Positions 1 to 64,000 of a stretch of 64,000 bases of DNA are shown piece after piece. The notes below the pieces were generated by a model. The model was not told the origin of the DNA. It saw only the letters and a list, made by a program, of their open reading frames with translations, and did no database searches. Every line of letters begins with the position of its first letter. Within the stretch, counting starts at the first letter, position 1. The translations under genes and the position numbers were made by a program. Source of the DNA: Nocardia sp. CC227C (lineage in GTDB: Bacteria; Actinomycetota; Actinomycetes; Mycobacteriales; Mycobacteriaceae); the NCBI RefSeq assembly GCF_030767025.1, contig NZ_JASITE010000003.1, forward strand, positions 496,001 to 560,000, in the 5' to 3' direction.

Positions 1-62
1 TTCGCAACCCCACCGGTGAGATCCCGTGCTTGCAGGTGAAATCCATTGTGTAGCCATGGGAT

Positions 63-116
63 AACTCCGGTGGCCGACCCGCCGCTGGACTGCGGAGTGG
101 GCGGTTAGCCGGAGTT
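63..116 (+). terminator. Stem-loop at window edge, probable terminator
   Basis: Arms AACTCCGG (63-70) and CCGGAGTT (109-116) are perfectly complementary and enclose a second short stem (CCGCC/GGCGG). The 3' arm runs into a T-rich tract. It probably ends a transcript or structured leader that lies left of the window. I could not match bases 1-62 to a riboswitch consensus. Confidence 0.5.
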
Positions 117-192
117 TTCCTTTTTATCCTTCGGGTGGAAGGGCTGTATTTCAGGGCTGTCCAGCCGGGTGCGGGGGGAGCACTATGGTTCC

Positions 193-519
193 ATGGCCGG
201 CGTCGAAATCAACGACAGGTTCGTCCGGCGCACGTTGGACAACGGGCGAGTGGAAGAGGTTTCGTGGACGGAACTGTCGGAGGTAAGGATCATCACCACG
301 GCGGACGGACCGTTCGCCGAGGACGTGTTCTTCGTACTGATCAGTGCGTCCGGAAAAGGTTGCGTGGTACCGCATTCGGCGGCTGACACCGGCTTCCTGG
401 CCCGACTGCAGGCGCTACCCGGCTTCGACAACGAGAAGGTCGTCGAGGCCATGGTCAGCACCACCGACCGCCAATTCCTGGTGTGGCGGCGACCGGCGAC
501 GCGCCGTCACCGCCATTAG
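193..519 (+). CDS. Small conserved-looking protein of unknown function
   Basis: This 108-residue protein is soluble, with no signal peptide or membrane segment. It is predicted alpha/beta, with an acidic central part and a C-terminus ending in an FLVWRR-type motif followed by basic residues. I do not recognise a family. The ATG at 193 is preferred because a GGGGGGAG stretch lies about 12 bases upstream. A GTG at 169 in the same frame would add eight poorly constrained residues. It stands alone, follows the hairpin at 63-116, and converges with the acetyltransferase-like gene downstream. Codon use resembles the neighbours, so it is likely a real gene. Confidence 0.6.
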   Translation: MAGVEINDRFVRRTLDNGRVEEVSWTELSEVRIITTADGPFAEDVFFVLISASGKGCVVPHSAADTGFLARLQALPGFDNEKVVEAMVSTTDRQFLVWRRPATRRHRH

Positions 520-543
520 CGCGGACGCCCGCCTCGCGAATTC

Positions 544-834
544 CTACGCCACCAGGTCCGCGTAGTCCGGGTTCTCGGCAATGAACTTCTCCACGTACCA
601 GCAGGTCGGAATAATGGTGAACCCCGCCTCGCGGGAATCACGTAGCGCGTATTCCACCACCTGTGCCGCGACCTTGCGTCCCCGGAATTCCGGGAAGGTG
701 AGCGTGTGCTGGAAATCGCGGACCCGCACGTCGCCGTCCACGCGTTCGGCGTAGTCGGCGTAGCCCGCGAGGGTGTCGTCGAGATAGATCTCGTAGCGGG
801 TGGCCGCGACATTGTGTTCGAGCCTGGTGGTCAT
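544..834 (-). CDS. Small GNAT-like N-acetyltransferase (YjdJ/PF14542 type)
   Basis: The 96-residue protein has the compact GCN5-related acetyltransferase fold of the PF14542 group. The N-terminal half reads as a beta sheet of a substrate-like LDD/YADY pattern. The centre carries the family signature H-T-x-x-x-P-E-F-R-G-R (about residues 43-53), which forms the acetyl-CoA pyrophosphate loop. The C-terminus ends with the typical P-T-C-W-Y-V then P-x-Y-x-D-L. Length matches the family (90-110). These proteins bind acyl-CoA but their substrates are unknown. It lies just downstream of the flavin oxidase gene on the same strand (52-base gap) and may be co-transcribed. Confidence 0.85.
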   Translation of the reverse strand: MTTRLEHNVAATRYEIYLDDTLAGYADYAERVDGDVRVRDFQHTLTFPEFRGRKVAAQVVEYALRDSREAGFTIIPTCWYVEKFIAENPDYADLVA

Positions 835-886
835 GTTCGAGTGAACTCCCTTGTGACGAGGATTGTTCCGACGGGCCCGGGACGGG

Positions 887-2266
887 CTAGAGAACGGCTC
901 CGGGGTTGAGGATGCCGTGCGGGTCGAGGGCGTTCTTGATGCGGCGGGTCAGGTCCATGACCTCGGGGCCGACCTGGTCGGGCAGCCATGCCTTCTTGAG
1001 GCGGCCGACGCCGTGTTCGCCGGTGATGGTGCCGCCGAGTCCGATGGCCAGGTCCATGATCTCTCCGAAGGCCAGGTGTGCGCGCTCGGTTTCGTCGGGG
1101 TTGTTCGGGTCGTGGACGATGAGCGGATGGGTGTTGCCGTCGCCGGCGTGCGCGATGACCGAGACCAGCACCTGTCGGCGGGCGGCGATATCGGCGATAC
1201 CCGTGACGAGGTCGCCCAAACGCGGCAGCGGAACGCCGACGTCCTCGAGCAGCAGCGGGCCCTTGCGTTCCACCGCCGGGATGGCGAATCGGCGCGCCGC
1301 GCAGAAGGCTTCGCCCTCGTCGGGGTCGTCGGTGCGGAAGGCTTCGGTGGCCCCGGCTTTCTCGCAGGCGGCGAGCATGATGTCGGCTTCGTGTCCGGCG
1401 TGCTCGCCGGGGGCGTCGGAGCGGGCGACCAGCAATCCGGCGGCTTCGCGGTCCAGGCCCATGCGCAGTTCGTCCTCGACGGCGTTTACGGCCACGGTGT
1501 CCATGAATTCGAGCATGGACGGTCGCAGCGCGCCGGTGATGGCGAGGATGGCCTCGGTGGCGGCGGTGAGGGTGGGGAAGGTGGCGACCACGGTGGACTG
1601 CGGCGGCTGGGCGGGCAGCAGCCGCAGGGTGAGTTCGGTGATGATGCCGAGGGTGCCCTCGCTGCCGACGAACAGCTTGGTCAGCGACAGTCCGGCGGAG
1701 TCCTTCAATCGGGGTCCGCCCAGGCGTGCGATGGTGCCGTCGGCGAGGACGACTTCCATGCCGAGTACGTAGTCGGTGGTGACGCCGTATTTCACACAGC
1801 ACAGGCCCCCGGCGTTGGTGGCGGCGTTGCCGCCGATGGAGCAGATCTCGAATGAGGACGGGTCCGGCGGGTACCACAGCCCGTGGTCGGCCGCGGCGCG
1901 TTTCACCTCGGCGTTGAGCAGGCCGGGTTGGGCCACGGCGGTGCGGGTGACGGTGTCGACGGTGATCTCCCGCATGCGTTCGGTGCTCAGCAACAGCGCG
2001 CCGTGTTGTGCGGTGGCTCCGCCGGACAGGCCGGTGCCCGCGCCGCGCGGCACCACCGGAATCCGGTGTTCGTGTGCCCAGCGCATGACCGCCGCCACCT
2101 GTGCGGTCTCGGTGGGGCGGACGAGGGCCAGGGCGATTCCGGCGTCGGGGTCCAGGGCCCGGTCCTGGCGGTAGCCGCCGAGGACGTCGGGATCGGTCAC
2201 CACCATGCCGTCGGGCAGCAGAGCGCGTAGCGAGTCGAGATCGGGGGCAGAGCTGTGCGGGTCCAC
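887..2266 (-). CDS. FAD-linked oxidase, GlcD / D-lactate dehydrogenase-like
   Basis: This 459-residue flavoprotein belongs to the PCMH/VAO family (glycolate oxidase subunit GlcD, D-2-hydroxyacid dehydrogenases). The FAD-binding domain includes VVPRGAGTGLSGGA (about residues 75-88), which contacts the pyrophosphate, then SIGGNAATNAGG and FVGSEGTLGIITE. The C-terminal FAD-oxidase cap has HAGDGNTHP and GEHGVG near the end, carrying conserved histidines and the terminal GxxK/R loop. The likely substrate is a small 2-hydroxyacid, but the exact one cannot be read from sequence. No GlcE or GlcF partner lies nearby. It is transcribed divergently from the GroES-like gene, with about 100 bases between them. 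Confidence 0.9.
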   Translation of the reverse strand: MDPHSSAPDLDSLRALLPDGMVVTDPDVLGGYRQDRALDPDAGIALALVRPTETAQVAAVMRWAHEHRIPVVPRGAGTGLSGGATAQHGALLLSTERMREITVDTVTRTAVAQPGLLNAEVKRAAADHGLWYPPDPSSFEICSIGGNAATNAGGLCCVKYGVTTDYVLGMEVVLADGTIARLGGPRLKDSAGLSLTKLFVGSEGTLGIITELTLRLLPAQPPQSTVVATFPTLTAATEAILAITGALRPSMLEFMDTVAVNAVEDELRMGLDREAAGLLVARSDAPGEHAGHEADIMLAACEKAGATEAFRTDDPDEGEAFCAARRFAIPAVERKGPLLLEDVGVPLPRLGDLVTGIADIAARRQVLVSVIAHAGDGNTHPLIVHDPNNPDETERAHLAFGEIMDLAIGLGGTITGEHGVGRLKKAWLPDQVGPEVMDLTRRIKNALDPHGILNPGAVL

Positions 2267-2351
2267 ACTGGAAAACTACGTGGTTGGCGCGCGGAAGTGG
2301 GGAACCGGTCCGGTGTCCATGCTCCTCGTCGGGCCGGTGGCGGTCGCGCAG

Positions 2352-2367
2352 TACACTGCGGGCCGTG
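2352..2367 (+). promoter_or_regulatory. Candidate leaderless promoter of the GroES-like gene
   Basis: A -10 hexamer TACACT (2352-2357) ends seven bases before the GTG at 2365, so the predicted transcription start coincides with the start codon. No convincing -35 or ribosome binding site is visible. Confidence 0.5.
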
Positions 2368-2685
2368 TCCGATCCCAAGCTCGAAATCCAAATGCTGCAC
2401 GACCGCGTCATGGTCAAGATCAATCAGGACGCTGGGGAGCGGCGCAGCAGCGGGGGCATTCTGATCCCGGCGACCGCACAGGTCGCCAAGCGCCTGTCCT
2501 GGGGTGAGGTGTGCGGCGTGGGTTCGCACGTGCGCGCGGTGAGCGTCGGCGACCAGGTGCTCTTCGGGGCCGAGGACCAGTACGAGGTGGAGGTCCAGGG
2601 GCAGGCGTACTACGTGCTGCGGGAACGGGACCTGCACGCCGTGGCGAACGAGCGCCCGGAGCACGGCACCGGTCTATACCTCTAG
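2365..2685 (+). CDS. GroES-like (Cpn10 family) protein, orphan paralogue
   Basis: The 106-residue protein has the Cpn10 beta-barrel. It starts with the family-typical LHDRVMVKI strand, then GGILIP (the base of the mobile loop), the mid-protein G-E-V-C-G-V-G and V-G-D-Q-V-L-F strands, and a terminal Y-Y-V-L-R-E-R-D-L strand. It lacks a neighbouring groEL and is therefore probably a second copy, not the main co-chaperonin. The mobile loop (SSGGILIP) is present, so GroEL contact is possible. The start is the GTG at 2365 because the -10 hexamer just upstream implies leaderless translation, and the conserved domain begins immediately. An acidic/His C-terminal tail replaces the usual ILA(R) ending. 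Confidence 0.85.
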   Translation: MSDPKLEIQMLHDRVMVKINQDAGERRSSGGILIPATAQVAKRLSWGEVCGVGSHVRAVSVGDQVLFGAEDQYEVEVQGQAYYVLRERDLHAVANERPEHGTGLYL

Positions 2686-2895
2686 CCGCCGGTACCGCCA
2701 GCCCTCTTGCGCACCGACCGCTTGCGTCCGATTCGCCGCATTCTCGGCAACTGTTAACCGAGCATTCGCCATCGCGCGGGAGGTGCGCAACCTGGTCGCC
2801 CAGATCCCGAGCAGCGACGGGGGCGTGCTGGCGGCCGAGCAGTTCTACGTGCACGCGCCCGTGGACGGGCTGCCGGCCGCCGGGTTCGCCCCTGA

Positions 2896-2939
2896 CCTCG
2901 GAAGGCCCGTATCCCACCGGGGATACGGGCCTTCCGAGG
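2896..2939. terminator. Very strong 20-bp perfect hairpin after pntB
   Basis: A 20-bp perfectly paired stem (2896-2915 with 2920-2939) closes on a four-base loop (ACCG). It lies 12 bases beyond the stop codon of pntB on the minus strand and also downstream of the GroES-like gene on the plus strand. It can serve as a bidirectional terminator. There is no long U-tract on either side. Confidence 0.85.
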
Positions 2940-2951
2940 CGTCGTGCCCTA

Positions 2952-4370
<1,419 letters not shown>

Positions 4371-4373
4371 GGC

Positions 4374-4673
4374 TTACTTACCTGCCTTCTTGCCCTTGAA
4401 CATGCCGAGCATCCGGTCGGTCACCACGAAACCGCCGATGACGTTCAGGGTTCCGAAGACGACGGCGACGAACAGGATGATCTGCATCCCGATCGAGGGA
4501 TCCTCCACCTTGCCCAGCACGACCAGCGCACCCAGCACCACGATGCCGTGAATGGCGTTGGTGCCGGACATGAGCGGGGTGTGCAGGGTGTTGGGCACCT
4601 TGGAGATGACCGCGAAGCCCACGAATCCGGACAACACGAGAATGGCGATATTCGCCAGGAGTTCGGTGTACAT
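4374..4673 (-). CDS. pntAb: NAD(P) transhydrogenase subunit alpha part 2
   Basis: The 99-residue protein carries the membrane helices that in E. coli are the C-terminal part of PntA. It has three to four hydrophobic segments, with the family-typical GFAVISKVPNTLHTPLMSGTNA stretch in the first half and FGTLNVIGGFVVTDRMLGMF near the end. The start ATG overlaps the pntAa stop as TGATG, so translation is coupled. It completes the proton channel together with PntB. A KGKK basic tail ends the protein. Confidence 0.96.
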   Translation of the reverse strand: MYTELLANIAILVLSGFVGFAVISKVPNTLHTPLMSGTNAIHGIVVLGALVVLGKVEDPSIGMQIILFVAVVFGTLNVIGGFVVTDRMLGMFKGKKAGK

Positions 4674-5791
4674 CAGGCATCGACCTCACGCGTGACGCAG
4701 GAATCCGCCAGCACCTGGTCCTCGAAATCTGGTTGCAGCGCACCGTCTTTCAGCATGAGTTCCAGGAGAGCGGAGATGTTCTTGGAGTACAGCTCGCTGG
4801 CGTGCTCCGGCATGGTGGCGGGCAGGTTCAGCGGCGAGCAGATGGTGACATCGTGGCGCACCACGGTCTTGCCGGGCTCGGTCAGCTCGCAGTTGCCGCC
4901 GGTCTCACCGGCCAGGTCCACGATGACGCTGCCGGGCTTCATACCCTCCACGGCGGCGGCGGTGACCAGGCGCGGCGCGGGGCGGCCCGGCACCAGCGCG
5001 GTGGTGATCACCACGTCGAAGCCCTTGATGGCGTCCTCGAGCGCCTGCTGCTGCTGGGCCTTCTCCGCATCGGTGAGCTCGCGGGCGTACCCGCCCTCAC
5101 CGGCGGCGTCGATGCCAAGGTCCAGCCACTGCGAGCCGACCGAGCGCACCTGGTCGGCGACCTCGGGCCGCACGTCGTAGCCGGTGGTCCGCCCGCCGAG
5201 GCGCTTGGCGGTGGCGAGGGCCTGGAGACCGGCCACGCCCACGCCCAGCACCAGCACGGTAGCGGGCTTCACGGTGCCCGCGGCGGTGGTCAGCATGGGG
5301 AAGAAGCGGGTGGATTCCGACGCGGCCAGCAGCACGGCCTTGTATCCGGCCACGTTCGCCTGGGAGGACAGCGCGTCCATCACCTGGGCGCGGGAGATCC
5401 GCGGGATCGCTTCCACCGCGAATGCCCGCACACCCGCGGCCTTCAGCGCGCCGATCTTGTTGTCGGCGTTGCGCGGGGCCAGGAAGCCGATCAGGGTCTG
5501 ACCGGACGACAGTTTGGCGATCTCGGCGTCATTGGGCGGTGCGACCTTGACGATCACATCCGCGTTCCACGGATCGCCGATGGTCGCGCCCGCTTCGGTA
5601 TACAGTTCGTCGGGAATGAGCGCGCCCAGCCCGGCACCGGACTCGACGATCACCTCCACACCCTGCTTCAGCAGTGACGGAATGATCTTCGGCACCAATG
5701 CGACGCGTCGTTCGTCCGTGTTCGTCTCACGAACCACGCCGACGCGCGCACCGCGGGGCGCATCGTGCTGTGCGCTCTGCGTTGTGTCCAC
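4673..5791 (-). CDS. pntAa: NAD(P) transhydrogenase subunit alpha part 1
   Basis: The 372-residue soluble NAD(H)-binding domain I resembles alanine dehydrogenase. It opens with VGVVRETNTDERRVALVPK, the usual first motif, then AFAVEAIPRISRAQVMDALSSQANVAGYKAVL, and the Rossmann motif VLGVGVAGLQALATAKRLGG (about residues 181-200). The C-terminal half contains VIVDLAGETGGNCELT. A Gln-rich helix (AQQQQALED) sits in the mid-region, as in mycobacterial homologues. It is first in the pnt operon. About 40 bases upstream is the dyad at 5832-5853, a candidate operator. Confidence 0.96.
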   Translation of the reverse strand: MDTTQSAQHDAPRGARVGVVRETNTDERRVALVPKIIPSLLKQGVEVIVESGAGLGALIPDELYTEAGATIGDPWNADVIVKVAPPNDAEIAKLSSGQTLIGFLAPRNADNKIGALKAAGVRAFAVEAIPRISRAQVMDALSSQANVAGYKAVLLAASESTRFFPMLTTAAGTVKPATVLVLGVGVAGLQALATAKRLGGRTTGYDVRPEVADQVRSVGSQWLDLGIDAAGEGGYARELTDAEKAQQQQALEDAIKGFDVVITTALVPGRPAPRLVTAAAVEGMKPGSVIVDLAGETGGNCELTEPGKTVVRHDVTICSPLNLPATMPEHASELYSKNISALLELMLKDGALQPDFEDQVLADSCVTREVDA

Positions 5792-5831
5792 TTGTCAAAC
5801 TTCCTTCTCGTGGTGAGGCCGGACCGCCTGC

Positions 5832-5853
5832 GAACTTACTGTGCGGTAAGTTC
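5832..5853. promoter_or_regulatory. Inverted repeat upstream of pntAa, candidate operator
   Basis: GAACTTAC and GTAAGTTC are perfect 8-bp arms around a six-base centre (TGTGCG), 41 bases before the pntAa start on the minus strand. AT-rich dyads of this size in this position are usually repressor sites. No regulator gene is adjacent. Confidence 0.5.
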
Positions 5854-6037
5854 TAGGCAATTCTCGCAACCATACCCGGCTCGCGGTGAGCTTAGTGGAG
5901 ATGGCTGTCACAGTGTGGGGTGAGCGGTGACCAGCGGCAAGTACGCACCTGCCAGGCAGGTTGCTTACTTTCGGGTGTGCCAGCAGGTGAGCGCGCTGCG
6001 CTCGCGGCCGGGGGTGTCGCGGCTCACTCTTACGCCG

Positions 6038-6053
6038 TAATCTCAGCGGGGTG
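6038..6053 (+). promoter_or_regulatory. Candidate leaderless promoter of the HIT gene
   Basis: The -10 hexamer TAATCT (6038-6043) ends seven bases before the GTG at 6051. The expected transcription start falls on the start codon. Confidence 0.55.
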
Positions 6054-6500
6054 AGTGGCTGCATCTTTTGCCGGATCGTGGCGGGCACCGCACCCGCCAC
6101 CAAGATCCACGAGGACGACACCCTGCTGGCGTTCCTCGATATCCGGCCCATCACGCGGGGGCATACGCTCGTCATCCCGAAATGGCATTCCGGCGACCTC
6201 GACAAGCTCGACCCGGCCCTCGGCGCGCGGCTGTTCGCCTTCGGCCACCGGCTCGCCAAGGCCATGCGACGCAGCGATCTCCGGGTGGACGGTGCGAATC
6301 TGCTGATCAATGACGGCAAGGCCGCCTTCCAGACGGTCGATCACGTCCATCTGCACGTCGTGCCCAGGCACAGCGGGGACAAACTCAGCTTCGCCAAGGG
6401 CCTGCTGCTGCGGCGACCACACGACCGCGACAGCACCGCGGCGGCCATTCGCGCCGGATTGGACCGGCTCGCCGACGAGGAGAAGGAAACCAACGCATGA
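6051..6500 (+). CDS. HIT family nucleotide hydrolase/transferase
   Basis: The 149-residue histidine-triad protein has the N-terminal zinc-type CIFCRI motif (residues 4-9), the conserved D-I-R-P-I-T-x-G-H strand, N-x-x-x-N-D-G-x-A, and the catalytic triad HVHLHVVPR (about residues 98-106). HIT enzymes hydrolyse nucleoside phosphoramidates or dinucleoside polyphosphates; the substrate is not evident here. The GTG start is fixed by the leaderless -10 at 6038 and by the conserved first cysteine right after it. The stop overlaps the next gene's ATG (ATGA-type overlap), so the two are translationally coupled. Confidence 0.93.
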   Translation: MSGCIFCRIVAGTAPATKIHEDDTLLAFLDIRPITRGHTLVIPKWHSGDLDKLDPALGARLFAFGHRLAKAMRRSDLRVDGANLLINDGKAAFQTVDHVHLHVVPRHSGDKLSFAKGLLLRRPHDRDSTAAAIRAGLDRLADEEKETNA

Positions 6501-7318
6501 CCGACACCGTGCCGGACCGGGAACGGATCACCGCCGATCTATCCGATCAGTGGGACGCGCTCGCCCACCTGGTGGACAGGCTCGACGAGGGCGGCTGGCG
6601 CACCGCGTCGTCGCTGCCCGGGTGGACGGTCTTCGACGTGATCGCCCACATCATCGGCACCGAATCCATGCTGCTGGGTGAGATGCCGCCCGAGGCGGAC
6701 GTGACCGGACTCGAACACGTCCGCAACGAGGTGGGCGCGCTCAACGAGAAGTGGATCGAATCGCTGCGCCCGCTCTCCGGCGCGGAGCTCATGGTCCGCT
6801 ACCGCGAGGTCACCGACCGTCGCCGCAAGATCCTGACCGCCATGGACGACGCGGCCTGGGCCGAGCCGGTGCCCTCGCCGGTGGGCATGGTGCCCTACGG
6901 CCGATTCATGCGGGTGCGCGTTTTCGACTGCTGGATGCACGAACTCGATATCGCCGACGGCCTGCGCGTCGCGGTGGACGAGGGCGGCCCGCGCGCGGAG
7001 TCGGCCTTCCCGGAACTCGTGCTGGGTCTCGGCCGTGCCGCGGTGAAGGGTGCCGGTGCGCCCGACGGTGCGCGCATCACCTTCGAGATCGGCGGTGCCA
7101 CACCGCATACCGTGCACCTCGCGGTGGACGGCGGCCGGGCGCATCAGGTCGAGGAACTCGACGGTCCGGCCACCGTGGTCGTCGGCCTGGACTCCGGCCT
7201 GTTCGCCCGGCTGCGCGGGGGCCGCACCGACGCGGCGGCGCACGCCGACGAGATCGCGCTCAGCGGTGACACCGACCTCGGCGAACGCCTGGCGCGCAGC
7301 CTGGCGTTCACCATCTGA
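6497..7318 (+). CDS. Mycothiol-dependent maleylpyruvate isomerase family protein
   Basis: The 273-residue protein has an N-terminal MDMPI/DinB four-helix bundle and a C-terminal SCP2-like domain. The bundle shows L-P-G-W-T-V-F-D-V-I-A-H-I (about residues 40-52) and C-W-M-H-E-L-D-I-A-D-G-L, which supply the metal-binding histidines and glutamate in this family. Family members are mycothiol-dependent isomerases or transferases, which fits an actinobacterium. No aromatic-degradation genes lie nearby, so a maleylpyruvate role is not supported by context. It overlaps the HIT gene by four bases and is followed four bases later by peptidase E, so the three look like one transcript. Confidence 0.85.
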   Translation: MTDTVPDRERITADLSDQWDALAHLVDRLDEGGWRTASSLPGWTVFDVIAHIIGTESMLLGEMPPEADVTGLEHVRNEVGALNEKWIESLRPLSGAELMVRYREVTDRRRKILTAMDDAAWAEPVPSPVGMVPYGRFMRVRVFDCWMHELDIADGLRVAVDEGGPRAESAFPELVLGLGRAAVKGAGAPDGARITFEIGGATPHTVHLAVDGGRAHQVEELDGPATVVVGLDSGLFARLRGGRTDAAAHADEIALSGDTDLGERLARSLAFTI

Positions 7319-7322
7319 TTCC

Positions 7323-7967
7323 GTGCGCCTGTTCCTGTCCAGCTACCGCTTCGGGGCGCACCACGACCGGCTGCTCGAGCTGGTCGGCGCGCCGGGGCGG
7401 GCGGCGGTGATCGCCAATGCCTGTGACGCCTGGCCCTCGGCGTGGGCGAGCGCGGTGACCAGCGATCTGGTTCCGCTGCGCCGCTCGGGATTCGAGCCCG
7501 AGGTGGTCGACCTGCGCGACTACGTGGGCCGCGCCGCGGAGCTCGAGGAGGCCCTCGCCGGATTTCCGCTGGTGTGGGTGCGCGGTGGCAACACCTTCGT
7601 GCTGCGCGCCCAATTCGCCCGCAGCGGTGCCGATCTCGCGCTCCGGCGGCTGCTGGAGGCGGACGTGCTCGTCTACGCCGGATACAGTGCGGGCGCCTGC
7701 GTGATGACCCCGGACCTGCGCGGTCTGGAAGCCATGGACGATCCGGACGAGGTGCGCACGGCCTGCGGCGGCGATGTGCTGTGGGACGGACTCGGTCTGG
7801 TCGACCACCGCATCGTCCCGCATCTGGATTCCCCCACCGACCCCGAGGGGTTGAGCCGAAAACTGTCCCAGGAGTACCGGATCGGCGGTATCGCGCACTG
7901 GGCGCTCACCGACGACGACGCCGTGATCGTCGACGGTGAGCGACTCGAGGTGCTCGGCGCTGTCTAA
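7323..7967 (+). CDS. Peptidase E (S51 family)
   Basis: The 214-residue protein resembles dipeptidase E, a cytoplasmic serine peptidase that cleaves Asp-X dipeptides. It has the strand V-W-V-R-G-G-N-T-F (about residues 84-92), the nucleophile elbow Y-A-G-Y-S-A-G-A (serine near 122), and the later H-L-D-S motif. The start is the GTG at 7323, four bases after the preceding stop and directly before the first beta strand (RLFLSSY). Its stop overlaps the stop of the convergent MFS gene by four bases. Confidence 0.85.
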   Translation: MRLFLSSYRFGAHHDRLLELVGAPGRAAVIANACDAWPSAWASAVTSDLVPLRRSGFEPEVVDLRDYVGRAAELEEALAGFPLVWVRGGNTFVLRAQFARSGADLALRRLLEADVLVYAGYSAGACVMTPDLRGLEAMDDPDEVRTACGGDVLWDGLGLVDHRIVPHLDSPTDPEGLSRKLSQEYRIGGIAHWALTDDDAVIVDGERLEVLGAV

Positions 7968-9397
7968 TCGCCCCGGTGCCGCAGGCCGTGCCCGACCGCG
8001 ACGGCCGCCGTGAGGAACGCGCCGACGGCCAGAATGGCGAAGCTCGCCACATAGGCGTCCAGCGTCGGCACCGTGGTGCCCGCGATGACGTGCGCCGACA
8101 GAATGGACGCGGTGACCGCCCCCGCGATACTGCCGCCCGCCGTGCGCACCAGCGAGTTGATGCCGCTGGCGATCCCGCTCTCGCTCATCGGCACGTGCTG
8201 CACCGCCAGCGTGCCGAGCGCCGCGTAGCCGATGCCGAAGCCGGTGCCCTGCAAGATATTCGAGATCACCATGTGATACCCGTGATCGTGGAACACCGCC
8301 AGCCAGGCCATGGACAGGCCCGCGAAGGTCGCGCCGATGGCCAGGGTGTAGGCGGGCCCGATCCGGGCGGCGATGCGGCCGGTGCGGAAGGAGAAGAAGG
8401 TCATCAGCACCGCGCTCGGAATGCCGTAGAGGCCGACCGCCAGCACCGAACCGGACAGACCGTAGCCGACCTGGTCGGCCGGGGTCTGGATGAAATTCGA
8501 GATGAGCGTGAACGATCCGAACAGGGCGAATCCGAGCAGCGCCGACGCGAGGTTCGCCGACAGCGACTGCGGGCCGACCAGCAGCTGCAACCGCACCAGC
8601 GGCTGCTTCACCTTCAGCTCCACCAGCACCCAGATCACGGTCAGCGCCGCCGCGGCGGCGAACAGCGCCAGCACCGATCCGGAGGCCCAGCCCCAGCGCG
8701 GCCCCTGGCTGATGCCGAGCAGCAGGCTCACCAGCAGCCCGGCCAGCAGGACGGCCCCGAGGAAGTCGGGTCTGCCGCCGTGGCGCACGCCGTTGTTCTC
8801 GGCGCTGAACTGGATCAGGACGGTGGCGGCCACGCCGAGGGCGGCGGTCAGCCAGAACACCGGGTGCGGGTCGGTGGTGCGGTCGGCGATCACGCCGGTG
8901 ACCAGCAGGCCGACCGTGCCGCCGATGCCCATGGTGCCGCTGACGACGCCGATCGCGCCGACCAGTCGTTCGCGCGGGAAGGTATCGCGGATGATGCCGA
9001 TGGCCAGCGGGATCATGGCCGCCGAGGTGCCCTGTAGCGCGCGGCCCGCGATGTAGACGCCCAGCGTCTCGGCCAGCGCGCAGACCACCGAGCCGATGAT
9101 GAGCAGGCCCATGGCGACCATGACCATGCGCTTCTTGCCGAACATGTCACCGAAGCGCGCCAGCAGGGGAGTGGCGACCGCGCCGGTGAGCAGGGCCGCG
9201 GTGAACAGCCAGGTGACGCCGGAGACGTCGGTGTGCAGCTGGCCGATCATGCGCGGCAGCAGCGGAATCACCACGGTCTGCTGGATCGAGACCACCAGAC
9301 CGGCGGCGCACAGGGCGAGCAGCGTCATGCCGAGGCGCGCCTGCGGGCCGTTTCCGGTGGCGGTATCGGCGGCCACGGCGGTGGAAGTCATGGGCAT
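7964..9397 (-). CDS. MFS drug efflux transporter (DHA2-like, 14 helices)
   Basis: The 477-residue integral membrane protein has about 14 hydrophobic helices. It carries the motif-A type loop A-R-F-G-D-M-F-G-K-K-R (about residues 80-90) and motif C-like glycine-rich helix G-V-V-S-G-T-M-G-I-G-G-T-V-G-L in helix 5. This is the signature of proton-driven multidrug exporters of the EmrB/QacA group. It is transcribed divergently from the MarR gene at 9449, with a 21-bp dyad between them, so MarR very likely represses it and the pump's substrate or a related compound relieves repression. Confidence 0.9.
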   Translation of the reverse strand: MPMTSTAVAADTATGNGPQARLGMTLLALCAAGLVVSIQQTVVIPLLPRMIGQLHTDVSGVTWLFTAALLTGAVATPLLARFGDMFGKKRMVMVAMGLLIIGSVVCALAETLGVYIAGRALQGTSAAMIPLAIGIIRDTFPRERLVGAIGVVSGTMGIGGTVGLLVTGVIADRTTDPHPVFWLTAALGVAATVLIQFSAENNGVRHGGRPDFLGAVLLAGLLVSLLLGISQGPRWGWASGSVLALFAAAAALTVIWVLVELKVKQPLVRLQLLVGPQSLSANLASALLGFALFGSFTLISNFIQTPADQVGYGLSGSVLAVGLYGIPSAVLMTFFSFRTGRIAARIGPAYTLAIGATFAGLSMAWLAVFHDHGYHMVISNILQGTGFGIGYAALGTLAVQHVPMSESGIASGINSLVRTAGGSIAGAVTASILSAHVIAGTTVPTLDAYVASFAILAVGAFLTAAVAVGHGLRHRGD

Positions 9398-9405
9398 TCC
9401 TTGGA

Positions 9406-9426
9406 TTACTTACCAAAATTAAGTAA
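9406..9426. promoter_or_regulatory. MarR operator between efflux pump and regulator
   Basis: TTACTTA (9406-9412) and TAAGTAA (9420-9426) are perfect 7-bp arms around a seven-base centre. The dyad begins nine bases before the MFS start and overlaps the -35 position of the marR promoter. Size and location fit a MarR-dimer site controlling both genes. Confidence 0.8.
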
Positions 9427-9436
9427 ATGGATTTCG

Positions 9437-9451
9437 TAGGATAACCGCATG
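9437..9451 (+). promoter_or_regulatory. Candidate leaderless promoter of the marR gene
   Basis: The -10 hexamer TAGGAT (9437-9442) ends six bases before the ATG at 9449. The operator dyad at 9406-9426 covers the -35 position. Confidence 0.5.
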
Positions 9452-9982
9452 CCTCCCCCGAAGGCCACCTCCGAATCGAACGCCGCGGCACCCAACACCG
9501 CATCCGACGCGGCGGCGCACATCGTCGAATTGGAACGCGCCATGTCCAGGCTCGCGCACCTGCTCACCCGGGCGCGGCGACACGACCGGGCCGTCACCGC
9601 CTGCGGAATCACCGTGGACCGGGCGAGCGTGCCGCTGCTGCGCATGCTCGCCGACGCCGACGAGCCGCTGCGCTTGGGGGAGTTGGCCGCTCGGCTCGAT
9701 GTGGAAGCGCCGCATGTGACCCGGCAGGTGCAGCGATTGGAGCGGAACGGGTTCGTGCAGCGGGTCGCCGATCCCGCGGACCGCCGGGCGCAACGGGTCC
9801 GGCTCACCGATTCCGGCCGCGCCGCCGTGGACGCCATCCGTACCGTGCAGCGGCGTTGGATGCGAGAAGCCCTGGCGGACTGGAGTTCCGAGGATCTGTG
9901 CGCCCTCGCCATCCTCAACCACCGCATGCTCGACGACTTCGCCGAGCACACGCGGTGCCTGGAGGAGCCCGAAAGCGCCTGA
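9449..9982 (+). CDS. MarR family transcriptional repressor
   Basis: The 177-residue protein has the winged helix-turn-helix of MarR: L-R-L-G-E-L-A-A-R-L-D-V-E-A-P-H-V-T-R-Q-V-Q-R-L-E (about residues 73-97) is the recognition region, and V-A-D-P-A-D-R-R-A-Q-R-V-R-L-T is the wing. The N-terminal about 28 residues are Ala/Pro-rich and dispensable-looking. The start is set by the -10 at 9437. It probably binds the dyad at 9406-9426 and represses itself and the divergent MFS exporter. Its end is followed immediately by the convergent frameshifted MFS gene. Confidence 0.93.
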   Translation: MPPPKATSESNAAAPNTASDAAAHIVELERAMSRLAHLLTRARRHDRAVTACGITVDRASVPLLRMLADADEPLRLGELAARLDVEAPHVTRQVQRLERNGFVQRVADPADRRAQRVRLTDSGRAAVDAIRTVQRRWMREALADWSSEDLCALAILNHRMLDDFAEHTRCLEEPESA

Positions 9983-10014
9983 GCGTCACTCGGTTTCGGT
10001 GGTCGGTCGCGACG

Positions 10015-11482
10015 CTACCGCCCGCTGCCCGGCGGCGGGGCCACGATGCGGGCGAACCAGGCGCACACCAGCATGGCGGTCAGGGGGAACAGCATGGCGG
10101 TGCTGAGCGGGACGAGTTCGGTGAGCCAGCCGATGATCACCGGCCCGGCCAGCAGGCCCAGATAGCCGATGCCGAAGACGCGGGACATATCCGTGGCGGC
10201 CGTACCGGAGCCGAGATTGCCCGCCGCCGTGAACACCTGGGGCACCCCACCGGACAGCCCGATCCCGCACAGCGCCCAGCCGACCACGGTCAGCGCCGTC
10301 CACGGCGACAGCACGACCAGCGTGTACCCCGCGGCCGCCAGCAGCGACCCCCACCGCACCACGGCCACCGGACCGAACCGCCCGCTGACCCGATCGGCGC
10401 ACAGCCGCCCCACCGTCATGGCGACCGAGAAGGCCGCGAACGCCAGCGCCGCCGTCCCCGCCTCGACCCCGAGCCGCTCGCTCATCTGCAAGGCACTCCA
10501 GTCCCCGACCACCCCCTCCGCCATCAGCATGGCGAACGCCACCGCCGCCAAGGCCACCACCTTCCGCAGGGTGGACGCCGACGACACCGACGGGCCGTGC
10601 TGCGCGAAGCTCAACTCCGCCCGCGCCTCGGCCTCGCTCGGCACCGGTGCCAGCGGCCCGCTGGACGCGGTGGCGTGCGAGTCGCTGGGCGCGGAGGGGT
10701 GTGACCCCGGCGCTGCGGGGGTCACACCCCTCGCGCGCTGCGGCCGACCCTCGCGGTGCAGACGTCGGCGGTCTCCCGGGCGATGCGACGGCCCGGTCTC
10801 GCGGGCCGTTCGGTCGTTCCTCGGGTTGCGGGGGACATCCGAGCGGTTCGGCGGATACGGCGGCAGGCTCGGCGTGGGGCACGCTCGCGGCCTGCTTCCG
10901 CATGCCGTCGGCGCGGGGCAGCAGGCGCGGGGCGGCGAGGGCGATCACGGCCGACCCCACGGCGGCGGTGGCGATCATGGTCAGCCGGATATCGGCTCCG
11001 GCGCGCTGGGCCGCGGCCCCGGCGAGCGCGCCCGCCAATGAGCCGCCGGAGAACAGGGCGTGGAAGGCCGACATGATGGGGCGGTCGTAGCGCGATTCCA
11101 CCTCCACCGCATGGGCGTTCATGGCGACGTCGAGCGCGCCGAAGCCGATGCCGTACCCGATCAGCGCCGCCCCCAGCGTGACCGGGCCGGTGGCGAAGGC
11201 GGGGCCGACGATCGCCACGGACGTGAGGACGGCCGACGCGGCGGTGACGGCGCGGCTGCCGAACCGGTCGGTCAGCGCACCGGCCAGCTGCATGCTGCCG
11301 ATCGCACCGGCCGACATGAGCAGGATCAGCATGCCGAGGGTGGAGTGCGACACCCCGGTCCGCTCCGTCACGGCCGGAATGTGCACGAACCACATGGCCG
11401 ACACCAGCCCGTTCAGGCCGAACACCGCGAACAATGCGATGCGTGCCGCACGGAGCGGAGGAGCGGACGTCGGAGCGACCAT
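10015..11482 (-). pseudogene. MFS transporter split by a frameshift in the central linker
   Basis: The N-terminal half (from ATG at 11482, about 190 residues, six helices) reads as a normal MFS domain. The C-terminal half (six helices, ending at 10015) lies in another frame. Frame one stays open to 9986 but loses all hydrophobic character after about residue 270. The frames change within a Pro/Ala/Glu-rich linker of about 100 residues, much longer than usual. A 15-bp perfect hairpin at 10694-10732, with runs of C and G, sits at the apparent junction. Either the gene is inactivated, or the base count in the hairpin is a sequencing error. It is divergent from the AraC gene. Confidence 0.8.
10694..10732. 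repeat. 15-bp perfect inverted repeat inside the MFS linker
   Basis: Arms GAGGGGTGTGACCCC (10694-10708) and its exact complement (10718-10732) enclose a nine-base loop. It lies in coding sequence at the point where the reading frame of the transporter changes. It is not at a gene end, so a terminator role is unlikely. Confidence 0.85.
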
Positions 11483-11767
11483 CGGTCCGACGCTACCGGC
11501 TGGCGGAAGCTCCTCGTAACCCCCATCGCGGCGGCATCGTCGACGCTGTGGATGAGGCTCCGATTATTATGCGGTTCAACCTGTTTGCCTTCGATTCTAT
11601 TCCGGGGTACCGACAAGTTCCGCGCCGCGCCGCCCGTCTCGCCGCCACCTCGGAAATCCGGCGGCGGTCGGTGGGATGCCGATCGCCTCGCCTGGATCCA
11701 GTACACCGGATGCCGCCGCGCGCGAACATGGTTGAGAAGCGCGCCCGCATTTGCCATCGTCTTGGTT

Positions 11768-12727
11768 GTGGACGCACTGGCCAGCCTGCTCGAAGGACCT
11801 CGCGCGCGCGGCGCGTTCGTCATGCGGTCCTCGTTCGATCCGCCCTGGTCGTTGCGGATCGAGGACGGTGCGCCCCTGACCGTGGTGGCGGTGGTGCGCG
11901 GCGGCGGGTGGATCGTGCCCGACGCCCGCAACGGCAAGCCGGTCGCGCCGCGCCCGCTGCACACCGGCGATGTGGCCGTCTTCCGCGGCCCCGACCACTA
12001 CACCGTCGCCGACGACCCCGGCACCGCCCCGCAGGTGATCATCCACCCCGGGCAGATCACCACCACCCCCGACGGCGAAGTGCTCTGCGAGACACTCAGC
12101 CTGGGCGTGCGCAGTTGGGGCACCGCCGTCGACGCCGAGACGGTGCTGGTCACCGGGACCTACGAGCAGGAATCCGCGACCGGGCGGCGGCTGCTGCGCG
12201 CCCTGCCGCCCATCATCGTGCTCGGCTCGGGCGAATTCGACACGCGTGTACTGGATCTGCTGGTCGACGAGGCCGCCAAGGAGCTGCCCGCCCAGGGTGC
12301 CATGCTCGACCGGCTGCTCGACCTGCTGACCATCGCCGCGCTGCGTGCCTGGTTCGCCCGCTCCGACGCGCCCGCCTGGTATCACGCCTACGCCGATCCG
12401 CTGGTCGGCAAGGCGCTGCGCCTCATGCAGCACAATCCGGCGCACCCGTGGACGGTGGCCGCGCTGGCCACCGAGGTGGGCGTCTCGCGTGCCGCGCTGG
12501 CCCGCCGGTTCACCGAACTCGTCGGTGAACCGCCGATGACCTTCCTGACCGAGTGGCGGCTCGCGTTGGCCGCGGATCTGCTGCACGAATCCGATGCCAC
12601 GCTCGAGGCCATCGCCCGCCGGGTCGGCTACGGCAGCGCCTTCGCCCTGAGCACGGCCTTCAAGCGGCACTTCGGCATGAGCCCGCGCGACCACCGGGAG
12701 GCGGCGGTGCGGGAACGCACGGCCTGA
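11768..12727 (+). CDS. AraC family regulator with Cupin_6 ligand domain
   Basis: The 319-residue regulator has an N-terminal cupin sensor (PF12852 type), with G-P-R-A-R-G-A-F, P-P-W-S-L-R-I-E-D and the H-T-G-D-V-A-V-F-R-G strand. The C-terminal double helix-turn-helix spans about residues 220-315: W-T-V-A-A-L-A, V-G-V-S-R-A-A-L-A-R-R-F, then A-R-R-V-G-Y-G-S-A-F-A-L-S-T-A-F-K-R-H-F-G-M-S-P, the AraC signature. The frame is open much further upstream, but the conserved domain begins at the GTG at 11768. It is divergent from the frameshifted MFS gene, the usual arrangement for regulator and target. The 285-base intergenic region shows no obvious dyad. Confidence 0.9.
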   Translation: MDALASLLEGPRARGAFVMRSSFDPPWSLRIEDGAPLTVVAVVRGGGWIVPDARNGKPVAPRPLHTGDVAVFRGPDHYTVADDPGTAPQVIIHPGQITTTPDGEVLCETLSLGVRSWGTAVDAETVLVTGTYEQESATGRRLLRALPPIIVLGSGEFDTRVLDLLVDEAAKELPAQGAMLDRLLDLLTIAALRAWFARSDAPAWYHAYADPLVGKALRLMQHNPAHPWTVAALATEVGVSRAALARRFTELVGEPPMTFLTEWRLALAADLLHESDATLEAIARRVGYGSAFALSTAFKRHFGMSPRDHREAAVRERTA

Positions 12728-12799
12728 GGCAGCGACCCGTCTCCCCGGAGCGCGCTGGCCTCGAACCGAACACCCCGCGCCCGGTCCGCACCCTCCCAC

Positions 12800-12815
12800 T
12801 ATCGTCAGCGAGGTG
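12800..12815 (+). promoter_or_regulatory. Candidate leaderless promoter of the thioesterase gene
   Basis: The -10 hexamer TATCGT (12800-12805) ends seven bases before the GTG at 12813. Confidence 0.5.
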
Positions 12816-13271
12816 ACTTCGGAGCAGGATTACCCGGTGCTGTGGCCGGTTCCGACCCGCTGGGCGGACAACGACCACTACGGCCACGTCAACAACGTGA
12901 CCTACTACTCGTACTTCGACACCGCGGTGAACGCGTGGCTGATGCATGCCACCGGCACCGATACGCGGGACCTACCCGCCATCGGCATCGTGGCGCAGAC
13001 CTCCTGCAAATTCCTGGGCTCCCTGAGCTTTCCGGACCAGTTGCAGGTCGGTATCCGCATCGCCCGGCTCGGCAACTCCAGCATCAGCTACGAACTCGCC
13101 ATCTTCCGTGAGGCCGGGGATACGCTCAAGCTCGCCGCCACCGGCACTTTCGTGCACGTCTACGTCGACGAGGTGACCCGGCAGCCGATCGAGATCCCGG
13201 CCGTCATCCGCGCGGCCGCCGAACCCCTGGTGGTCACCGAGATCCTGGAATCGGAGGCGGCCGACGCCTGA
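12813..13271 (+). CDS. Hotdog-fold acyl-CoA thioesterase (4HBT/YbgC type)
   Basis: The 152-residue single-hotdog protein shows the 4-hydroxybenzoyl-CoA thioesterase signature T-R-W-A-D-N-D-H-Y-G-H-V-N-N-V-T-Y (about residues 13-29), where the aspartate is the catalytic acid. It is followed by Y-F-D-T-A-V-N-A-W. It hydrolyses an acyl-CoA to free acid and CoA in the cytoplasm; chain length is not predictable. The GTG start follows the -10 at 12800 by seven bases. A bidirectional terminator hairpin lies eight bases after the stop, separating it from the convergent bkd operon. Confidence 0.9.
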   Translation: MTSEQDYPVLWPVPTRWADNDHYGHVNNVTYYSYFDTAVNAWLMHATGTDTRDLPAIGIVAQTSCKFLGSLSFPDQLQVGIRIARLGNSSISYELAIFREAGDTLKLAATGTFVHVYVDEVTRQPIEIPAVIRAAAEPLVVTEILESEAADA

Positions 13272-13278
13272 CGCCCAC

Positions 13279-13307
13279 GCGGTGGCGGGAAACGTTTCCG
13301 CCACCGC
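13279..13307. terminator. Bidirectional hairpin between thioesterase and bkdC
   Basis: GCGGTGGCGG (13279-13288) pairs with CCGCCACCGC (13298-13307) around a GAAACGTTT loop that can itself pair. It sits between two convergent genes. No U-tract follows in either direction. Confidence 0.75.
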
Positions 13308-13333
13308 GGTCGGGCCCCGGCCGATCCCGGCGG

Positions 13334-15088
13334 TCAGACCCGGCCGAGCAGGGTGAGCGGATCCTCCACCAGCGCGGCCACACTCGCCAGGAAGCGCGCC
13401 GCCTGCTCGCCGTCCACCAGCCGGTGATCGAAGCTCGAGCCGAGCGTGGTCACCCAGCGCACCGCGAGCTCGTCGCGGTGCACCCACGGCCGCTTCCGGA
13501 TGGAACCCAGGCACAGGATCGCCGCCTCGCCCGGGTTCACCAGGGGCACACCGGTATCCACGCCGAAGACGCCCACATTGGTGATGGTGAAGGTGCCGCC
13601 GGTCAGTTCGGTCGGCGTCGCCGTCCCGGCGCGCGCCGATTCCGCCAGCCGCCCGATCTCCCCGCACAGGTCGCGCAGGCTCATGGCTTGCGCCTCGGCG
13701 ATATTCGGCACCAGCAGTCCGCGTTCGGTGGCGACCGCGATACCCAGGTTCACATAGTGTTTGGTGACGATCTCCTGATTCGCCTCGTCCCACACCGCGT
13801 TGAGCTCCGGGAACTCGCGCAGCGCGACCAGCGTCGCCTTGGCGACCAGCGCCAGCGGCGTCAACGAGAGTCCCGCGAAGCTCGGGGTGCCGCGCAGATG
13901 ATCCAGCAGTTCCATGGACCCGGTGAAATCCGCGGTGACGAAGGTGCTGGCCTGCGGAATATCCCGCGCGCTCGCCACCATCGCCGCCGCCGTGCGCTTG
14001 CGAATCCCGCTCACGGGCGTGCGCGTCTCCCGCTCGGTGGGCGCCGGCCGCGCCATCCCCGCATCCGGTCGCATGGACGGCACCGGCGGCGCGATGTGAA
14101 TCGGAAGCTGTCCGCCGTCGTCACCGCGCGCCACCACTCCGCCACGGGTCCCCGCGCGCTCACGCTCGGGCGCGCTCCCGGATGCGGCGGCACCGCCCTG
14201 CGACGAGGCCGCCGCATCCCGGGCCCGCTGTACATCGGCCACCGTGATCGCCCCGTCCGGCCCGGTCCCCACCACCGCGGCCGGGTCGATGCCCAACTCC
14301 CGTGCCAGCTTCCGCGCGGCCGGAACGGCGGCTGGGCGCGTCGTACCGACCCGGTCCCCCAACCCCTCGCTGCCGACCCGAGCGTCCCCGAGGCCGCGTG
14401 CCGCGGCAATTCCGAACGCCCCATCCGAGGCTGCTCCGGATCCAACGCCGTGGGCGGCTCCGGTGTCCGGGTCGCGGGTAGCCCCGGCGGCTTCGGCCCC
14501 GGCACCCGTGTCGCGGGTGGCCCGGGTGTCCGTTGCTCCGGTGTGCGCGCCCCGGGGGGTTCCGGCGTCCGCCTCGCGGTTGGCTTCGGACTCCCCGCCG
14601 CGCGTGCTCGCCGCAACGGCCCTCCTCGGTGACCCGGCGCCGGGCAGATCCGGCGCAGCCGTCGCTGCCGGATCGGTCTCGGCGGCATCCGGTGCCCGCG
14701 TCGTGGCGGCATCGCCGTTGGCACTCGAATCACCCTCGGACGCAGCGGTTTTGGCGGCGGCGGCGCGGGCGCGGCGGGATTGCGGTTCGCTGTCGGGGCC
14801 GTAGCCCACCAGCACCGACTGCCGTTCCGGTGTGGCGTCCGCCCCGGCGATGCGGATCAGCGGTGCGCCCACCGGTACCGTGTCCCCGGGTTCGGCGAGC
14901 AGTTCGAGTACCGTCCCCGCGTAGGGGCAGGGCAGCGCCACCTGGGCCTTGGCCGTCTCCACCTCGGCGATGGTCTGGTTCAGTTCCACGCGGTCGCCGA
15001 CCGCCACCGACCACGACACCAGTTCGGCGTCGGTCAGGCCCTCACCGAGGTCGGGCAGTCGGAACTCGAGAACCTGCTGATCTTCCAC
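13334..15088 (-). CDS. bkdC: Branched-chain 2-oxoacid dehydrogenase E2 (dihydrolipoyl acyltransferase)
   Basis: The 584-residue E2 core subunit has an N-terminal lipoyl domain (residues 1-80, lipoylated lysine in E-V-E-T-A-K-A). An exceptionally long Ala/Gly/Thr/Asp-rich linker runs from about 85 to 250. A peripheral-subunit-binding domain follows (about 256-290, A-R-K-L-A-R-E-L-G-I-D-P), then the catalytic domain, with D-H-R-L-V-D-G near residue 552 holding the active-site histidine and aspartate. It transfers the acyl group (isobutyryl, isovaleryl or 2-methylbutyryl) to CoA. Typical actinobacterial E2 proteins of this type are 390-450 residues; the excess is the linker. It is last in the E1alpha-E1beta-E2 operon. 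No E3 gene is nearby, so dihydrolipoamide dehydrogenase must come from elsewhere. Confidence 0.93.
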   Translation of the reverse strand: MEDQQVLEFRLPDLGEGLTDAELVSWSVAVGDRVELNQTIAEVETAKAQVALPCPYAGTVLELLAEPGDTVPVGAPLIRIAGADATPERQSVLVGYGPDSEPQSRRARAAAAKTAASEGDSSANGDAATTRAPDAAETDPAATAAPDLPGAGSPRRAVAASTRGGESEANREADAGTPRGAHTGATDTRATRDTGAGAEAAGATRDPDTGAAHGVGSGAASDGAFGIAAARGLGDARVGSEGLGDRVGTTRPAAVPAARKLARELGIDPAAVVGTGPDGAITVADVQRARDAAASSQGGAAASGSAPERERAGTRGGVVARGDDGGQLPIHIAPPVPSMRPDAGMARPAPTERETRTPVSGIRKRTAAAMVASARDIPQASTFVTADFTGSMELLDHLRGTPSFAGLSLTPLALVAKATLVALREFPELNAVWDEANQEIVTKHYVNLGIAVATERGLLVPNIAEAQAMSLRDLCGEIGRLAESARAGTATPTELTGGTFTITNVGVFGVDTGVPLVNPGEAAILCLGSIRKRPWVHRDELAVRWVTTLGSSFDHRLVDGEQAARFLASVAALVEDPLTLLGRV

Positions 15089-15112
15089 CGGGCAACCTCC
15101 GTGGCAGTACGG

Positions 15113-16096
15113 TCAGGCGGCTAGCGTGCGGTCGACCGCGGCGAGGACGCGGTCGGGGTCGGGCAGGTGGTGCCGTTCGAGCTTAGCGGGGGGATAGGGG
15201 ATGTCGAAGCCACCGACCCGCAAGACCGGGGCCTCCAGGTGATAGAAGCACCGCTCGGTGATCCGGGCGGCGATCTCCGCCCCGAGCCCGCCCGATACCG
15301 GGGCCTCGTGCACCACCACCAGCCGTCCGGTCCTGCGCACCGACGCCTCGATGGTGTCGAAGTCGATGGGCGACAGGCTGCGCAGATCGATCACCTCCAA
15401 CGAAGTGCCCTCCGCCTCGGCGATCTTCGCGGCCGCCAGCGCGGTCGCCACGGTGCCGCCGTAGGCGACCACGGTGGCGTCACTGCCGGTGACGCACACC
15501 CGGGCGCGGTCCAGCGGCAGTCCTTCGCCGCGGTCCAGCCCGTCGAAATCCACGTCGGCCTTGTCCCAGTACCGCCGTTTCGGCTCGAAGAAGATCACCG
15601 GATCGTCCAGTGAGATCGCCTGGCGGATCATGAGATAGGCGTCGGCCGGGGTGCTCGGTGACACCACCCGCAGCCCGGCGGTATGCGCGAAGTACGCCTC
15701 CGGGGACTCCGAGTGATGTTCCACCGACCCGATGCCGCCGCCGTAGGGAATGCGGATGGTGATGGGAGCCACCACCTTTCCCTTGGTCCGGTAGTGGATC
15801 TTGGCTACCTGACACACGATCTGGTCGAACGCCGGATACACGAATCCGTCGAACTGGATCTCGCACACCGGCCGCAGCCCGCGCAACGCCATTCCGAAAG
15901 CCGTTCCGACGATCCCGGATTCGGCCAGCGGCGTGTCGATCACCCGGTTGTTCCCGAAGTCCTTCTGCAGGGTGTCGGTGACCCGGAAGACCCCGCCGAG
16001 CCGGCCGATGTCCTCACCCATCAGCACCACCCGGGGGTCGTCCTCGAGCGCCCGGCGCAGGCCGAAATTGACGGCTCCGGCGAATGTCGTCTTCAT
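15113..16096 (-). CDS. bkdB: Branched-chain 2-oxoacid dehydrogenase E1 beta
   Basis: The 327-residue transketolase-like subunit begins M-K-T-T-F-A-G-A-V-N and has V-L-M-G-E-D-I-G-R-L-G-G-V-F (about residues 24-37), I-D-T-P-L-A-E-S-G-I-V-G and Q-F-D-G-F-V-Y-P-A-F-D-Q, all diagnostic of E1beta. The frame is open far upstream, but the start is the ATG at 16096, overlapping the E1alpha stop by four bases (ATGA). With E1alpha it forms the thiamine diphosphate heterotetramer that decarboxylates 2-oxoisovalerate and related acids. A 24-base gap leads to bkdC. Confidence 0.95.
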   Translation of the reverse strand: MKTTFAGAVNFGLRRALEDDPRVVLMGEDIGRLGGVFRVTDTLQKDFGNNRVIDTPLAESGIVGTAFGMALRGLRPVCEIQFDGFVYPAFDQIVCQVAKIHYRTKGKVVAPITIRIPYGGGIGSVEHHSESPEAYFAHTAGLRVVSPSTPADAYLMIRQAISLDDPVIFFEPKRRYWDKADVDFDGLDRGEGLPLDRARVCVTGSDATVVAYGGTVATALAAAKIAEAEGTSLEVIDLRSLSPIDFDTIEASVRRTGRLVVVHEAPVSGGLGAEIAARITERCFYHLEAPVLRVGGFDIPYPPAKLERHHLPDPDRVLAAVDRTLAA

Positions 16097-17172
16097 GACC
16101 GGGCTCCCTCCAGGTAGGCGAGGTACTCGCGGCGCTCCTGCTCGATCAGCGGGTGCGGGGTGGCGTAGACGTGGTCGAACAGCTCCTCGGGTGCGGGATC
16201 GGGCATGGCGAGGGTGGCCGAGCGCAGCCGCCCGGCCACCTCGTCGGCCCGCGCGGCGACCTGCTGCTCGAAATCGCTGTCCCACAGCCTTTCCCGCTCC
16301 AGCAGCCGCCGCAGGCGGTCGATGGGGTCGCGGCGCTGCCACAGTTCGAGTTCCGCCGAGGTTCGGTAGCGGGTCGGATCGTCGGCCGTGGTGTGCGGCC
16401 CCATCCGATAGGTGATGGCCTCGATGAAGCTGGGCCCGCCGCCCGCTCGGGCATGGTCGATGGCCTGCCGGGTCACCGCCAGCACCGCGAGGACGTCGTT
16501 GCCGTCCACCTGCACGCCCGGAATCCCGTAGCCGATGGCGCGGCGGGCGAGCGGCGTGGCGCTCTGTACCCGCACCGGAGCGCTGATGGCCCAGTGGTTG
16601 TTCTGGCAGAAGAACACCACCGGCGCGTCCCAGCTCGCCGCGAAGCCGAGCGCCTCGGCGATATCGCCCTGGCTGGTCGCGCCGTCGCCGAAGTAGGCGA
16701 TGGTGGCGATCTCCGCGCCCTCCAGGTGCGCCGCGTAGGCGTAGCCGGTGGCGTGCAGGCCCTGTGCGCCCACCACGATGGCGGGATTGGTCATCTTGAC
16801 CGCGTCGGCGTCCCAGCAGGAGTGGGCGACACCGCGCCAGAGCCGGGTCTGCTGTTCCGGCGGCACCCCGCGCACATGGGCGACGCCCGCTTCGCGGTAA
16901 CTGCAGAACACGTAGTCGTCGGGGTGCAGGGCGTGCGCCGAACCGATCTGCGCGGCCTCCTGGCCGAGCAGCGGCGGCCACAGTCCGAGTTGGCCCTGCC
17001 GCTGCAACGCGGTGGCCTCCACGTCGATGCGGCGGGCGATCACCATATCGGTGTAGAGCACGCGCAGGGTGTCGCCGTCGATGTCGGCGATCAGCGGGGC
17101 GTGTACGCGATCGTGCACGCGGCGGCCGTCGGGCTGTACGAGCTGCACCGGGTAGGTGGTCTTCTCGGGCAT
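16093..17172 (-). CDS. bkdA: Branched-chain 2-oxoacid dehydrogenase E1 alpha
   Basis: The 359-residue E1alpha has the thiamine diphosphate motif G-D-G-A-T-S-Q-G-D-I (about residues 163-172) closing at C-Q-N-N. It also has Y-R-E-A-G-V (about 92-97) and Y-R-M-G-P-H-T-T-A-D-D-P, the phosphorylation-loop region of E1alpha proteins. The start is the ATG at 17172, chosen because GAGGAGG lies just upstream; a longer frame to 17202 lacks one. It is the first gene of the bkd operon. The Lrp-like regulator is divergent, about 180 bases away. Confidence 0.95.
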   Translation of the reverse strand: MPEKTTYPVQLVQPDGRRVHDRVHAPLIADIDGDTLRVLYTDMVIARRIDVEATALQRQGQLGLWPPLLGQEAAQIGSAHALHPDDYVFCSYREAGVAHVRGVPPEQQTRLWRGVAHSCWDADAVKMTNPAIVVGAQGLHATGYAYAAHLEGAEIATIAYFGDGATSQGDIAEALGFAASWDAPVVFFCQNNHWAISAPVRVQSATPLARRAIGYGIPGVQVDGNDVLAVLAVTRQAIDHARAGGGPSFIEAITYRMGPHTTADDPTRYRTSAELELWQRRDPIDRLRRLLERERLWDSDFEQQVAARADEVAGRLRSATLAMPDPAPEELFDHVYATPHPLIEQERREYLAYLEGARS

Positions 17173-17277
17173 GGGTATCGCCTCCTCGAAGCACCGGTAC
17201 ACCGGGTCGCCGGGGGATTGTGTCCCGGTGGGCGAAGGTGTACGTGTCCTGTATCACACAGCTTCCTCGCTGGGGCG

Positions 17278-17309
17278 AACTGCGCAAGCCGACGCGCGGC
17301 AACTGTGCA
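17278..17309. promoter_or_regulatory. Direct repeat in the bkd/lrp intergenic region
   Basis: AACTGCGCA (17278-17286) and AACTGTGCA (17301-17309) are near-identical, 23 bp apart, i.e. about two helical turns. They lie between bkdA and the divergent Lrp-type gene and could be adjacent regulator half-sites. The match to an Lrp consensus is weak. Confidence 0.35.
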
Positions 17310-17353
17310 GAATGCTCGGTAGATCGGGCTGTTCCCATGGCAAACTGATTCCT

Positions 17354-17872
17354 ATGTCCAGTAGGGAGCCGGTAAGCGGGGCAATCGACGCCACCGATGC
17401 GCGCATGTTGCTGGAGTTGGTCGCCAACCCCCGCGCGACCGGCGTCGAGCTGGCCGCGCGCCTGGGACTGTCCCGCAATACCGTGCAGGCCAGACTGGCT
17501 CGCTGGGAGTCGGCCGGACTGCTGGCCAGCGTCGAGCGGCGGGTGGACCCGCGGGCGCTGGGCTATCCGCTGGCGGCCTTCGTCGCGGTGGTGGTCGATC
17601 AGCATCGACTCGATGCGGTGGTGGCCGAACTCGCCGAGATTCCCGAGGTCACCGAGGCGTGCGGAATGACCGGCCCGACCGATCTGACCGTGCGGGTGGT
17701 GGCGCGCGACGCCGACGACCTGTACCGCATCACCGGGCAGATCCTGAAGATCCCGGGTGTCGAGCGCACCAATATGGCCCTGGTCATGCGCGAACTCGTC
17801 GGCCCGCGCACCACCCCGCTGCTGGACCGGCTCGCCGGGGTGAACGGGGTGGTCGCCCGCTCCGTCGAATGA
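17354..17872 (+). CDS. Lrp/AsnC family regulator, likely controls bkd
   Basis: The 172-residue protein has an N-terminal helix-turn-helix (I-D-A-T-D-A-R-M-L-L-E-L, then G-V-E-L-A-A-R-L-G-L-S-R-N-T-V-Q-A-R, about residues 11-50) and a C-terminal RAM/AsnC effector domain with the G-x-x-D-L-T-V-R-V pattern (P-T-D-L-T-V-R-V-V). The ATG at 17354 precedes the conserved domain; no strong ribosome binding site is seen. It is divergent from bkdA, matching the BkdR-bkd arrangement known in other bacteria, where branched-chain amino acids or 2-oxoacids act as effectors. That role is inferred from context. Confidence 0.88.
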   Translation: MSSREPVSGAIDATDARMLLELVANPRATGVELAARLGLSRNTVQARLARWESAGLLASVERRVDPRALGYPLAAFVAVVVDQHRLDAVVAELAEIPEVTEACGMTGPTDLTVRVVARDADDLYRITGQILKIPGVERTNMALVMRELVGPRTTPLLDRLAGVNGVVARSVE

Positions 17873-17891
17873 GACCCGGATACGGTGCCTT

Positions 17892-18698
17892 ATGGACGTT
17901 TCGGGCAAGGTAGCCATTGTCACGGGTGCGGGATCGGGAATCGGGGCGGCGCTGGCCGCGACGCTGGTGTCCGCGCACGCGCGGGTGGTGCTGGCGGATA
18001 TCGACTCCACGGCCGTTCGGGAGGTGGCCGATTCGCTCGGAGCGGCCGCCGTCGCGGTGGCCGGTGACGTCGCCGACGAGGCGGTGATCCGCGAGCTGAT
18101 CGACCGGGCCGAGCGCGAATTCGGTCCGGTGGACCTGTATTTCGCGAACGCGGGCATTTTCGGCGGACGCGGGCTGGACAGCGCCGACGCGCAGTGGGAG
18201 TCCGCGCTGGATGTGAATGTGCTGGCCCATGTGCGCGCGGCGCGGCTGCTGGTGCCGGGGTGGCTGGAGCGGGGCAGCGGCTATTTCGTCGCCACGGCGT
18301 CGGCGGCCGGGCTGCTCACCCAGATCGGGTCCGCCCCGTACGCGGTGACCAAGCACGCCGCCGTCGGGTTCGCGGAATGGCTGTCGGTCACCTACGGGGA
18401 CAAGGGGATTCGCGTGAGCTGCGTATGCCCCATGGGCGTGGACACCGCGCTGCTGCGCGCGGGCGCCGAGAGCGCCGACGCGGCGGCCGCGGCGGAGACG
18501 GCGATCCGGGCCGTGGTCACGGCGGGCAAGGTGCTGTCCTCGGACGAGGTGGCCGATGCGATTCTGGCCGGTGTCGCCGCCGAGGACTTCCTGATCCTGC
18601 CGCATCCCGAAGTGCTCGACATGTACCGCTTCAAGGGCTCCGACTACGACCGCTGGTTGGCGGGCATGCGGCGCTACCGGCATTCCCTGGAGAGCTGA
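17892..18698 (+). CDS. Short-chain dehydrogenase/reductase
   Basis: The 268-residue classical SDR has the cofactor motif T-G-A-G-S-G-I-G (about residues 11-18), L-A-D-I-D-S after the second strand (the aspartate favours NAD over NADP), N-A-G-I, and the catalytic Ser/Tyr/Lys set with Y-A-V-T-K-H (Tyr near 152). It starts 20 bases after the Lrp gene on the same strand and may be co-transcribed. Substrate is unknown; it could be linked to branched-chain metabolism only by position. Confidence 0.9.
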   Translation: MDVSGKVAIVTGAGSGIGAALAATLVSAHARVVLADIDSTAVREVADSLGAAAVAVAGDVADEAVIRELIDRAEREFGPVDLYFANAGIFGGRGLDSADAQWESALDVNVLAHVRAARLLVPGWLERGSGYFVATASAAGLLTQIGSAPYAVTKHAAVGFAEWLSVTYGDKGIRVSCVCPMGVDTALLRAGAESADAAAAAETAIRAVVTAGKVLSSDEVADAILAGVAAEDFLILPHPEVLDMYRFKGSDYDRWLAGMRRYRHSLES

Positions 18699-18779
18699 AC
18701 CGCCCGGCTCCTGGATTTCAGTCCAGTTTCGGGCGATTGGCTGGAGACCGGCGGTCCGGTCCGACGACAAAATAGCCCG

Positions 18780-19994
18780 ATGAGCAGCACCGAAGTGGAG
18801 AACGGCGCCGTTGTCGCGGCCGAACCGGACCGCCCCGTCGGCCTCGGTCAGCCGATCGGAGCCGGGATCGTCACCGCGCTGGTGGGGTTCACGAGTTCGT
18901 TCGCGGTGGTGCTCGCCGGCCTCACCGCCGTGGGCGCGACCTCGGCGCAGGCCGCCTCCGGACTCATGGCGGTCTGCGTGACGCAGGGGCTCGGGATTCT
19001 GATCCTGAGCCGCCGGTACCGGATGCCCATCACCCTGGCCTGGTCGACGCCGGGTGCGGCGCTGCTGGCCAGCACCGGGGCGGTGGCGGGCGGCTGGCCC
19101 GCGGCGGTGGGCGCGTTCGTGATCACCGGCGCGCTCATCGTGGTGACCGGATACTGGCAGCGGCTCGGCGCGCTCATCGCGGCCATTCCGGTGGAGATCG
19201 CCCAGGCCATGCTGGCGGGCGTGCTGCTGCCGCTGTGCCTCGCGCCCATGCACGCGCTCACCGTGAGCCCGGCCGTGGTGGTTCCGGTGATCGCGGTGTG
19301 GCTGGTCCTCCAGCGCTACGCCGCGCGCTGGGCGGTGCTGGCGGCCTTCGCGGTGGCGGCGGTCGGCGCGGGCATCGAGATCGCGGTGACCGGGCGCGGA
19401 CTCGAACTGTCGGCCATGGTGCCCCGATTCGAACCGACCGTGCCGCACTGGAGTTGGCAGGCGGTGATCGGGGTGGCGGTGCCGCTCTACATCGTCACCA
19501 TGGCGGCCCAGAACATTCCCGGCACCGCGGTCATGAGTTCCTTCGGCTATCGGGTGCCGTGGCGACCGGCCATGACCGTCACCGGGCTGGGCACCATCCT
19601 GGGCGCTCCGGCGGGCGGGCACGCCATCAATCTCGCCGCCATCAGCGCGGCGCTGGCGGCGGCCCCGACCGCCCACCCCGATCCGAAGCGCCGCTGGGTG
19701 GCCGCCGCGTCGGCCGGTGGTACCTACCTGCTGCTGGCGCTGGTCTCCGCCGCCCTGGTCACCCTGGTCGCCGCCGCCCCCGATGGCGTGCTGGAAACCG
19801 TTGCGGCCCTTGCCCTCATCGCCACTCTGGCCGCGGCGCTCACCGCCGCCCTCGCCCCCGCCGAACACCGCTCCGCCGCCGCCCTGACCTTCCTGGTCGC
19901 GGCCTCCGGCATCTCGCTGCTCGGTATCGGCGCGGCGTTCTGGGCGCTGGTCGCCGGGCTCGTGGTCCGGTGGTTTCTTCGCCCGACCGGCTGA
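18780..19994 (+). CDS. benE: BenE family benzoate/proton symporter-like transporter
   Basis: The 404-residue membrane protein has about 12 helices and BenE motifs: an early G-F-T-S-S-F-A-V-V-L segment, M-P-I-T-L-A-W-S-T-P-G-A-A-L-L-A (about residues 81-96), and later Q-N-I-P-G-T-A-V-M and G-G-H-A-I-N-L-A-A-I. These are hallmarks of the benzoate:H+ symporter family. There are no benzoate or catechol degradation genes in the window, so the substrate is unproven. It starts about 80 bases after the SDR and is followed by a 168-base gap. Confidence 0.9.
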   Translation: MSSTEVENGAVVAAEPDRPVGLGQPIGAGIVTALVGFTSSFAVVLAGLTAVGATSAQAASGLMAVCVTQGLGILILSRRYRMPITLAWSTPGAALLASTGAVAGGWPAAVGAFVITGALIVVTGYWQRLGALIAAIPVEIAQAMLAGVLLPLCLAPMHALTVSPAVVVPVIAVWLVLQRYAARWAVLAAFAVAAVGAGIEIAVTGRGLELSAMVPRFEPTVPHWSWQAVIGVAVPLYIVTMAAQNIPGTAVMSSFGYRVPWRPAMTVTGLGTILGAPAGGHAINLAAISAALAAAPTAHPDPKRRWVAAASAGGTYLLLALVSAALVTLVAAAPDGVLETVAALALIATLAAALTAALAPAEHRSAAALTFLVAASGISLLGIGAAFWALVAGLVVRWFLRPTG

Positions 19995-20162
19995 ACGGGG
20001 CCGGTTCGATCGCCGCGGCCGATAGGGCCGCGGTGGCCGACCGCTGGGCGGGTGTGCCGGTCCGCCGTGCGCGTCGGCGGTGCCGCTGTGCGGGTGGGGC
20101 GGGGCTGCGTAGGGTGGTGGGCATTCGGTGTTCGTGCTGGAATTCTGCGACTGGGAGTGGGC

Positions 20163-20984
20163 TTGAGCGCGGTATTGATTGCGGCGGAGGAACTGCGGGA
20201 GCTGTTGTCGCAGGCGGATTCTCGGGTGCGTCTGCTGGACGTGCGCTGGGCGCTGGGTGACCCGGACGGGCCACAGCACTACCTGGACGGGCATATCCCG
20301 GGCGCGGTGTTCGTGGATCTGGAGACCGAGCTCTCCGCCCCGCCGTCCCCGGCGCGGGGTCGGCATCCGCTGCCGGAACTCGCGCAGTTGCAGAAGTGCG
20401 CGCGCAGTTGGGGCGTGCGCACCGGTGACACCGTCATCGCCTACGACGCCACCGGCGGTATGGCCGCGGCCCGCGCCTGGTGGCTGCTGCGCTGGGCCGG
20501 TGTCCCCGATGTCCGCATTCTCGACGGCGGCCTCCCCGCCTGGGAGCGCGCGGGCGGCGACCTCGCCGCGGGTGCCGAACCGGACCCCGTCCCCGGCGAC
20601 GTGGTCCTCACCTCCGGCCACCTCGCCACCATCGACGCCGACACCGCCGCCACCTGGCCCGGCCTGCTCCTCGACGCCCGAGCGGGCGAACGCTACCGCG
20701 GCGACACCGAGCCCGTCGACCCGCGCGCGGGCCACATCCCCGGCGCACACAGCGCCCCCACCGCCGAAAACCTCACCGCCGAAGGCTGTTTCAAATCGCC
20801 CGCCGAACTCCGCTCCCGCTTCACCGCCTTCGGCGACGGCAAGGTGGCCGTCTACTGCGGCTCCGGCGTCACCGCCGCCCACCAGGTAGCCGCGCTCGCC
20901 GTAGCCGGCATCGACGCGGCCCTCTACCCGGGCTCCTGGTCCCAGTGGTCCAACGACCCGAAGCGCCCGGTGGCGACCGCCTGA
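20163..20984 (+). CDS. Two-domain thiosulfate/3-mercaptopyruvate sulfurtransferase
   Basis: The about 273-residue protein has two rhodanese domains. The inactive first has L-D-V-R-W-A-L-G-D-P-D-G and Y-L-D-G-H-I-P-G-A-V-F-V-D-L. The catalytic second has L-L-D-A-R-A-G-E-R-Y-R-G, G-H-I-P-G-A-H-S-A-P and the active-site loop Y-C-G-S-G-V-T-A (cysteine near 239). CGSGVTA is the form seen in SseA-type enzymes, so 3-mercaptopyruvate or thiosulfate is the likely sulfur donor. The start is uncertain: the TTG at 20163 has GGGAG six bases upstream and begins just before the first domain, but a GTG at 20157 is also possible. Confidence 0.88.
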   Translation: MSAVLIAAEELRELLSQADSRVRLLDVRWALGDPDGPQHYLDGHIPGAVFVDLETELSAPPSPARGRHPLPELAQLQKCARSWGVRTGDTVIAYDATGGMAAARAWWLLRWAGVPDVRILDGGLPAWERAGGDLAAGAEPDPVPGDVVLTSGHLATIDADTAATWPGLLLDARAGERYRGDTEPVDPRAGHIPGAHSAPTAENLTAEGCFKSPAELRSRFTAFGDGKVAVYCGSGVTAAHQVAALAVAGIDAALYPGSWSQWSNDPKRPVATA

Positions 20985-21046
20985 ACCCGGCGGGCGGGTG
21001 ATCGCCGCCACCGGCCGTCCGGCTTGACCAGGAGTTCACGGCGGCC

Positions 21047-21403
21047 GTGCGGCGAGCGGTGGCCTTCGTGGCGGAGCACGGACCACAGCTGACGGTGCAG
21101 GTCTTCCTCGACGAGGAGCGCGGTCTGGCGCACAGTTTCCAGCTCTATCCCGACTCCGAGGCCGTGCTCGCGCACTGGAAGCTCTCCGACCCCTACATCC
21201 AGGATGTGATGAAGCACTGCACGGTGCAGTCCTTCGAGACCTACGGGGAGATGTCCGACGAGGTGATCGCCGGGCTGCGTTCCGGGCCCGTCGGGACGGT
21301 GACGGTTCGGCCGGGGCTGACCGGGTTCACCAGATTCGGCACGTCAGGGGCAGCCGGTGGCGACCTGTTGGAGGACCGCCTTGTCGGCGGTGGTGACGGG
21401 TAG
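21047..21403 (+). pseudogene. Truncated monooxygenase-like (ABM-fold) remnant
   Basis: The 118-codon frame from GTG 21047 carries the middle and end of a dimeric alpha-beta barrel protein resembling antibiotic biosynthesis monooxygenases (V-Q-V-F-L-D-E, then F-Q-L-Y-P-D-S-E-A-V-L-A-H and Y-G-E-M-S-D-E). In-frame family-like residues continue upstream of the GTG (L-D-Q-E-F-T) but end at a TGA at 21000-21002, so the usual N-terminal strand is missing. The last 20 residues run into the HNH gene on the other strand and look like read-through past a lost stop. It may be a decayed gene. A short functional protein cannot be excluded. Confidence 0.5.
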
Positions 21404-22111
21404 GTCGTACTGCATGGCGGCGGTCAGCTACTTGGCCGCGTAGAAGCAGTGGTTGGCGGCGGCGGGTGGGAGCCATTCGGCGGGGGTGCTGTCGCCTTTG
21501 TCCTGGTTCGTCCTGCCTTCGGTGGCAAGGAGATTGAAGTCGAGGTCGTTGGCGAAGCCGATGCGGCGGTCCAGCGGCCAGCCGGCGGCCCCCATATCCC
21601 AGGCGGCGGCCAGCGGGTAGACGTGGTCGATCTGGACGGCTCCGGCATCGGCCTTCTCGAAGGAGAGTCGGCGGCCGGTGTAGGGGTCGTCGAGGTGGCC
21701 CGAGATCACCACGCAGGTGCTGCCGGGACGGAACCCGACCCCGGTCAACTGTCCGGCCAGCACATTGTTGCGGGTGTCGCAGCCGTCGTGGCCACCGGGC
21801 GCATCGTGGTCATCGGTCCACGCCGGGCCGAAGACGCAGCCCTGACCGGCCTTGCAGCCGCGCTCGTACCCGCCGGGGCGCGGGCGGGTCGGCAACACCC
21901 GCACCCGCGCGAGCAGGTCCTCGAGCTGGGCGCGCGAGGGACTGCCGGGCGCGGGCGCGGCCCGCGGGCCGATCGCCGAGCAGCCGCTCAGCGCGATCAG
22001 TACCGCGCTCGAACCAGCGAGCCAACGCCAGCGCCGGTCGAGCGTGGCCCCGGTCGGCACCCCCACCGCAGCCGCTCGCGCCGTCCACCGAATCCCGCTC
22101 AGAATCCGCAC
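21344..22111 (-). pseudogene. HNH-type (DUF1524) lipoprotein nuclease with in-frame stop
   Basis: The open part (21428-22111, 227 residues) has a lipoprotein signal (hydrophobic V-L-I-A-L-S-G-C lipobox near residue 44), C-x-x-G-x-x-C cysteines, and the nuclease core I-D-H-V-Y-P-L-A-A-A-W followed by N-L-L-A-T-E-G-R-T-N-Q-D-K-G-D. Translation stops at a TAG (21428-21430) after F-Y-A-A-K. The same frame then continues for about 27 further family-like codons (L-T-A-A-M-Q-Y-D-L-P-V-T) to a TGA at 21344-21346. Homologues have an aromatic residue at this point, so TAC/TAT to TAG is the simplest explanation. The core motif is intact, so the truncated form might still be active. The long N-terminus suggests a later GTG start. 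Confidence 0.75.
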
Positions 22112-22198
22112 ATCTCACTTCTACCCGCGTGGGCGCACGCCACGCGGATTTCGTAGGACTTCGCACCGGTTGCGTGTTCGCCGCGCCGGTTGCCGGGA

Positions 22199-22561
22199 CT
22201 ACAGCCAGGCCCGCGCCAGCAGATCGTCGGCCGACGTCTCCGACATCTGCGGTGGCATACGGGTGGCCGCGATCGTCTCGCAGTGCGCGCCGTCGTGCCC
22301 GATCAGCCACGATCCGCCGCGATCCTCGCACTCGGCGATCTTGGCGAAGGTGGTGAGCAGGAACTGGATGGCGTCCCGCGGATCGGCCGTGCGGGCCAAC
22401 CGCTGAGATTCCCCCGGTCGGGACAGATCCAGCCACACCCCCGATTGGCCGTCCAGGCGCATCCCCACGATTTTCGTCGTGTCCACGAAGGTGAATTTCC
22501 GCCGCTCCCACGGCGTTGTGGGCGTGAAGCTCTGCTCGAGCACTTGGAGCAGAATCGTCAT
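22199..22561 (-). CDS. Unknown small protein
   Basis: The 120-residue protein starts M-T-I-L-L-Q-V-L-E-Q-S-F. It is soluble with no signal and has two notable stretches: W-E-R-R-K-F-T-F-V-D-T-T-K-I-V-G-M-R-L-D-G and E-D-R-G-G-S-W-L-I-G-H-D-G-A-H-C-E. I do not recognise a family. The start ATG at 22561 is preferred over one at 22672 because the extra 37 residues are low in coding character. It stands alone between two decayed genes. Confidence 0.55.
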   Translation of the reverse strand: MTILLQVLEQSFTPTTPWERRKFTFVDTTKIVGMRLDGQSGVWLDLSRPGESQRLARTADPRDAIQFLLTTFAKIAECEDRGGSWLIGHDGAHCETIAATRMPPQMSETSADDLLARAWL

Positions 22562-22744
22562 CTTCACGGCCTCCCTCGGTATCGAGTCGTCGCGGCCCTG
22601 GCTGGTGCCGCGATGGATTGTTGCCGGTGCGTCCCGCCCGATCGCCGCTGAAGCGCAGCAGCCACCGTCCACGCGCGGTGACCAGCGGATATCCCAGTAT
22701 GTTCCAAAATCGCCCGGTTTGGTATCCCCTCGGCTCGTCCGGTT

Positions 22745-22909
22745 TCAGACGAGTTCCAGACCGCCGTCCACGGTGATGACCTGACCGGTGATCCAGGCGG
22801 CCGCCGGTTCGCTCACACGCAGTATCCAGGCCGCGACCTCTGCGGGGACCCCGCGGCGGCGCAGCGGGATGCGTGCGGTCTCCTCCCGCTTGATGGAGTT
22901 CAGTGGATG
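22745..22909 (-). pseudogene. C-terminal remnant of a short-chain dehydrogenase
   Basis: About 55 codons on the minus strand read H-P-L-N-S-I-K, then A-R-I-P-L-R-R-R-G-V-P-A-E-V-A-A-W, and end W-I-T-G-Q-V-I-T-V-D-G-G-L-E-L-V-stop. This is the standard SDR C-terminus (I-P-L-x-R-x-G-x-P-E-E-V-A and T-G-Q-x-x-x-V-D-G-G). The catalytic and cofactor domains are absent: the frame runs directly into the HAD phosphatase gene, whose stop lies inside the fragment. It has no start codon. It is a deletion scar. Confidence 0.85.
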
Positions 22910-23559
22910 TGCACGGCGATCAGTCCGTCGCCCCGCTCCTCGACGCGGATGCCGGTCAGGTCGGGCACGTGGGCGGTCGGGGCGTGGGCGGCCGCGCGCG
23001 GGCCGACGCCGACGACGCGCATGCCCGCCGCCTTGCCCGCGGCGATACCCGCCGCGGAATCCTCGAAGACCAGGCAGTCCCCGGGTGGGAGGCCGAGTTC
23101 GGCGGCGGCCTTCAGGAACCCCTCGGGATCCGGCTTGCTGACCGTGACCGATTCGGCGGTGATGCGGACCGTCGGTACGGGCAGCCCGGCCGCACCCATG
23201 CGGGCCTCGGTGAGCGCGATATCCGCCGAGGTCACCAGCGCGTGCGGGAGGTGCGCGACCGCCGCCAGGAACTCGGGCGCGCCCGGGATCGGCACCACGC
23301 CGTCCACGATGGTGGTCTCCTCCCGCAGCATGCGGTCATTGTCGGCGTGATTGAGCTCCATGGGCCGGTCGGGCAGCAGGGCGGCCATGGTCGCCCAGCC
23401 CTGCCGTCCGTGCGCCACCGCCAGCACCTCCTCGATCGGCAGCCCGTGGGTGGCGGCCCAGGTCCGCCATAGTCGCTCCACGACGGCTTCGGAATTGACG
23501 AGGGTGCTGTCCATGTCCAGCAGCAGGGCGCGGGCGGTGAGCGTGGCGGTAACCGTCAT
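22900..23559 (-). CDS. HAD-superfamily sugar phosphatase-like hydrolase
   Basis: The 219-residue HAD-IA phosphatase has motif I L-L-L-D-M-D-S-T-L-V-N-S (about residues 12-23), motif II A-L-V-T-S-A-D, motif III S-K-P-D-P-E-G-F and motif IV V-F-E-D-S-A-A-G-I-A-A-G. It resembles sugar-phosphate phosphatases (DOG1/GPP-like), but the substrate is not fixed by sequence. The second position of motif I (D-x-D-S-T rather than D-x-D-G-T) is a small departure. The frame is open upstream; the ATG at 23559 begins the domain. Its 3' end overlaps the SDR remnant. Confidence 0.9.
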   Translation of the reverse strand: MTVTATLTARALLLDMDSTLVNSEAVVERLWRTWAATHGLPIEEVLAVAHGRQGWATMAALLPDRPMELNHADNDRMLREETTIVDGVVPIPGAPEFLAAVAHLPHALVTSADIALTEARMGAAGLPVPTVRITAESVTVSKPDPEGFLKAAAELGLPPGDCLVFEDSAAGIAAGKAAGMRVVGVGPRAAAHAPTAHVPDLTGIRVEERGDGLIAVHIH

Positions 23560-23654
23560 GTACTGGTTATAACCACGCTTTCCCGGCGTGGCAATGCGCG
23601 CCGACGTCGACGCCTGGCGAGCCGCCCGCGAAAGCCTTTGTTGTGCAACCGGTC

Positions 23655-24290
23655 TCACCGGGTACGGGCTTGCTCGAGGATGTCGGATCGGGCGGCCCGA
23701 ACGGCATCGCGGTGGGCGGCTGCGGTGGCCGGGTCGTCGCCCAGCGCCAGATACTCCAAGAGCAGGCCGCGATGGACCGCGAGGATGCGGGCGGCGAGGG
23801 AGCGGGCGGTTTCGGGTGGCGTGCCCGCTGCTTCCAGTGCCGCCGCCAGTGGGATCAGCCATTCGGTGACGACCGGGTCGAGGAAGCGTCGACGCAGCTC
23901 GGGGTCTCGGGTCGCGGCCGCGTAGATCTCGAAGAACATGGCGGTCCGGCGGCGACCCTCCGGAAGGTGGGCTTGGGTCCAGGCGTAATCGAGGCCTTCG
24001 GCGACGACGCCGGCCACGTGTTCGGCGGTCGGGGGGAGGTCCGAGGAGAACTCCCGGATGCGGGAGAGCAGCTGCCGGGAGATCGCGAGGTAGTCGTCGA
24101 GGGTGTGGTCGACGATCTCGGTGATCAGGGCTTCCCGGCTGCCGAAGTGATGCAGGAGATTGCGGGTCGAGGTTCCGAGGTGATCGGCCAGCGGGCGCAG
24201 GGTGAGTCCGAACAGTCCGTGTTCGTCCGCGTAGTCGCGGCATCCGTCGAGAAGTTCACGCCGTCGTTCGGCGTCTTTGGGGCGTCCCAT
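23655..24290 (-). CDS. TetR family repressor of the FusB-like gene
   Basis: The 211-residue TetR has the N-terminal helix-turn-helix (L-T-L-R-P-L-A-D-H-L-G-T-S-T-R-N-L-L-H-H-F, about residues 28-48) and an all-helical ligand domain. It is divergent from the FusB-like gene, with 57 bases between the starts, and a 28-bp dyad fills the gap. By position it represses both. The S-T-R-N-L-L-H-H-F recognition helix is common in actinobacterial TetR proteins. Confidence 0.93.
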   Translation of the reverse strand: MGRPKDAERRRELLDGCRDYADEHGLFGLTLRPLADHLGTSTRNLLHHFGSREALITEIVDHTLDDYLAISRQLLSRIREFSSDLPPTAEHVAGVVAEGLDYAWTQAHLPEGRRRTAMFFEIYAAATRDPELRRRFLDPVVTEWLIPLAAALEAAGTPPETARSLAARILAVHRGLLLEYLALGDDPATAAAHRDAVRAARSDILEQARTR

Positions 24291-24305
24291 GCTGAGCAGT
24301 TTATA

Positions 24306-24333
24306 CTACGATCGTTACATGAAACGATCGTAG
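24306..24333. promoter_or_regulatory. 28-bp TetR operator
   Basis: CTACGATCGTT (24306-24316) and AACGATCGTAG (24323-24333) are perfect 11-bp arms around ACATGA. A plus-strand -10-like TATACT (24302-24307) touches the left arm. Occupation would block both divergent genes. Confidence 0.88.
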
Positions 24334-24347
24334 AAGGAATTGCCGGA

Positions 24348-24839
24348 ATGCAGGACACCACCAGAGACGACATCGCCCGCTGTTTCGTGAACAGCTCCCG
24401 AAGCGCCGTCCGGACGATGACATTGCCCCGCGACTTCGATGACATGCCCTGGCCGGATTTGGACTATGTCGGCTGGATCGACCCGCGTGCGCCCCGCCGC
24501 GCCTATCTGGTCGCCGAGCACGCCGGGCGGCTGGTCGGCATCGAACTGCGGGCGGCGAGCAGCGACGGCCCTCGGCCCCGCACGGGCATGTGCGAGCTGT
24601 GCCACGCGGTCCACCGCGTCGGCGGGACGAACCTGTTCACCGCGCGCAAGGCCGGAGCCGCGGGCAAGGCGGGCAACAGCGTGGGTACCTACATGTGCGC
24701 CGACTTCTGCTGTTCGCTGTATGTGCGCGGCCGCAAACCACTCGGCGGCAACCAGCCCGAACAGGCATTGCCCACCGAGACGCGCATCGCGCAGCTCGTC
24801 CGGCGTATCGACGGATTCGTCGCCCGCGTGCTGGGGTGA
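24348..24839 (+). CDS. FusB/FBP-type elongation factor G-binding protein
   Basis: The 163-residue protein has the C-terminal treble-clef zinc finger of the FusB/FusC family: C-E-L-C-H (about residues 83-87) and C-A-D-F-C-C (about 122-127) provide four cysteine ligands. Upstream are W-P-D-L-D-Y-V-G-W-I-D-P-R-A-P and Y-L-V-A-E-H-A-G-R-L-V-G-I, matching FBP_C proteins. In staphylococci such proteins bind EF-G and free it from fusidic-acid-stalled ribosomes. Actinobacterial relatives are mostly uncharacterised. The start at 24348 follows the operator by 14 bases. The divergent TetR suggests induction by a small molecule. Confidence 0.85.
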   Translation: MQDTTRDDIARCFVNSSRSAVRTMTLPRDFDDMPWPDLDYVGWIDPRAPRRAYLVAEHAGRLVGIELRAASSDGPRPRTGMCELCHAVHRVGGTNLFTARKAGAAGKAGNSVGTYMCADFCCSLYVRGRKPLGGNQPEQALPTETRIAQLVRRIDGFVARVLG

Positions 24840-24917
24840 GCGGCCCGCGCCGGAGCACCCGGCGGCCGGGCGCGGGCCGGGCGCGGGCTTGTCGGACCCG
24901 GCTGATTTGATGGGCGG

Positions 24918-27900
24918 ATGCTGCACGGACTGTGGTCGCCGGGGTCCGGGCTGGTGCTGTGGCATCGGCCGGACGGCGATGCCGGGGCGGTCGTGGGCGA
25001 ACTGCCGGATCCGCTGGGGTCGATCGTGCGGACGGCGCGGTTCCGGCATCGGGCCGAGGTCCTGGTGCCCGGCGCGCAGGGGCCGGAGCAGGTCACGGTG
25101 CGGGGGCACGCCCTGGCTCCCGAGACGGCGGCGCGGGTGCTGTTGCAGGAGTTGCCGCCGCGGGCGGTGGCGGGGGATCTGCGGTTTCTCGCGCATGTGG
25201 CACGCGGTATCGACCGCTGGGTGGGAGCCGGTCGGGTGGTGCCCGAGGTGCGCCGCGACGACGGCGAATGGTGGGTGCGCTGGCGGCTGCTGGGCGGCCA
25301 GCGGCAGCGTGCCTGGCTGGCGGAGCTGGCGGTCGCCATGCCCGCCGCGCTGCGCACGGTGGGGCGGCCGTCCGCGCTGCTGGAGGACTTCACCGGCGAA
25401 CTCGCCGACCCGATCACCCGGCTGCGACTGGCGGAAGCGGCGCCATCGCTATCGGCCGACGGAATCTCGGCCGAGACAGCGAGCAGTGCGACGCACTCGG
25501 CGGAGATCACCGGCACCGCGGTGATCGGCGGATCGGCCCGCGCTGCCGCCACGCCCACGGGCGATGAATCGGTTCGGGACACCTCACGTGCGGCGGGGGT
25601 CGGATCGCCCGCGAGTCGCGCTCGGCGGGCGGTGGCATCGCGAAACGAGGGCGCGGTGGCGGCCGACGATCCGGAATCACTGACCGCGGCATTGCGGGAC
25701 AGCCTGGCGGCGGCGGAGGGCTACCCCGGGCCGGACGACCATCCGGTGCACGCCACCCGGGTGGGCCCGCATCCGCTGCTCGCCGCCCTGGCCGGGGACG
25801 GGCCGCTGGAGATCGGGTCGCATCGGCTGGCGTCGGTGCTGGAGGACTGGCGGACGAGTCTGACCGCCGATGAACCCGAACTGGTGCTGCGCCTGCTGGA
25901 ACCGCCGGACGCGGAGGCGGAGGCGGCGGATGTGCTGTGGCGGCTGGAGGTGTGCCTGCACACCGAGGGCGAGGCGCCGCAGCCGGTGCTGCTGCCGGGC
26001 GATCCGCAGGCGGTGCGGGTGGCGGGGGAGAAGCTGGCCGCCGCCAAACAGGCGTATCCGCGGCTGCGGGATCTGCCCGGCGACCCGCACAGCATGGATC
26101 TGCTGCTGCCGACCGAGGTGGTGATGGATCTGGTGGCGCACGGGGCGCAGGCATTGCAGTCGGCGGGGGTGCGGCTGCTGCTGCCGCGGGCCTGGCGGAT
26201 CACCACACCCAGTCTGCGGCTGCGGGTGCAGAGCCCCGCCGCGACCGAAACGGCGGTCGGGCTCGGGGGTCTGGTGTCCTACCGGTGGGAGCTCGCCCTC
26301 GGCGACACCGTGCTGACGCCCGCCGAGATGGCGCGCATCATTGCCGCCAAGTCGGATCTGGTGCAGCTGCGCGGGCAGTGGGTGCAGGCCGACCATCGAG
26401 TGCTGGCCGCCGCCGCGGAGTACGTATCGGGTCGAGCCGACGCCACCTCCACCACCATCGGCGGTCTCTTCGCCGAACTCGCCGCCAATCCGGTGACCCG
26501 CGTCCCGCTCGAGTCGATCACCGCGACCGGTTGGGCGGCAGAGCTTTTCGACACCGAGCACCCGACCGAACCGGTCGATCCACCCTCCGGCCTGAAGGCC
26601 GAACTGCGCCCCTACCAGCAGCGCGGCCTCACCTGGCTGGCCACCATGTCCCGCCTCGGCTGCGGTGCCGTCCTCGCCGACGACATGGGCCTCGGCAAGA
26701 CCATCCAGGTGCTGGCGCTGCTGGTGCACGAGCGCGAAACCCCGCCACCCAGGCCGGATTCCGCGCACGGGGCGGCCGCCCCTGCCGAGCGGGTGCGCAC
26801 GGCCGGTGACCCCGCGACAGTCCACCCGGCCGACACCGCCGCGCCGCACTCGCCCGTCGTCGCCGGTCCCGCCCCCACCCTGCTGGTGTGCCCGATGTCC
26901 GTGGTGGGCAACTGGCAGCGGGAGGCGGAACGGTTCACCCCCGGGCTGCGGGTGCTGGTGCACCACGGTGCCGGACGGCGGACGGGTGCGGAATTCGATG
27001 CGGCCGTGCAGGACTCGGATCTGGTCGTCACCACCTACGCGCTGTTGGCCCGCGACGTGGAGGAGTTGAAGCGGCAGGAATGGCAGCGCGTGGTGCTGGA
27101 CGAGGCGCAGCACATCAAGAACGCGGCGACCAGGCAGGCACGCGCCGCCCGGGCGGTGCCCGCGCGACATCGCCTGGCGCTCACCGGAACCCCGGTGGAG
27201 AACCGGCTCGAGGAGTTGCGCTCCATCCTGGATTTCGCCAATCCGAAACTGCTGGGCAAACCCTCGGATTTCCACGCCCGTTTCGCGGTGCCCATCGAGC
27301 GCGAGCGCGACGAGAACGCCGTGGCCCGCCTGCGCGCCATCACCTCCCCGTTCGTGCTGCGCCGGGTCAAGACCGATCCGGCGGTGATCTCCGACCTTCC
27401 CGAGAAGATCGAGATGACGGTGCGCGCCAATCTCACCGTCGAACAGGCCGCGCTCTACCAGGCGGTTCTCGACGATATGACGCAGCGGCTGAAGGCCGCG
27501 AAATCCAAGGAGGACATGGGGCGCAAGGGTGCGGTGCTGGCCGCGCTGACCCGGCTCAAGCAGGTGTGCAACCATCCCGCGCATTTCCTCGGCGACGGTT
27601 CCGGCGTGCTGCGCCGCGGACGCCACCGCTCCGGCAAGCTGGCCCTGGTCGAGGACGTGCTCGAGGCCGTCCTCGCCGACGGCGAACGCGCCCTGCTGTT
27701 CACGCAGTTCCGCGAGTTCGGCGAGTTGGTGGCCCCCTTCTTCACGGAACGCTTCGGCGTGCAGATCCCCTTCCTGCACGGCGGCGTCCCGAAGCAGCGC
27801 CGCGACACCATGGTCACCCGTTTCCAGGAGTCCGACGGCCCGCCGCTCATGCTGCTCTCGCTCAAGGCGGGTGGCACCGGCCTGAACCTCACCGCCGCCA

Positions 27901-28169
27901 ATCATGTGGTGCACCTGGATCGTTGGTGGAATCCGGCGGTGGAGAACCAGGCCACCGACCGCGCCTTCCGCATCGGCCAGCGTCGCGACGTCCAGGTCCG
28001 CAAGCTGGTGTGCGTGGACACCATCGAGGAGCGCATCGACGACATGCTCTCCGGCAAGCGCCAACTCGCGGATCTGACGGTGGGTGTCGGCGAGAACTGG
28101 ATCACCGAACTCGGCGACGACGAACTGCGCGACCTGTTCGCCCTCGGTTCCGAGGCGGTGGGGGAGTGA
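24918..28169 (+). CDS. SNF2-family helicase (HelZ-like)
   Basis: The 1083-residue ATPase has an N-terminal SNF2 helicase-associated region (residues 1-560) interrupted by an Ala/Ser/Thr-rich stretch near 185-250. The SNF2 core has motif I D-D-M-G-L-G-K-T (about 585-592), motif II D-E-A-Q-H-I-K (about 726), motif III L-T-G-T-P-V-E-N-R, and C-terminal motifs V and VI (K-A-G-G-T-G-L-N-L and D-R-A-F-R-I-G-Q-R). An about 50-residue Pro/Ala/His-rich insertion separates motif I from motif Ia. It is likely a double-stranded DNA translocase, like mycobacterial HelZ. The SWIM protein gene follows 70 bases later and the two are a recurrent pair. Confidence 0.93.
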   Translation: MLHGLWSPGSGLVLWHRPDGDAGAVVGELPDPLGSIVRTARFRHRAEVLVPGAQGPEQVTVRGHALAPETAARVLLQELPPRAVAGDLRFLAHVARGIDRWVGAGRVVPEVRRDDGEWWVRWRLLGGQRQRAWLAELAVAMPAALRTVGRPSALLEDFTGELADPITRLRLAEAAPSLSADGISAETASSATHSAEITGTAVIGGSARAAATPTGDESVRDTSRAAGVGSPASRARRAVASRNEGAVAADDPESLTAALRDSLAAAEGYPGPDDHPVHATRVGPHPLLAALAGDGPLEIGSHRLASVLEDWRTSLTADEPELVLRLLEPPDAEAEAADVLWRLEVCLHTEGEAPQPVLLPGDPQAVRVAGEKLAAAKQAYPRLRDLPGDPHSMDLLLPTEVVMDLVAHGAQALQSAGVRLLLPRAWRITTPSLRLRVQSPAATETAVGLGGLVSYRWELALGDTVLTPAEMARIIAAKSDLVQLRGQWVQADHRVLAAAAEYVSGRADATSTTIGGLFAELAANPVTRVPLESITATGWAAELFDTEHPTEPVDPPSGLKAELRPYQQRGLTWLATMSRLGCGAVLADDMGLGKTIQVLALLVHERETPPPRPDSAHGAAAPAERVRTAGDPATVHPADTAAPHSPVVAGPAPTLLVCPMSVVGNWQREAERFTPGLRVLVHHGAGRRTGAEFDAAVQDSDLVVTTYALLARDVEELKRQEWQRVVLDEAQHIKNAATRQARAARAVPARHRLALTGTPVENRLEELRSILDFANPKLLGKPSDFHARFAVPIERERDENAVARLRAITSPFVLRRVKTDPAVISDLPEKIEMTVRANLTVEQAALYQAVLDDMTQRLKAAKSKEDMGRKGAVLAALTRLKQVCNHPAHFLGDGSGVLRRGRHRSGKLALVEDVLEAVLADGERALLFTQFREFGELVAPFFTERFGVQIPFLHGGVPKQRRDTMVTRFQESDGPPLMLLSLKAGGTGLNLTAANHVVHLDRWWNPAVENQATDRAFRIGQRRDVQVRKLVCVDTIEERIDDMLSGKRQLADLTVGVGENWITELGDDELRDLFALGSEAVGE

Positions 28170-28239
28170 GCGCTCGAGCGCGGCGGCGGCAGCGCAGCGT
28201 AACCACGCAGCGCTCCGCTCACGCCCGAAAGGACGCAGA

Positions 28240-29004
28240 ATGAGCGACTACGTCGACTACAGCGCGTTCGGCAAGCGCCGCCCGGTGCGCGGGGGCGTCG
28301 AATCCCGCAGCCAGCGCGGCGGTTTCGCCAAGACGCGGTGGGGCCGCGCCTTCCTGGAGGCCGTCGAGCAGGTCGCCGATCGCGGTCGTTTGACTCGCGG
28401 CCGCACCTACGCCCGCGCCGGTCAGGTCGTCAGCTATCACCTGGAGCCCGGTGCGGTGCACGCCGAGGTGCAGGGCAGTCAGCCGCGTCCCTTCACCGCC
28501 GTCCTCACCATGCGCCAGCTGCGTGACGATCGCTTGGACGAGCTGGTCGCCACCGTGCGGCAGACCCCCGGGATGCTCGCCGAGATAGCCTCGGGCACAC
28601 TGCCGTCCGCGTTGGGATCGCTCATCCTCCCGACCACTGTCAGCGAACTGGACTTCGCCTGCTCCTGCCCGGACTCGGGATGGCCGTGCAAACACGTCGC
28701 CGCCGTCTGCTACATCCTGGCGGAGCGATTGGACGACCATCCGAAGGATCTGCTGACCCTGCGCGGCGTGGATCTGGAGACCTTGATCGGCGCGGTGCAG
28801 CGTGATTCGAACCCGCCGGAGCAGGTGGATATCTACGGCGAGGAGTCCGCGCTCCCCGCGCTCCCGCGCCCCGATTTCCACCCGGCCCCCGAAGATCTCG
28901 ACCCGGCCCTACTACGCCGAGCCCTGCGGATGGCGGCAGAAGACGAGCCCACAGCGGAGACGGGCCTGCGTCACCTCCGCGCGCTCTATCGCGCCCTGCG
29001 CTGA
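28240..29004 (+). CDS. SWIM zinc-finger protein, helicase partner
   Basis: The 254-residue protein has the SWIM signature C-x-C-x(n)-C-x-H as C-S-C-P-D-S-G-W-P-C-K-H (about residues 144-155), a zinc site that binds DNA or proteins. The N-terminus holds W-G-R-A-F-L-E-A-V-E and R-G-R-T-Y-A-R-A-G-Q-V, the conserved lead-in of bacterial SWIM proteins. The C-terminus is acidic and helical. The start ATG at 28240 has AAAGG seven bases upstream. The gene lies 70 bases after the helicase, which suggests a shared transcript and a joint role in DNA or chromatin remodelling; the cellular process is unknown. Confidence 0.9.
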   Translation: MSDYVDYSAFGKRRPVRGGVESRSQRGGFAKTRWGRAFLEAVEQVADRGRLTRGRTYARAGQVVSYHLEPGAVHAEVQGSQPRPFTAVLTMRQLRDDRLDELVATVRQTPGMLAEIASGTLPSALGSLILPTTVSELDFACSCPDSGWPCKHVAAVCYILAERLDDHPKDLLTLRGVDLETLIGAVQRDSNPPEQVDIYGEESALPALPRPDFHPAPEDLDPALLRRALRMAAEDEPTAETGLRHLRALYRALR

Positions 29005-29139
29005 AGCCGATTCGGCGCCCCGCGCCGAAGCCGATACCGCAGCCCCGCGCTGAAACCCGGTAGCCCGGCACGGATTCCGCCCTGTGCGGGCGGTGTCGTC
29101 AGTCGGTGGGAGTCGGCCCGACCCAGCGCGTTCGCCGGT

Positions 29140-30678
29140 TCACCGCGCGGCGACCCGTCGCGACCGCCGTTCCGGCTCGGAATGCTCGGGGAGCCGGTCG
29201 AACCGATAGTCGTCCAGGTCGAAGTGACCGGCCCGCCATGCCGCCTCCAGCGTGCTCATCGGCTTGAGCGGCACGTCGCCGTTCTCGTCGAAGTAGTAGC
29301 TGTTCGCCAGTGCGCAGCTGTCCTGCCAGAACACCTGGGTGCCACGGCGATTCAGCATCTCCCGGAAGAAGCGCGCATTGGCCTCCGGCGTGACCTCCGC
29401 CCGGGTCGCCCGCCGCTTCCGCGCGTTGCGCAGCACCCGCAGGATGTGCCGGGTCTGCATCTCGATGAGCGCGAAGTACGACGAGCCATTGTACCCGTAC
29501 GGTCCGATAATGGAGAAGAAGTTCGGGAAGCCGGGCACGCTCACGCCCTCGTAGGCTTGCAGCCGGTTGTCGTCCCACCAGTCCTCCAGCCGCACGCCGC
29601 CGCTGCCGTGCAGGTCGAAGGTCGGCATATTCCCCGATTCCATCACCTTGAACCCGGTCGCCATGATGAGCACGTCGACCGGGTGGTGGTTCCCGCCGGC
29701 GGTGCGCAATCCGGTCTCGGTGATCTCGGCGATCGGATCGGTCTCCAGCCGCACGTTCGACCGGTTGAAGGTGGCGAGGTAGTCGTTGGAGAATCCGGGC
29801 CGTTTGCAGCCGAGGGCGTAGCGCGGCGTCAGCTTGTCGCGCACCTCGGGGTCGTGCACCTGATCGCGCAGGTGGGCCAGTCCGACGCGCTCGCCCACCT
29901 TGGCGATGGGCAGCAGTCCGTAGTAGTGCGCGCTGAGCGGGAAGGTCAGTTCGACGAAGGTCTGACTGGCGAGCCGGGTGAGCAGGCGGCCCCCGGGCAG
30001 CCCCATCAGCAGGCGGACGGCCCCGGGCAGTTCCCGGTCCGGTCGCGGCAGACACCAGATGGGGGTGCGCTGGAAGACGGTCAGATGCGCGACCTCCGGC
30101 GCGATCTCCGGAATGATCTGCACCGCCGAGGCCCCGGTGCCGATGATGCCCACGCGTTTGCCCCCGAGATCCTGGCCGTGGTCCCAGCGCGCGGTGTGCA
30201 TGACGATCCCGGAATACCGTTCCACCCCCGGGATATCGGGCAGTTTGGGCCGGGTGAGCACGCCGGTGGCCCCCACCACCCAGCGCGCCGTGATCTCCTC
30301 GTCCGCGCTGGTGCGCAGGCGCCACAGGTGCAGGTCGTCGTCGTAGTCGGCGCGGGCGATGGTGGTGCCGAACCGGATCCGCGGGCGCAGCCCGTACTTG
30401 CCGACGCAGTATTCGGCGTACGCCTTCAGTTCCCGGCCGGGCGCGTAGATCCGGGACCAGCCGCGCTGCTGTTCGAACGAGTACTGGTAGCTGAACGACG
30501 GAATGTCCACGGCGATGCCGGGATAGGTGTTCCAGTGCCAGGTGCCGCCCACGCCGTCGGCCTCGTCGACGATCAGGAAGTCGTCGAAGCCGTGCTCGCG
30601 CAGCATGATCGCCACGCCGATGCCGGAGAATCCCGCACCGATGATGACGATCTGGTGGTCGACGACGCTTGCGTTCAT
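29140..30678 (-). CDS. Baeyer-Villiger type flavin monooxygenase
   Basis: The 512-residue enzyme has the FAD motif I-I-G-A-G-F-S-G-I-G (about residues 11-20), the BVMO fingerprint Y-S-G-I-V-M-H-T-A-R-W-D (about 155-166; F-x-G-x-x-x-H-x-x-x-W with Tyr for Phe), the NADPH motif V-G-I-I-G-T-G-A-S-A (about 176) and the linker M-A-T-G-F. It inserts oxygen next to a ketone carbonyl to form esters or lactones. It is the last gene of the SDR/ferritin-like/BVMO-like/BVMO operon. The ATG at 30678 overlaps the preceding stop (ATGA), so it is translationally coupled to the BVMO-like subunit. Confidence 0.92.
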   Translation of the reverse strand: MNASVVDHQIVIIGAGFSGIGVAIMLREHGFDDFLIVDEADGVGGTWHWNTYPGIAVDIPSFSYQYSFEQQRGWSRIYAPGRELKAYAEYCVGKYGLRPRIRFGTTIARADYDDDLHLWRLRTSADEEITARWVVGATGVLTRPKLPDIPGVERYSGIVMHTARWDHGQDLGGKRVGIIGTGASAVQIIPEIAPEVAHLTVFQRTPIWCLPRPDRELPGAVRLLMGLPGGRLLTRLASQTFVELTFPLSAHYYGLLPIAKVGERVGLAHLRDQVHDPEVRDKLTPRYALGCKRPGFSNDYLATFNRSNVRLETDPIAEITETGLRTAGGNHHPVDVLIMATGFKVMESGNMPTFDLHGSGGVRLEDWWDDNRLQAYEGVSVPGFPNFFSIIGPYGYNGSSYFALIEMQTRHILRVLRNARKRRATRAEVTPEANARFFREMLNRRGTQVFWQDSCALANSYYFDENGDVPLKPMSTLEAAWRAGHFDLDDYRFDRLPEHSEPERRSRRVAAR

Positions 30679-31241
30679 GAGGTCTCCTCGGCGTAGATGA
30701 CGCAGTCCACCCGATGCTCGATACCGTCCACGGTCCGGATGCCGTGCGGTGCGAGCCGGGCGATCGGCCAGGTGATGAGCCGGACGTGGGGACGGTGCAG
30801 CGCCCGGTAGTAGTGGTTGTGGCAGGTGACCGGGGCGGGTGATTCCGGGGTCAGTTGGCGGCGGGTCCACGAATCCGGCACCTGGAGGCGCAGATTCGCG
30901 GCGGCGGCCCGGCGGGCGAGTCCGAAGGGCAGCAGTCGCGCCACCGTGGCGGCCGCCGCGGTGAGGTACGGCAGCGGCGGGCGCGGCAGCACCCACACCG
31001 GATCATGTTGGAAGACGGTGACTTTCCGGGCGCGCTCGGCCACCCTGGGTAGCACCCGCGCGATCGCCGCCGCGCTGCCTATCACCGCGACCCGCGCTCC
31101 GTCCAGCGGTAGTTGGTCGGTCCACCGGTCGCAGTGCAGCTGCGGCCCGGTGAAGGAGTCCGCACCGCGCGGTGGGCGTGCCCCGCCGCCCCGTGCGCCC
31201 CAGTCGGAGAACGCGTCCACCCGGGCGGCCGCCGCGTTCAT
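30675..31241 (-). CDS. BVMO-like fragment lacking FAD domain, coupled subunit
   Basis: The 188-residue protein aligns with only the middle of BVMOs: the NADPH Rossmann strand (V-A-V-I-G-S-A-A-A-I-A-R-V-L-P), then V-T-V-F-Q-H-D-P-V-W-V-L-P-R-P, and the region just before the A-T-G-F linker (V-D-C-V-I-Y-A-E-E-T-S-stop). It has no FAD-binding domain and no fingerprint. The nucleotide motif is G-S-A-A-A instead of G-T-G-A-S-A. It overlaps both neighbours by four bases (ATGA at each end), which is unusual for a decaying gene and suggests that it is expressed. It may be a non-catalytic partner of the downstream BVMO. Alternatively it is a truncated duplicate. Confidence 0.75.
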   Translation of the reverse strand: MNAAAARVDAFSDWGARGGGARPPRGADSFTGPQLHCDRWTDQLPLDGARVAVIGSAAAIARVLPRVAERARKVTVFQHDPVWVLPRPPLPYLTAAAATVARLLPFGLARRAAAANLRLQVPDSWTRRQLTPESPAPVTCHNHYYRALHRPHVRLITWPIARLAPHGIRTVDGIEHRVDCVIYAEETS

Positions 31242-32161
31242 TCCGCCACCGGTTCGTAGGTCAGCTCCTGGGACCAGGACGGCACCCTGCCGAGCATCCG
31301 CACCGGGAACCGGTCGATGACCCGTCCGAGTCCGTCGTTCACCGCCTGCAACGGTTGCAGTCGGTTGATGGTGGCGCGCCCGTGCAGCCGCACCACGTGA
31401 TAGAGCGGCACCCGTTTGATGCTCGGGCTGCGCTCCCCGGCTTTCTCGTAGCGCCGCACCGCATTCCAGAGCTTCTCCTCGTCGAGCCCCATGGCCATGA
31501 TGTTGGCCGACATGCGCGACAGCAGCGGGGTGTACACCAGCGCGCCGAGCAGCAGGGTGGGGCGCAGCGTGTATCCTGCCGTTTCGATGGCGATGCGGCG
31601 CAGCGGGCCCGCGCCGAGCTGTTCCAGCACCTGGAAGCCGACGGCGAGGTGTCGCGACTCGTCGCTGTTGATGTGCCGGAACACCTTGTGGCACAGCGGG
31701 TCCCGGACCTCGTCGAGCAGGAACTTCACCAGCGCGCCGTCCAGCGCGCATTCCAGCGAGGGTATGACGGTGGCGAGCACCGGCAGCGAGAGGTCGTCGG
31801 AGTAGCGGTCCACCCATTCGATGACGAGCCGGATGTTCTTGTTGGGCACCGGCATGGCGTCGCCGTCGAGCATGCCCCAGCGTCGCATGAGCGCCAGTTC
31901 CGCATTGGCGTGCTTCTGCTCCTCGGCGTGGAAGTAGCGGTAGATCTCGCGCAGCGATCCGGGCGGCGCTTTGCGGGTGAGGGCCGCGAAACCGCGCGCT
32001 CCGACGTGTTCGATCCACACCAGATCGGCCATGAACGCGGCCAGTGTCGGCCGTTGTTCGTCGGTGACGAGGTCGGCTCCCGGTGCGTCCCAGTCGATAT
32101 CGGCCAGTGCCCACTGGCGGTCCCGGATGGTTTCCAGCATGTCCGGATAGGCGAACGCCAT
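31238..32161 (-). CDS. Ferritin-like di-iron protein
   Basis: The 307-residue protein is mostly helical with di-iron-type motifs: W-I-E-H-V-G-A-R-G-F (about residues 49-58), Y-F-H-A-E-E-Q-K-H-A-N-A-E (about 77-89) and I-N-S-D-E-S-R-H-L-A-V-G (about 166-177). The repeated E-x-x-H pattern fits a ferritin/ribonucleotide-reductase-like carboxylate-bridged iron site. Two hydrophobic stretches (about 190-215) could contact membrane or lipid. It sits between the SDR (12-base gap) and the BVMO-like gene (four-base overlap). A hydroxylase or desaturase-type role feeding the SDR and BVMO is plausible but inferred. Confidence 0.75.
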   Translation of the reverse strand: MAFAYPDMLETIRDRQWALADIDWDAPGADLVTDEQRPTLAAFMADLVWIEHVGARGFAALTRKAPPGSLREIYRYFHAEEQKHANAELALMRRWGMLDGDAMPVPNKNIRLVIEWVDRYSDDLSLPVLATVIPSLECALDGALVKFLLDEVRDPLCHKVFRHINSDESRHLAVGFQVLEQLGAGPLRRIAIETAGYTLRPTLLLGALVYTPLLSRMSANIMAMGLDEEKLWNAVRRYEKAGERSPSIKRVPLYHVVRLHGRATINRLQPLQAVNDGLGRVIDRFPVRMLGRVPSWSQELTYEPVAE

Positions 32162-32173
32162 TGTTCGGCTCCC

Positions 32174-33013
32174 TTATCGGCGCGCCAGCCTTTCGATGAG
32201 TCCGGCGGCGCGGGTGTACGGAACGGGCAGCAGCCGCTTGGACTGCCAGATGAGCTTGGCCTCGACCTGCGGCACCACGTAGAGCTGGCCGCGGTCGACG
32301 GCGTCGAGGGTTTCGCGGGCGATATTCGCGGGCGGGCGTCCGGTCCAGCGCAGCAGCAGATCGCCGAGCCGCGCGGTGGACGGGTCGTCGATGGCGGCGT
32401 TGTCGAGGATGTGGGTGCGAACCGCCGTGGGGCACAGCGCCGTGACGGTCACCCCGGTGCCGACCAGTTCCGCGGCGAGGGTTTCCGACAGTGCCAGCAC
32501 GCCCGCCTTGCTCACGTTGTAGGCGGCCATGCGCGGTGCGGAGCCGAAGGCGGCGGCGGAGGCGGTGTTCAGGATGGCCCCGTGCCCGCCTGCGCGCATG
32601 CGGGGTGCGAAGACGTGGCAGCCGTGGACGACGCCCCACAGGTTGACGTCGAGCACCCGATGCCATTCGGTGAGCGGCGCTTCGCCCACGGGTGCGCCGC
32701 CCGCGCCGATTCCGGCGTTGTTGCAGACCAGGTCGGTGGGATTGCCGAACCACTGTTCGGCGGTGTCGGCGAGGGCGGCCACCTGTTCGGCGCTGCCCAC
32801 ATCGCAGTACACCTCGAAACCCTTGCCCCCGGCCTGACCGACCAGTTCGACGGTCTCGCGGGCGGTGTCGGTGTCGATGTCGGCGCAGACCACGCGCCCG
32901 CCGCGGCGGCCCAGTTCGACGGCCAGCGCGCGGCCGATGCCGCTGCCCGCGCCGGTGACCACCGCGTCCGCGTACCTGGTGCGGCGGGATCCGCCGAAGG
33001 GGTTGAGTCGCAT
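32174..33013 (-). CDS. Short-chain dehydrogenase/reductase of the BVMO operon
   Basis: The 279-residue classical SDR has the cofactor motif T-G-A-G-S-G-I-G (about residues 20-27), C-A-D-I-D-T (aspartate favouring NAD), N-N-A-G-I-G, and the catalytic Y-N-V-S-K (Tyr near 165). The C-terminal extension is basic. It is the first gene of the operon. It could oxidise an alcohol made by the ferritin-like protein to the ketone substrate of the BVMO, a common logic for hydroxylase-SDR-BVMO routes; this order is inference. Confidence 0.9.
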   Translation of the reverse strand: MRLNPFGGSRRTRYADAVVTGAGSGIGRALAVELGRRGGRVVCADIDTDTARETVELVGQAGGKGFEVYCDVGSAEQVAALADTAEQWFGNPTDLVCNNAGIGAGGAPVGEAPLTEWHRVLDVNLWGVVHGCHVFAPRMRAGGHGAILNTASAAAFGSAPRMAAYNVSKAGVLALSETLAAELVGTGVTVTALCPTAVRTHILDNAAIDDPSTARLGDLLLRWTGRPPANIARETLDAVDRGQLYVVPQVEAKLIWQSKRLLPVPYTRAAGLIERLARR

Positions 33014-33058
33014 GGGAACTCCCGAAGCCGAGCGCCGCGACCGCTCAACTGGTGTCAC

Positions 33059-33086
33059 CTGCCACCATTGGCCGCGCCTGCCACCA
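33059..33086. promoter_or_regulatory. Direct repeat between BVMO operon and tetR
   Basis: CTGCCACCA occurs at 33059-33067 and 33078-33086, 19 bp apart. The second copy overlaps the -35 position of the tetR promoter. They lie in the 104-base divergent region and are candidate TetR half-sites. A GGTGTCACC palindrome precedes the first copy. Confidence 0.5.
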
Positions 33087-33104
33087 ATTAGGCGCTCGAT
33101 GGGG

Positions 33105-33120
33105 TAATTTGTCAATGATG
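33105..33120 (+). promoter_or_regulatory. Candidate leaderless promoter of tetR
   Basis: The -10 hexamer TAATTT (33105-33110) ends seven bases before the ATG at 33118. This spacing favours 33118 over the adjacent in-frame ATG at 33115. Confidence 0.55.
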
Positions 33121-33771
33121 AACGTGCGCGCACCGGCCCGGACCTGGGGTGGCCGAACCCCGGAGGAACGCCGTGCGCAGCGCCGCCGCAAGCTCATCGC
33201 GGCCGGACTCGCGATCTGGCTGGACCACGGCTGGGCCGCGGTCACCATGCGCGGCGTGTGCACCCGCGCCGCCCTCAACGACCGCTACTTCTACGAGCAT
33301 TTCGCCGACCGCGACGAACTGCTCGGCGCGGTCTGGGACGAGGTGTGCTTCGAGGTCTTCGGCGAACTGTCCGCGGTCGTGGCCGAGCATCTGGATCGGA
33401 CTCCGCTGGAGATCCTGCGGCTGGCCGTCACCCGTGCCGTCGATCTGCAGACCCACGGGCACGCGCGCATCCTCTTCGACAACCACGCGGGCAGCCGGGT
33501 GCTCGAGGAACGCCGCAAGGCCACGCTCGGCGATTCCACCGATCTGCTCATCGCCACCGCCCGGCCGTATCTGCGGCCCGGGGTGGACGAATCCGATTTC
33601 CGCATGAGCGTTCTCATGGGCATAGGCGGTTTCAACGAACTGCTCTCCGCCTGGCGCACCGGGGCCGTCGAGGCCGATGCGGAGCGGATCATCGACCACG
33701 CCAGCCGGGTCGCCACCCTGCTCGGAACGCAGTACCTCGATCCCGCGGCCATCGCCGCCGACCGCGAGTAG
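33118..33771 (+). CDS. TetR family regulator of the BVMO operon
   Basis: The 217-residue TetR has an N-terminal helix-turn-helix with a variant recognition segment V-T-M-R-G-V-C-T-R-A-A-L-N-D-R-Y-F-Y-E-H-F (about residues 41-61). The C-terminal ligand domain is helical. It is divergent from the SDR that opens the BVMO operon, and the CTGCCACCA repeats lie between. It most likely represses the operon until the substrate or an intermediate binds. Confidence 0.9.
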   Translation: MNVRAPARTWGGRTPEERRAQRRRKLIAAGLAIWLDHGWAAVTMRGVCTRAALNDRYFYEHFADRDELLGAVWDEVCFEVFGELSAVVAEHLDRTPLEILRLAVTRAVDLQTHGHARILFDNHAGSRVLEERRKATLGDSTDLLIATARPYLRPGVDESDFRMSVLMGIGGFNELLSAWRTGAVEADAERIIDHASRVATLLGTQYLDPAAIAADRE

Positions 33772-33815
33772 CCGAATTCCCGGGCGATACCGCTCGGTAC
33801 GCCCATACTGGGCGC

Positions 33816-34769
33816 ATGACTCGACGATGGGTGGGGTCCGCGCTGGACCGGCTGGTCGACGACGGCGTGCTGACCGAGGCGCAGCGGACGGCCGTGTCCA
33901 CCGCGCTCGCCGAGGAGCGCACGGCCCCGGTGCCGTGGCCGCGGCTCGTCGCCGAGATCGCGGCCTATGTGGGCGCGGGCCTGCTGCTCGGCGGCATCCT
34001 GCTGCTGCTCGACTCCTCCTGGGACGATCTGGACCGGCGCGGACAGCTTCTCGTGCTGGCGGTGCTGGCGATCGGGCTGGTCGTCGGCGGGGTGCTGCTG
34101 GCCGGTGGTCCGGCGGCGCTGTTCGTCCGCGACGACGGCGACCGCACGGTGGCGGCGCGGCTGGCGGCCGTGCTGTTCGTACTGACCGCGCTGTGCGTGG
34201 CCGCGCTGGTGGGCACCGCCGTCCACGACGCCGGTGACGGCGCCACCTGGGTGTGGGCGATGCTCGCCGCGCTGATCGTCGGACTGGCCGGCTATGCGGC
34301 GCTACCGTCACCGGTGGGGCTGCTCGCCTGCGGGGTGTTCGCGGCGTCGGCGGTGGCCGGGGTGTGCGGCGAGTTCATCGGCACCGACAGCACGGGGACG
34401 GGGGTGGCGCTGGTGATCCTGGGCGGAATCTGGTTCGCGGCCGGTCGATTCGGCGTCACCGCGCCCAACTGGGCCACCTACGTGATCGCCATCGCCACCG
34501 CCCTCGTCGGCGCACAGGTGGCGGGATTCGACCACGAACGCTGGTCGTACCTGCTCGCCCTGCTGGTGGCCGTCGTCTGCTTCGGCGTCTACGCGACCGA
34601 GCGCACGCCGGTGCTGGTGATCGGCGGCGTGCTCGCGGTCGCCGTCGGAACGACGCAGGCGGTATGGGATTGGAGCGGGCACGCGGCGGCGACCGCCGTC
34701 ACCGTGCTGGTGCTCGGCGCACTGCTGCTCGGCGTGGGCGCGCTGGCATTGACGCGCGAGCGCTCCTGA
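33816..34769 (+). CDS. DUF2157-type polytopic membrane protein
   Basis: The 317-residue protein has a soluble N-terminus of about 40 residues (L-V-D-D-G-V-L-T-E-A-Q) followed by about nine to ten hydrophobic helices, the layout of DUF2157 proteins. No function is known. The region R-E-R-S closes it. The start ATG at 33816 follows a CATACT sequence by six bases, a possible leaderless -10. Its stop lies three bases from the convergent amidohydrolase stop. Confidence 0.75.
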   Translation: MTRRWVGSALDRLVDDGVLTEAQRTAVSTALAEERTAPVPWPRLVAEIAAYVGAGLLLGGILLLLDSSWDDLDRRGQLLVLAVLAIGLVVGGVLLAGGPAALFVRDDGDRTVAARLAAVLFVLTALCVAALVGTAVHDAGDGATWVWAMLAALIVGLAGYAALPSPVGLLACGVFAASAVAGVCGEFIGTDSTGTGVALVILGGIWFAAGRFGVTAPNWATYVIAIATALVGAQVAGFDHERWSYLLALLVAVVCFGVYATERTPVLVIGGVLAVAVGTTQAVWDWSGHAAATAVTVLVLGALLLGVGALALTRERS

Positions 34770-34772
34770 GCC

Positions 34773-35849
34773 TCAGAGCACGTCGATGCGGTAGACGCGC
34801 TCGGCATTGGTGTGGAAGACCATGTCCAATGCGGCCGCGTCGCAACCGTGCTCGGTGAGTGCGGTGGCGATGGCCTCGGCGGCATTGCCGATCGAGGTGA
34901 TCGGTTTGTCCACCGGGAAATTGGAGCCCCACAGCAGCCGGTCCGCCCCGAAGACGTCCAGGGCGTGGTGCAGCATGGGGGACAGCCGCTCCTGTAGCAC
35001 CGCGACCGGTGTGGATTCGCCCCGGGCGGGCACCGGGTGGCCGAGGATGGGCATACCCAGGCCGCTGATCTTGGCTACCACGTTCGGATGGGTTGCCAGC
35101 GCCGCGAGATCGTCGCGCCAGCGCAGGAACAGCTCGCGGCGGCGCCCCGGATCCTTTCCGGTGTCGCGGCCCACCGGCCCGAAAATGCCCGCGGGCGTGC
35201 CCAGATGGTTCAGCACGATGGTGGCGTCCGGATAGCGCCGGGCCAGCGCGGTGACCTCCGGGAGCTGCTGGGAGTACACCCACGCCTCGAAGGAGAGCTT
35301 GCGCTCGGCCAGCACCGCGAAGCCGTCGAGGAAGGCGGCGCTGGTGAGCACGCCCGGCGGCTTGCGGTGGCCGCGGACGCCGCGGTCGGGATGGTGTTCG
35401 ACGCGGGTGCGGATGCCCCGGAACAGCGGCGAGGCCGACTGGTGGGCGTCGAGCAGTTCGGCGAAGGCGGCCGCGGTGGGATCGCCCCCGCCGACGATCG
35501 CGCCGAGGGCCGGGGTGTCGACGCCGAACGGCAGGCTGGCCACCCAGCGGGTCTCGTTGGCGGGGGCCAGCCCGCCCTTGCCGGACCATTCCGCCTCGAC
35601 GTGGACGATCGCCTCGACGGGGACGTCCCCGGCGTCGTCGCGATAGTCGGCGGGTAGGTACGGATGGACGAACGGCTCGGGGTCGGCGACGAATTCCCGG
35701 TCCCGTCTCGGTGCCAGTCTGGCGGCTGTGTCGATGGGAATCGGCAGGTAGCGAAAGAGTTTCGCGAAGACGCTGAATTCCCGGGGCGTGGTCAGCGGAT
35801 CCCACTGGTGGATGTGCGCATCGACGACAGTCATTCCAGTCAGGTCCAT
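34773..35849 (-). CDS. Amidohydrolase-2 family metal-dependent hydrolase
   Basis: The 358-residue TIM-barrel hydrolase has V-V-D-A-H-I-H-Q-W-D (about residues 8-17, the first metal-binding strand), later A-T-I-V-L-N-H-L-G, K-I-S-G-L-G and the terminal D-R-L-L-W-G-S-N-F-P-V-D motif with the metal aspartate. These are hallmarks of the amidohydrolase-2 group, which acts on lactones, carboxylates or amides. It precedes icmF's end by 67 bases on the same strand, so it may be read from the icmF promoter. No substrate can be assigned. Confidence 0.88.
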   Translation of the reverse strand: MDLTGMTVVDAHIHQWDPLTTPREFSVFAKLFRYLPIPIDTAARLAPRRDREFVADPEPFVHPYLPADYRDDAGDVPVEAIVHVEAEWSGKGGLAPANETRWVASLPFGVDTPALGAIVGGGDPTAAAFAELLDAHQSASPLFRGIRTRVEHHPDRGVRGHRKPPGVLTSAAFLDGFAVLAERKLSFEAWVYSQQLPEVTALARRYPDATIVLNHLGTPAGIFGPVGRDTGKDPGRRRELFLRWRDDLAALATHPNVVAKISGLGMPILGHPVPARGESTPVAVLQERLSPMLHHALDVFGADRLLWGSNFPVDKPITSIGNAAEAIATALTEHGCDAAALDMVFHTNAERVYRIDVL

Positions 35850-35916
35850 GATGTCCCTTCCGTACTGGTCGCTTCGATGCGGATTGTCCCATTTCCCAGA
35901 CGGTCGGGCAGCCGAA

Positions 35917-38900
35917 TCAGACGTTGCGGCGGTACTGGCCCCCCACGGTGAAGAAGGTGTCGGTGATCTGTTGCAGCGTGCACACCCGCGCGGCGTCCAT
36001 CAATACCTCGAAGACATTGTCGTCACCGCGCGCCGCCGCCTCCAGCCGCGCCAGCGCGGTATGCGCCTCGTCGCGGTGGCTCCGGGTGAATTCGCGCACC
36101 CGGCGCAGCTGCGACTGCTTCTCCTCCTCCGTGCCGCGCGCCAGCTCGAGCACCCGGTGCTCGTCCGGCTGCGGATTGCGGAAGGTGTTGACGCCGATGA
36201 GGGGCAGGCTGCCGTCGTGTTTGCGCCGCTCGTACAGCATGGATTCGTCCTGGATGCGGCCGCGCTGGTAGCCGGTCTCCATGGCGCCCAGCACGCCGCC
36301 GCGTTCGCTGATCCGCTCGAACTCCAGCAGCACCGCCTCCTCCACGAGATCGGTGAGCTCGTCGATGACGAAGCTGCCCTGCAGCGGGTTCTCGTTCATG
36401 GCGAGACCCCATTCCCGGTTGATGATCAGCTGGATCGCCAGGGCGCGCCGCACCGACTCCTGGGTGGGGGTGGTGACCGCCTCGTCGTAGGCATTGGTGT
36501 GCAGGCTGTTGCAGTTGTCGTAGACGGCGATGAGCGCCTGCAGGGTGGTGCGAATGTCGTTGAAGCTCATCTCCTGCGCGTGCAGCGACCGTCCGGAGGT
36601 CTGGACGTGGTACTTGAGCTTCTGTGAGCGCTCGTTGGCTCCGTACCGGTCCCGCATGGCGATCGCCCAGATGCGCCGTGCCACTCGGCCGATCACCGAG
36701 TACTCGGCGTCCATGCCATTGGAGAAGAAGAACGACAGATTCGGCGCGAAGTCGTCGATATGCATGCCGCGCGCCAGATACGCCTCCACATAGGTGAATC
36801 CATTGGCGAGGGTGAATGCGAGCTGGCTGATCGGGTTCGCGCCCGCCTCGGCGATGTGATAGCCGGAGATGGACACCGAGTAGAAATTGCGAACCTTGTT
36901 GCGCACGAACCATTCCTGGATGTCGGCCATCATGCGCAGACTGAACTCGGTGGAGAAGATGCAGGTGTTCTGGCCCTGATCCTCCTTGAGGATGTCGGCC
37001 TGCACGGTGCCGCGCACGGTGGCCAGCGTCTCGGCGCGCAGCCGCGCCGCCTCGTCGGCTGTGGGCTCGCGTCCCTCGGCGGCCGAGAATTCCGCCAGCG
37101 CCTGGTCGACGGCGGTATTGAGGAAGTAGGCGAGAATGGTCGGCGCGGGACCGTTGATGGTCATGGAGACCGAGGTGGTCGGCGCGTCCAGATCGAAGCC
37201 GTCGTAGAGCGCCTTCATATCGTCCAGCGTCGCGATGGAGACGCCCGAGGTGCCGACCTTGCCGTACACGTCGGGCCGCTCGGCCGGATCGTGGCCGTAC
37301 AGCGTCACCGAATCGAAGGCGGTCGAAAGCCGTTTGGCCTCGGAATGTTCCGAGAGCACCTTGAATCGCCGATTGGTGCGGAAGGCGTCGCCCTCACCGG
37401 CGAACATGCGCGCCGGATCCTCCCCGTCGCGCTTGAACAGGAAGACGCCCGCGGTGAAGGGGAAGCGTCCCGGCAGATGCTCCGAGCGCAGGAAGCGCAG
37501 CAGCTCACCGTGATCGGTGTAGCGCGGCAGCGCCACCCGGGGAATCTTGTTGCCCGACAGGGTCTCCCGGGTGAGCACGGTCCGGATCTCCCGGTCCCGC
37601 ACCCGCACGACCTGCTCGTCACCCCGGTACGACTCCGCCACGGCGGGCCACTCGGCCAGCAGCGCGGCATGCTCCGGCGTGAGGTCGGCGCGGGCTCGCT
37701 CCAGCAGCGCGCCGACCGCGTCCGCCGGTGTCTCGCTGTCGGAATCCGCGCCGTCGGAGTCCGCGCCGTCGGAATGCTCGGCGTCGGCCAGCTCCCCGAG
37801 CACCGCCTCGAGCCGCTGCACCCGCCGCGCCGCCTCGGCCTGCCGGACCGTCTCGGCGTGGTAGTCGCGGACGCACTCGGCGATCTCCGCCAGATATCGC
37901 ACCCGGGCGGGCGGAATGATCTGGGCGAAGCGGGTGGAGGCGCGAATGTCCACGCGGGGCAGCACACCCGGCTCCAGCGGCAGGCCCCGCTCGGCGAGCA
38001 GCCCGCCCAGATGCTGATAGAGCGCGGTGACCCCGTCGTCGTTGAAGGTGGCGGCGCTGGTGCCGAACACCGGCATGTCCTCCGGCGCGGCGTGGAACTC
38101 CTCGCGATTGCGCAGCAGCTGTCGCGAGACATCGCGCAGCGCGTCGGCGGCCCCGCGGCGCTCGAACTTGTTGATGGCCACCACATCCGCGAAATCGAGC
38201 ATGTCGATCTTCTCGAGCTGGGAGGCCGCGCCGAATTCCGGTGTCATCACGTACAGCGACACATCGACGTGCTCGGCGATCTCCGCATCGCCCTGGCCGA
38301 TCCCCGGCGTCTCCAGGACGACCAGGTCGTAACCCGCTGCCTTGCAGGCGATCAGCATGTCGTCGATATTGGTGGGCAGTTCCCGTTCCCCACGCGTGGC
38401 CAGCGAACGGAAGTAGATGTGGTCCGCGTCGAGCGAGTTCATCCGAATGCGGTCCCCGAGCAGCGCGCCGCCGCCGCGCCGCCGCGTCGGGTCCACCGCC
38501 AGCACCGCCACCCGCAGCTTGTCCTGCTGGTCGCTGCGCAGGCGGCGGATCAATTCGTCGGTGAGGGAGGACTTTCCGGAGCCACCGGTACCGGTGATGC
38601 CGAGTACCGGCACCCGCCGGTCGGCCGCCGCGGCGCGCAGGGCCGCCCGGTCCGCCTCCGGCAGGGCATCCTGCTGCAGGCAGGTGAGCGCCCGCGCCAG
38701 CGCCGCCCGCTCCCCGGCGAGCACCCGCTCCACCGGTACCGGCGACTCCGCCAGGTCCACATCGCAGACCTCGATGAGCTTGTTGATCATTCCCGGCAGG
38801 CCGAGCCGCTGCCCGTCCTCGGGCGAGAAGATGGTCACCCCGGCGGTCGCCAGCCGCGCGATCTCCTCGGGGACGATCACCCCGCCGCCCCCGCCGAAGA

Positions 38901-39183
38901 TGCGCACGTGCCCGGCCCCGGCCTCGCGCAGCGCGGCGGCCAGGTACTCGAAGTACTCGACGTGCCCGCCCTGGTAGGAGCTGATGGCCACGCCCTGCGC
39001 GTCCTCGGTGAGCACCGCGTCCACGACCTCGCTAACCGCGCGGTTGTGCCCGAGGTGGACCACCTCCGCGCCCTGCGATTGCAGGATTCTGCGCATGATG
39101 TTGATGGCCGCGTCGTGGCCGTCGAACAGTGCCGCCGCGGTCACGAACCGCACCGGGTGGACCGGGACATGCAGGTCGGCCAT
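35917..39183 (-). CDS. icmF: Fused isobutyryl-CoA mutase (IcmF)
   Basis: The 1088-residue single chain has a B12-binding domain (residues 1-150) with D-G-H-D-A-A-I-N-I (21-29), where the histidine ligates cobalt, and G-G-G-G-G near 97-101. A MeaI-like G-protein chaperone follows, with P-loop G-I-T-G-T-G-G-S-G-K-S (195-205), V-D-P-T and N-K-F-E. The C-terminal mutase TIM barrel starts at about 550. It interconverts isobutyryl-CoA and n-butyryl-CoA using adenosylcobalamin; the G domain loads the cofactor. The start is the ATG at 39183, with GGAGG five bases upstream, eight codons inside a longer frame. A short Ser-Asp-Gly-Ala repeat lies in the linker near 480-495. It is divergent from the valine operon. 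Confidence 0.95.
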   Translation of the reverse strand: MADLHVPVHPVRFVTAAALFDGHDAAINIMRRILQSQGAEVVHLGHNRAVSEVVDAVLTEDAQGVAISSYQGGHVEYFEYLAAALREAGAGHVRIFGGGGGVIVPEEIARLATAGVTIFSPEDGQRLGLPGMINKLIEVCDVDLAESPVPVERVLAGERAALARALTCLQQDALPEADRAALRAAAADRRVPVLGITGTGGSGKSSLTDELIRRLRSDQQDKLRVAVLAVDPTRRRGGGALLGDRIRMNSLDADHIYFRSLATRGERELPTNIDDMLIACKAAGYDLVVLETPGIGQGDAEIAEHVDVSLYVMTPEFGAASQLEKIDMLDFADVVAINKFERRGAADALRDVSRQLLRNREEFHAAPEDMPVFGTSAATFNDDGVTALYQHLGGLLAERGLPLEPGVLPRVDIRASTRFAQIIPPARVRYLAEIAECVRDYHAETVRQAEAARRVQRLEAVLGELADAEHSDGADSDGADSDSETPADAVGALLERARADLTPEHAALLAEWPAVAESYRGDEQVVRVRDREIRTVLTRETLSGNKIPRVALPRYTDHGELLRFLRSEHLPGRFPFTAGVFLFKRDGEDPARMFAGEGDAFRTNRRFKVLSEHSEAKRLSTAFDSVTLYGHDPAERPDVYGKVGTSGVSIATLDDMKALYDGFDLDAPTTSVSMTINGPAPTILAYFLNTAVDQALAEFSAAEGREPTADEAARLRAETLATVRGTVQADILKEDQGQNTCIFSTEFSLRMMADIQEWFVRNKVRNFYSVSISGYHIAEAGANPISQLAFTLANGFTYVEAYLARGMHIDDFAPNLSFFFSNGMDAEYSVIGRVARRIWAIAMRDRYGANERSQKLKYHVQTSGRSLHAQEMSFNDIRTTLQALIAVYDNCNSLHTNAYDEAVTTPTQESVRRALAIQLIINREWGLAMNENPLQGSFVIDELTDLVEEAVLLEFERISERGGVLGAMETGYQRGRIQDESMLYERRKHDGSLPLIGVNTFRNPQPDEHRVLELARGTEEEKQSQLRRVREFTRSHRDEAHTALARLEAAARGDDNVFEVLMDAARVCTLQQITDTFFTVGGQYRRNV
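37739..37783. repeat. Three 15-bp repeats in the icmF linker
   Basis: Three units (37739-37753, 37754-37768, 37769-37783) begin GTCGGA. The first two differ at one base and the third diverges after six bases. They encode the S-D-G-A-D linker between the G-protein and mutase domains, so copy number could vary without breaking the frame. Confidence 0.7.
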
Positions 39184-39217
39184 CGCATCCTCCGCGGGGG
39201 ATTCCATCGGTGTCCAG

Positions 39218-39233
39218 ATAGTAGGACGTCAAA
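39218..39233 (+). promoter_or_regulatory. Operator-like motif before icmF
   Basis: ATAGTAGGACGTCAAA lies 35 bases before the icmF start. The inverted copy at 39308-39323 matches it at 13 of 16 positions. It is likely a site for a shared regulator. Confidence 0.6.
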
Positions 39234-39248
39234 CCAACTCTAGAGTGA

Positions 39249-39267
39249 TCTGGCACACATTGCCAGA
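39249..39267. promoter_or_regulatory. 19-bp dyad midway between icmF and mmsA
   Basis: TCTGGCA and TGCCAGA are perfect 7-bp arms around CACAT. It lies between the two mirrored motifs and may bind a second regulator. Confidence 0.6.
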
Positions 39268-39307
39268 GCGGTGAGAATGGTCTTGTGAGCCATCCCACAG
39301 TCAATAC

Positions 39308-39323
39308 TTGGATGTCCAACTAT
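39308..39323 (-). promoter_or_regulatory. Operator-like motif before mmsA
   Basis: On the minus strand this reads ATAGTTGGACATCCAA. It mirrors the 39218-39233 motif. It lies 43 bases before the mmsA start. Confidence 0.6.
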
Positions 39324-39366
39324 AGGATCGCCATGTACCGCATCGGCTACGACGAACAGGACTGGC

Positions 39367-40899
39367 ATGGTTCGCGAACTCACCCACTTCATCGGCGGGC
39401 AGCACGTCCCCGGCGCCTCCGGCAAATTCGGGGACGTGTACGACCCGAGCACCGGGCAGGTGCAGGCCAAGGTGCCCCTGGCTACCACGGCCGAGGTGGA
39501 AGCCGTCATCGCGAACGCCGCCGCCGCGCAGCGGGAGTGGGCCGCGTTCAACCCGCAGAAGCGGGCGCGCGTGCTCATGAAGTTCCTGACCCTGGTGCAG
39601 GACGAGATGGACTCCCTCGCCGCGCTGCTGTCCTCCGAGCACGGCAAGACCATCGCCGACGCCAAGGGTGATATCCAGCGCGGCCTCGAGGTGATCGAAT
39701 TCGCCACCGGCATCCCGCATCTGCTCAAGGGCGAGTACACCGAGAGCGCGGGCACCGGCATCGACGTGTACTCCATGCGCCAGCCGCTCGGCGTGGTCGC
39801 GGGCATCACCCCGTTCAACTTCCCGGCCATGATTCCGCTGTGGAAGGCCGGACCGGCGTTGGCGTGCGGCAACGCCTTCGTGCTCAAGCCCTCCGAGCGC
39901 GATCCCTCGGTGCCGCTGCGGCTGGCCGAACTCTTCGTGCGGGCCGGCCTTCCCGCCGGGGTGTTCAACGTGGTCAACGGCGACAAGGAGGCCGTGGACG
40001 CACTGCTGCACGACGAGCGCGTCAAGGCCGTCGGCTTCGTGGGCTCCACCCCGATCGCGCAGTACATCTACGAGACCGCCACCGCCAACGGCAAGCGCGC
40101 CCAGTGCTTCGGCGGGGCCAAGAACCACGCCATCGTCATGCCCGACGCCGACCTCGACGATGTGGCCGATCAGCTCATCGGCGCGGGCTACGGCTCCGCC
40201 GGTGAGCGCTGCATGGCCATCTCGGTCGCGGTGCCGGTCGGCGAGGAGACCGCGGACCGCCTGCGGGAGAAGCTGGTCGAGCGCATCGACAAGCTCAATG
40301 TGGGCCGCTCCGACGATCCGGGCGCGGACTTCGGCCCGCTGGTCGGCCGCGACGGCGTGGACCGGGTGAACGACTACGTGCGGATCGGCGTGGACGAGGG
40401 CGCGGAACTCGTCATCGACGGCCGCGGCCTGGTGGTCGAGGGCGCGGAGGACGGCTTCTTCGCCGGTGCCTCCCTGTTCGATCGGGTCACCCCCGAGATG
40501 CGGATCTACCGGGAGGAGATCTTCGGACCGGTCCTGACGATCGTGCGCGCCGCGGACTACGAGGAGGCGCTGCGCCTGCCCAACGAGCACGAATACGGCA
40601 ATGGCGTCGCCATTTTCACCCGCGACGGCGATACCGCCCGGGACTTCGCCGCGCGCGTGCAGGTCGGCATGGTCGGCATCAACGTGCCGATCCCGGTGCC
40701 GATCGCGTACCACACCTTCGGCGGCTGGAAGCGTTCCGGCTTCGGCGATCTCAACCAGCACGGCCCGGATTCGATCCGCTTCTACACCAAGACCAAGACG
40801 GTGACGCAGCGCTGGCCGTCGGGGCAGAAGGAGGCGGCATCCTCGGGCCGCTCCGCAAGCTCCGCGGCCAACGCCTTCGTCATCCCGACCATGGACTGA
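39367..40899 (+). CDS. mmsA: Methylmalonate-semialdehyde dehydrogenase (CoA-acylating)
   Basis: The 510-residue aldehyde dehydrogenase has I-T-P-F-N-F-P-A-M-I-P-L-W (about residues 145-157), G-S-T-P-I-A, the CoA-acylating family's G-A-K-N-H-A-I-V-M-P-D-A and the catalytic cysteine in S-A-G-E-R-C-M-A-I-S (near 285). It converts methylmalonate semialdehyde to propionyl-CoA with NAD+ and CoA, the last step of valine degradation. The C-terminal about 20 residues (S-S-G-R-S-A-S-S-A-A-N) extend past the conserved R-F-Y-T-K-T-K-T-V-T-Q-R-W. It is first in the five-gene operon, three bases before the dehydrogenase. Confidence 0.96.
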   Translation: MVRELTHFIGGQHVPGASGKFGDVYDPSTGQVQAKVPLATTAEVEAVIANAAAAQREWAAFNPQKRARVLMKFLTLVQDEMDSLAALLSSEHGKTIADAKGDIQRGLEVIEFATGIPHLLKGEYTESAGTGIDVYSMRQPLGVVAGITPFNFPAMIPLWKAGPALACGNAFVLKPSERDPSVPLRLAELFVRAGLPAGVFNVVNGDKEAVDALLHDERVKAVGFVGSTPIAQYIYETATANGKRAQCFGGAKNHAIVMPDADLDDVADQLIGAGYGSAGERCMAISVAVPVGEETADRLREKLVERIDKLNVGRSDDPGADFGPLVGRDGVDRVNDYVRIGVDEGAELVIDGRGLVVEGAEDGFFAGASLFDRVTPEMRIYREEIFGPVLTIVRAADYEEALRLPNEHEYGNGVAIFTRDGDTARDFAARVQVGMVGINVPIPVPIAYHTFGGWKRSGFGDLNQHGPDSIRFYTKTKTVTQRWPSGQKEAASSGRSASSAANAFVIPTMD

Positions 40900-40902
40900 G
40901 CC

Positions 40903-42042
40903 ATGTTCCTACTCGACGACGACGAGAAGGCGATCACCGCGACCGCCAGATCCTTTGCCGACGAGCTGCTGGCACCCAACGCGCTGGAATGGGACGAGCG
41001 CAAGCACTTCCCGCTGGATGTGCTGCGCAAGGCCGGGTCGCTCGGCCTCGGCGGCATCTACGTCCGCGAGGACGTGGGCGGTTCGCAGCTGCGGCGGCTG
41101 GACGCCGTGCGCATCTTCGAACAGCTCTCCACCGGCTGCCCGGCCGTGGCCGCCTACATCTCCATCCACAATATGGCGGCCTGGATGATCGACAGCTTCG
41201 GCACCGAACAGCAGCGCCATCGCTGGCTGCCGGGGCTGACGTCGATGGATGCGCTGGCCAGCTACGCGCTCACCGAGCCGAGCGTCGGCTCCGACGCCGC
41301 GGCCCTGGGCACCAAGGCCGTGCGCGACGGTGACGACTACCTGCTCACCGGCGTCAAGCAGTTCATCTCCGGCGCGGGCAGCACCGATGTGTACGTGCTC
41401 ATGGCCCGCACCGGAACCGAAGGGGCGCGCGGGATCTCGGCCTTCATCGTGCCCGCCGACACCCCAGGTCTGTCCTTCGGCGCGAACGAGAGGAAGATGG
41501 GCTGGAACGCCCAGCCCACCCGGCAGGTCATCCTGGACAATGCCCGGGTGCCCGCCGAGAACCTGCTCGGCGGCGAGGGCAACGGCTTCCGGATCGCCAT
41601 GAACGGACTCAACGGCGGGCGGCTGAACATCGCCGCCTGCTCGCTCGGCGGTGCGCAGGCGGCCATGGACAAGACGGTGGCATATCTGGCGCAGCGCTCG
41701 GCTTTCGGGACACGGCTGCTGGACAATGCCGCGCTGCAATTCGAGCTCGCCGACATGCGCACCGCGCTGGAGGCGTCGCGCACCCTGCTCTGGCGGGCCG
41801 CGGCGGCCCTGGACGCCGACGCACCCGACAAGGTGGAGCTGTGCGCCATGGCGAAGCGGTTCACCACCGACGCCGGATTCGAGGTGGCCAACAAGGCGCT
41901 GCAATTGCACGGCGGCTACGGCTATCTGGCCGAATACGGGGTCGAGAAGATCGTCCGCGATCTGCGGGTGCACCAGATTCTCGAAGGTACGAACGAAATC
42001 ATGCGGGTGGTCGTCGCCCGCTCGGTGGTGGGGGCGGCGTGA
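40903..42042 (+). CDS. Isobutyryl-CoA-type acyl-CoA dehydrogenase
   Basis: The 379-residue FAD enzyme has A-L-T-E-P-S-V-G-S-D (about residues 124-133), the flavin-binding F-I-S-G-A-G-S-T-D, N-G-G-R-L-N-I-A and the C-terminal catalytic E-G-T-N-E-I-M-R (glutamate near 363-366). In this operon the substrate is most likely isobutyryl-CoA, giving methacrylyl-CoA. Overlap with short/branched-chain substrates is possible. The start follows the mmsA stop by three bases. Confidence 0.9.
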   Translation: MFLLDDDEKAITATARSFADELLAPNALEWDERKHFPLDVLRKAGSLGLGGIYVREDVGGSQLRRLDAVRIFEQLSTGCPAVAAYISIHNMAAWMIDSFGTEQQRHRWLPGLTSMDALASYALTEPSVGSDAAALGTKAVRDGDDYLLTGVKQFISGAGSTDVYVLMARTGTEGARGISAFIVPADTPGLSFGANERKMGWNAQPTRQVILDNARVPAENLLGGEGNGFRIAMNGLNGGRLNIAACSLGGAQAAMDKTVAYLAQRSAFGTRLLDNAALQFELADMRTALEASRTLLWRAAAALDADAPDKVELCAMAKRFTTDAGFEVANKALQLHGGYGYLAEYGVEKIVRDLRVHQILEGTNEIMRVVVARSVVGAA

Positions 42043-42053
42043 AAGGAAACAGC

Positions 42054-43133
42054 ATGGGCGAACCGGAAGTCCTGATCGAAAAGCGCGACGGGCTCGGCCT
42101 GATCACGCTCAACCGGCCCAAGGCCATCAACGCGCTGAATCATCCGATGGCGCTTGCCATTCTGGACGCGCTGCGCGCCTGGGCCGCCGACGACGAGGTG
42201 CGCACCGTGGTGCTCACCGGAGCGGGCGAGCGCGGGCTGTGCGCGGGCGGCGATATCGTCGCCATCCACCGGGACGCCGCCAACACGGTGGCACAGGGTG
42301 ATACGGCGGCCGCGGACTCGCCGAGCGGCCGGTTCTGGCGCGACGAGTACATCCTGAACGCGCTCATCGGCCGCTACCCGAAGCCGTACGTGGCCGTGAT
42401 GGACGGCATTGTCATGGGCGGCGGCGTCGGCCTGTCCGGGCACGCCAGCCATCGCATCGTGACCGAACGATCCAAGATCGGCATGCCGGAGACCGGCATC
42501 GGCTTCATCCCCGACGTGGGCGGCACCTACCTGCTGTCGCACGCGCCCGGCGAGATCGGCACCCATGTCGCCCTCACCACCGCGCGCATGCGTGCCGGAG
42601 ACGCCATCGCGGCGGGTTTCGCCGACTACTTCGTGCCCTCGGATCAGCTTCCGGCACTGCTGGAAGCCCTGCGCGACAACGACGCCGACACCGCCATCGC
42701 CAAATTCGCCCAGGCCGCACCGGAATCCGAACTCCTCGCCCAGCGCGACTGGATCGACGCCTGCTACAGCGCCGACTCGGTGGAGGAGATCGTGGCGCGG
42801 CTGCGCGCCCACGACGCCCCCGAGGCCACCGAGGCAGCCCAGGAGGTGCTGACCAAATCGCCGGTGGCGCTGAAGGTCACGCTGCGCTCGCTGCGCAACG
42901 CGCGCGCCGCCGCGCATCTCGAGGAGGTGCTGAACGAGGAGTACCGGGTGTCGGTGGCCGCGCTGAGCAGCCACGACCTGGTGGAGGGCATTCGCGCGCA
43001 GGTGGTGGACAAGGACCGCAATCCGCGGTGGAACCCGGCCACCCTCGCCGATGTCACCGCGGCCGAAGTGGACGCGTATTTCGCCGAATTGGGCGACAAG
43101 GAACTGGGATTGACCGCACCGGAGGGCAAATGA
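42054..43133 (+). CDS. 3-Hydroxyisobutyryl-CoA hydrolase (crotonase fold)
   Basis: The 359-residue crotonase-fold protein is longer than hydratases (about 260) and fits HIBCH-type enzymes. It has [13 protein letters not shown], the oxyanion region G-L-C-A-G-G-D-I and G-I-V-M-G-G-G-V-G-L, and the HIBCH-type P-E-T-G-I-G-F-I-P-D-V-G-G (Glu near 144, Asp near 152). It hydrolyses 3-hydroxyisobutyryl-CoA to free acid. The start ATG at 42054 has AAAGGAAA five to eight bases upstream. Its stop overlaps mmsB by four bases. Confidence 0.9.
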   Translation: MGEPEVLIEKRDGLGLITLNRPKAINALNHPMALAILDALRAWAADDEVRTVVLTGAGERGLCAGGDIVAIHRDAANTVAQGDTAAADSPSGRFWRDEYILNALIGRYPKPYVAVMDGIVMGGGVGLSGHASHRIVTERSKIGMPETGIGFIPDVGGTYLLSHAPGEIGTHVALTTARMRAGDAIAAGFADYFVPSDQLPALLEALRDNDADTAIAKFAQAAPESELLAQRDWIDACYSADSVEEIVARLRAHDAPEATEAAQEVLTKSPVALKVTLRSLRNARAAAHLEEVLNEEYRVSVAALSSHDLVEGIRAQVVDKDRNPRWNPATLADVTAAEVDAYFAELGDKELGLTAPEGK

Positions 43134-44032
43134 GCAAGTTGGTCGCATTCCTCGGACTGGGCCACATGGGTGGCCCGATGGCCGCGAACCTGGTGCGGGC
43201 CGGATACCAGGTGCTGGCCTACGATCCGGTGCCCGCCGCGCGGGAGCAGGCGCGCAGCGACGGCGCGCGAGTGTTCGACACCGCGAAACAGGCTGCCGCC
43301 GAGGCGGATTGCGTCATCACCATGCTGCCCAACGGCCGCATCGTGCTGGACGTGTACGCCGAGGTGCTGCCCGCCGCCACACCGGGCACGCTGTTCATCG
43401 ACTGCTCGACCATCGATGTCGCAGACGCCAAGGCGGCCTCGGAGCAGGCCGTGGCGGCGGGGCATCGGGCGCTCGACGCCCCGGTCTCCGGCGGCGTCGC
43501 GGGTGCCGCGGCGGGCACGCTCACCTTCATGGTGGGCGGCGAGGCGGCGGATTTCGCCGACGGACTGCCGCTGCTGGAGGTCATGGGTGGCAAGGTGGTG
43601 CACTGCGGCGGCGCGGGCGTCGGCCAGGCCGCCAAGATCTGCAACAACATGCTGCTGGGCATCTCCATGATCGGGCTGTCCGAGGCCATCGTGCTCGGCG
43701 AGAAGCTGGGGCTCACGCACGAGAAGTTCTTCGATGTGGTGTCCACCGCGTCGGGGCAGTCGTGGGCGCTCACCTCGTACTGTCCGGTGCCCGGACCCGT
43801 GCCGACCAGCCCGGCCAACAACGACTACCGGCCCGGCTTCGCCACGGCGCTGATGAACAAGGATCTGGGCCTGGCGGCCAACGCGCTCCAGGCCAATGGC
43901 GTCGACGGACAGATCGGTCTGCTCGCCGCCGCCATCTACGACCGCTTCAACCAGGACGAAGCGGGCAAGGACTTCTCGGCTATCGTCACCGATATCCGCA
44001 AGCGATCCGGAGGAGAAGACACGCGTGGTTGA
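43130..44032 (+). CDS. mmsB: 3-Hydroxyisobutyrate dehydrogenase
   Basis: The 300-residue beta-hydroxyacid dehydrogenase has [12 protein letters not shown] (residues 7-18, NAD-binding), [12 protein letters not shown][13 protein letters not shown] (lysine near 169 is catalytic) and the C-terminal helix with M-N-K-D-L-G-L-A. It oxidises 3-hydroxyisobutyrate to methylmalonate semialdehyde. Translational coupling at both ends: ATGA with the hydrolase and an eight-base overlap with the hydratase gene. Confidence 0.96.
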
Positions 44033-44801
44033 TTTCGAGACGATTCTGCTGGAGCGCAAGGGGCGGGTCGCGCTCATCACGCTCAACCGGCCGAAGGCCC
44101 TCAATGCGCTGAACTCGCAGGTCCTCGCCGATATCTCCGCCGCCCTGGACCAGCTCGAGCACGATGACGAGATCGGCGCGGTCGTGCTCACCGGCTCGGA
44201 GCGGGCCTTCGCGGCGGGCGCGGATATCAAGGAGATGCAGAGCAAGTCCTATATGGACATGTTCCTCACCGACCACTTCGCGGGCTGGGACCGGCTCACC
44301 GCCTTCCGCAAGCCGATCGTCGCGGCGGTGGCGGGTTACGCCCTCGGCGGCGGCTGTGAGCTGGCCATGATGTGCGACCTGCTGATCGCCGCCGACACCG
44401 CCAAGTTCGGGCAGCCGGAGATCAAGCTGGGCGTCATCCCGGGCATGGGCGGCTCGCAGCGCCTCACCCGCGCCGTCGGCAAGGCCAAGGCCATGGACCT
44501 CATCCTCACCGGCCGCAATATGGACGCCGAGGAGGCCGAGCGGGCGGGCCTGGTCTCCCGCATCGTCCCGGCCGCCGAGCTGGTCTCCACCGCCCTCGAG
44601 GTGGCCGCGACCATCGCCTCGATGTCGCTGCCCTCGGTCATGATCGCCAAGGAGGCCGTGGACCGCTCCTTCGAGACCACCCTCGGCGAGGGACTGCGCT
44701 TCGAGCGCCGGGTGTTCCACTCGCTCTTCGCCACCGAGGACCAGAAGGAAGGGATGACCGCCTTCGTCGAGAAGCGCGCCGCGAACTTCTCCCACAAGTG
44801 A
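44025..44801 (+). CDS. Enoyl-CoA hydratase
   Basis: The 258-residue hydratase has [15 protein letters not shown], the oxyanion hole [10 protein letters not shown] and [11 protein letters not shown] (catalytic Glu near 114) and the second G[11 protein letters not shown] (Glu in Q-P-E-I-K-L-G). It can hydrate methacrylyl-CoA to 3-hydroxyisobutyryl-CoA. The GTG start lies inside the mmsB 3' end, with AGGAGA about seven bases upstream. It ends the operon, 28 bases before a strong terminator. Confidence 0.95.
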
Positions 44802-44829
44802 GCGGAGCGCCTCCGGCTCGACTCGACAG

Positions 44830-44864
44830 CCTGTGTCCCGCCGTGAATCACGGCGGGACACAGG
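44830..44864 (+). terminator. 16-bp perfect terminator of the valine operon
   Basis: Arms 44830-44845 and 44849-44864 pair perfectly around a three-base loop. A second hairpin (CCCCGACA/TGTCGGGG) follows at 44880-44896, just beyond the stop of the convergent Hsp70-like gene. Confidence 0.85.
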
Positions 44865-44905
44865 CGTATCCGGCGCAGCCCCCGACAGTGTCGGGGCGGG
44901 GGCGC

Positions 44906-45955
44906 TCAGCCGCCGGGTTTGGGTGGGCCGATCATTTCGACCGGACTCGCGGGGGTGCCGCCCTCGTGATGGCCGCGGTCCATCATGAGCACGCCCGCGA
45001 TGGTGCCGCCCAGGGTGGCGGTGACCGCGACGGCCGCGAGCAGTTTGCGCCGGGAGACCGGCTCCTCGGTACCGCGCATAGCGGCGGCCATCGGGGCGAA
45101 CCGGACACTGCGCACCCGGCGCGCGGAGGGGCGTTCGGCGGCGAGCAGCACCGCGCCGCGGGCGGAGACGAATTCCGGCTCCGGATCGTAGATGAGCGGT
45201 ATGTCCAGCTGTTGCTGGAGTTCGTCGCGAATGCTCAGCGTCCGGGTGCAGCCGCCGAGCAGCGCCACTGCGGTGGGGTGCACCCCGGTCTCGGCGATCA
45301 TCTGCCGGACGAACGACGCCGAATGGTGGATCCCGGCCTCCACCAGGTCGGCGAAATCGCTGCGGGTGATCACCGCCCGATGCCCGGAGATGGGATCGCA
45401 CACCGTCACCACCCGCTCGGTGTCCAGCGCCTCCTTGTAGCGGCGGCTGGACGGCAGATCCACCCCCACCCCGTTGCGGGCAAGCAGCCAGCGCAGCAGC
45501 GCGTCGTGCCCGTCACCGCCGAGTACCGTGCTGCGCTTGCTCGCCAGGATGGCGTCGGCGCGGCAGTCGATCTGGGTCACCGTCAGCCCGGACGCGCCCA
45601 GGTCGTAGAGCAGCACCGACCCTTCGGCGGGTAGTCGGCCGGTGAAACGCAGATAGCGCAGCTGGGCGACCGGTTCGTCGATCACGGTCAGGCGATTGCG
45701 CCCGGCCGTGGCGCGCACCGCCTCCGCCGCCGTGGAGCTGCGGCAGGTGGCGGCGATGCCGGTGATGAACTCGTCGCGGCGCACGGCCGACTGGCGCATG
45801 AGGCGAATCGCCTCGAAAACCGACTCCTCCAGCGCGCCGCCGACCCGGCGCGGCACGTGCACCCGGTCGATCGGGGGCAGATGCGGCTGGTCGGAATGGG
45901 TCAGCATCGCCCGTGCGCCCGAAGCGCCCGCCGATACCCCGAGGACCAGCACCAT
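44906..45955 (-). CDS. Membrane-anchored Hsp70/actin-fold protein
   Basis: The 349-residue protein has an actin/Hsp70 ATPase fold. Phosphate-1-like V-L-G-V-S-A-G-A-S-G (residues 4-13), phosphate-2-like L-Y-D-L-G-A-S-G-L-T-V-T-Q-I (about 115) and the adenosine-type V-A-L-L-G-G-C-T-R-T (about 235) are visible. A basic stretch R-R-K-L-L precedes one transmembrane helix near 311-331 and a short Pro/Gly-rich outer tail. It lacks the Hsp70 substrate domain, so it is not a chaperone. Possible roles are sensing or cell-envelope scaffolding. It is followed upstream by the MarR gene on the same strand. Confidence 0.75.
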   Translation of the reverse strand: MVLVLGVSAGASGARAMLTHSDQPHLPPIDRVHVPRRVGGALEESVFEAIRLMRQSAVRRDEFITGIAATCRSSTAAEAVRATAGRNRLTVIDEPVAQLRYLRFTGRLPAEGSVLLYDLGASGLTVTQIDCRADAILASKRSTVLGGDGHDALLRWLLARNGVGVDLPSSRRYKEALDTERVVTVCDPISGHRAVITRSDFADLVEAGIHHSASFVRQMIAETGVHPTAVALLGGCTRTLSIRDELQQQLDIPLIYDPEPEFVSARGAVLLAAERPSARRVRSVRFAPMAAAMRGTEEPVSRRKLLAAVAVTATLGGTIAGVLMMDRGHHEGGTPASPVEMIGPPKPGG

Positions 45956-46030
45956 GGCTCAATGGTGAACCTTTTGCGGCCCGATGCCAAGACAATGCGG
46001 CAGGAAAGTGGCTATCAGGATGCTGGAAGG

Positions 46031-46573
46031 TTACCGGCTGGCCCATCTCGTCGGCGTGTCGCCCGCGTCGAAGTCCCCGGCGGCGCGTCGGAATTCTGCC
46101 AGCAAATCCAGCAGCTGCCGCAAACGTTCCGGCGACAGTCCCGGTCGGGAAAACACCTCCCGGTTCAGCGCGGCGGTCGCCTCGGCCACCAGTTGCCTTC
46201 CGGCATCGGTGATCTCGATCAGGGTCGCCCGCCGGTCGCTGGGATGTGGCACCCGTTTCACCAGGTGGGCCGCCTCCAGCCGGTCGACGGTATTGGTCAC
46301 CGACGTCGGATGCACCTGGAGCCGGGCGCTGGCCACCGCCATGGGCAGCGCACCCGTCTTGCTGAAACTCAGCAGCATGAGCAGTTCGTAACGGGAAAAG
46401 GTCAGGCCAGAGGGCTTCAGAGCCTCGTCCACCCTGGCCATGACGATCTGCTGCGCCCGCACCAGCGACGTCACCGCCGCCATGCCGTCCGCGACGTCAC
46501 CCCATCCGTGCTCGGCCCACTGGCGATGCGCCTCCTCGATGGGGTCGAGCGGCAGGGGACGTGGCCGAGACAT
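46031..46573 (-). CDS. MarR family regulator
   Basis: The 180-residue MarR has L-T-F-S-R-Y-E-L-L-M-L-L, L-Q-V-H-P-T-S-V-T-N-T-V-D-R-L-E (recognition helix) and the wing V-P-H-P-S-D-R-R-A-T-L-I-E. It lies between the Hsp70-like gene (75-base gap) and the divergent iron ABC operon. The target is not clear: the ABC operon has its own iron box, and no clean dyad for MarR is seen. Confidence 0.93.
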   Translation of the reverse strand: MSRPRPLPLDPIEEAHRQWAEHGWGDVADGMAAVTSLVRAQQIVMARVDEALKPSGLTFSRYELLMLLSFSKTGALPMAVASARLQVHPTSVTNTVDRLEAAHLVKRVPHPSDRRATLIEITDAGRQLVAEATAALNREVFSRPGLSPERLRQLLDLLAEFRRAAGDFDAGDTPTRWASR

Positions 46574-46704
46574 GCACCGATCATCGCACGGGCGTCGGTT
46601 GTCAGCTCGATTCCGGCCCCCGCGGACAACCGCGGGGGCCGCGACGCTGTCCGGACTCGCCGCGTAGTCGGGGGTGCCTGTTGCCGCGCGCCGTGAGAGG
46701 CTAG

Positions 46705-46723
46705 GTTGGTTAGCCAAACCTCA
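46705..46723. promoter_or_regulatory. IdeR/DtxR-like iron box
   Basis: The 19-mer matches the IdeR/DtxR consensus TTAGGTTAGSCTAACCTAA at about 15 of 19 positions. It lies 25 bases before the start of the iron ABC operon. Iron-loaded repressor would shut the importer off. Confidence 0.75.
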
Positions 46724-46747
46724 GGTCAGAGGTGTGAAAGGACAGTC

Positions 46748-47767
46748 ATGACGGCAGGCCGATGGAAACTGTTATCCGCTGCTCTCGCGGCACTCGCGCT
46801 CGTCGCGGCCTCGGGCTGCTCGAACTCGTCCGAGGACGACAACGAGATTCTGGTCTACAACGCCCAGCACGAAGCGCTCACCAAGGAGTGGGCCGAGGCG
46901 TTCACCGCGGAGACCGGCATCAAGGTGACCCTGCGCCAGGGCGGTGACACCGATCTGGGCAATCAGCTCGTCGCCGAGGGCGCCGCCTCACCCGCGGACG
47001 TCTTCCTCACCGAGAACTCCCCGGCCATGGCCCTGGTCGAGAACGCCGGACTCTTCGCCGATCTCGACGCCGAGACCCTCGACGCCGTACCCGCGCCCTA
47101 CCGGCCCTCCACCGGCAAGTGGACCGGAGTCGCCGCCCGCGCCACGGTCTTCGTCTACGACACCGGCAAGCTGTCCGCCGACCAGCTGCCCGCCTCCCTG
47201 CTGGATCTCCAGCAGCCGCAGTGGAAGGGCCGCTGGAGCGCGGGCGTATCCGGCGCGGACTTCCAGGCCATCGTGGCCGGCCTGCTGGAACTGAAGGGCG
47301 AGGACGCCACGCGCGCCTGGCTGCGGGGGATGAAGGAGAACGCGATTCCGTCGCAGAACAATGTGGTCACCATGAAGGGCGTCAATGCCGGGCAGTTCGA
47401 CGGCGGCGTCATCTATCACTACTACTGGTACCGCGACCAGGCCAAGACCAAGGAGAACAGCGGCAATACCGCGCTGCACTACTTCAAGAACCAGGATCCG
47501 GGCGCGTTCGTCTCCATTTCCGGTGGCGGCGTGCTGAAGTCGAGCGACAAGCAGGAGCAGGCGCAGCGCTTCGTCCGGTTCATCGTCTCCCGTGCCGGAC
47601 AGGAGGTGCTGCGCGACGGCGCTTCCCTGAACTACCCGGTCGCCAGCGAGGTGGCCGCCAATCCCGCACTGCCGCCACTGGATTCGCTCCAGGCCCCGGC
47701 GATCGATCCGAGCCGGCTGAACGCGAAGAAGGTCACCGAGCTGATGACCGAGGCCGGTCTGCTCTAG
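46748..47767 (+). CDS. Iron(III) ABC transporter substrate-binding lipoprotein
   Basis: The 339-residue protein has a lipoprotein signal with lipobox V-A-A-S-G-C (cysteine near 24), then Q-G-G-D-T-D-L-G-N-Q, the periplasmic ferric-binding family fold (FbpA/SfuA type) with Y-H-Y-Y-W-Y (tyrosine cluster, the usual Fe3+ ligands, about residues 224-229). It binds ferric iron outside the membrane and delivers it to the permease. It starts at the ATG 25 bases after the iron box, and the stop is followed by the permease start after two bases. Confidence 0.92.
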   Translation: MTAGRWKLLSAALAALALVAASGCSNSSEDDNEILVYNAQHEALTKEWAEAFTAETGIKVTLRQGGDTDLGNQLVAEGAASPADVFLTENSPAMALVENAGLFADLDAETLDAVPAPYRPSTGKWTGVAARATVFVYDTGKLSADQLPASLLDLQQPQWKGRWSAGVSGADFQAIVAGLLELKGEDATRAWLRGMKENAIPSQNNVVTMKGVNAGQFDGGVIYHYYWYRDQAKTKENSGNTALHYFKNQDPGAFVSISGGGVLKSSDKQEQAQRFVRFIVSRAGQEVLRDGASLNYPVASEVAANPALPPLDSLQAPAIDPSRLNAKKVTELMTEAGLL

Positions 47768-47769
47768 AC

Positions 47770-49329
47770 ATGGCCGTCCGGATCGCGGTAGCCAACCGGC
47801 CGGGGCGCGGCTCCCGTCCCGGCCCGTTCGTCACGGGCGTCGCGCTGCTGCTGGTGGCGGCGACCTTCGTGCCGCTCGGCTACATCGTCTACACCCTGTT
47901 CGACACCGGACTGCACGAGACGGCCCGGCTCATCTTCCGGGACCGGGTCGGCGAACTGCTGCGCAACACGGTGAGCCTGGTGCTGCTCACCGTGCCGATC
48001 TGCGTGGTGCTGGGTGTCGGCCTGGCCTGGATCCTGGAGCGCACCGACGTCCCGGGGGCCGCCTGGTGGGGGCCGGTGTTCGCCGCGCCGCTGGCGGTGC
48101 CGGCCTTCGTGAACAGCTACGGCTGGGTGAGCGTGTTCCCGGGGCTGCACGGGCTCGGGGCGGGCGTGCTGATCGCCACCCTGTCGTACTTCCCGCTGGT
48201 GTACCTCCCGGCCGCCGCGACATTGCGGCGACTCGATCCGGCCGTGGAGGAGTCGGCGCGGGCGCTCGGTTCCGGGCCGGTGGCGGTCTTCGTCCGCATC
48301 GTGCTGCCGCAGTTGCGCCTGGCGGTTCTGGGCGGCGGCCTGCTCATCGCCTTGCATCTGCTCGCCGAGTACGGCGCGTTCGCCATGGTGCGGTTCGCCA
48401 CCTTCACCACGGCCATCTTCGAGCAGTACCAGTCCAGTTTCGCCGGGCCCGCCGCGAGCGGCCTGGCCAGCGTGCTGGTGGTGTGCTGTCTGGTGCTGCT
48501 GGCGGGTGAGGCGACGGCCCGGGGGCAGGCTCGCTACGCCCGCATCGGCAGCGGTGCGCCGCGGGCCGCGCGGCGGGTCCGGTTGGGCGGCACCGCGATT
48601 CCGGTGCTCGCGGTACTGGCCGCGGCCGCGGTCGCCGCGCTCGGGGTGCCGCTGTGGACCATCACGCGCTGGCTCGGCAAGGGCGGTGCGGCCGTGTGGG
48701 ATTGGGCCGGTATCGGCGAATCCTTGGGGCAGACGCTCGGTTTGGCGGTCGCCGCCGCCGTGATCACCACGCTGTGCGCCTTCCCGGTGGCCTGGATCGC
48801 GGTGCGCTCGGACACCGTGTTCGCGCGGCTGATCGAGGGGGCCAACTACATCACCGGTTCACTGCCGGGCATCGTCATCGCCCTGGCCATGGTGACCGTG
48901 ACCATTCGCTGGCTGCCCGGCGTCTACCAGACCACCGCCATGGTGCTGGCCGCCTACACCCTGATGTTCCTGCCGCGCGCCCTGGTGAGCGTGCGCGCCG
49001 GACTCGCCCAGGTGCCGGTGGGGCTGGAGGAGGTCTCGCGGGCACTGGGCAAGTCCGCTCCCGCCACCTTCCTCCGCGTCACCCTGCGGCTCACCGCCCC
49101 CGCCGCCGCCACCTCGGCGGCTCTGGTGTTCGTGGCCGTCGCCACCGAGTTGACCGCCACCCTGCTGCTGGCCCCCATCGGCACCCGGACGCTGGCCATG
49201 CGGTTCTGGTCGCTGTCGAGCGAGCTCGACTACGCGGCCGCCGCGCCGTACGCGCTGATCATGATCCTGGTGTCGGTGCCGGTCACCTATCTGCTGTTCA
49301 CCCAATCAAGGAAGGCGGCCGGTGTATGA
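47770..49329 (+). CDS. Iron(III) ABC transporter permease
   Basis: The 519-residue fused permease has two six-helix BPD-transp domains. Each carries an E-A-A-like loop (E-E-S-A-R-A-L-G-S-G-P near 165, E-E-V-S-R-A-L-G-K-S-A near 422), the contact sites for the ATPase. This two-domain layout is that of SfuB/FbpB iron importers. Two bases separate it from the substrate-binding gene, and its stop overlaps the ATPase start by four bases. Confidence 0.93.
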   Translation: MAVRIAVANRPGRGSRPGPFVTGVALLLVAATFVPLGYIVYTLFDTGLHETARLIFRDRVGELLRNTVSLVLLTVPICVVLGVGLAWILERTDVPGAAWWGPVFAAPLAVPAFVNSYGWVSVFPGLHGLGAGVLIATLSYFPLVYLPAAATLRRLDPAVEESARALGSGPVAVFVRIVLPQLRLAVLGGGLLIALHLLAEYGAFAMVRFATFTTAIFEQYQSSFAGPAASGLASVLVVCCLVLLAGEATARGQARYARIGSGAPRAARRVRLGGTAIPVLAVLAAAAVAALGVPLWTITRWLGKGGAAVWDWAGIGESLGQTLGLAVAAAVITTLCAFPVAWIAVRSDTVFARLIEGANYITGSLPGIVIALAMVTVTIRWLPGVYQTTAMVLAAYTLMFLPRALVSVRAGLAQVPVGLEEVSRALGKSAPATFLRVTLRLTAPAAATSAALVFVAVATELTATLLLAPIGTRTLAMRFWSLSSELDYAAAAPYALIMILVSVPVTYLLFTQSRKAAGV

Positions 49330-50414
49330 GTCGTCTTGTCGTATCCCAGGTCTCGAAGACCTTCGGCCACACCCGGGTGCTCGACGCCATCACCCTCGAC
49401 GTCGCGGACGGCAGCGCCACCGCGGTGGTGGGCGCTTCCGGCTGCGGGAAGACGACTCTGCTGCGGGTGATCGCCGGATTCGAGTCACCCGATGCGGGCA
49501 CCGTCTCGGTCGGATCGGAAACCGTTGTGCGCGATGGCTTCTCGATTCCGCCCCAGCGTCGCAATATCGGCTATGTGGCCCAGGACGGCGCGCTGTTCCC
49601 GCATCTGACGGTCGGCCAGAACATCGCCTACGGGCTCAACGGCGGGCTGTCCGGCCGTCGCCGCCGCCGCGACCGGGTCGTCGAACTCCTCGACATGGTG
49701 TCGCTGGGCTCCGCCTATGCCGACCGCCGCCCGCACGAGCTCTCCGGCGGTCAGCAGCAGCGGGTGGCGCTGGCGCGGGCACTGGCCCGCAAACCCGCCG
49801 TCATGCTGCTCGACGAACCGTTCAGTGCCCTTGACACCGGACTGCGTGCCACCACCCGGCAGGCGGTCGCCGACACCCTGCGGGCCGCGGGCATGACCAG
49901 CATTCTGGTCACCCACGACCAGGAGGAAGCGCTGTCGTTCGCCGATCAGGTGGCGGTCATGCGCGCCGGACGGTTCACCCAGGTGGGCTCGCCGGAACAG
50001 GTGTACGCCGCGCCCGCCGACCTGTTCACCGCGCGCTTCCTCGGCGACTGCGTGCTGCTCGACGGCACGGTCGAATCCGGTGTCGCCCGGTGCGCCCTCG
50101 GCCGCGTACCCGTGCGCTCGGACGCGCCCAGCGGTGCGGTCATCGTGATGACACGGCCGGAACAGCTGGTGGCGCAGGTGGTGGCGGACGGTGAAGCGGG
50201 CACCGGGACGGTGCGCGCGGTGGAATTCCGCGGCGCGGACGTCATGCTCACCATCGCCCTGGACGGTGCGGCCGCGCCCATCCGGGTGCGCCGGATCAGT
50301 GTCGGCGCTCCGGTGGTGGGGGAGCGGGTGCGGCTCGAAGTGCTCGGCACGGCAGTCGCTTTCGACGCCGAACCGGATGCCGCCACCGCGACGATGCCAG
50401 CTACCGCCGCGTAA
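49326..50414 (+). CDS. Iron(III) ABC transporter ATP-binding protein
   Basis: The 362-residue ATPase has Walker A G-A-S-G-C-G-K-T-T (about residues 36-44), Q-D-G (Q-loop), signature L-S-G-G-Q-Q-Q-R (about 139-146), Walker B V-M-L-L-D-E-P-F-S and the H-loop T-H-D. A TOBE-type C-terminal domain follows, as in FbpC/PotA proteins. It energises the ferric importer. Translation is coupled to the permease by an ATGA overlap. Confidence 0.95.
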   Translation: MSRLVVSQVSKTFGHTRVLDAITLDVADGSATAVVGASGCGKTTLLRVIAGFESPDAGTVSVGSETVVRDGFSIPPQRRNIGYVAQDGALFPHLTVGQNIAYGLNGGLSGRRRRRDRVVELLDMVSLGSAYADRRPHELSGGQQQRVALARALARKPAVMLLDEPFSALDTGLRATTRQAVADTLRAAGMTSILVTHDQEEALSFADQVAVMRAGRFTQVGSPEQVYAAPADLFTARFLGDCVLLDGTVESGVARCALGRVPVRSDAPSGAVIVMTRPEQLVAQVVADGEAGTGTVRAVEFRGADVMLTIALDGAAAPIRVRRISVGAPVVGERVRLEVLGTAVAFDAEPDAATATMPATAA

Positions 50415-50523
50415 TCCGAGCGGCCGCGGCGAAATTTGTGACCGGTGCCGCCGCGCCCCCTATATTGACGCGAGAACAGCGGGACCCGCCGATGCGGTCC
50501 CGCGCTCGCACGAGGGAGATCCA

Positions 50524-50877
50524 TTGCGCACCACGCTGATCGTCACCGCCGCGGCCGCGCTGGCCATGGTTCCGGTATCGGCCGCCGCCGAAGGCCCCGG
50601 CGACAACCCGCTGCGGGTGAGCGCCGTGCACGCCGCCGATCGGTTCCCGGTCGAGGGCGTCACCGCGGATGTGAGCGACTGCCTGGGCGGTCCGGTGCTC
50701 GCGACCGTCACCACCGGTGCGGACGGCGCCGCGAGCTTCGGTGTCGCTCCCGGCTGCTACCGGGTGCAGCTCACCTCGACGCCCGCCGGGTGCACGCTCG
50801 ACGGTGAGCCCGCCGTGCAGCTCGCGGTGATCCCGGGCATGGTGCAGACCGCGGACTACCGCTTCCGCTGCGCCTGA
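50524..50877 (+). CDS. Small secreted cysteine-containing protein
   Basis: The 117-residue protein has a Sec signal (hydrophobic I-V-T-A-A-A-A-L-A-M-V-P-V-S-A-A-A, cleavage near 22) and a mature domain of about 95 residues that reads as all beta, with four cysteines (C-L-G-G, G-C-Y, G-C-T-L, R-C-A). The spacing suggests two disulfides and a transthyretin/prealbumin-like sandwich (D-G-A-A-S-F-G-V-A-P-G-C-Y-R-V). The start is TTG at 50524 with GAGGGAG six bases upstream. Function is unknown. It is about 110 bases after the iron ATPase and probably separate. Confidence 0.7.
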   Translation: MRTTLIVTAAAALAMVPVSAAAEGPGDNPLRVSAVHAADRFPVEGVTADVSDCLGGPVLATVTTGADGAASFGVAPGCYRVQLTSTPAGCTLDGEPAVQLAVIPGMVQTADYRFRCA

Positions 50878-51017
50878 TCGCGTGAACGCGGGTTCGGCCG
50901 GAACGCTCCGGCCGGATTCGGGTCCGAGCGCTCGGCTGTGCCCGTCTGCCCCCGGGCACAGTCCGCGCGTGGGATGTCGCCCACGTCGCGGTGTCCTTCG
51001 TGCGGACCGGCCGCGCG

Positions 51018-51131
51018 CTACTGGATGACCGCGCAGCCGCCCCCGGAGGACAGCGTGCACAGCATGGTGGAGATGGCGCGCAGCAGCGCCTCGAGCGGAT
51101 TGCTGGGTACGGAAACCGGCGAAACCGTCAT
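51018..51131 (-). CDS. Candidate 37-residue small ORF
   Basis: The frame reads M-T-V-S-P-V-S-V-P-S-N-P-L-E, then A-L-L-R-A-I-S-T-M, ending C-T-L-S-S-G-G-G-C-A-V-I-Q. AAAGG lies about ten bases upstream of the ATG, and the gene lies in a 500-base gap between an outward-facing secreted protein and a divergent membrane protein. A Cys/Ser/Thr-rich tail after a helical leader recalls modified-peptide precursors, but no modification enzyme is nearby. It could be a small secreted or membrane-associated peptide. It could also be chance. Confidence 0.35.
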   Translation of the reverse strand: MTVSPVSVPSNPLEALLRAISTMLCTLSSGGGCAVIQ

Positions 51132-51377
51132 GGTGTCGGACCTTTCTGTCGTGGTGACAGGTCACGATTCGTGACCATGGGCTAGACCGCTCGGCACCAC
51201 CGTCTTGTTACCAACGTGTGGTCGACGCGTGCGTGAATCGTGGCTGACCCCGCCGGTAAACTCGACGACGGGCAACATCACGGCAACGGGCCCGGTACAC
51301 GGTTCCTGACAGCCCCGGCGACACCCGCTGTCCGTCGCGCGAGAGGCGTTCGCACCACCGATCGGGTAGGTGACGAG
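51132..51377. other. Intergenic region before the membrane protein
   Basis: No convincing gene or hairpin. A possible promoter pair for either divergent gene could not be fixed. A plus-strand frame from 51240 is open but low in coding character, so the 51378 start is preferred. Confidence 0.3.
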
Positions 51378-52742
51378 ATGGGCGTGAAGTTCGCGTTGGC
51401 ACATCCGGTGGGCGCGGGCCCGATATCGGACCTGCGCCGCTACGAGTGGACCGTCGAGGTGTCGGCCGCCTTCGTGGGCGCGATGGTCGGCGGTCTGCTG
51501 CTGATGGCTCCGCTCGATTTCGCCTGGACCAGCTCGGGTCCGTCGCTCCAGGTCGATCTGCTCGTCATGAACGTGCCGCGCGCGGCCGCCGCCGGCGCGG
51601 TGCTCGCGGTGGTGACCGCCGCCCTGGCCGTCTCGCTGGGCGTGCGCGCCGCGTGGGTGGCGGCGCTCGGCAGTGCGACGGTGCTGCTGGTGGACCACCT
51701 CCGCGATCCAGCCGCGGGCGCGGCTGCCGCGCTGACCACGGTGAACTACGTAGACTCGCTGTTCGGCGGCATGCTGCTGGGCGCGCTCGCGGTGGCGGCG
51801 CTGCGCCGACCCGCCTCCGGATACGCCTTCCTGACCGGCATCCTGTCGGCGGTCCTCATCGGCGATCTCACCGCGCTGCCCGCCGGTACCGCGTCGTCAC
51901 TGGCCGAATGGGCCGCCATCGATACGCCGCCGGTCTGGCTCTTCGCCCTCGCCGTATTCGCGCTGGCGGCGGGAACCCTGTTGAACCGGCTCGAATCCCC
52001 CCTGGGCAGAACCGATTACGGTGATCTGCCGCTCGGCCCGATCGCCGCGGCGCTGCTGCTGGTCACCTCGCAGGTGGTCGCCGCGGAATGGCTTGCACGC
52101 CACTCGGATTCGTTCGCCGACACGGCGATGGCGGTTGCGGTCACCATGATCGTGGCCGTGTCGGCGGCCTTCCTGCTGCCCGCTCGCGACGGAGTACTGG
52201 TGCTGCTCGCGGTGGCCGCCGCCAATGTCGGGAGCGCGATCACCGCTGTGCCGCGCCCGGATTGGAGTATGCCCATCCCGCTGCTCGGCGTGGCCGCGGG
52301 ACTGTGGGCGGGTCGCCGCTGGCCGCTGCCGTGGGCCGGGCTGTCGGCCACCGCGCCGCTCGCCGTCTTCGCGGCCCTGACCGCGGGGCGGACCGCGACC
52401 CCTGCGACGGTCATCCCGATCCTCGGCATCACCGCCCTCGCCCTGCTCGTCGGCTACTGCTTCGGCGCGGTCACGCCGAGCGCCGCGCCGAGCACGGTGC
52501 TGGCGGTGGCGGTGCTGGTGGTGCCGTGTCTGGTACTCGCCTTGCGCGGCAGCAGTTTCGGCCGGGTGGCCTATTCGCCGCGCTGGTTCCGCGACCCGGC
52601 CGACATCGCGGCGCCCGCCGCGGGCTGGACTGCCCTGGCCGTTGTCGGCTGCTGCGCGATCGGAATGTCGGCGGTGTACGCGCTGCGTCCGGCCGCTCAG
52701 CGGCCGAAGCGTCCGTCGACCCAGGCCAGCGCGGTGGGATAG
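51378..52742 (+). CDS. Polytopic membrane protein of unknown function
   Basis: The 454-residue protein has a short basic N-terminus and about 12 hydrophobic helices, with a conserved-looking loop D-L-R-R-Y-E-W-T-V-E near residues 18-27. No transporter motif is clear. The start ATG at 51378 was chosen because G-A-C-G-A-G precedes it and the hydrophobic segment begins soon after; a frame to 51240 adds low-complexity residues. Its 3' end overlaps the convergent lipase stop by 46 bases. Confidence 0.7.
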   Translation: MGVKFALAHPVGAGPISDLRRYEWTVEVSAAFVGAMVGGLLLMAPLDFAWTSSGPSLQVDLLVMNVPRAAAAGAVLAVVTAALAVSLGVRAAWVAALGSATVLLVDHLRDPAAGAAAALTTVNYVDSLFGGMLLGALAVAALRRPASGYAFLTGILSAVLIGDLTALPAGTASSLAEWAAIDTPPVWLFALAVFALAAGTLLNRLESPLGRTDYGDLPLGPIAAALLLVTSQVVAAEWLARHSDSFADTAMAVAVTMIVAVSAAFLLPARDGVLVLLAVAAANVGSAITAVPRPDWSMPIPLLGVAAGLWAGRRWPLPWAGLSATAPLAVFAALTAGRTATPATVIPILGITALALLVGYCFGAVTPSAAPSTVLAVAVLVVPCLVLALRGSSFGRVAYSPRWFRDPADIAAPAAGWTALAVVGCCAIGMSAVYALRPAAQRPKRPSTQASAVG

Positions 52743-53971
52743 GAGGCGTCCAGTACCCCGCGATGGTCCACGCCCGGATAGGCCCGGTACTCGACCGGTA
52801 GCCCCGTCAGCCGCTGCTGGGCCACCATGGCGTCGGTGGCCAGCGCCGGAACGGTGGTGTCCGCGCGGCCCTGGAGCACCAGCAGCGGTCGGGTGAAAGC
52901 CAGTGCGCTGGGGTCGTTCTCGTCGAGCACGCGGGCCAGGGCCGAGACGTCGCCGTCCCGGTCGAACACCGCGCCGGTGGGCAGCCCACCCCACTGGTCC
53001 CCGCCGCGCAACTGCCCGATGCAACCGGTATCGGCCAGCGGCAGCATGGCATCGGCGCGCGGGGTGAGGAATCGTGCCGGATCGATCGGCGCCACCGTCT
53101 GCGCACCGCGAATCACCAAGGGCAGGAAGGCTGTTGACCCAGCGGCGACCTGGCCCAGCGCCGCCGCCGCACCGACCGTCGTGGCTAGCTGCGAGGCCGT
53201 GACGCCGAGGCCCTGGTGCGAGGCGGGGGCCAGCGCCACCGCCCCCAGCAATTGCAGTTCGGGGGCCCAGGCGGCGGCCTGCGCGTTCACGAACACGGCG
53301 GCCTGACCGCCCTGCGAATGGCCCACGGCCACCCACCGGGTGCCGATGGCCGGCTCGATCTGCCTGGCGGCCAACGCCATATCGGCGACCGCGCGCTGTT
53401 CGGCCGCACCGATCAGATAGCCGTGCGGGCCGGGCGTGCCCAGCCCCTGATAGTCGGTCTGCGCCACCGCGTACCCGGCCGCCACCCACCGCGCCTGCAC
53501 CTGCCGCACCAGCGAGGTGTAGTCGTGCGCCGGATAGGCGGGGGTGGTGTCGCGCGACGGCGCGCAGTCGTCGGCCACCCCGGTGGTGCCGTGCGCCCAG
53601 GAGATGAGCGGCCAGCCGCCCGGCGGTGCCTCACCCGGCGGCACGGCGACGGTGCCCGACACGGCGACCGGATTGCCGCCGAGATCGATCGACCGGTACA
53701 GCACCAGGTAGTTCCGCGCCCCGGGCACCCCGGGATCGCCGTCGATCGACCGCATCTGGATCACCGACCCGTGCGGCCCGGCCACCCGATCCTCGGCCGG
53801 GGTGTAGAACGCGAGCGGGTCCGGAGTCTCGCCCACCGCATTGCCGGTGGCGAGGGGCGCATGCAGCGCGGACACGGCCGCGACCGCCGCCATCAGTGCC
53901 GCAACCCGCCCGCCGCGCTTCCCGCGCGGGTGCGTGGTGGCGAACTCGCTGGCGGACATGCCCGCGAACAT
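52697..53971 (-). CDS. Secreted lipase (LIP family)
   Basis: The 424-residue protein has a signal peptide (basic R-G-K-R-G-G-R then hydrophobic A-A-L-M-A-A-V-A-A-V-S-A-L), the nucleophile elbow V-G-H-S-Q-G-G (serine near 216), later Q-G-R-A-D-T-T-V-P (aspartate) and V-D-H-R-G-V-L (histidine). This fits the secretory LIP family of triacylglycerol lipases seen in nocardiae and yeasts. D-D-C-A-P-S-R-D and T-G-C-I-G-Q supply likely disulfide cysteines. The start at 53971 or 53959 is uncertain. Confidence 0.88.
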   Translation of the reverse strand: MFAGMSASEFATTHPRGKRGGRVAALMAAVAAVSALHAPLATGNAVGETPDPLAFYTPAEDRVAGPHGSVIQMRSIDGDPGVPGARNYLVLYRSIDLGGNPVAVSGTVAVPPGEAPPGGWPLISWAHGTTGVADDCAPSRDTTPAYPAHDYTSLVRQVQARWVAAGYAVAQTDYQGLGTPGPHGYLIGAAEQRAVADMALAARQIEPAIGTRWVAVGHSQGGQAAVFVNAQAAAWAPELQLLGAVALAPASHQGLGVTASQLATTVGAAAALGQVAAGSTAFLPLVIRGAQTVAPIDPARFLTPRADAMLPLADTGCIGQLRGGDQWGGLPTGAVFDRDGDVSALARVLDENDPSALAFTRPLLVLQGRADTTVPALATDAMVAQQRLTGLPVEYRAYPGVDHRGVLDASYPTALAWVDGRFGR

Positions 53972-54086
53972 ACCGTCCAGAACGCCCGGGTCGGTGATGA
54001 CAAGCCGTAGCCACCAGCGACTCTGTCGAGTGTTTCCACCCACAGGTACCGCCACGCGTCCGAGCCCCGGCCTCCGGCGCGACGAG

Positions 54087-54101
54087 TAGATTGGCCGTAT
54101 G
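54087..54101 (+). promoter_or_regulatory. Candidate leaderless promoter of the hydrolase
   Basis: The -10 hexamer TAGATT (54087-54092) ends six bases before the ATG at 54099. Confidence 0.5.
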
Positions 54102-55070
54102 CGGTACGCCGACTGGGGTGAGCGGTCCACGCGGTGGTCGGGAATCCACAGCGCGACAGTCGATCCAGGTGGCCTGTCGGCGCACTGTCTCATGACGGCA
54201 GGCGAGCGAACGCCGTCGGACGCCCCGGTCCATCTGCTGGTTCCCAACCCGGCGGGCAGCGCGTCGAACACGATCGACGTGCTGCCGGTGCTGCGCAGGT
54301 ACGGGCGCGTGATCGCGGTGGACCTTCCCGATTCCATGACCGGGCATACGGAGGCGCGGGGGCGGCGCGCGCACGGACTCGAAGCCGACGCGATCTTCCT
54401 GCGAGACCTCACCGACGCGCTGGGCCTGGACAAGGTCGTGGTCCACGGCTGGTCGGCGGGCGGGATGGTCGCGCTGCTCTTCGCCGACCTCGCACCCGAA
54501 CGCGTGGCCGGGCTGGTGCTGGTGGCACCCGCCCTGCCCCCTCCGCTCGGCGCTGGCGAGAGCCGGTGGTGGCGGACGGTCGGCAGGGCGGGATTGGCGG
54601 TGGCGCCTCCGATCGCCCGAGCGGCGCTGCGGGTCTTCGGCACTCGCCTCATCGACCGGAAACGCGCGGTGCTGTCCGATCCGGCGGCATCGGGATGGGA
54701 CCTCGCGGGCGGTGACGGATCGAGGCTCTCCGCCGAAATCCGGGAACTCGCCGTAGCGGAACTCGGGACGGCCGGGCCGAGTCAATGGGGCCGTGGCATC
54801 ACGGTCTTCGCGTCGATCATGTCGGCCATGTTCGTCCGGCGTCGCCCGGTACAGGACGCCATGCGGCGTACGTCGGCACCCACCCTGCTGCTGTGGGGCG
54901 ACGACGACCGCCTGATCGTGCGGGCATGGATCGACGACTGGACGGCTCACCGCCCCGACTGGCAGCTGACGGTGCTCGACACGGTGGGGCACGCGCTGCC
55001 GATCGAAGTCCCGCAGCGCTACGCCGAGGCGGTCGGCGAGTGGCTGGCGGGTGCGTTCCGACGCGGGTGA
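54099..55070 (+). CDS. Alpha/beta hydrolase
   Basis: The 323-residue hydrolase has L-L-V-P-N-P-A-G-S-A-S, the nucleophile elbow V-H-G-W-S-A-G-G (serine near 125), a variable cap and the terminal V-G-H-A-L-P-I-E (catalytic histidine near 300); the acid is in W-G-D-D-D-R. The substrate is unknown. It is a stand-alone gene behind a leaderless promoter and ends just before the tRNA-Arg terminator. Confidence 0.85.
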   Translation: MRYADWGERSTRWSGIHSATVDPGGLSAHCLMTAGERTPSDAPVHLLVPNPAGSASNTIDVLPVLRRYGRVIAVDLPDSMTGHTEARGRRAHGLEADAIFLRDLTDALGLDKVVVHGWSAGGMVALLFADLAPERVAGLVLVAPALPPPLGAGESRWWRTVGRAGLAVAPPIARAALRVFGTRLIDRKRAVLSDPAASGWDLAGGDGSRLSAEIRELAVAELGTAGPSQWGRGITVFASIMSAMFVRRRPVQDAMRRTSAPTLLLWGDDDRLIVRAWIDDWTAHRPDWQLTVLDTVGHALPIEVPQRYAEAVGEWLAGAFRRG

Positions 55071-55082
55071 CGGGAACGAAAA

Positions 55083-55115
55083 GGCCCCCGACCGGCTATG
55101 CGCCGGTCAGGGGCC
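55083..55115 (-). terminator. Terminator of tRNA-Arg
   Basis: GGCCCCCGACCGG and CCGGTCAGGGGCC pair with one mismatch around CTATGCG. On the minus strand the hairpin ends with a CCTTTT tract. It lies 11 bases past the tRNA 3' end. Confidence 0.85.
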
Positions 55116-55126
55116 TGATCTCGATG

Positions 55127-55199
55127 TGCCCTCGGCAGGAATCGAACCTGCGGCCTTTTGCTCCGGAGGCAAACGCTCTATCCCCTGAGCTACGAGGGC
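55127..55199 (-). tRNA. tRNA-Arg (anticodon CCG)
   Basis: The 73-base cloverleaf has a seven-base acceptor stem GCCCTCG/CGAGGGC and A73. The D-loop is AGCTCAGGGGATAGAGC, the anticodon stem TTTGC/GCAAA encloses CTCCGGA, and the T-arm is GCAGGTTCGAATCCTGC. Anticodon CCG reads CGG, a common arginine codon in this GC-rich genome. No CCA is encoded. argS follows 2 kb away. Confidence 0.97.
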
Positions 55200-55317
55200 G
55201 GGGATATGTCCGGGCGGGTGTTCCGCTCGGGCTGGGAAAGCCTATCGCATGGGTTGCCTCTCGGCCAAAAACCGGTGCGGACCGGGCGTTTCGCGACTGC
55301 CCGGTGCACGGTTCGGC

Positions 55318-56058
55318 TCAGGGGTAGGGGAGGGGAGTCGCGCCGCGGGCGGCGAGCATCTGGGTCATGAGGGTGACCTCGCCCGACTGGGTGCGGGCCA
55401 TCTTCTCGGCGAGATCGCGGACTCCGGCGGTCTCGGCGCGTTCGACGGCGTAATCGGTCATCGGGACGCCGCCCAGATGGTGGCGCAGCATGAGCTGGAG
55501 GAACAGGACGTCCTGGGCGGTGCCGGTGGCTTGCCGGAGCGCGACCAGATCTTCCTGGGAAGCCATGCCCGGCATGGTCGGCACCGGGCCGGTGTGCTCG
55601 GGTGCGGCCTCGCCGCCGTGGCTGTGCGCGGAGCCCGGCTCGGCCATCCAGCCCATGTAACCGCCGGTCGGCAGCAGCGGCTCGCCCCACAGTTGCAGCC
55701 AGGCGTGCATGCGGCCGAGCTGATTCTGCTGGCTGGTGAGAATGTCGTAGGCCAGGCTCTTGACGGCCGGATCGTCGGATTCCGCCAGCGCGACACCGGC
55801 CATCTCGACCGCCTGCGCGTGATGCACCGACATGTCCTGGCTGAAGCCGATGTCCACGGCGTTCGGATTCGGCTCCGAGCTGCCGTCCAGGGGAATCCGC
55901 GCGAACACGCCCAGCGCGAATCCGATGAGCAGCACGCCGATCACACCCAGTACGACCAGCGCGGGGCGTTGACTCGGGCGGGCGGGAGCGGCGGATCCGG
56001 CGGGCGGGTCGTCGGCGGGCTCGCGGGGATCGCTGTGTGACAACAAGGGCGGCATCAC
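55318..56058 (-). CDS. DUF305 family protein (copper-associated)
   Basis: The 246-residue protein has one N-terminal transmembrane anchor (about residues 35-55) and a DUF305 domain with the paired motifs D-M-S-V-H-H-A-Q-A-V-E-M-A (about residues 75-87) and M-L-R-H-H-L-G-G-V (about 190-198). A His-rich A-H-S-H-G-G-E segment lies between. The repeated M-x-x-H-H motifs fit metal binding; DUF305 proteins often accompany copper genes. It overlaps the DUF3105 gene by four bases. Confidence 0.85.
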   Translation of the reverse strand: MMPPLLSHSDPREPADDPPAGSAAPARPSQRPALVVLGVIGVLLIGFALGVFARIPLDGSSEPNPNAVDIGFSQDMSVHHAQAVEMAGVALAESDDPAVKSLAYDILTSQQNQLGRMHAWLQLWGEPLLPTGGYMGWMAEPGSAHSHGGEAAPEHTGPVPTMPGMASQEDLVALRQATGTAQDVLFLQLMLRHHLGGVPMTDYAVERAETAGVRDLAEKMARTQSGEVTLMTQMLAARGATPLPYP

Positions 56059-57008
56059 TGTCCCGGCTCGGGCTGCGGCTGGACATCGCCGGGCGCGGCG
56101 GGCTGCTCACCCGCGGGCGCGTCGGCCGGCGCGGGGATGTTCGGAACACCCTCCGGCAGACCGGACAGACCTTCCAGGCCCTCCAGACCTTCCAGCCCCT
56201 CCAAGCCCGGGATGCCCGGCATTCCGCCGCCCAGCTCGGTGGGGTCGGTCGTGGAACCCTGCGTCGCACCCTTGCCGTCCATGCCCACCGCGCCGGAGCC
56301 CGGCGGCGCCGGATCGAAGGCGGGCGGATTCACGGTGTCGAAGGTCGGGTTGGCGCAGCTGGCGCCCACCTCCGGATAGGTGTTCTCGTTCAGGCGCAGA
56401 TCCTTGATGAACCGGTCCACCCGGGCATCGTCGGCTCGGTCCACCTTCAGCTGGTGCCCCCACGCCTGTAGCGAGATCGGCTTGTCCAAGCCGGGGTAGG
56501 GCGACATGAGCATGTACGGCTGACCGTCGACCTTCTGCTTCAGCGTGTCGATGGCCCCGGCATCCACATTGTCCGGGTTGTAGGTGATCCATACCGCACC
56601 GTGTTCGAGCGAGTGCACCGCGTTCTCGGTGCGAATGGCCTTGTCGTACACCACACCGGTGCACGCCGCCCACGAACTGTCGTGCGGCCCGCCGAAGGGC
56701 GGGGCCTGGTCGTAGGCCACCCGCTGGGGCGCGGACACGTGCTGACCCGCCGGATAGTCCTTCTTGACCACGCCGTCGATGTAGGCCGACGGGTTCTTCA
56801 GCTCCTCCTGCGCGTGGTACTTCGGTACCAGGTACGCGGCGAGCGCGCCGACGAGTGCGATGATCACCACCGCGGCTCCGATGGTCGACCACGGGATATT
56901 GCGCTTGGTCGGCAGCTTCCCGCTCTTGCCTCCCTTTCGCGGCGACGTGGAGGATTTGCTCGCGGCCTTGATGGCTTTCGCCGATGTGGCGCTGGTCCTG
57001 CTCGGCAT
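56055..57008 (-). CDS. DUF3105 family membrane-anchored protein
   Basis: The 317-residue protein has a basic N-terminus (about 40 residues, Lys/Ser-rich), one transmembrane helix (I-G-A-A-V-V-I-I-A-L-V-G-A-L-A-A-Y), and the DUF3105 domain with V-H-S-L-E-H-G-A-V-W-I-T-Y (about residues 117-129), a candidate metal or redox site, and C-T-G-V-V-Y. The C-terminal 80 residues are Pro/Gly-rich with G-L-E repeats (four copies). The ATG at 57008 is preferred over 57059. It is coupled to the DUF305 gene by an ATGA overlap; the two may act together in copper handling. Confidence 0.85.
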   Translation of the reverse strand: MPSRTSATSAKAIKAASKSSTSPRKGGKSGKLPTKRNIPWSTIGAAVVIIALVGALAAYLVPKYHAQEELKNPSAYIDGVVKKDYPAGQHVSAPQRVAYDQAPPFGGPHDSSWAACTGVVYDKAIRTENAVHSLEHGAVWITYNPDNVDAGAIDTLKQKVDGQPYMLMSPYPGLDKPISLQAWGHQLKVDRADDARVDRFIKDLRLNENTYPEVGASCANPTFDTVNPPAFDPAPPGSGAVGMDGKGATQGSTTDPTELGGGMPGIPGLEGLEGLEGLEGLSGLPEGVPNIPAPADAPAGEQPAAPGDVQPQPEPGQ

Positions 57009-57127
57009 CGCTTGGTGTGCTCTTTTCGACGTGTGGACAATCAGACGGGGTGGCGACACGTCGCCGCCCCGTTTGCCGGGCGCATGCCCGCGAGGTGCCC
57101 GCTGACGGCGTTCACCTGCTCAGACCA

Positions 57128-57144
57128 TAGGATAGTGACTCGTG
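57128..57144 (+). promoter_or_regulatory. Candidate leaderless promoter of argS
   Basis: The -10 hexamer TAGGAT (57128-57133) ends eight bases before the GTG at 57142. No ribosome binding site precedes the start. Confidence 0.5.
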
Positions 57145-58800
57145 ACTCCAGCTGACCTTGCAGATCTCCTTCGTGCGACCGCGGCGAAGGTCCTTGTCGA
57201 ACGTGGATCCGACCCTTCGGTCCTGCCCGACGAGGTCAAGGTGGAGCGTCCGCGCAACCCTGAGCACGGTGACTATGCCACGAATCTGGCCATGCAGGTA
57301 GGGAAGAAAGCGGGAATGAATCCGCGGGATTTCGCGAACCTGCTGGCCGAGGCGCTGTCGGCGGCGGAGGGCATCGAGTCCGCGGAGATCGCCGGACCGG
57401 GCTTCCTGAACATCCGGTTGGCCAAGGCCGCCCAGGGCGCGATCATCACCACGATCCTGGCCGCGGGTGCGAGCTTCGGCACGGCCGACACCCTCGCGGG
57501 CACCAAGATCAACCTGGAATTCGTTTCCGCCAACCCCACTGGACCGGTGCATCTCGGTGGCACCCGCTGGGCCGCGGTGGGCGACGCGCTGGGTCGCATC
57601 CTGGCGGCGCAGGGCGCGGAGGTCACCCGCGAGTACTACTTCAACGACAACGGCGCGCAGATCGACCGCTTCGCCAAGTCGCTGGTCGCCGCCGCGCTCG
57701 GCGAGCCCACCCCCGAGGACGGCTACGCGGGCGCGTACATCGGCGAGATCGCCGCGACCATCGTGGCGGCGCACCCCACGGCGGTCGAGCTGCCCGCCGA
57801 GCAGCGGCACGAGCTGTTCCGGCGCGAGGGCGTCGAGCTGATGTTCACGCAGATCAAGCAGTCGCTGCACGACTTCGGCACCGACTTCGACGTGTACTTC
57901 AACGAGAGCTCGCTGTTCGAGTCCGGTGCGGTGGACAAGGCGCTGGAGCGCATGAAGTCCTCGGGCAACCTGTACGAGTCCGACGGCGCCTGGTGGATCA
58001 ACTCCACCGAGTACGGTGACGACAAGGACCGCGTCGTCATCAAGAGCGACGGCACGTCGGCCTATATCGGCGGCGATATCGCCTATCTGGAGAACAAGCT
58101 GGCGCGCGGGTTCGACCTGTGCATCTACATGCTCGGGGCCGACCACCACGGCTACATCGGCCGCCTGAAGGCCGTCGCCGCCACGCTCGGCGAGAACCCC
58201 GACGTGGTCGAGGTGCTCATCGGCCAGATGGTGAACCTGCTCAAAGACGGTGCGGCCGTGAAGATGTCGAAGCGGGCGGGCACCGTGGTCACGCTGGAGG
58301 ACCTGGTCGACGCCATCGGCGTGGACGCCGCCCGCTACTCGCTCATGCGGTCGTCGGTGAACACCGGCATCGATATCGACATCAACCTGTGGACCAAGCA
58401 GGACAGCGTCAACCCGGTGTACTACGTGCAGTACGCGCACGCCCGCACCTGCCGCATCATCGACAATGCCAAGGCATTCGACTTCGATTCGGTGACACCG
58501 GATTTCGGCCTGATGTCGGCCGAGCGCGAGGGCCAGCTGATCCGTACCCTCGGCGAGTACCCGCGGGTGGTGGCCACTGCCGCCGAGATGCGCGAACCGC
58601 ATCGGGTGGTGCGCTACCTGGAGGAGCTCGCCGGGGCCTACCACCCCTTCCAGTCCGACGACGACATGCGCGTGCTGCCCAAGGGCGACGAGCCCGTCTC
58701 GCCGCGCCACGCCGCCCGCCTCGAACTGGTCAAAGCCACCAACCAAGTCCTCGCCAACGGCCTCGGCCTGCTAGGCGTATCTGCCCCGGAGCGTATGTAG
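57142..58800 (+). CDS. argS: Arginyl-tRNA synthetase
   Basis: The 552-residue class I synthetase has the HIGH-type motif [10 protein letters not shown] (about residues 131-140) and the KMSKS-type V-K-M-S-K-R-A-G-T (about 374). It attaches arginine to tRNA-Arg. It opens with the N-terminal Add1 domain ([10 protein letters not shown]) and ends with the DALR anticodon-binding domain. Its stop is immediately followed by the lysA ATG. The tRNA-Arg gene lies just upstream on the other strand. Confidence 0.98.
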
Positions 58801-60219
58801 ATGAGTGCCCACCCCGCCGGACCCCGCCACGCGGACATCCCGCACGCGCCGAACCTGCCGGAGCGCCCGACCGCGGCCCGGCAGCTGATCGAGCTGCCCG
58901 CGAACGTGTGGCCGCGCAACGCCACCCGCGACGCCGACGGCGTGGTGCGGCTGGCGGGCGTACCCGTGCACGAGCTGGCCGCCGAATTCGGCACCCCGCT
59001 GTTCGTCATCGATGAGGACGACTTCCGGTCCCGCTGCCGGGATATGGTGCGTGCCTTCGGTGACAACGCCAAGGTGCACTACGCCTCCAAGGCGTTCCTG
59101 TGCGGTGAGATCGCGCGCTGGATTCGCGACGAGGGCCTGTCGCTGGACGTGTGCTCCGGCGGCGAGCTCGCGGTGGCGCTGCGCGCCGGTTTCCCCGCCG
59201 ACCGAATCGCCTTGCACGGCAACAACAAATCCGTGCCTGAACTGGAGGCCGCGGTGCGCGCCGGGATCGGCCACGTGGTGCTGGACTCGCTCATCGAGAT
59301 CGAGCGGCTGGAAGCGGTGGCCAAGAGCGCGGGCGTGGTGCAGGACGTGCTGGTGCGCCTCACCGTCGGCGTGGAAGCCCATACCCACGAATACATCTCG
59401 ACCGCGCACGAGGATCAGAAGTTCGGCTTCTCGGTCGCCAGCGGCGACGCCATGCAGGCCATCGCTCGCGTCTTCGAGTCCTCGCACCTGCGCATGGTCG
59501 GCCTGCACAGCCACATCGGCTCGCAGATCTTCGACATCGACGGCTTCGAGATCTCCACCCGGCGCATGCTCGGGGTGCTGCGCGAGGCCGTGGACAAGTT
59601 CGGGGCCGACCGCGCCGCGCAGATAAGCATTCTGGATCTCGGTGGCGGCCTGGGTATCTCGTACCTGCCGCACGACGATCCGCCCGCGCTGGACGAGTTC
59701 GCCGCCAAGCTGGACCACATCGTCACCGAGGAGGCGGCGCACGCCGGGCTGCCGAAGCCGACCATCGCGGTCGAACCGGGCCGGGCCATCGCCGGACCGG
59801 GCACCGTGACGCTCTACGAGGTCGGCACCATCAAGGACGTCACCCTCGACGGGGGCAACCGCCGCCGCTACGTCTCGGTGGACGGCGGCATGAGCGACAA
59901 CATCCGTCCCGCGCTGTATCAGGCCGAGTACGACTGCCGATTGGTCTCGCGTGCCAGCGATTCCACCGCCGTCGTGGCTCGTGTGGTCGGAAAGCATTGC
60001 GAGAGTGGGGATATCGTCATTCGCGATACCTGGATGCCCGCCGACGTGGGTCCGGGCGATCTCATCGCGGTGGCCGCGACGGGCGCGTACTGCTATTCGA
60101 TGTCGAGTCGCTACAACATGCTCACCCGGCCCGCCGTGGTGGCGGTGCGGGACGGCATGGCGCGCTTGATTCTCCGCCGGGAGACGGTGGAGGACCTACT
60201 CAGCTTGGAGGTGCAATGA
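58801..60219 (+). CDS. lysA: Diaminopimelate decarboxylase
   Basis: The 472-residue PLP enzyme has the lysine in H-Y-A-S-K-A-F (about residues 96-102), [19 protein letters not shown], the phosphate-binding G-G-G-L-G-I and V-E-P-G-R-A-I, and the catalytic cysteine in C-E-S-G-D. It makes lysine from meso-diaminopimelate. It directly abuts argS. Its stop overlaps the hom start by four bases (ATGA), as in mycobacteria. Confidence 0.98.
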
Positions 60220-61567
60220 ACGAGGTATCGCGCAGCGATTCGGTGAGAAACGGCGTGTGGGGGACGGACCACCCGATCGGTGTCGCGGTGCTCGGCATGG
60301 GCACCGTCGGCACCGAGGTCGTGCGCATCCTGCGCGATCACGCCGACGACATCTGCAACCGGGTCGGCGCACCCGTGGTGCTGCGCGGGGTGTCCGTGCG
60401 CGACCTCGGCAAGGACCGCGGCCTGCCCGCCGAGCTGCTGACCACCGACTCCGAGGCCCTGGTCACCCGCGACGACGTGGATATCGTCGTCGAGCTCATG
60501 GGCGGCATCGACCCGGCCCGCGCGCTGATCAAGCAGGCCCTGGACGCGGGCAAATCCGTGATCACCGCCAACAAGGCCCTGCTCGCCGACTACACCGGCG
60601 AACTCGCCGCCGCGGCCGAGAACAGCCGCGCCGACCTGTACTTCGAGGCCGCCGTCGCCGGAGCCATCCCGGTGATGCGCCCGCTCATCCAGTCGCTGTC
60701 CGGTGACCGGGTGAACCGCGTGGTGGGCATCGTCAACGGCACCACCAACTTCATCCTCTCCGCCATGGCCGAGACCGGCGCGGACTACCACGACGTGCTC
60801 GCCGAGGCCACCCGCCTGGGCTACGCCGAGGCCGATCCGACCGCCGACGTGGAGGGCTTCGACGCCGCCGCCAAGGCCGCAATCCTCGCCTCGGTGGCCT
60901 TCCACACCCGCGTGACCTCCGCCGATGTCTACCGCGAGGGCATCTCCAAGATCACCGCGGAGGATCTGGAGACCGCCGACGCCGTCGGCTGCACCGTGAA
61001 GCTGCTCGCCATCTGCGAGCGCGTGGTGGAGGGACCGGAAGAGGGCGGCAAGGAGAGCGTCTCGGTGCGCGTCTACCCGGCCCTCATTCCGCGCAAGCAC
61101 CCGCTCGCGGCGGTGAACGAGGCGTTCAACGCCGTGGTGGTGGAGGCCGAGAACGCCGGCCGCCTGATGTTCTACGGCCAGGGCGCGGGCGGCGCGCCGA
61201 CCGCTTCGGCCGTCATGGGCGATCTGGTGATGGCGGCGCGCAACAAGTTCTTCGGTGGCCGCGCGCCGGGCGAATCGGTTTATGCTGAGCTGCCGATCGC
61301 ACCGATCGGCGACACCCCCACCCGTTACCACGTGAACCTGCAGGTCGCCGATCGCACCGGCGTTCTCGAGGCGGTGGCGGGTGAATTCGCCAAGCATGGC
61401 GTCAGCATCTCGACGGTCCGCCAGGAGGGACACGACGAGGGCGCGCGCCTGGTCGTGGTGACCCACCACGCACAGGAGTCGGCACTGGCCGATACCGTTG
61501 CCGCGTTGGCCGAGCTGGACTCCGTCACATCCGTGACCAGTGTTCTGAGATTGGAAGGCACCGAGGA

Positions 61568-61571
<4 letters not shown>
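60216..61571 (+). CDS. hom: Homoserine dehydrogenase
   Basis: The 451-residue enzyme has the NAD(P) motif [10 protein letters not shown] (about residues 25-34), the homoserine dehydrogenase V-N-G-T-T-N-F-I-L (about residues 170-178), catalytic lysine region F-D-A-A-A-K-A-A, and a C-terminal ACT domain ([13 protein letters not shown]) for feedback by threonine. It reduces aspartate semialdehyde to homoserine. It is coupled to thrC by an ATGA overlap. Confidence 0.98.
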
Positions 61572-63710
<2,139 letters not shown>

Positions 63711-63746
63711 TCGCCGACGTATTGCCGGATTGACAGCGTGCCTGCC

Positions 63747-63775
63747 TTGCCGATGCAACTGGTGAGAGCTATCCT
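63747..63775 (+). promoter_or_regulatory. Promoter of the gene after thrB (rho by synteny)
   Basis: TTGCCG (-35, 63747-63752) and TATCCT (-10, 63770-63775) are spaced by 17 bp. It lies 37 bases after the thrB stop. It should drive the following gene, whose coding region begins outside the window or near its end. Confidence 0.6.
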
Positions 63776-64000
63776 GGGGCGGTCCGTACATCGTGCGCGT
63801 CAGACGCCGGTGCTTCATCAGGGCAATCGCTCCAGAGGCTCCTTGCTCAGGCTCGAGGCTCGAGCTCGAAACTTGGGGGTAGCCAGTCAACTGGAATGAT
63901 CTCTCCCACCTTTTGCAGTCGGTGGCGAAGCCCAGCAGTCGGTGGCGAAAACTACGCAGTGGCACCACACCACCACGTGGCGAAACCACCGGTCCGGCGG
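63776..64000 (+). other. Leader region of the next gene, with GTGGCGAA repeats
   Basis: No gene could be confirmed. GCAGTCGGTGGCGAA occurs at 63914-63928 and 63934-63948, 20 bp apart, and GTGGCGAA recurs near 63977. A frame from GTG 63941 stays open to the edge, but its product was not recognised. In related genomes rho follows thrB and has a long leader. Confidence 0.5.

Follow-up and report, generated by a model that had tools for sequence, protein, structure and literature searches.

The window, i.e. the whole 64,000-nucleotide stretch of Nocardia sp. CC227C DNA that was analysed, carries a minus-strand operon of four genes and a divergent regulator gene. The operon begins with an SDR-family oxidoreductase gene (32174-33013; 279 aa), followed by the genes for a ferritin-like protein (31238-32161; 307 aa), for a short protein related to Baeyer-Villiger monooxygenases (BVMOs) (30675-31241; 188 aa) and for a full-length type I BVMO, here called BVMO-B (29140-30678; 512 aa). 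The TetR-family regulator (218 aa) is encoded on the plus strand at 33115-33771. Coordinates, lengths and strands are as given in an earlier note on this sequence, and the four-base ATGA overlaps that it reported between the short gene and both neighbours are present. Direct repeats of the TTGGTGGCA type, together with an inverted arm of the CACCAATT type, stand in the divergent intergenic region (33014-33114) and were conserved with small variations in the nine loci compared; lying between the SDR and TetR genes, they are a possible TetR operator.

The ferritin-like protein is of the diiron type by sequence: the E, ExxH, E, ExxH ligand pattern (E51, E81xxH84, E137 and E168xxH171 in the window), common to AurF-type and other ferritin-superfamily diiron proteins, was invariant in 69 of 69 sequences. 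Its match to AurF is weak: the window member scored 24.7 bits against the Pfam family (PF11583), under the gathering cut-off of 29.6, and a match at E ≤ 0.01 was obtained for 38 of 44 members. A sequence search of the PDB gave no credible natural relative, and the structure model, built from three sequences (from the window and L038-L040), had a mean pLDDT of 34, too low for use.

The single domain encoded by the short gene

The short protein aligns to a solved cyclohexanone monooxygenase (E = 3.2e-16) over two stretches, its residues 26-88 with 156-218 of the enzyme and its residues 111-184 with 297-379, which we take, from the domain limits, to lie in the NADP domain. This agrees with the earlier description of the protein as the middle, NADP part of a BVMO; the FAD domain is absent, whether judged from the sequence, from Pfam or from the cyclohexanone monooxygenase alignment, and the glycine-rich loop of the FAD domain is absent with it. 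The Pfam search with the short protein gave no match at E ≤ 1 and the NCBIfam search only matches far below cut-off. Six such proteins ('shorts') scanned against Pfam either had no match or scored below the cut-offs, and proteins of this kind could be dismissed as fragments during annotation.

The two BVMO fingerprints are [A/G]GxWxxxx[F/Y]P[G/M]xxxD and FxGxxxHxxxW[P/D], as they appear in an excerpt of PMC4498894. The first was found in none of the 43 Nocardia shorts, against 25 of 25 sampled sequences of BVMO-A, the full-length enzyme described below. As to the second, located at 31122-31154 on the minus strand (residues 30-40), the window's copy F30-W40 (FTGPQLHCDRWT) fits every position except the last; [FY]xGxxxHxxxW occurs in 21 of the 43 Nocardia shorts and the full motif, including P/D, in two. 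The loss of the fingerprint, as claimed earlier, is thus true of the first, but the second is mostly retained (FTGPQLHCDRW, without the final P/D). The active-site Lys-Arg motif G[CPS]KR and the ATG motif were each seen in 0/43 Nocardia shorts versus 25/25 BVMO-A, and the coenzyme-binding arginine after FQ in 2 of the 42 shorts scored versus 24/24 BVMO-A scored. Compared with type I BVMOs such as cyclohexanone and phenylacetone monooxygenase (~500 aa), the shorts are small (165-262 aa in Nocardia) and lack the FAD domain, the first fingerprint, G[CPS]KR and the ATG motif; what the window's copy shares with these enzymes is the sequence of the NADP domain and the larger part of the second fingerprint. 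By alignment and tree it descends from a BVMO. A structure model of the short protein (four sequences: the window and L038-L040) had a mean pLDDT of 51, too low for use as a whole, with residues ~31-80 forming a strand-helix-strand unit of moderate confidence.

Origin from full-length BVMO-A

In 18 of 18 non-Nocardia loci, a full-length BVMO, BVMO-A, lies directly behind the ferritin-like gene. Fifteen of them (type-1 loci, L118-L132) have a ferritin near that of Nocardia in the tree; an SDR match was found upstream in 14 of the 15, and a BVMO-B-like gene (60-65% identical) behind BVMO-A in nine. A second set of 40 non-Nocardia ferritin loci, hand-picked among the matches listed to cover several genera, had a full BVMO-A directly downstream in 37; it was absent there in the three others, so that the ferritin-like protein is not always accompanied by the NADP domain. 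BVMO-A is found for instance in Mycolicibacterium aubagnense (NZ_AP022578.1) and M. chubuense NBB4 (NC_018022.1), and an SDR-ferritin-BVMO operon was assigned by gene order in Tsukamurella tyrosinosolvens (NZ_LR134464.1). A match on a Rhodococcus gordoniae plasmid proved to be a BVMO with no ferritin-like gene next to it.

In the tree the shorts nest inside BVMO-A, apart from BVMO-B and BVMO-C. The BVMO-A of the SDR-ferritin-BVMO operon, which occupies the same slot, is closest to them and differs in being full-length and in keeping the above motifs. The Nocardia shorts group as one clade with a long stem branch, at a support of only 64 (and 56 for BVMO-A plus shorts, both read after re-rooting). 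Since full-length BVMO-A holds the slot in related genera, and since the ATGA overlap with the ferritin-like gene is already present in relatives with a full-length BVMO-A, the short gene is, on the evidence of gene order and phylogeny, a shrunken BVMO-A in a slot that was ancestrally full-length. The junction with the ferritin-like gene therefore predates the shrinkage: it was inherited, and is by itself no evidence for a new role. According to the earlier note, its proposal would fail if most relatives carried a full-length BVMO at this position or if the short gene showed stop codons and frameshifts. The former applies outside Nocardia; within Nocardia, a full-length BVMO occupies the slot in none of the 43 readable loci of this ferritin type, and the short genes there showed no stop.

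The same fragment was found behind the ferritin-like gene in three species of another genus, g29 (G469, G578 and G611), and in one genome of a third genus, g26 (G174), the only one representing reduction in g26. They came from searches with the short protein, the ferritin not being used as query, and amount to at least four genomes outside Nocardia among the matches listed; more may exist. A ferritin-like gene adjoins every reduced copy found. A single origin of all shorts is ruled out, because the node joining them (support 80) includes 18 full-length BVMO-A, and the ferritin tree agrees: the ferritins of G469 and G174, the two tested, fall outside the clade of the Nocardia ferritin. BVMO-A apparently shrank separately in three lineages. 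That related bacteria made the same reduction independently suggests a non-catalytic job for the leftover domain. One further locus, L205, contains a broken BVMO-A, full-length in two frames, and was excluded from the shorts.

Ferritin-like protein and BVMO-B as candidate partners

This type of ferritin is present in 45 of 150 Nocardia genomes, and 43 loci were readable. In all 43, the short gene follows the ferritin-like gene with an open frame, and none has a full-length BVMO in its slot, a regularity beyond chance. The overlap is -4 at the ferritin-like/short junction in 42/43 loci and at the short/BVMO junction in 38/43. An assembly or annotation artefact is ruled out by the identical arrangement in 43 genomes, and a FAD half hidden upstream in another frame by the ferritin-like gene, which occupies that space.

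The explanation that we tentatively favour, at a little under an even chance, is that the short protein is a non-catalytic domain reduced from BVMO-A and kept to dock to the ferritin-like protein, the partner being what we infer. Starting from a full-length BVMO-A whose gene overlapped the ferritin-like gene, the lineage of the Nocardia version lost both FAD half-domains and ~30 internal residues (as counted in the window's copy). The active-site Lys-Arg motif went as well and, in almost every copy, so did the coenzyme-binding arginine. Selection has kept the domain core since then, presumably because docking stabilises or regulates the ferritin-like protein. The earlier note had suggested a regulatory or structural partner of the BVMO or of the ferritin-like protein: a non-catalytic role fits, but the BVMO is the less supported partner and the ferritin-like protein the better option, given that in G469, G578, G611 and G174 the short gene adjoins a ferritin-like gene and the 11-13 kb of sequence covered contain no other BVMO.

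That the short protein instead serves the adjacent BVMO-B, as its non-catalytic subunit or its regulator, for instance in a mixed dimer, is unlikely. BVMO-B does adjoin the short gene in the Nocardia loci read, mostly with the overlap described above, BVMO-A and BVMO-B are neighbours in the nine type-1 loci already mentioned, and the four genomes in which the short gene stands without another BVMO do carry BVMO-B-like genes (62-67%) at other places. However, besides these four unlinked copies, the coupling to BVMO-B has been lost in four Nocardia loci (BVMO start at +64 in L063, L066 and L067, and at +124 in L062) while that to the ferritin-like gene persists, and in M. aubagnense BVMO-A and BVMO-B do not overlap, being ~50 bases apart.

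Individual residues speak both for and against docking to the ferritin-like protein. W125, C153 and W158 are absent from the sampled BVMO-B (19) and BVMO-C (8); 95-100% of the Nocardia shorts retain them, as do the shorts L140 and L141. Among the positions typical of BVMO-A as opposed to BVMO-B, eight are kept and nine lost in the Nocardia shorts, a split which weakens the docking argument; as 33 other kept positions are common to BVMO-B, much of the conservation may reflect the fold alone.

Selection on the short gene and its meaning

Purifying selection acts on the core of the short gene: over 17 disjoint species pairs, its dN/dS had a median of 0.17 and a maximum of 0.41. Across 45 short sequences, 29 columns are invariant, start included. 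Stops, frameshifts or a neutral dN/dS, as expected of a pseudogene, were not found in the 43 Nocardia copies, which bears out the earlier remark that decaying genes usually look different. A slowly decaying relic, open by chance or because of a recent origin, therefore seems improbable. It would account for the long stem branch, for the weak constraint on tails and linker (dN/dS ~0.4, few values) and on the g29 copies (0.30-0.56), for the existence of a broken BVMO-A (L205), and for a core dN/dS above the 0.075-0.13 of the neighbour genes (usable rows: 39/43 loci for BVMO, 42/43 for SDR and ferritin; of the 17 pairs, values were obtained from 13 for BVMO and from 16 for SDR). Yet in neutral simulation from four copies, even with indels excluded, only 10-17% were still open once 0.3 substitutions per site had accumulated, and the same fragment was kept in three separate lineages.

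Quite improbable, too, is retained binding of NADP(H) or another nucleotide, by which the short protein would sense redox state or metabolites on behalf of the ferritin-like protein. The glycine-rich loop GxGxx[G/A] fits 16 of the 38 Nocardia shorts scored and the modelled strand-helix-strand unit would suit such a function, but 40 of the 42 shorts scored have lost the FQ-arginine, no FAD domain is there to accept electrons, and the loop reads GSAAAI in the window's copy, with irregular forms in L140 and L141. The GSAAA loop stated earlier is thus confirmed for the window's copy; among its relatives the commonest form is GSGAAA (14 of 38 loops scored). Lastly, a translational relay, in which the frame is kept only to pass ribosomes from the ferritin-like gene to BVMO-B, is very improbable: the -4 overlaps on both sides would serve it, but it requires an open frame rather than an amino-acid sequence, whereas the core is conserved as protein, and no BVMO follows the short genes of G174 and the three g29 species.

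In the titles and abstract openings among the literature matches listed, where subscription journals were little covered, there was no mention of a BVMO NADP domain standing alone or of an operon combining a BVMO with a ferritin-like gene, and no reason was found there for the ferritin-like/BVMO gene overlap seen in many mycobacterial relatives.

Pseudoenzymes such as the prozymes of trypanosomes are non-catalytic partners derived from enzymes. Like them, the short protein is an inactive homologue kept by selection; unlike them, it is a single domain, and the neighbour that it keeps most constantly is a diiron-type protein unrelated to it rather than the parent enzyme. Should it indeed dock to the ferritin-like protein, it would clearly exemplify the conversion of an enzyme into a non-catalytic partner via repeated domain loss. 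A broader proposal, possible though doubtful, is that the ferritin-like diiron protein and BVMO-A act together in an undescribed oxygenase or assembly of two proteins, with the NADP domain as docking face; the rest of BVMO-A would have been discarded at least three times, the docking domain being kept as a separate, non-catalytic subunit of the diiron protein. The repeated reduction of a BVMO to one domain amounts to a natural deletion experiment, which points to a possible contact face and to the residues that may form it.

The short gene and its operon in Nocardia

In the window, the SDR, ferritin-like, short and BVMO genes all lie on the minus strand, facing a divergent TetR gene, and the short gene (30675-31241) overlaps the ferritin-like gene at one end and the BVMO (29140-30678, BVMO-B) at the other through ATGA junctions. 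By sequence match, its 188-aa product aligns with solved BVMOs over the NADP-domain part only, in two blocks. A Pfam scan with it gave no family at E ≤ 1; other shorts, i.e. its relatives elsewhere, matched the FMO-like model with scores under the cut-off. The earlier note took the BVMO fingerprint to be lost and overlooked the second of the two, which is present as FTGPQLHCDRW, minus the final P/D. The window's nearest named relative found, N. otitidiscaviarum NBRC 14405, has a short protein 96% identical to this one.

A ferritin-like gene of the window's type is carried by 45 of 150 Nocardia genomes (at least 79% identity, the next best matches being at 60%). Two of these loci are unreadable, either because the short gene is split across two contig ends (G045) or because the contig stops just past the ferritin-like gene (G110). 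The short gene stands directly behind the ferritin-like gene in all 43 others (window counted), encodes 165-262 aa and never has an internal stop (0/43). In 42 loci, its start sits at -4 relative to the ferritin-like stop; the same -4 spacing links its own stop to the BVMO start in 38 (not in L062, L063, L066, L067 and L077). The sole exception to the first junction is L077 (G044:C45), where a single in-frame TGA precedes the usual ferritin-like end; there, the adjacent BVMO is also in two frames, close to the contig end. These disruptions are either real or sequencing errors. The two conserved halves of the L071, L073 and L081 shorts are joined by an enlarged, weakly conserved linker (total protein length up to 262 aa).

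Origin from full-length BVMO-A

Outside Nocardia, a full-length BVMO, here BVMO-A, occupies the slot behind the ferritin-like gene in 18 of 18 ferritin loci. Fifteen of these, L118-L132, which include near-identical loci and so are not all independent, have a ferritin that branches near that of Nocardia in the ferritin tree, and in 9 of the 15 a BVMO-B relative (60-65% to the window's BVMO) then follows. Named examples of ferritin plus BVMO-A are plasmids of Mycolicibacterium aubagnense and M. chubuense NBB4, on which BVMO-A starts 4 bases inside the ferritin-like gene end. Among 40 further non-Nocardia loci, hand-picked across several genera, BVMO-A is full-length and next to the ferritin in 37, with a possible -4 start in 30 of these; the three without downstream BVMO-A (L153, L167 and L169) all belong to genus g19. 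In a tree of 97 sequences and 159 columns, the Nocardia shorts form one group (support 64) nested in BVMO-A. Since BVMO-A holds the same slot elsewhere and the shorts branch within it, the short gene is a reduced BVMO-A that has inherited its coupling to the ferritin-like gene.

The window's genome also has a second SDR-ferritin-BVMO operon, with full-length BVMO-A and without short gene (L084, G000:C5:420500-432500, minus strand). In two Mycolicibacterium plasmid operons (L138 3766-12558 and L188 6134-14921), the ferritin-like gene is followed by genes for three NAD(P)/FAD-dependent oxidoreductases, an alpha/beta hydrolase and a P450; these operons perhaps serve ketone or alkane breakdown.

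Reduced copies in other genera

The short protein and a profile of 45 shorts were each searched against 401 genomes of the family. Among the matches listed, the non-Nocardia short open frames were those of G469 (genus g29) and G174 (genus g26, of which this single genome was examined), both directly behind a ferritin-like gene. A search of 297 g29 genomes brought the short form to at least three species (G469, G578 and G611), all with the order ferritin, short, MerR-like (called by motif). The fetched stretches around these three shorts contain no further BVMO, and the sole SDR match nearby is distant (27%) and more than 3 kb upstream. The order in G174 is likewise ferritin, short, MerR-like; that of L203, also from g29, is SDR, ferritin, full BVMO-A, MerR-like, and that annotated in Tsukamurella is SDR, ferritin, BVMO, MerR. 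Among the ferritins, the tree joins the G469 gene to L146 and L147 (0.999), both loci with full BVMO-A, and the G174 gene to L084 and L087, Nocardia's second ferritin locus, also with full BVMO-A. Because these ferritins group with different full-BVMO-A loci, the reduction probably happened separately at least three times, always ending on the same domain. Constraint is weaker on the g29 shorts (dN/dS 0.30-0.56 versus 0.07-0.09 for their ferritins, three pairs).

In another locus, L205 (G585:C2:633500-644500), the ferritin-like gene is intact and the BVMO-A that follows it is split into two pieces lying in different frames; this may be what real BVMO-A decay looks like.

Constraint, retained residues and possible role

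For 17 disjoint pairs of related species, the median dN/dS of the short-gene core (residues 28-91 and 110-184) was 0.17 and the highest value 0.41, with the linker near 0.4 (6 values). Medians for the neighbours were 0.075 for the ferritin-like gene (17 pairs), 0.13 for the SDR (16) and 0.12 for the BVMO (13). When four short copies were evolved neutrally in simulation, without indels, 10-17% were still open at 0.3 substitutions per site. Given the low core values and the few frames surviving simulation, the short gene is constrained at the protein level, less so than its neighbours.

The G[CPS]KR and ATG motifs are each absent from 43/43 Nocardia shorts and present in 25/25 BVMO-A, and the arginine after FQ is gone in 40 of 42 scored shorts and present in 24/24 scored BVMO-A; in BVMOs, these positions serve catalysis and NADPH binding. 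Of the positions conserved in BVMO-A, 20 are lost in the Nocardia shorts (including 9 that are rare in BVMO-B as well), 33 are retained and common to BVMO-B, and 8 are retained and rare in BVMO-B (V74, W125, Y145, L148, C153, W158, E175 and I181). As most retained positions are common to BVMO-B, what the shorts keep appears to be mostly the fold. The 8 others, all present in the further short copies L140 and L141, could mark a family-specific docking patch; only W125, C153 and W158 are absent from sampled BVMO-B and BVMO-C (a further BVMO group) alike. The ferritin-like protein has the ligand pattern E51, E81xxH84, E137, E168xxH171, invariant in 69/69. Its AurF match is weak (38/44 members at E ≤ 0.01, the window protein under the cut-off), and a PDB sequence search gave no credible natural match, the top one being a designed helix bundle.

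Every reduced copy found adjoins a ferritin-like gene whereas the neighbouring BVMO is not constant, so that the most economical reading is one of docking: BVMO-A would touch the ferritin-like protein via its NADP domain, and lineages no longer needing BVMO-A catalysis at this locus would have kept the docking domain alone. Against it count the BVMO-B-like genes found elsewhere in the four genomes whose short has no neighbouring BVMO, and the few ferritin loci without BVMO-A. Enzyme-derived partners that have lost activity are already known. The titles and abstract openings searched, mostly outside subscription journals, gave no description of a stand-alone BVMO NADP domain or of this operon; as far as this search goes, a variant in which a single domain is repeatedly all that is left, next to an unrelated diiron-type protein, is new.

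Upstream of the operon, the divergent SDR/TetR intergenic region (33014-33114) has an arrangement, TAATTGGTGGCAGG...CCAATGGTGGCA...CACCA(A/G)TT, which is conserved, though slightly varied, across the 9 loci compared and is a possible TetR operator.
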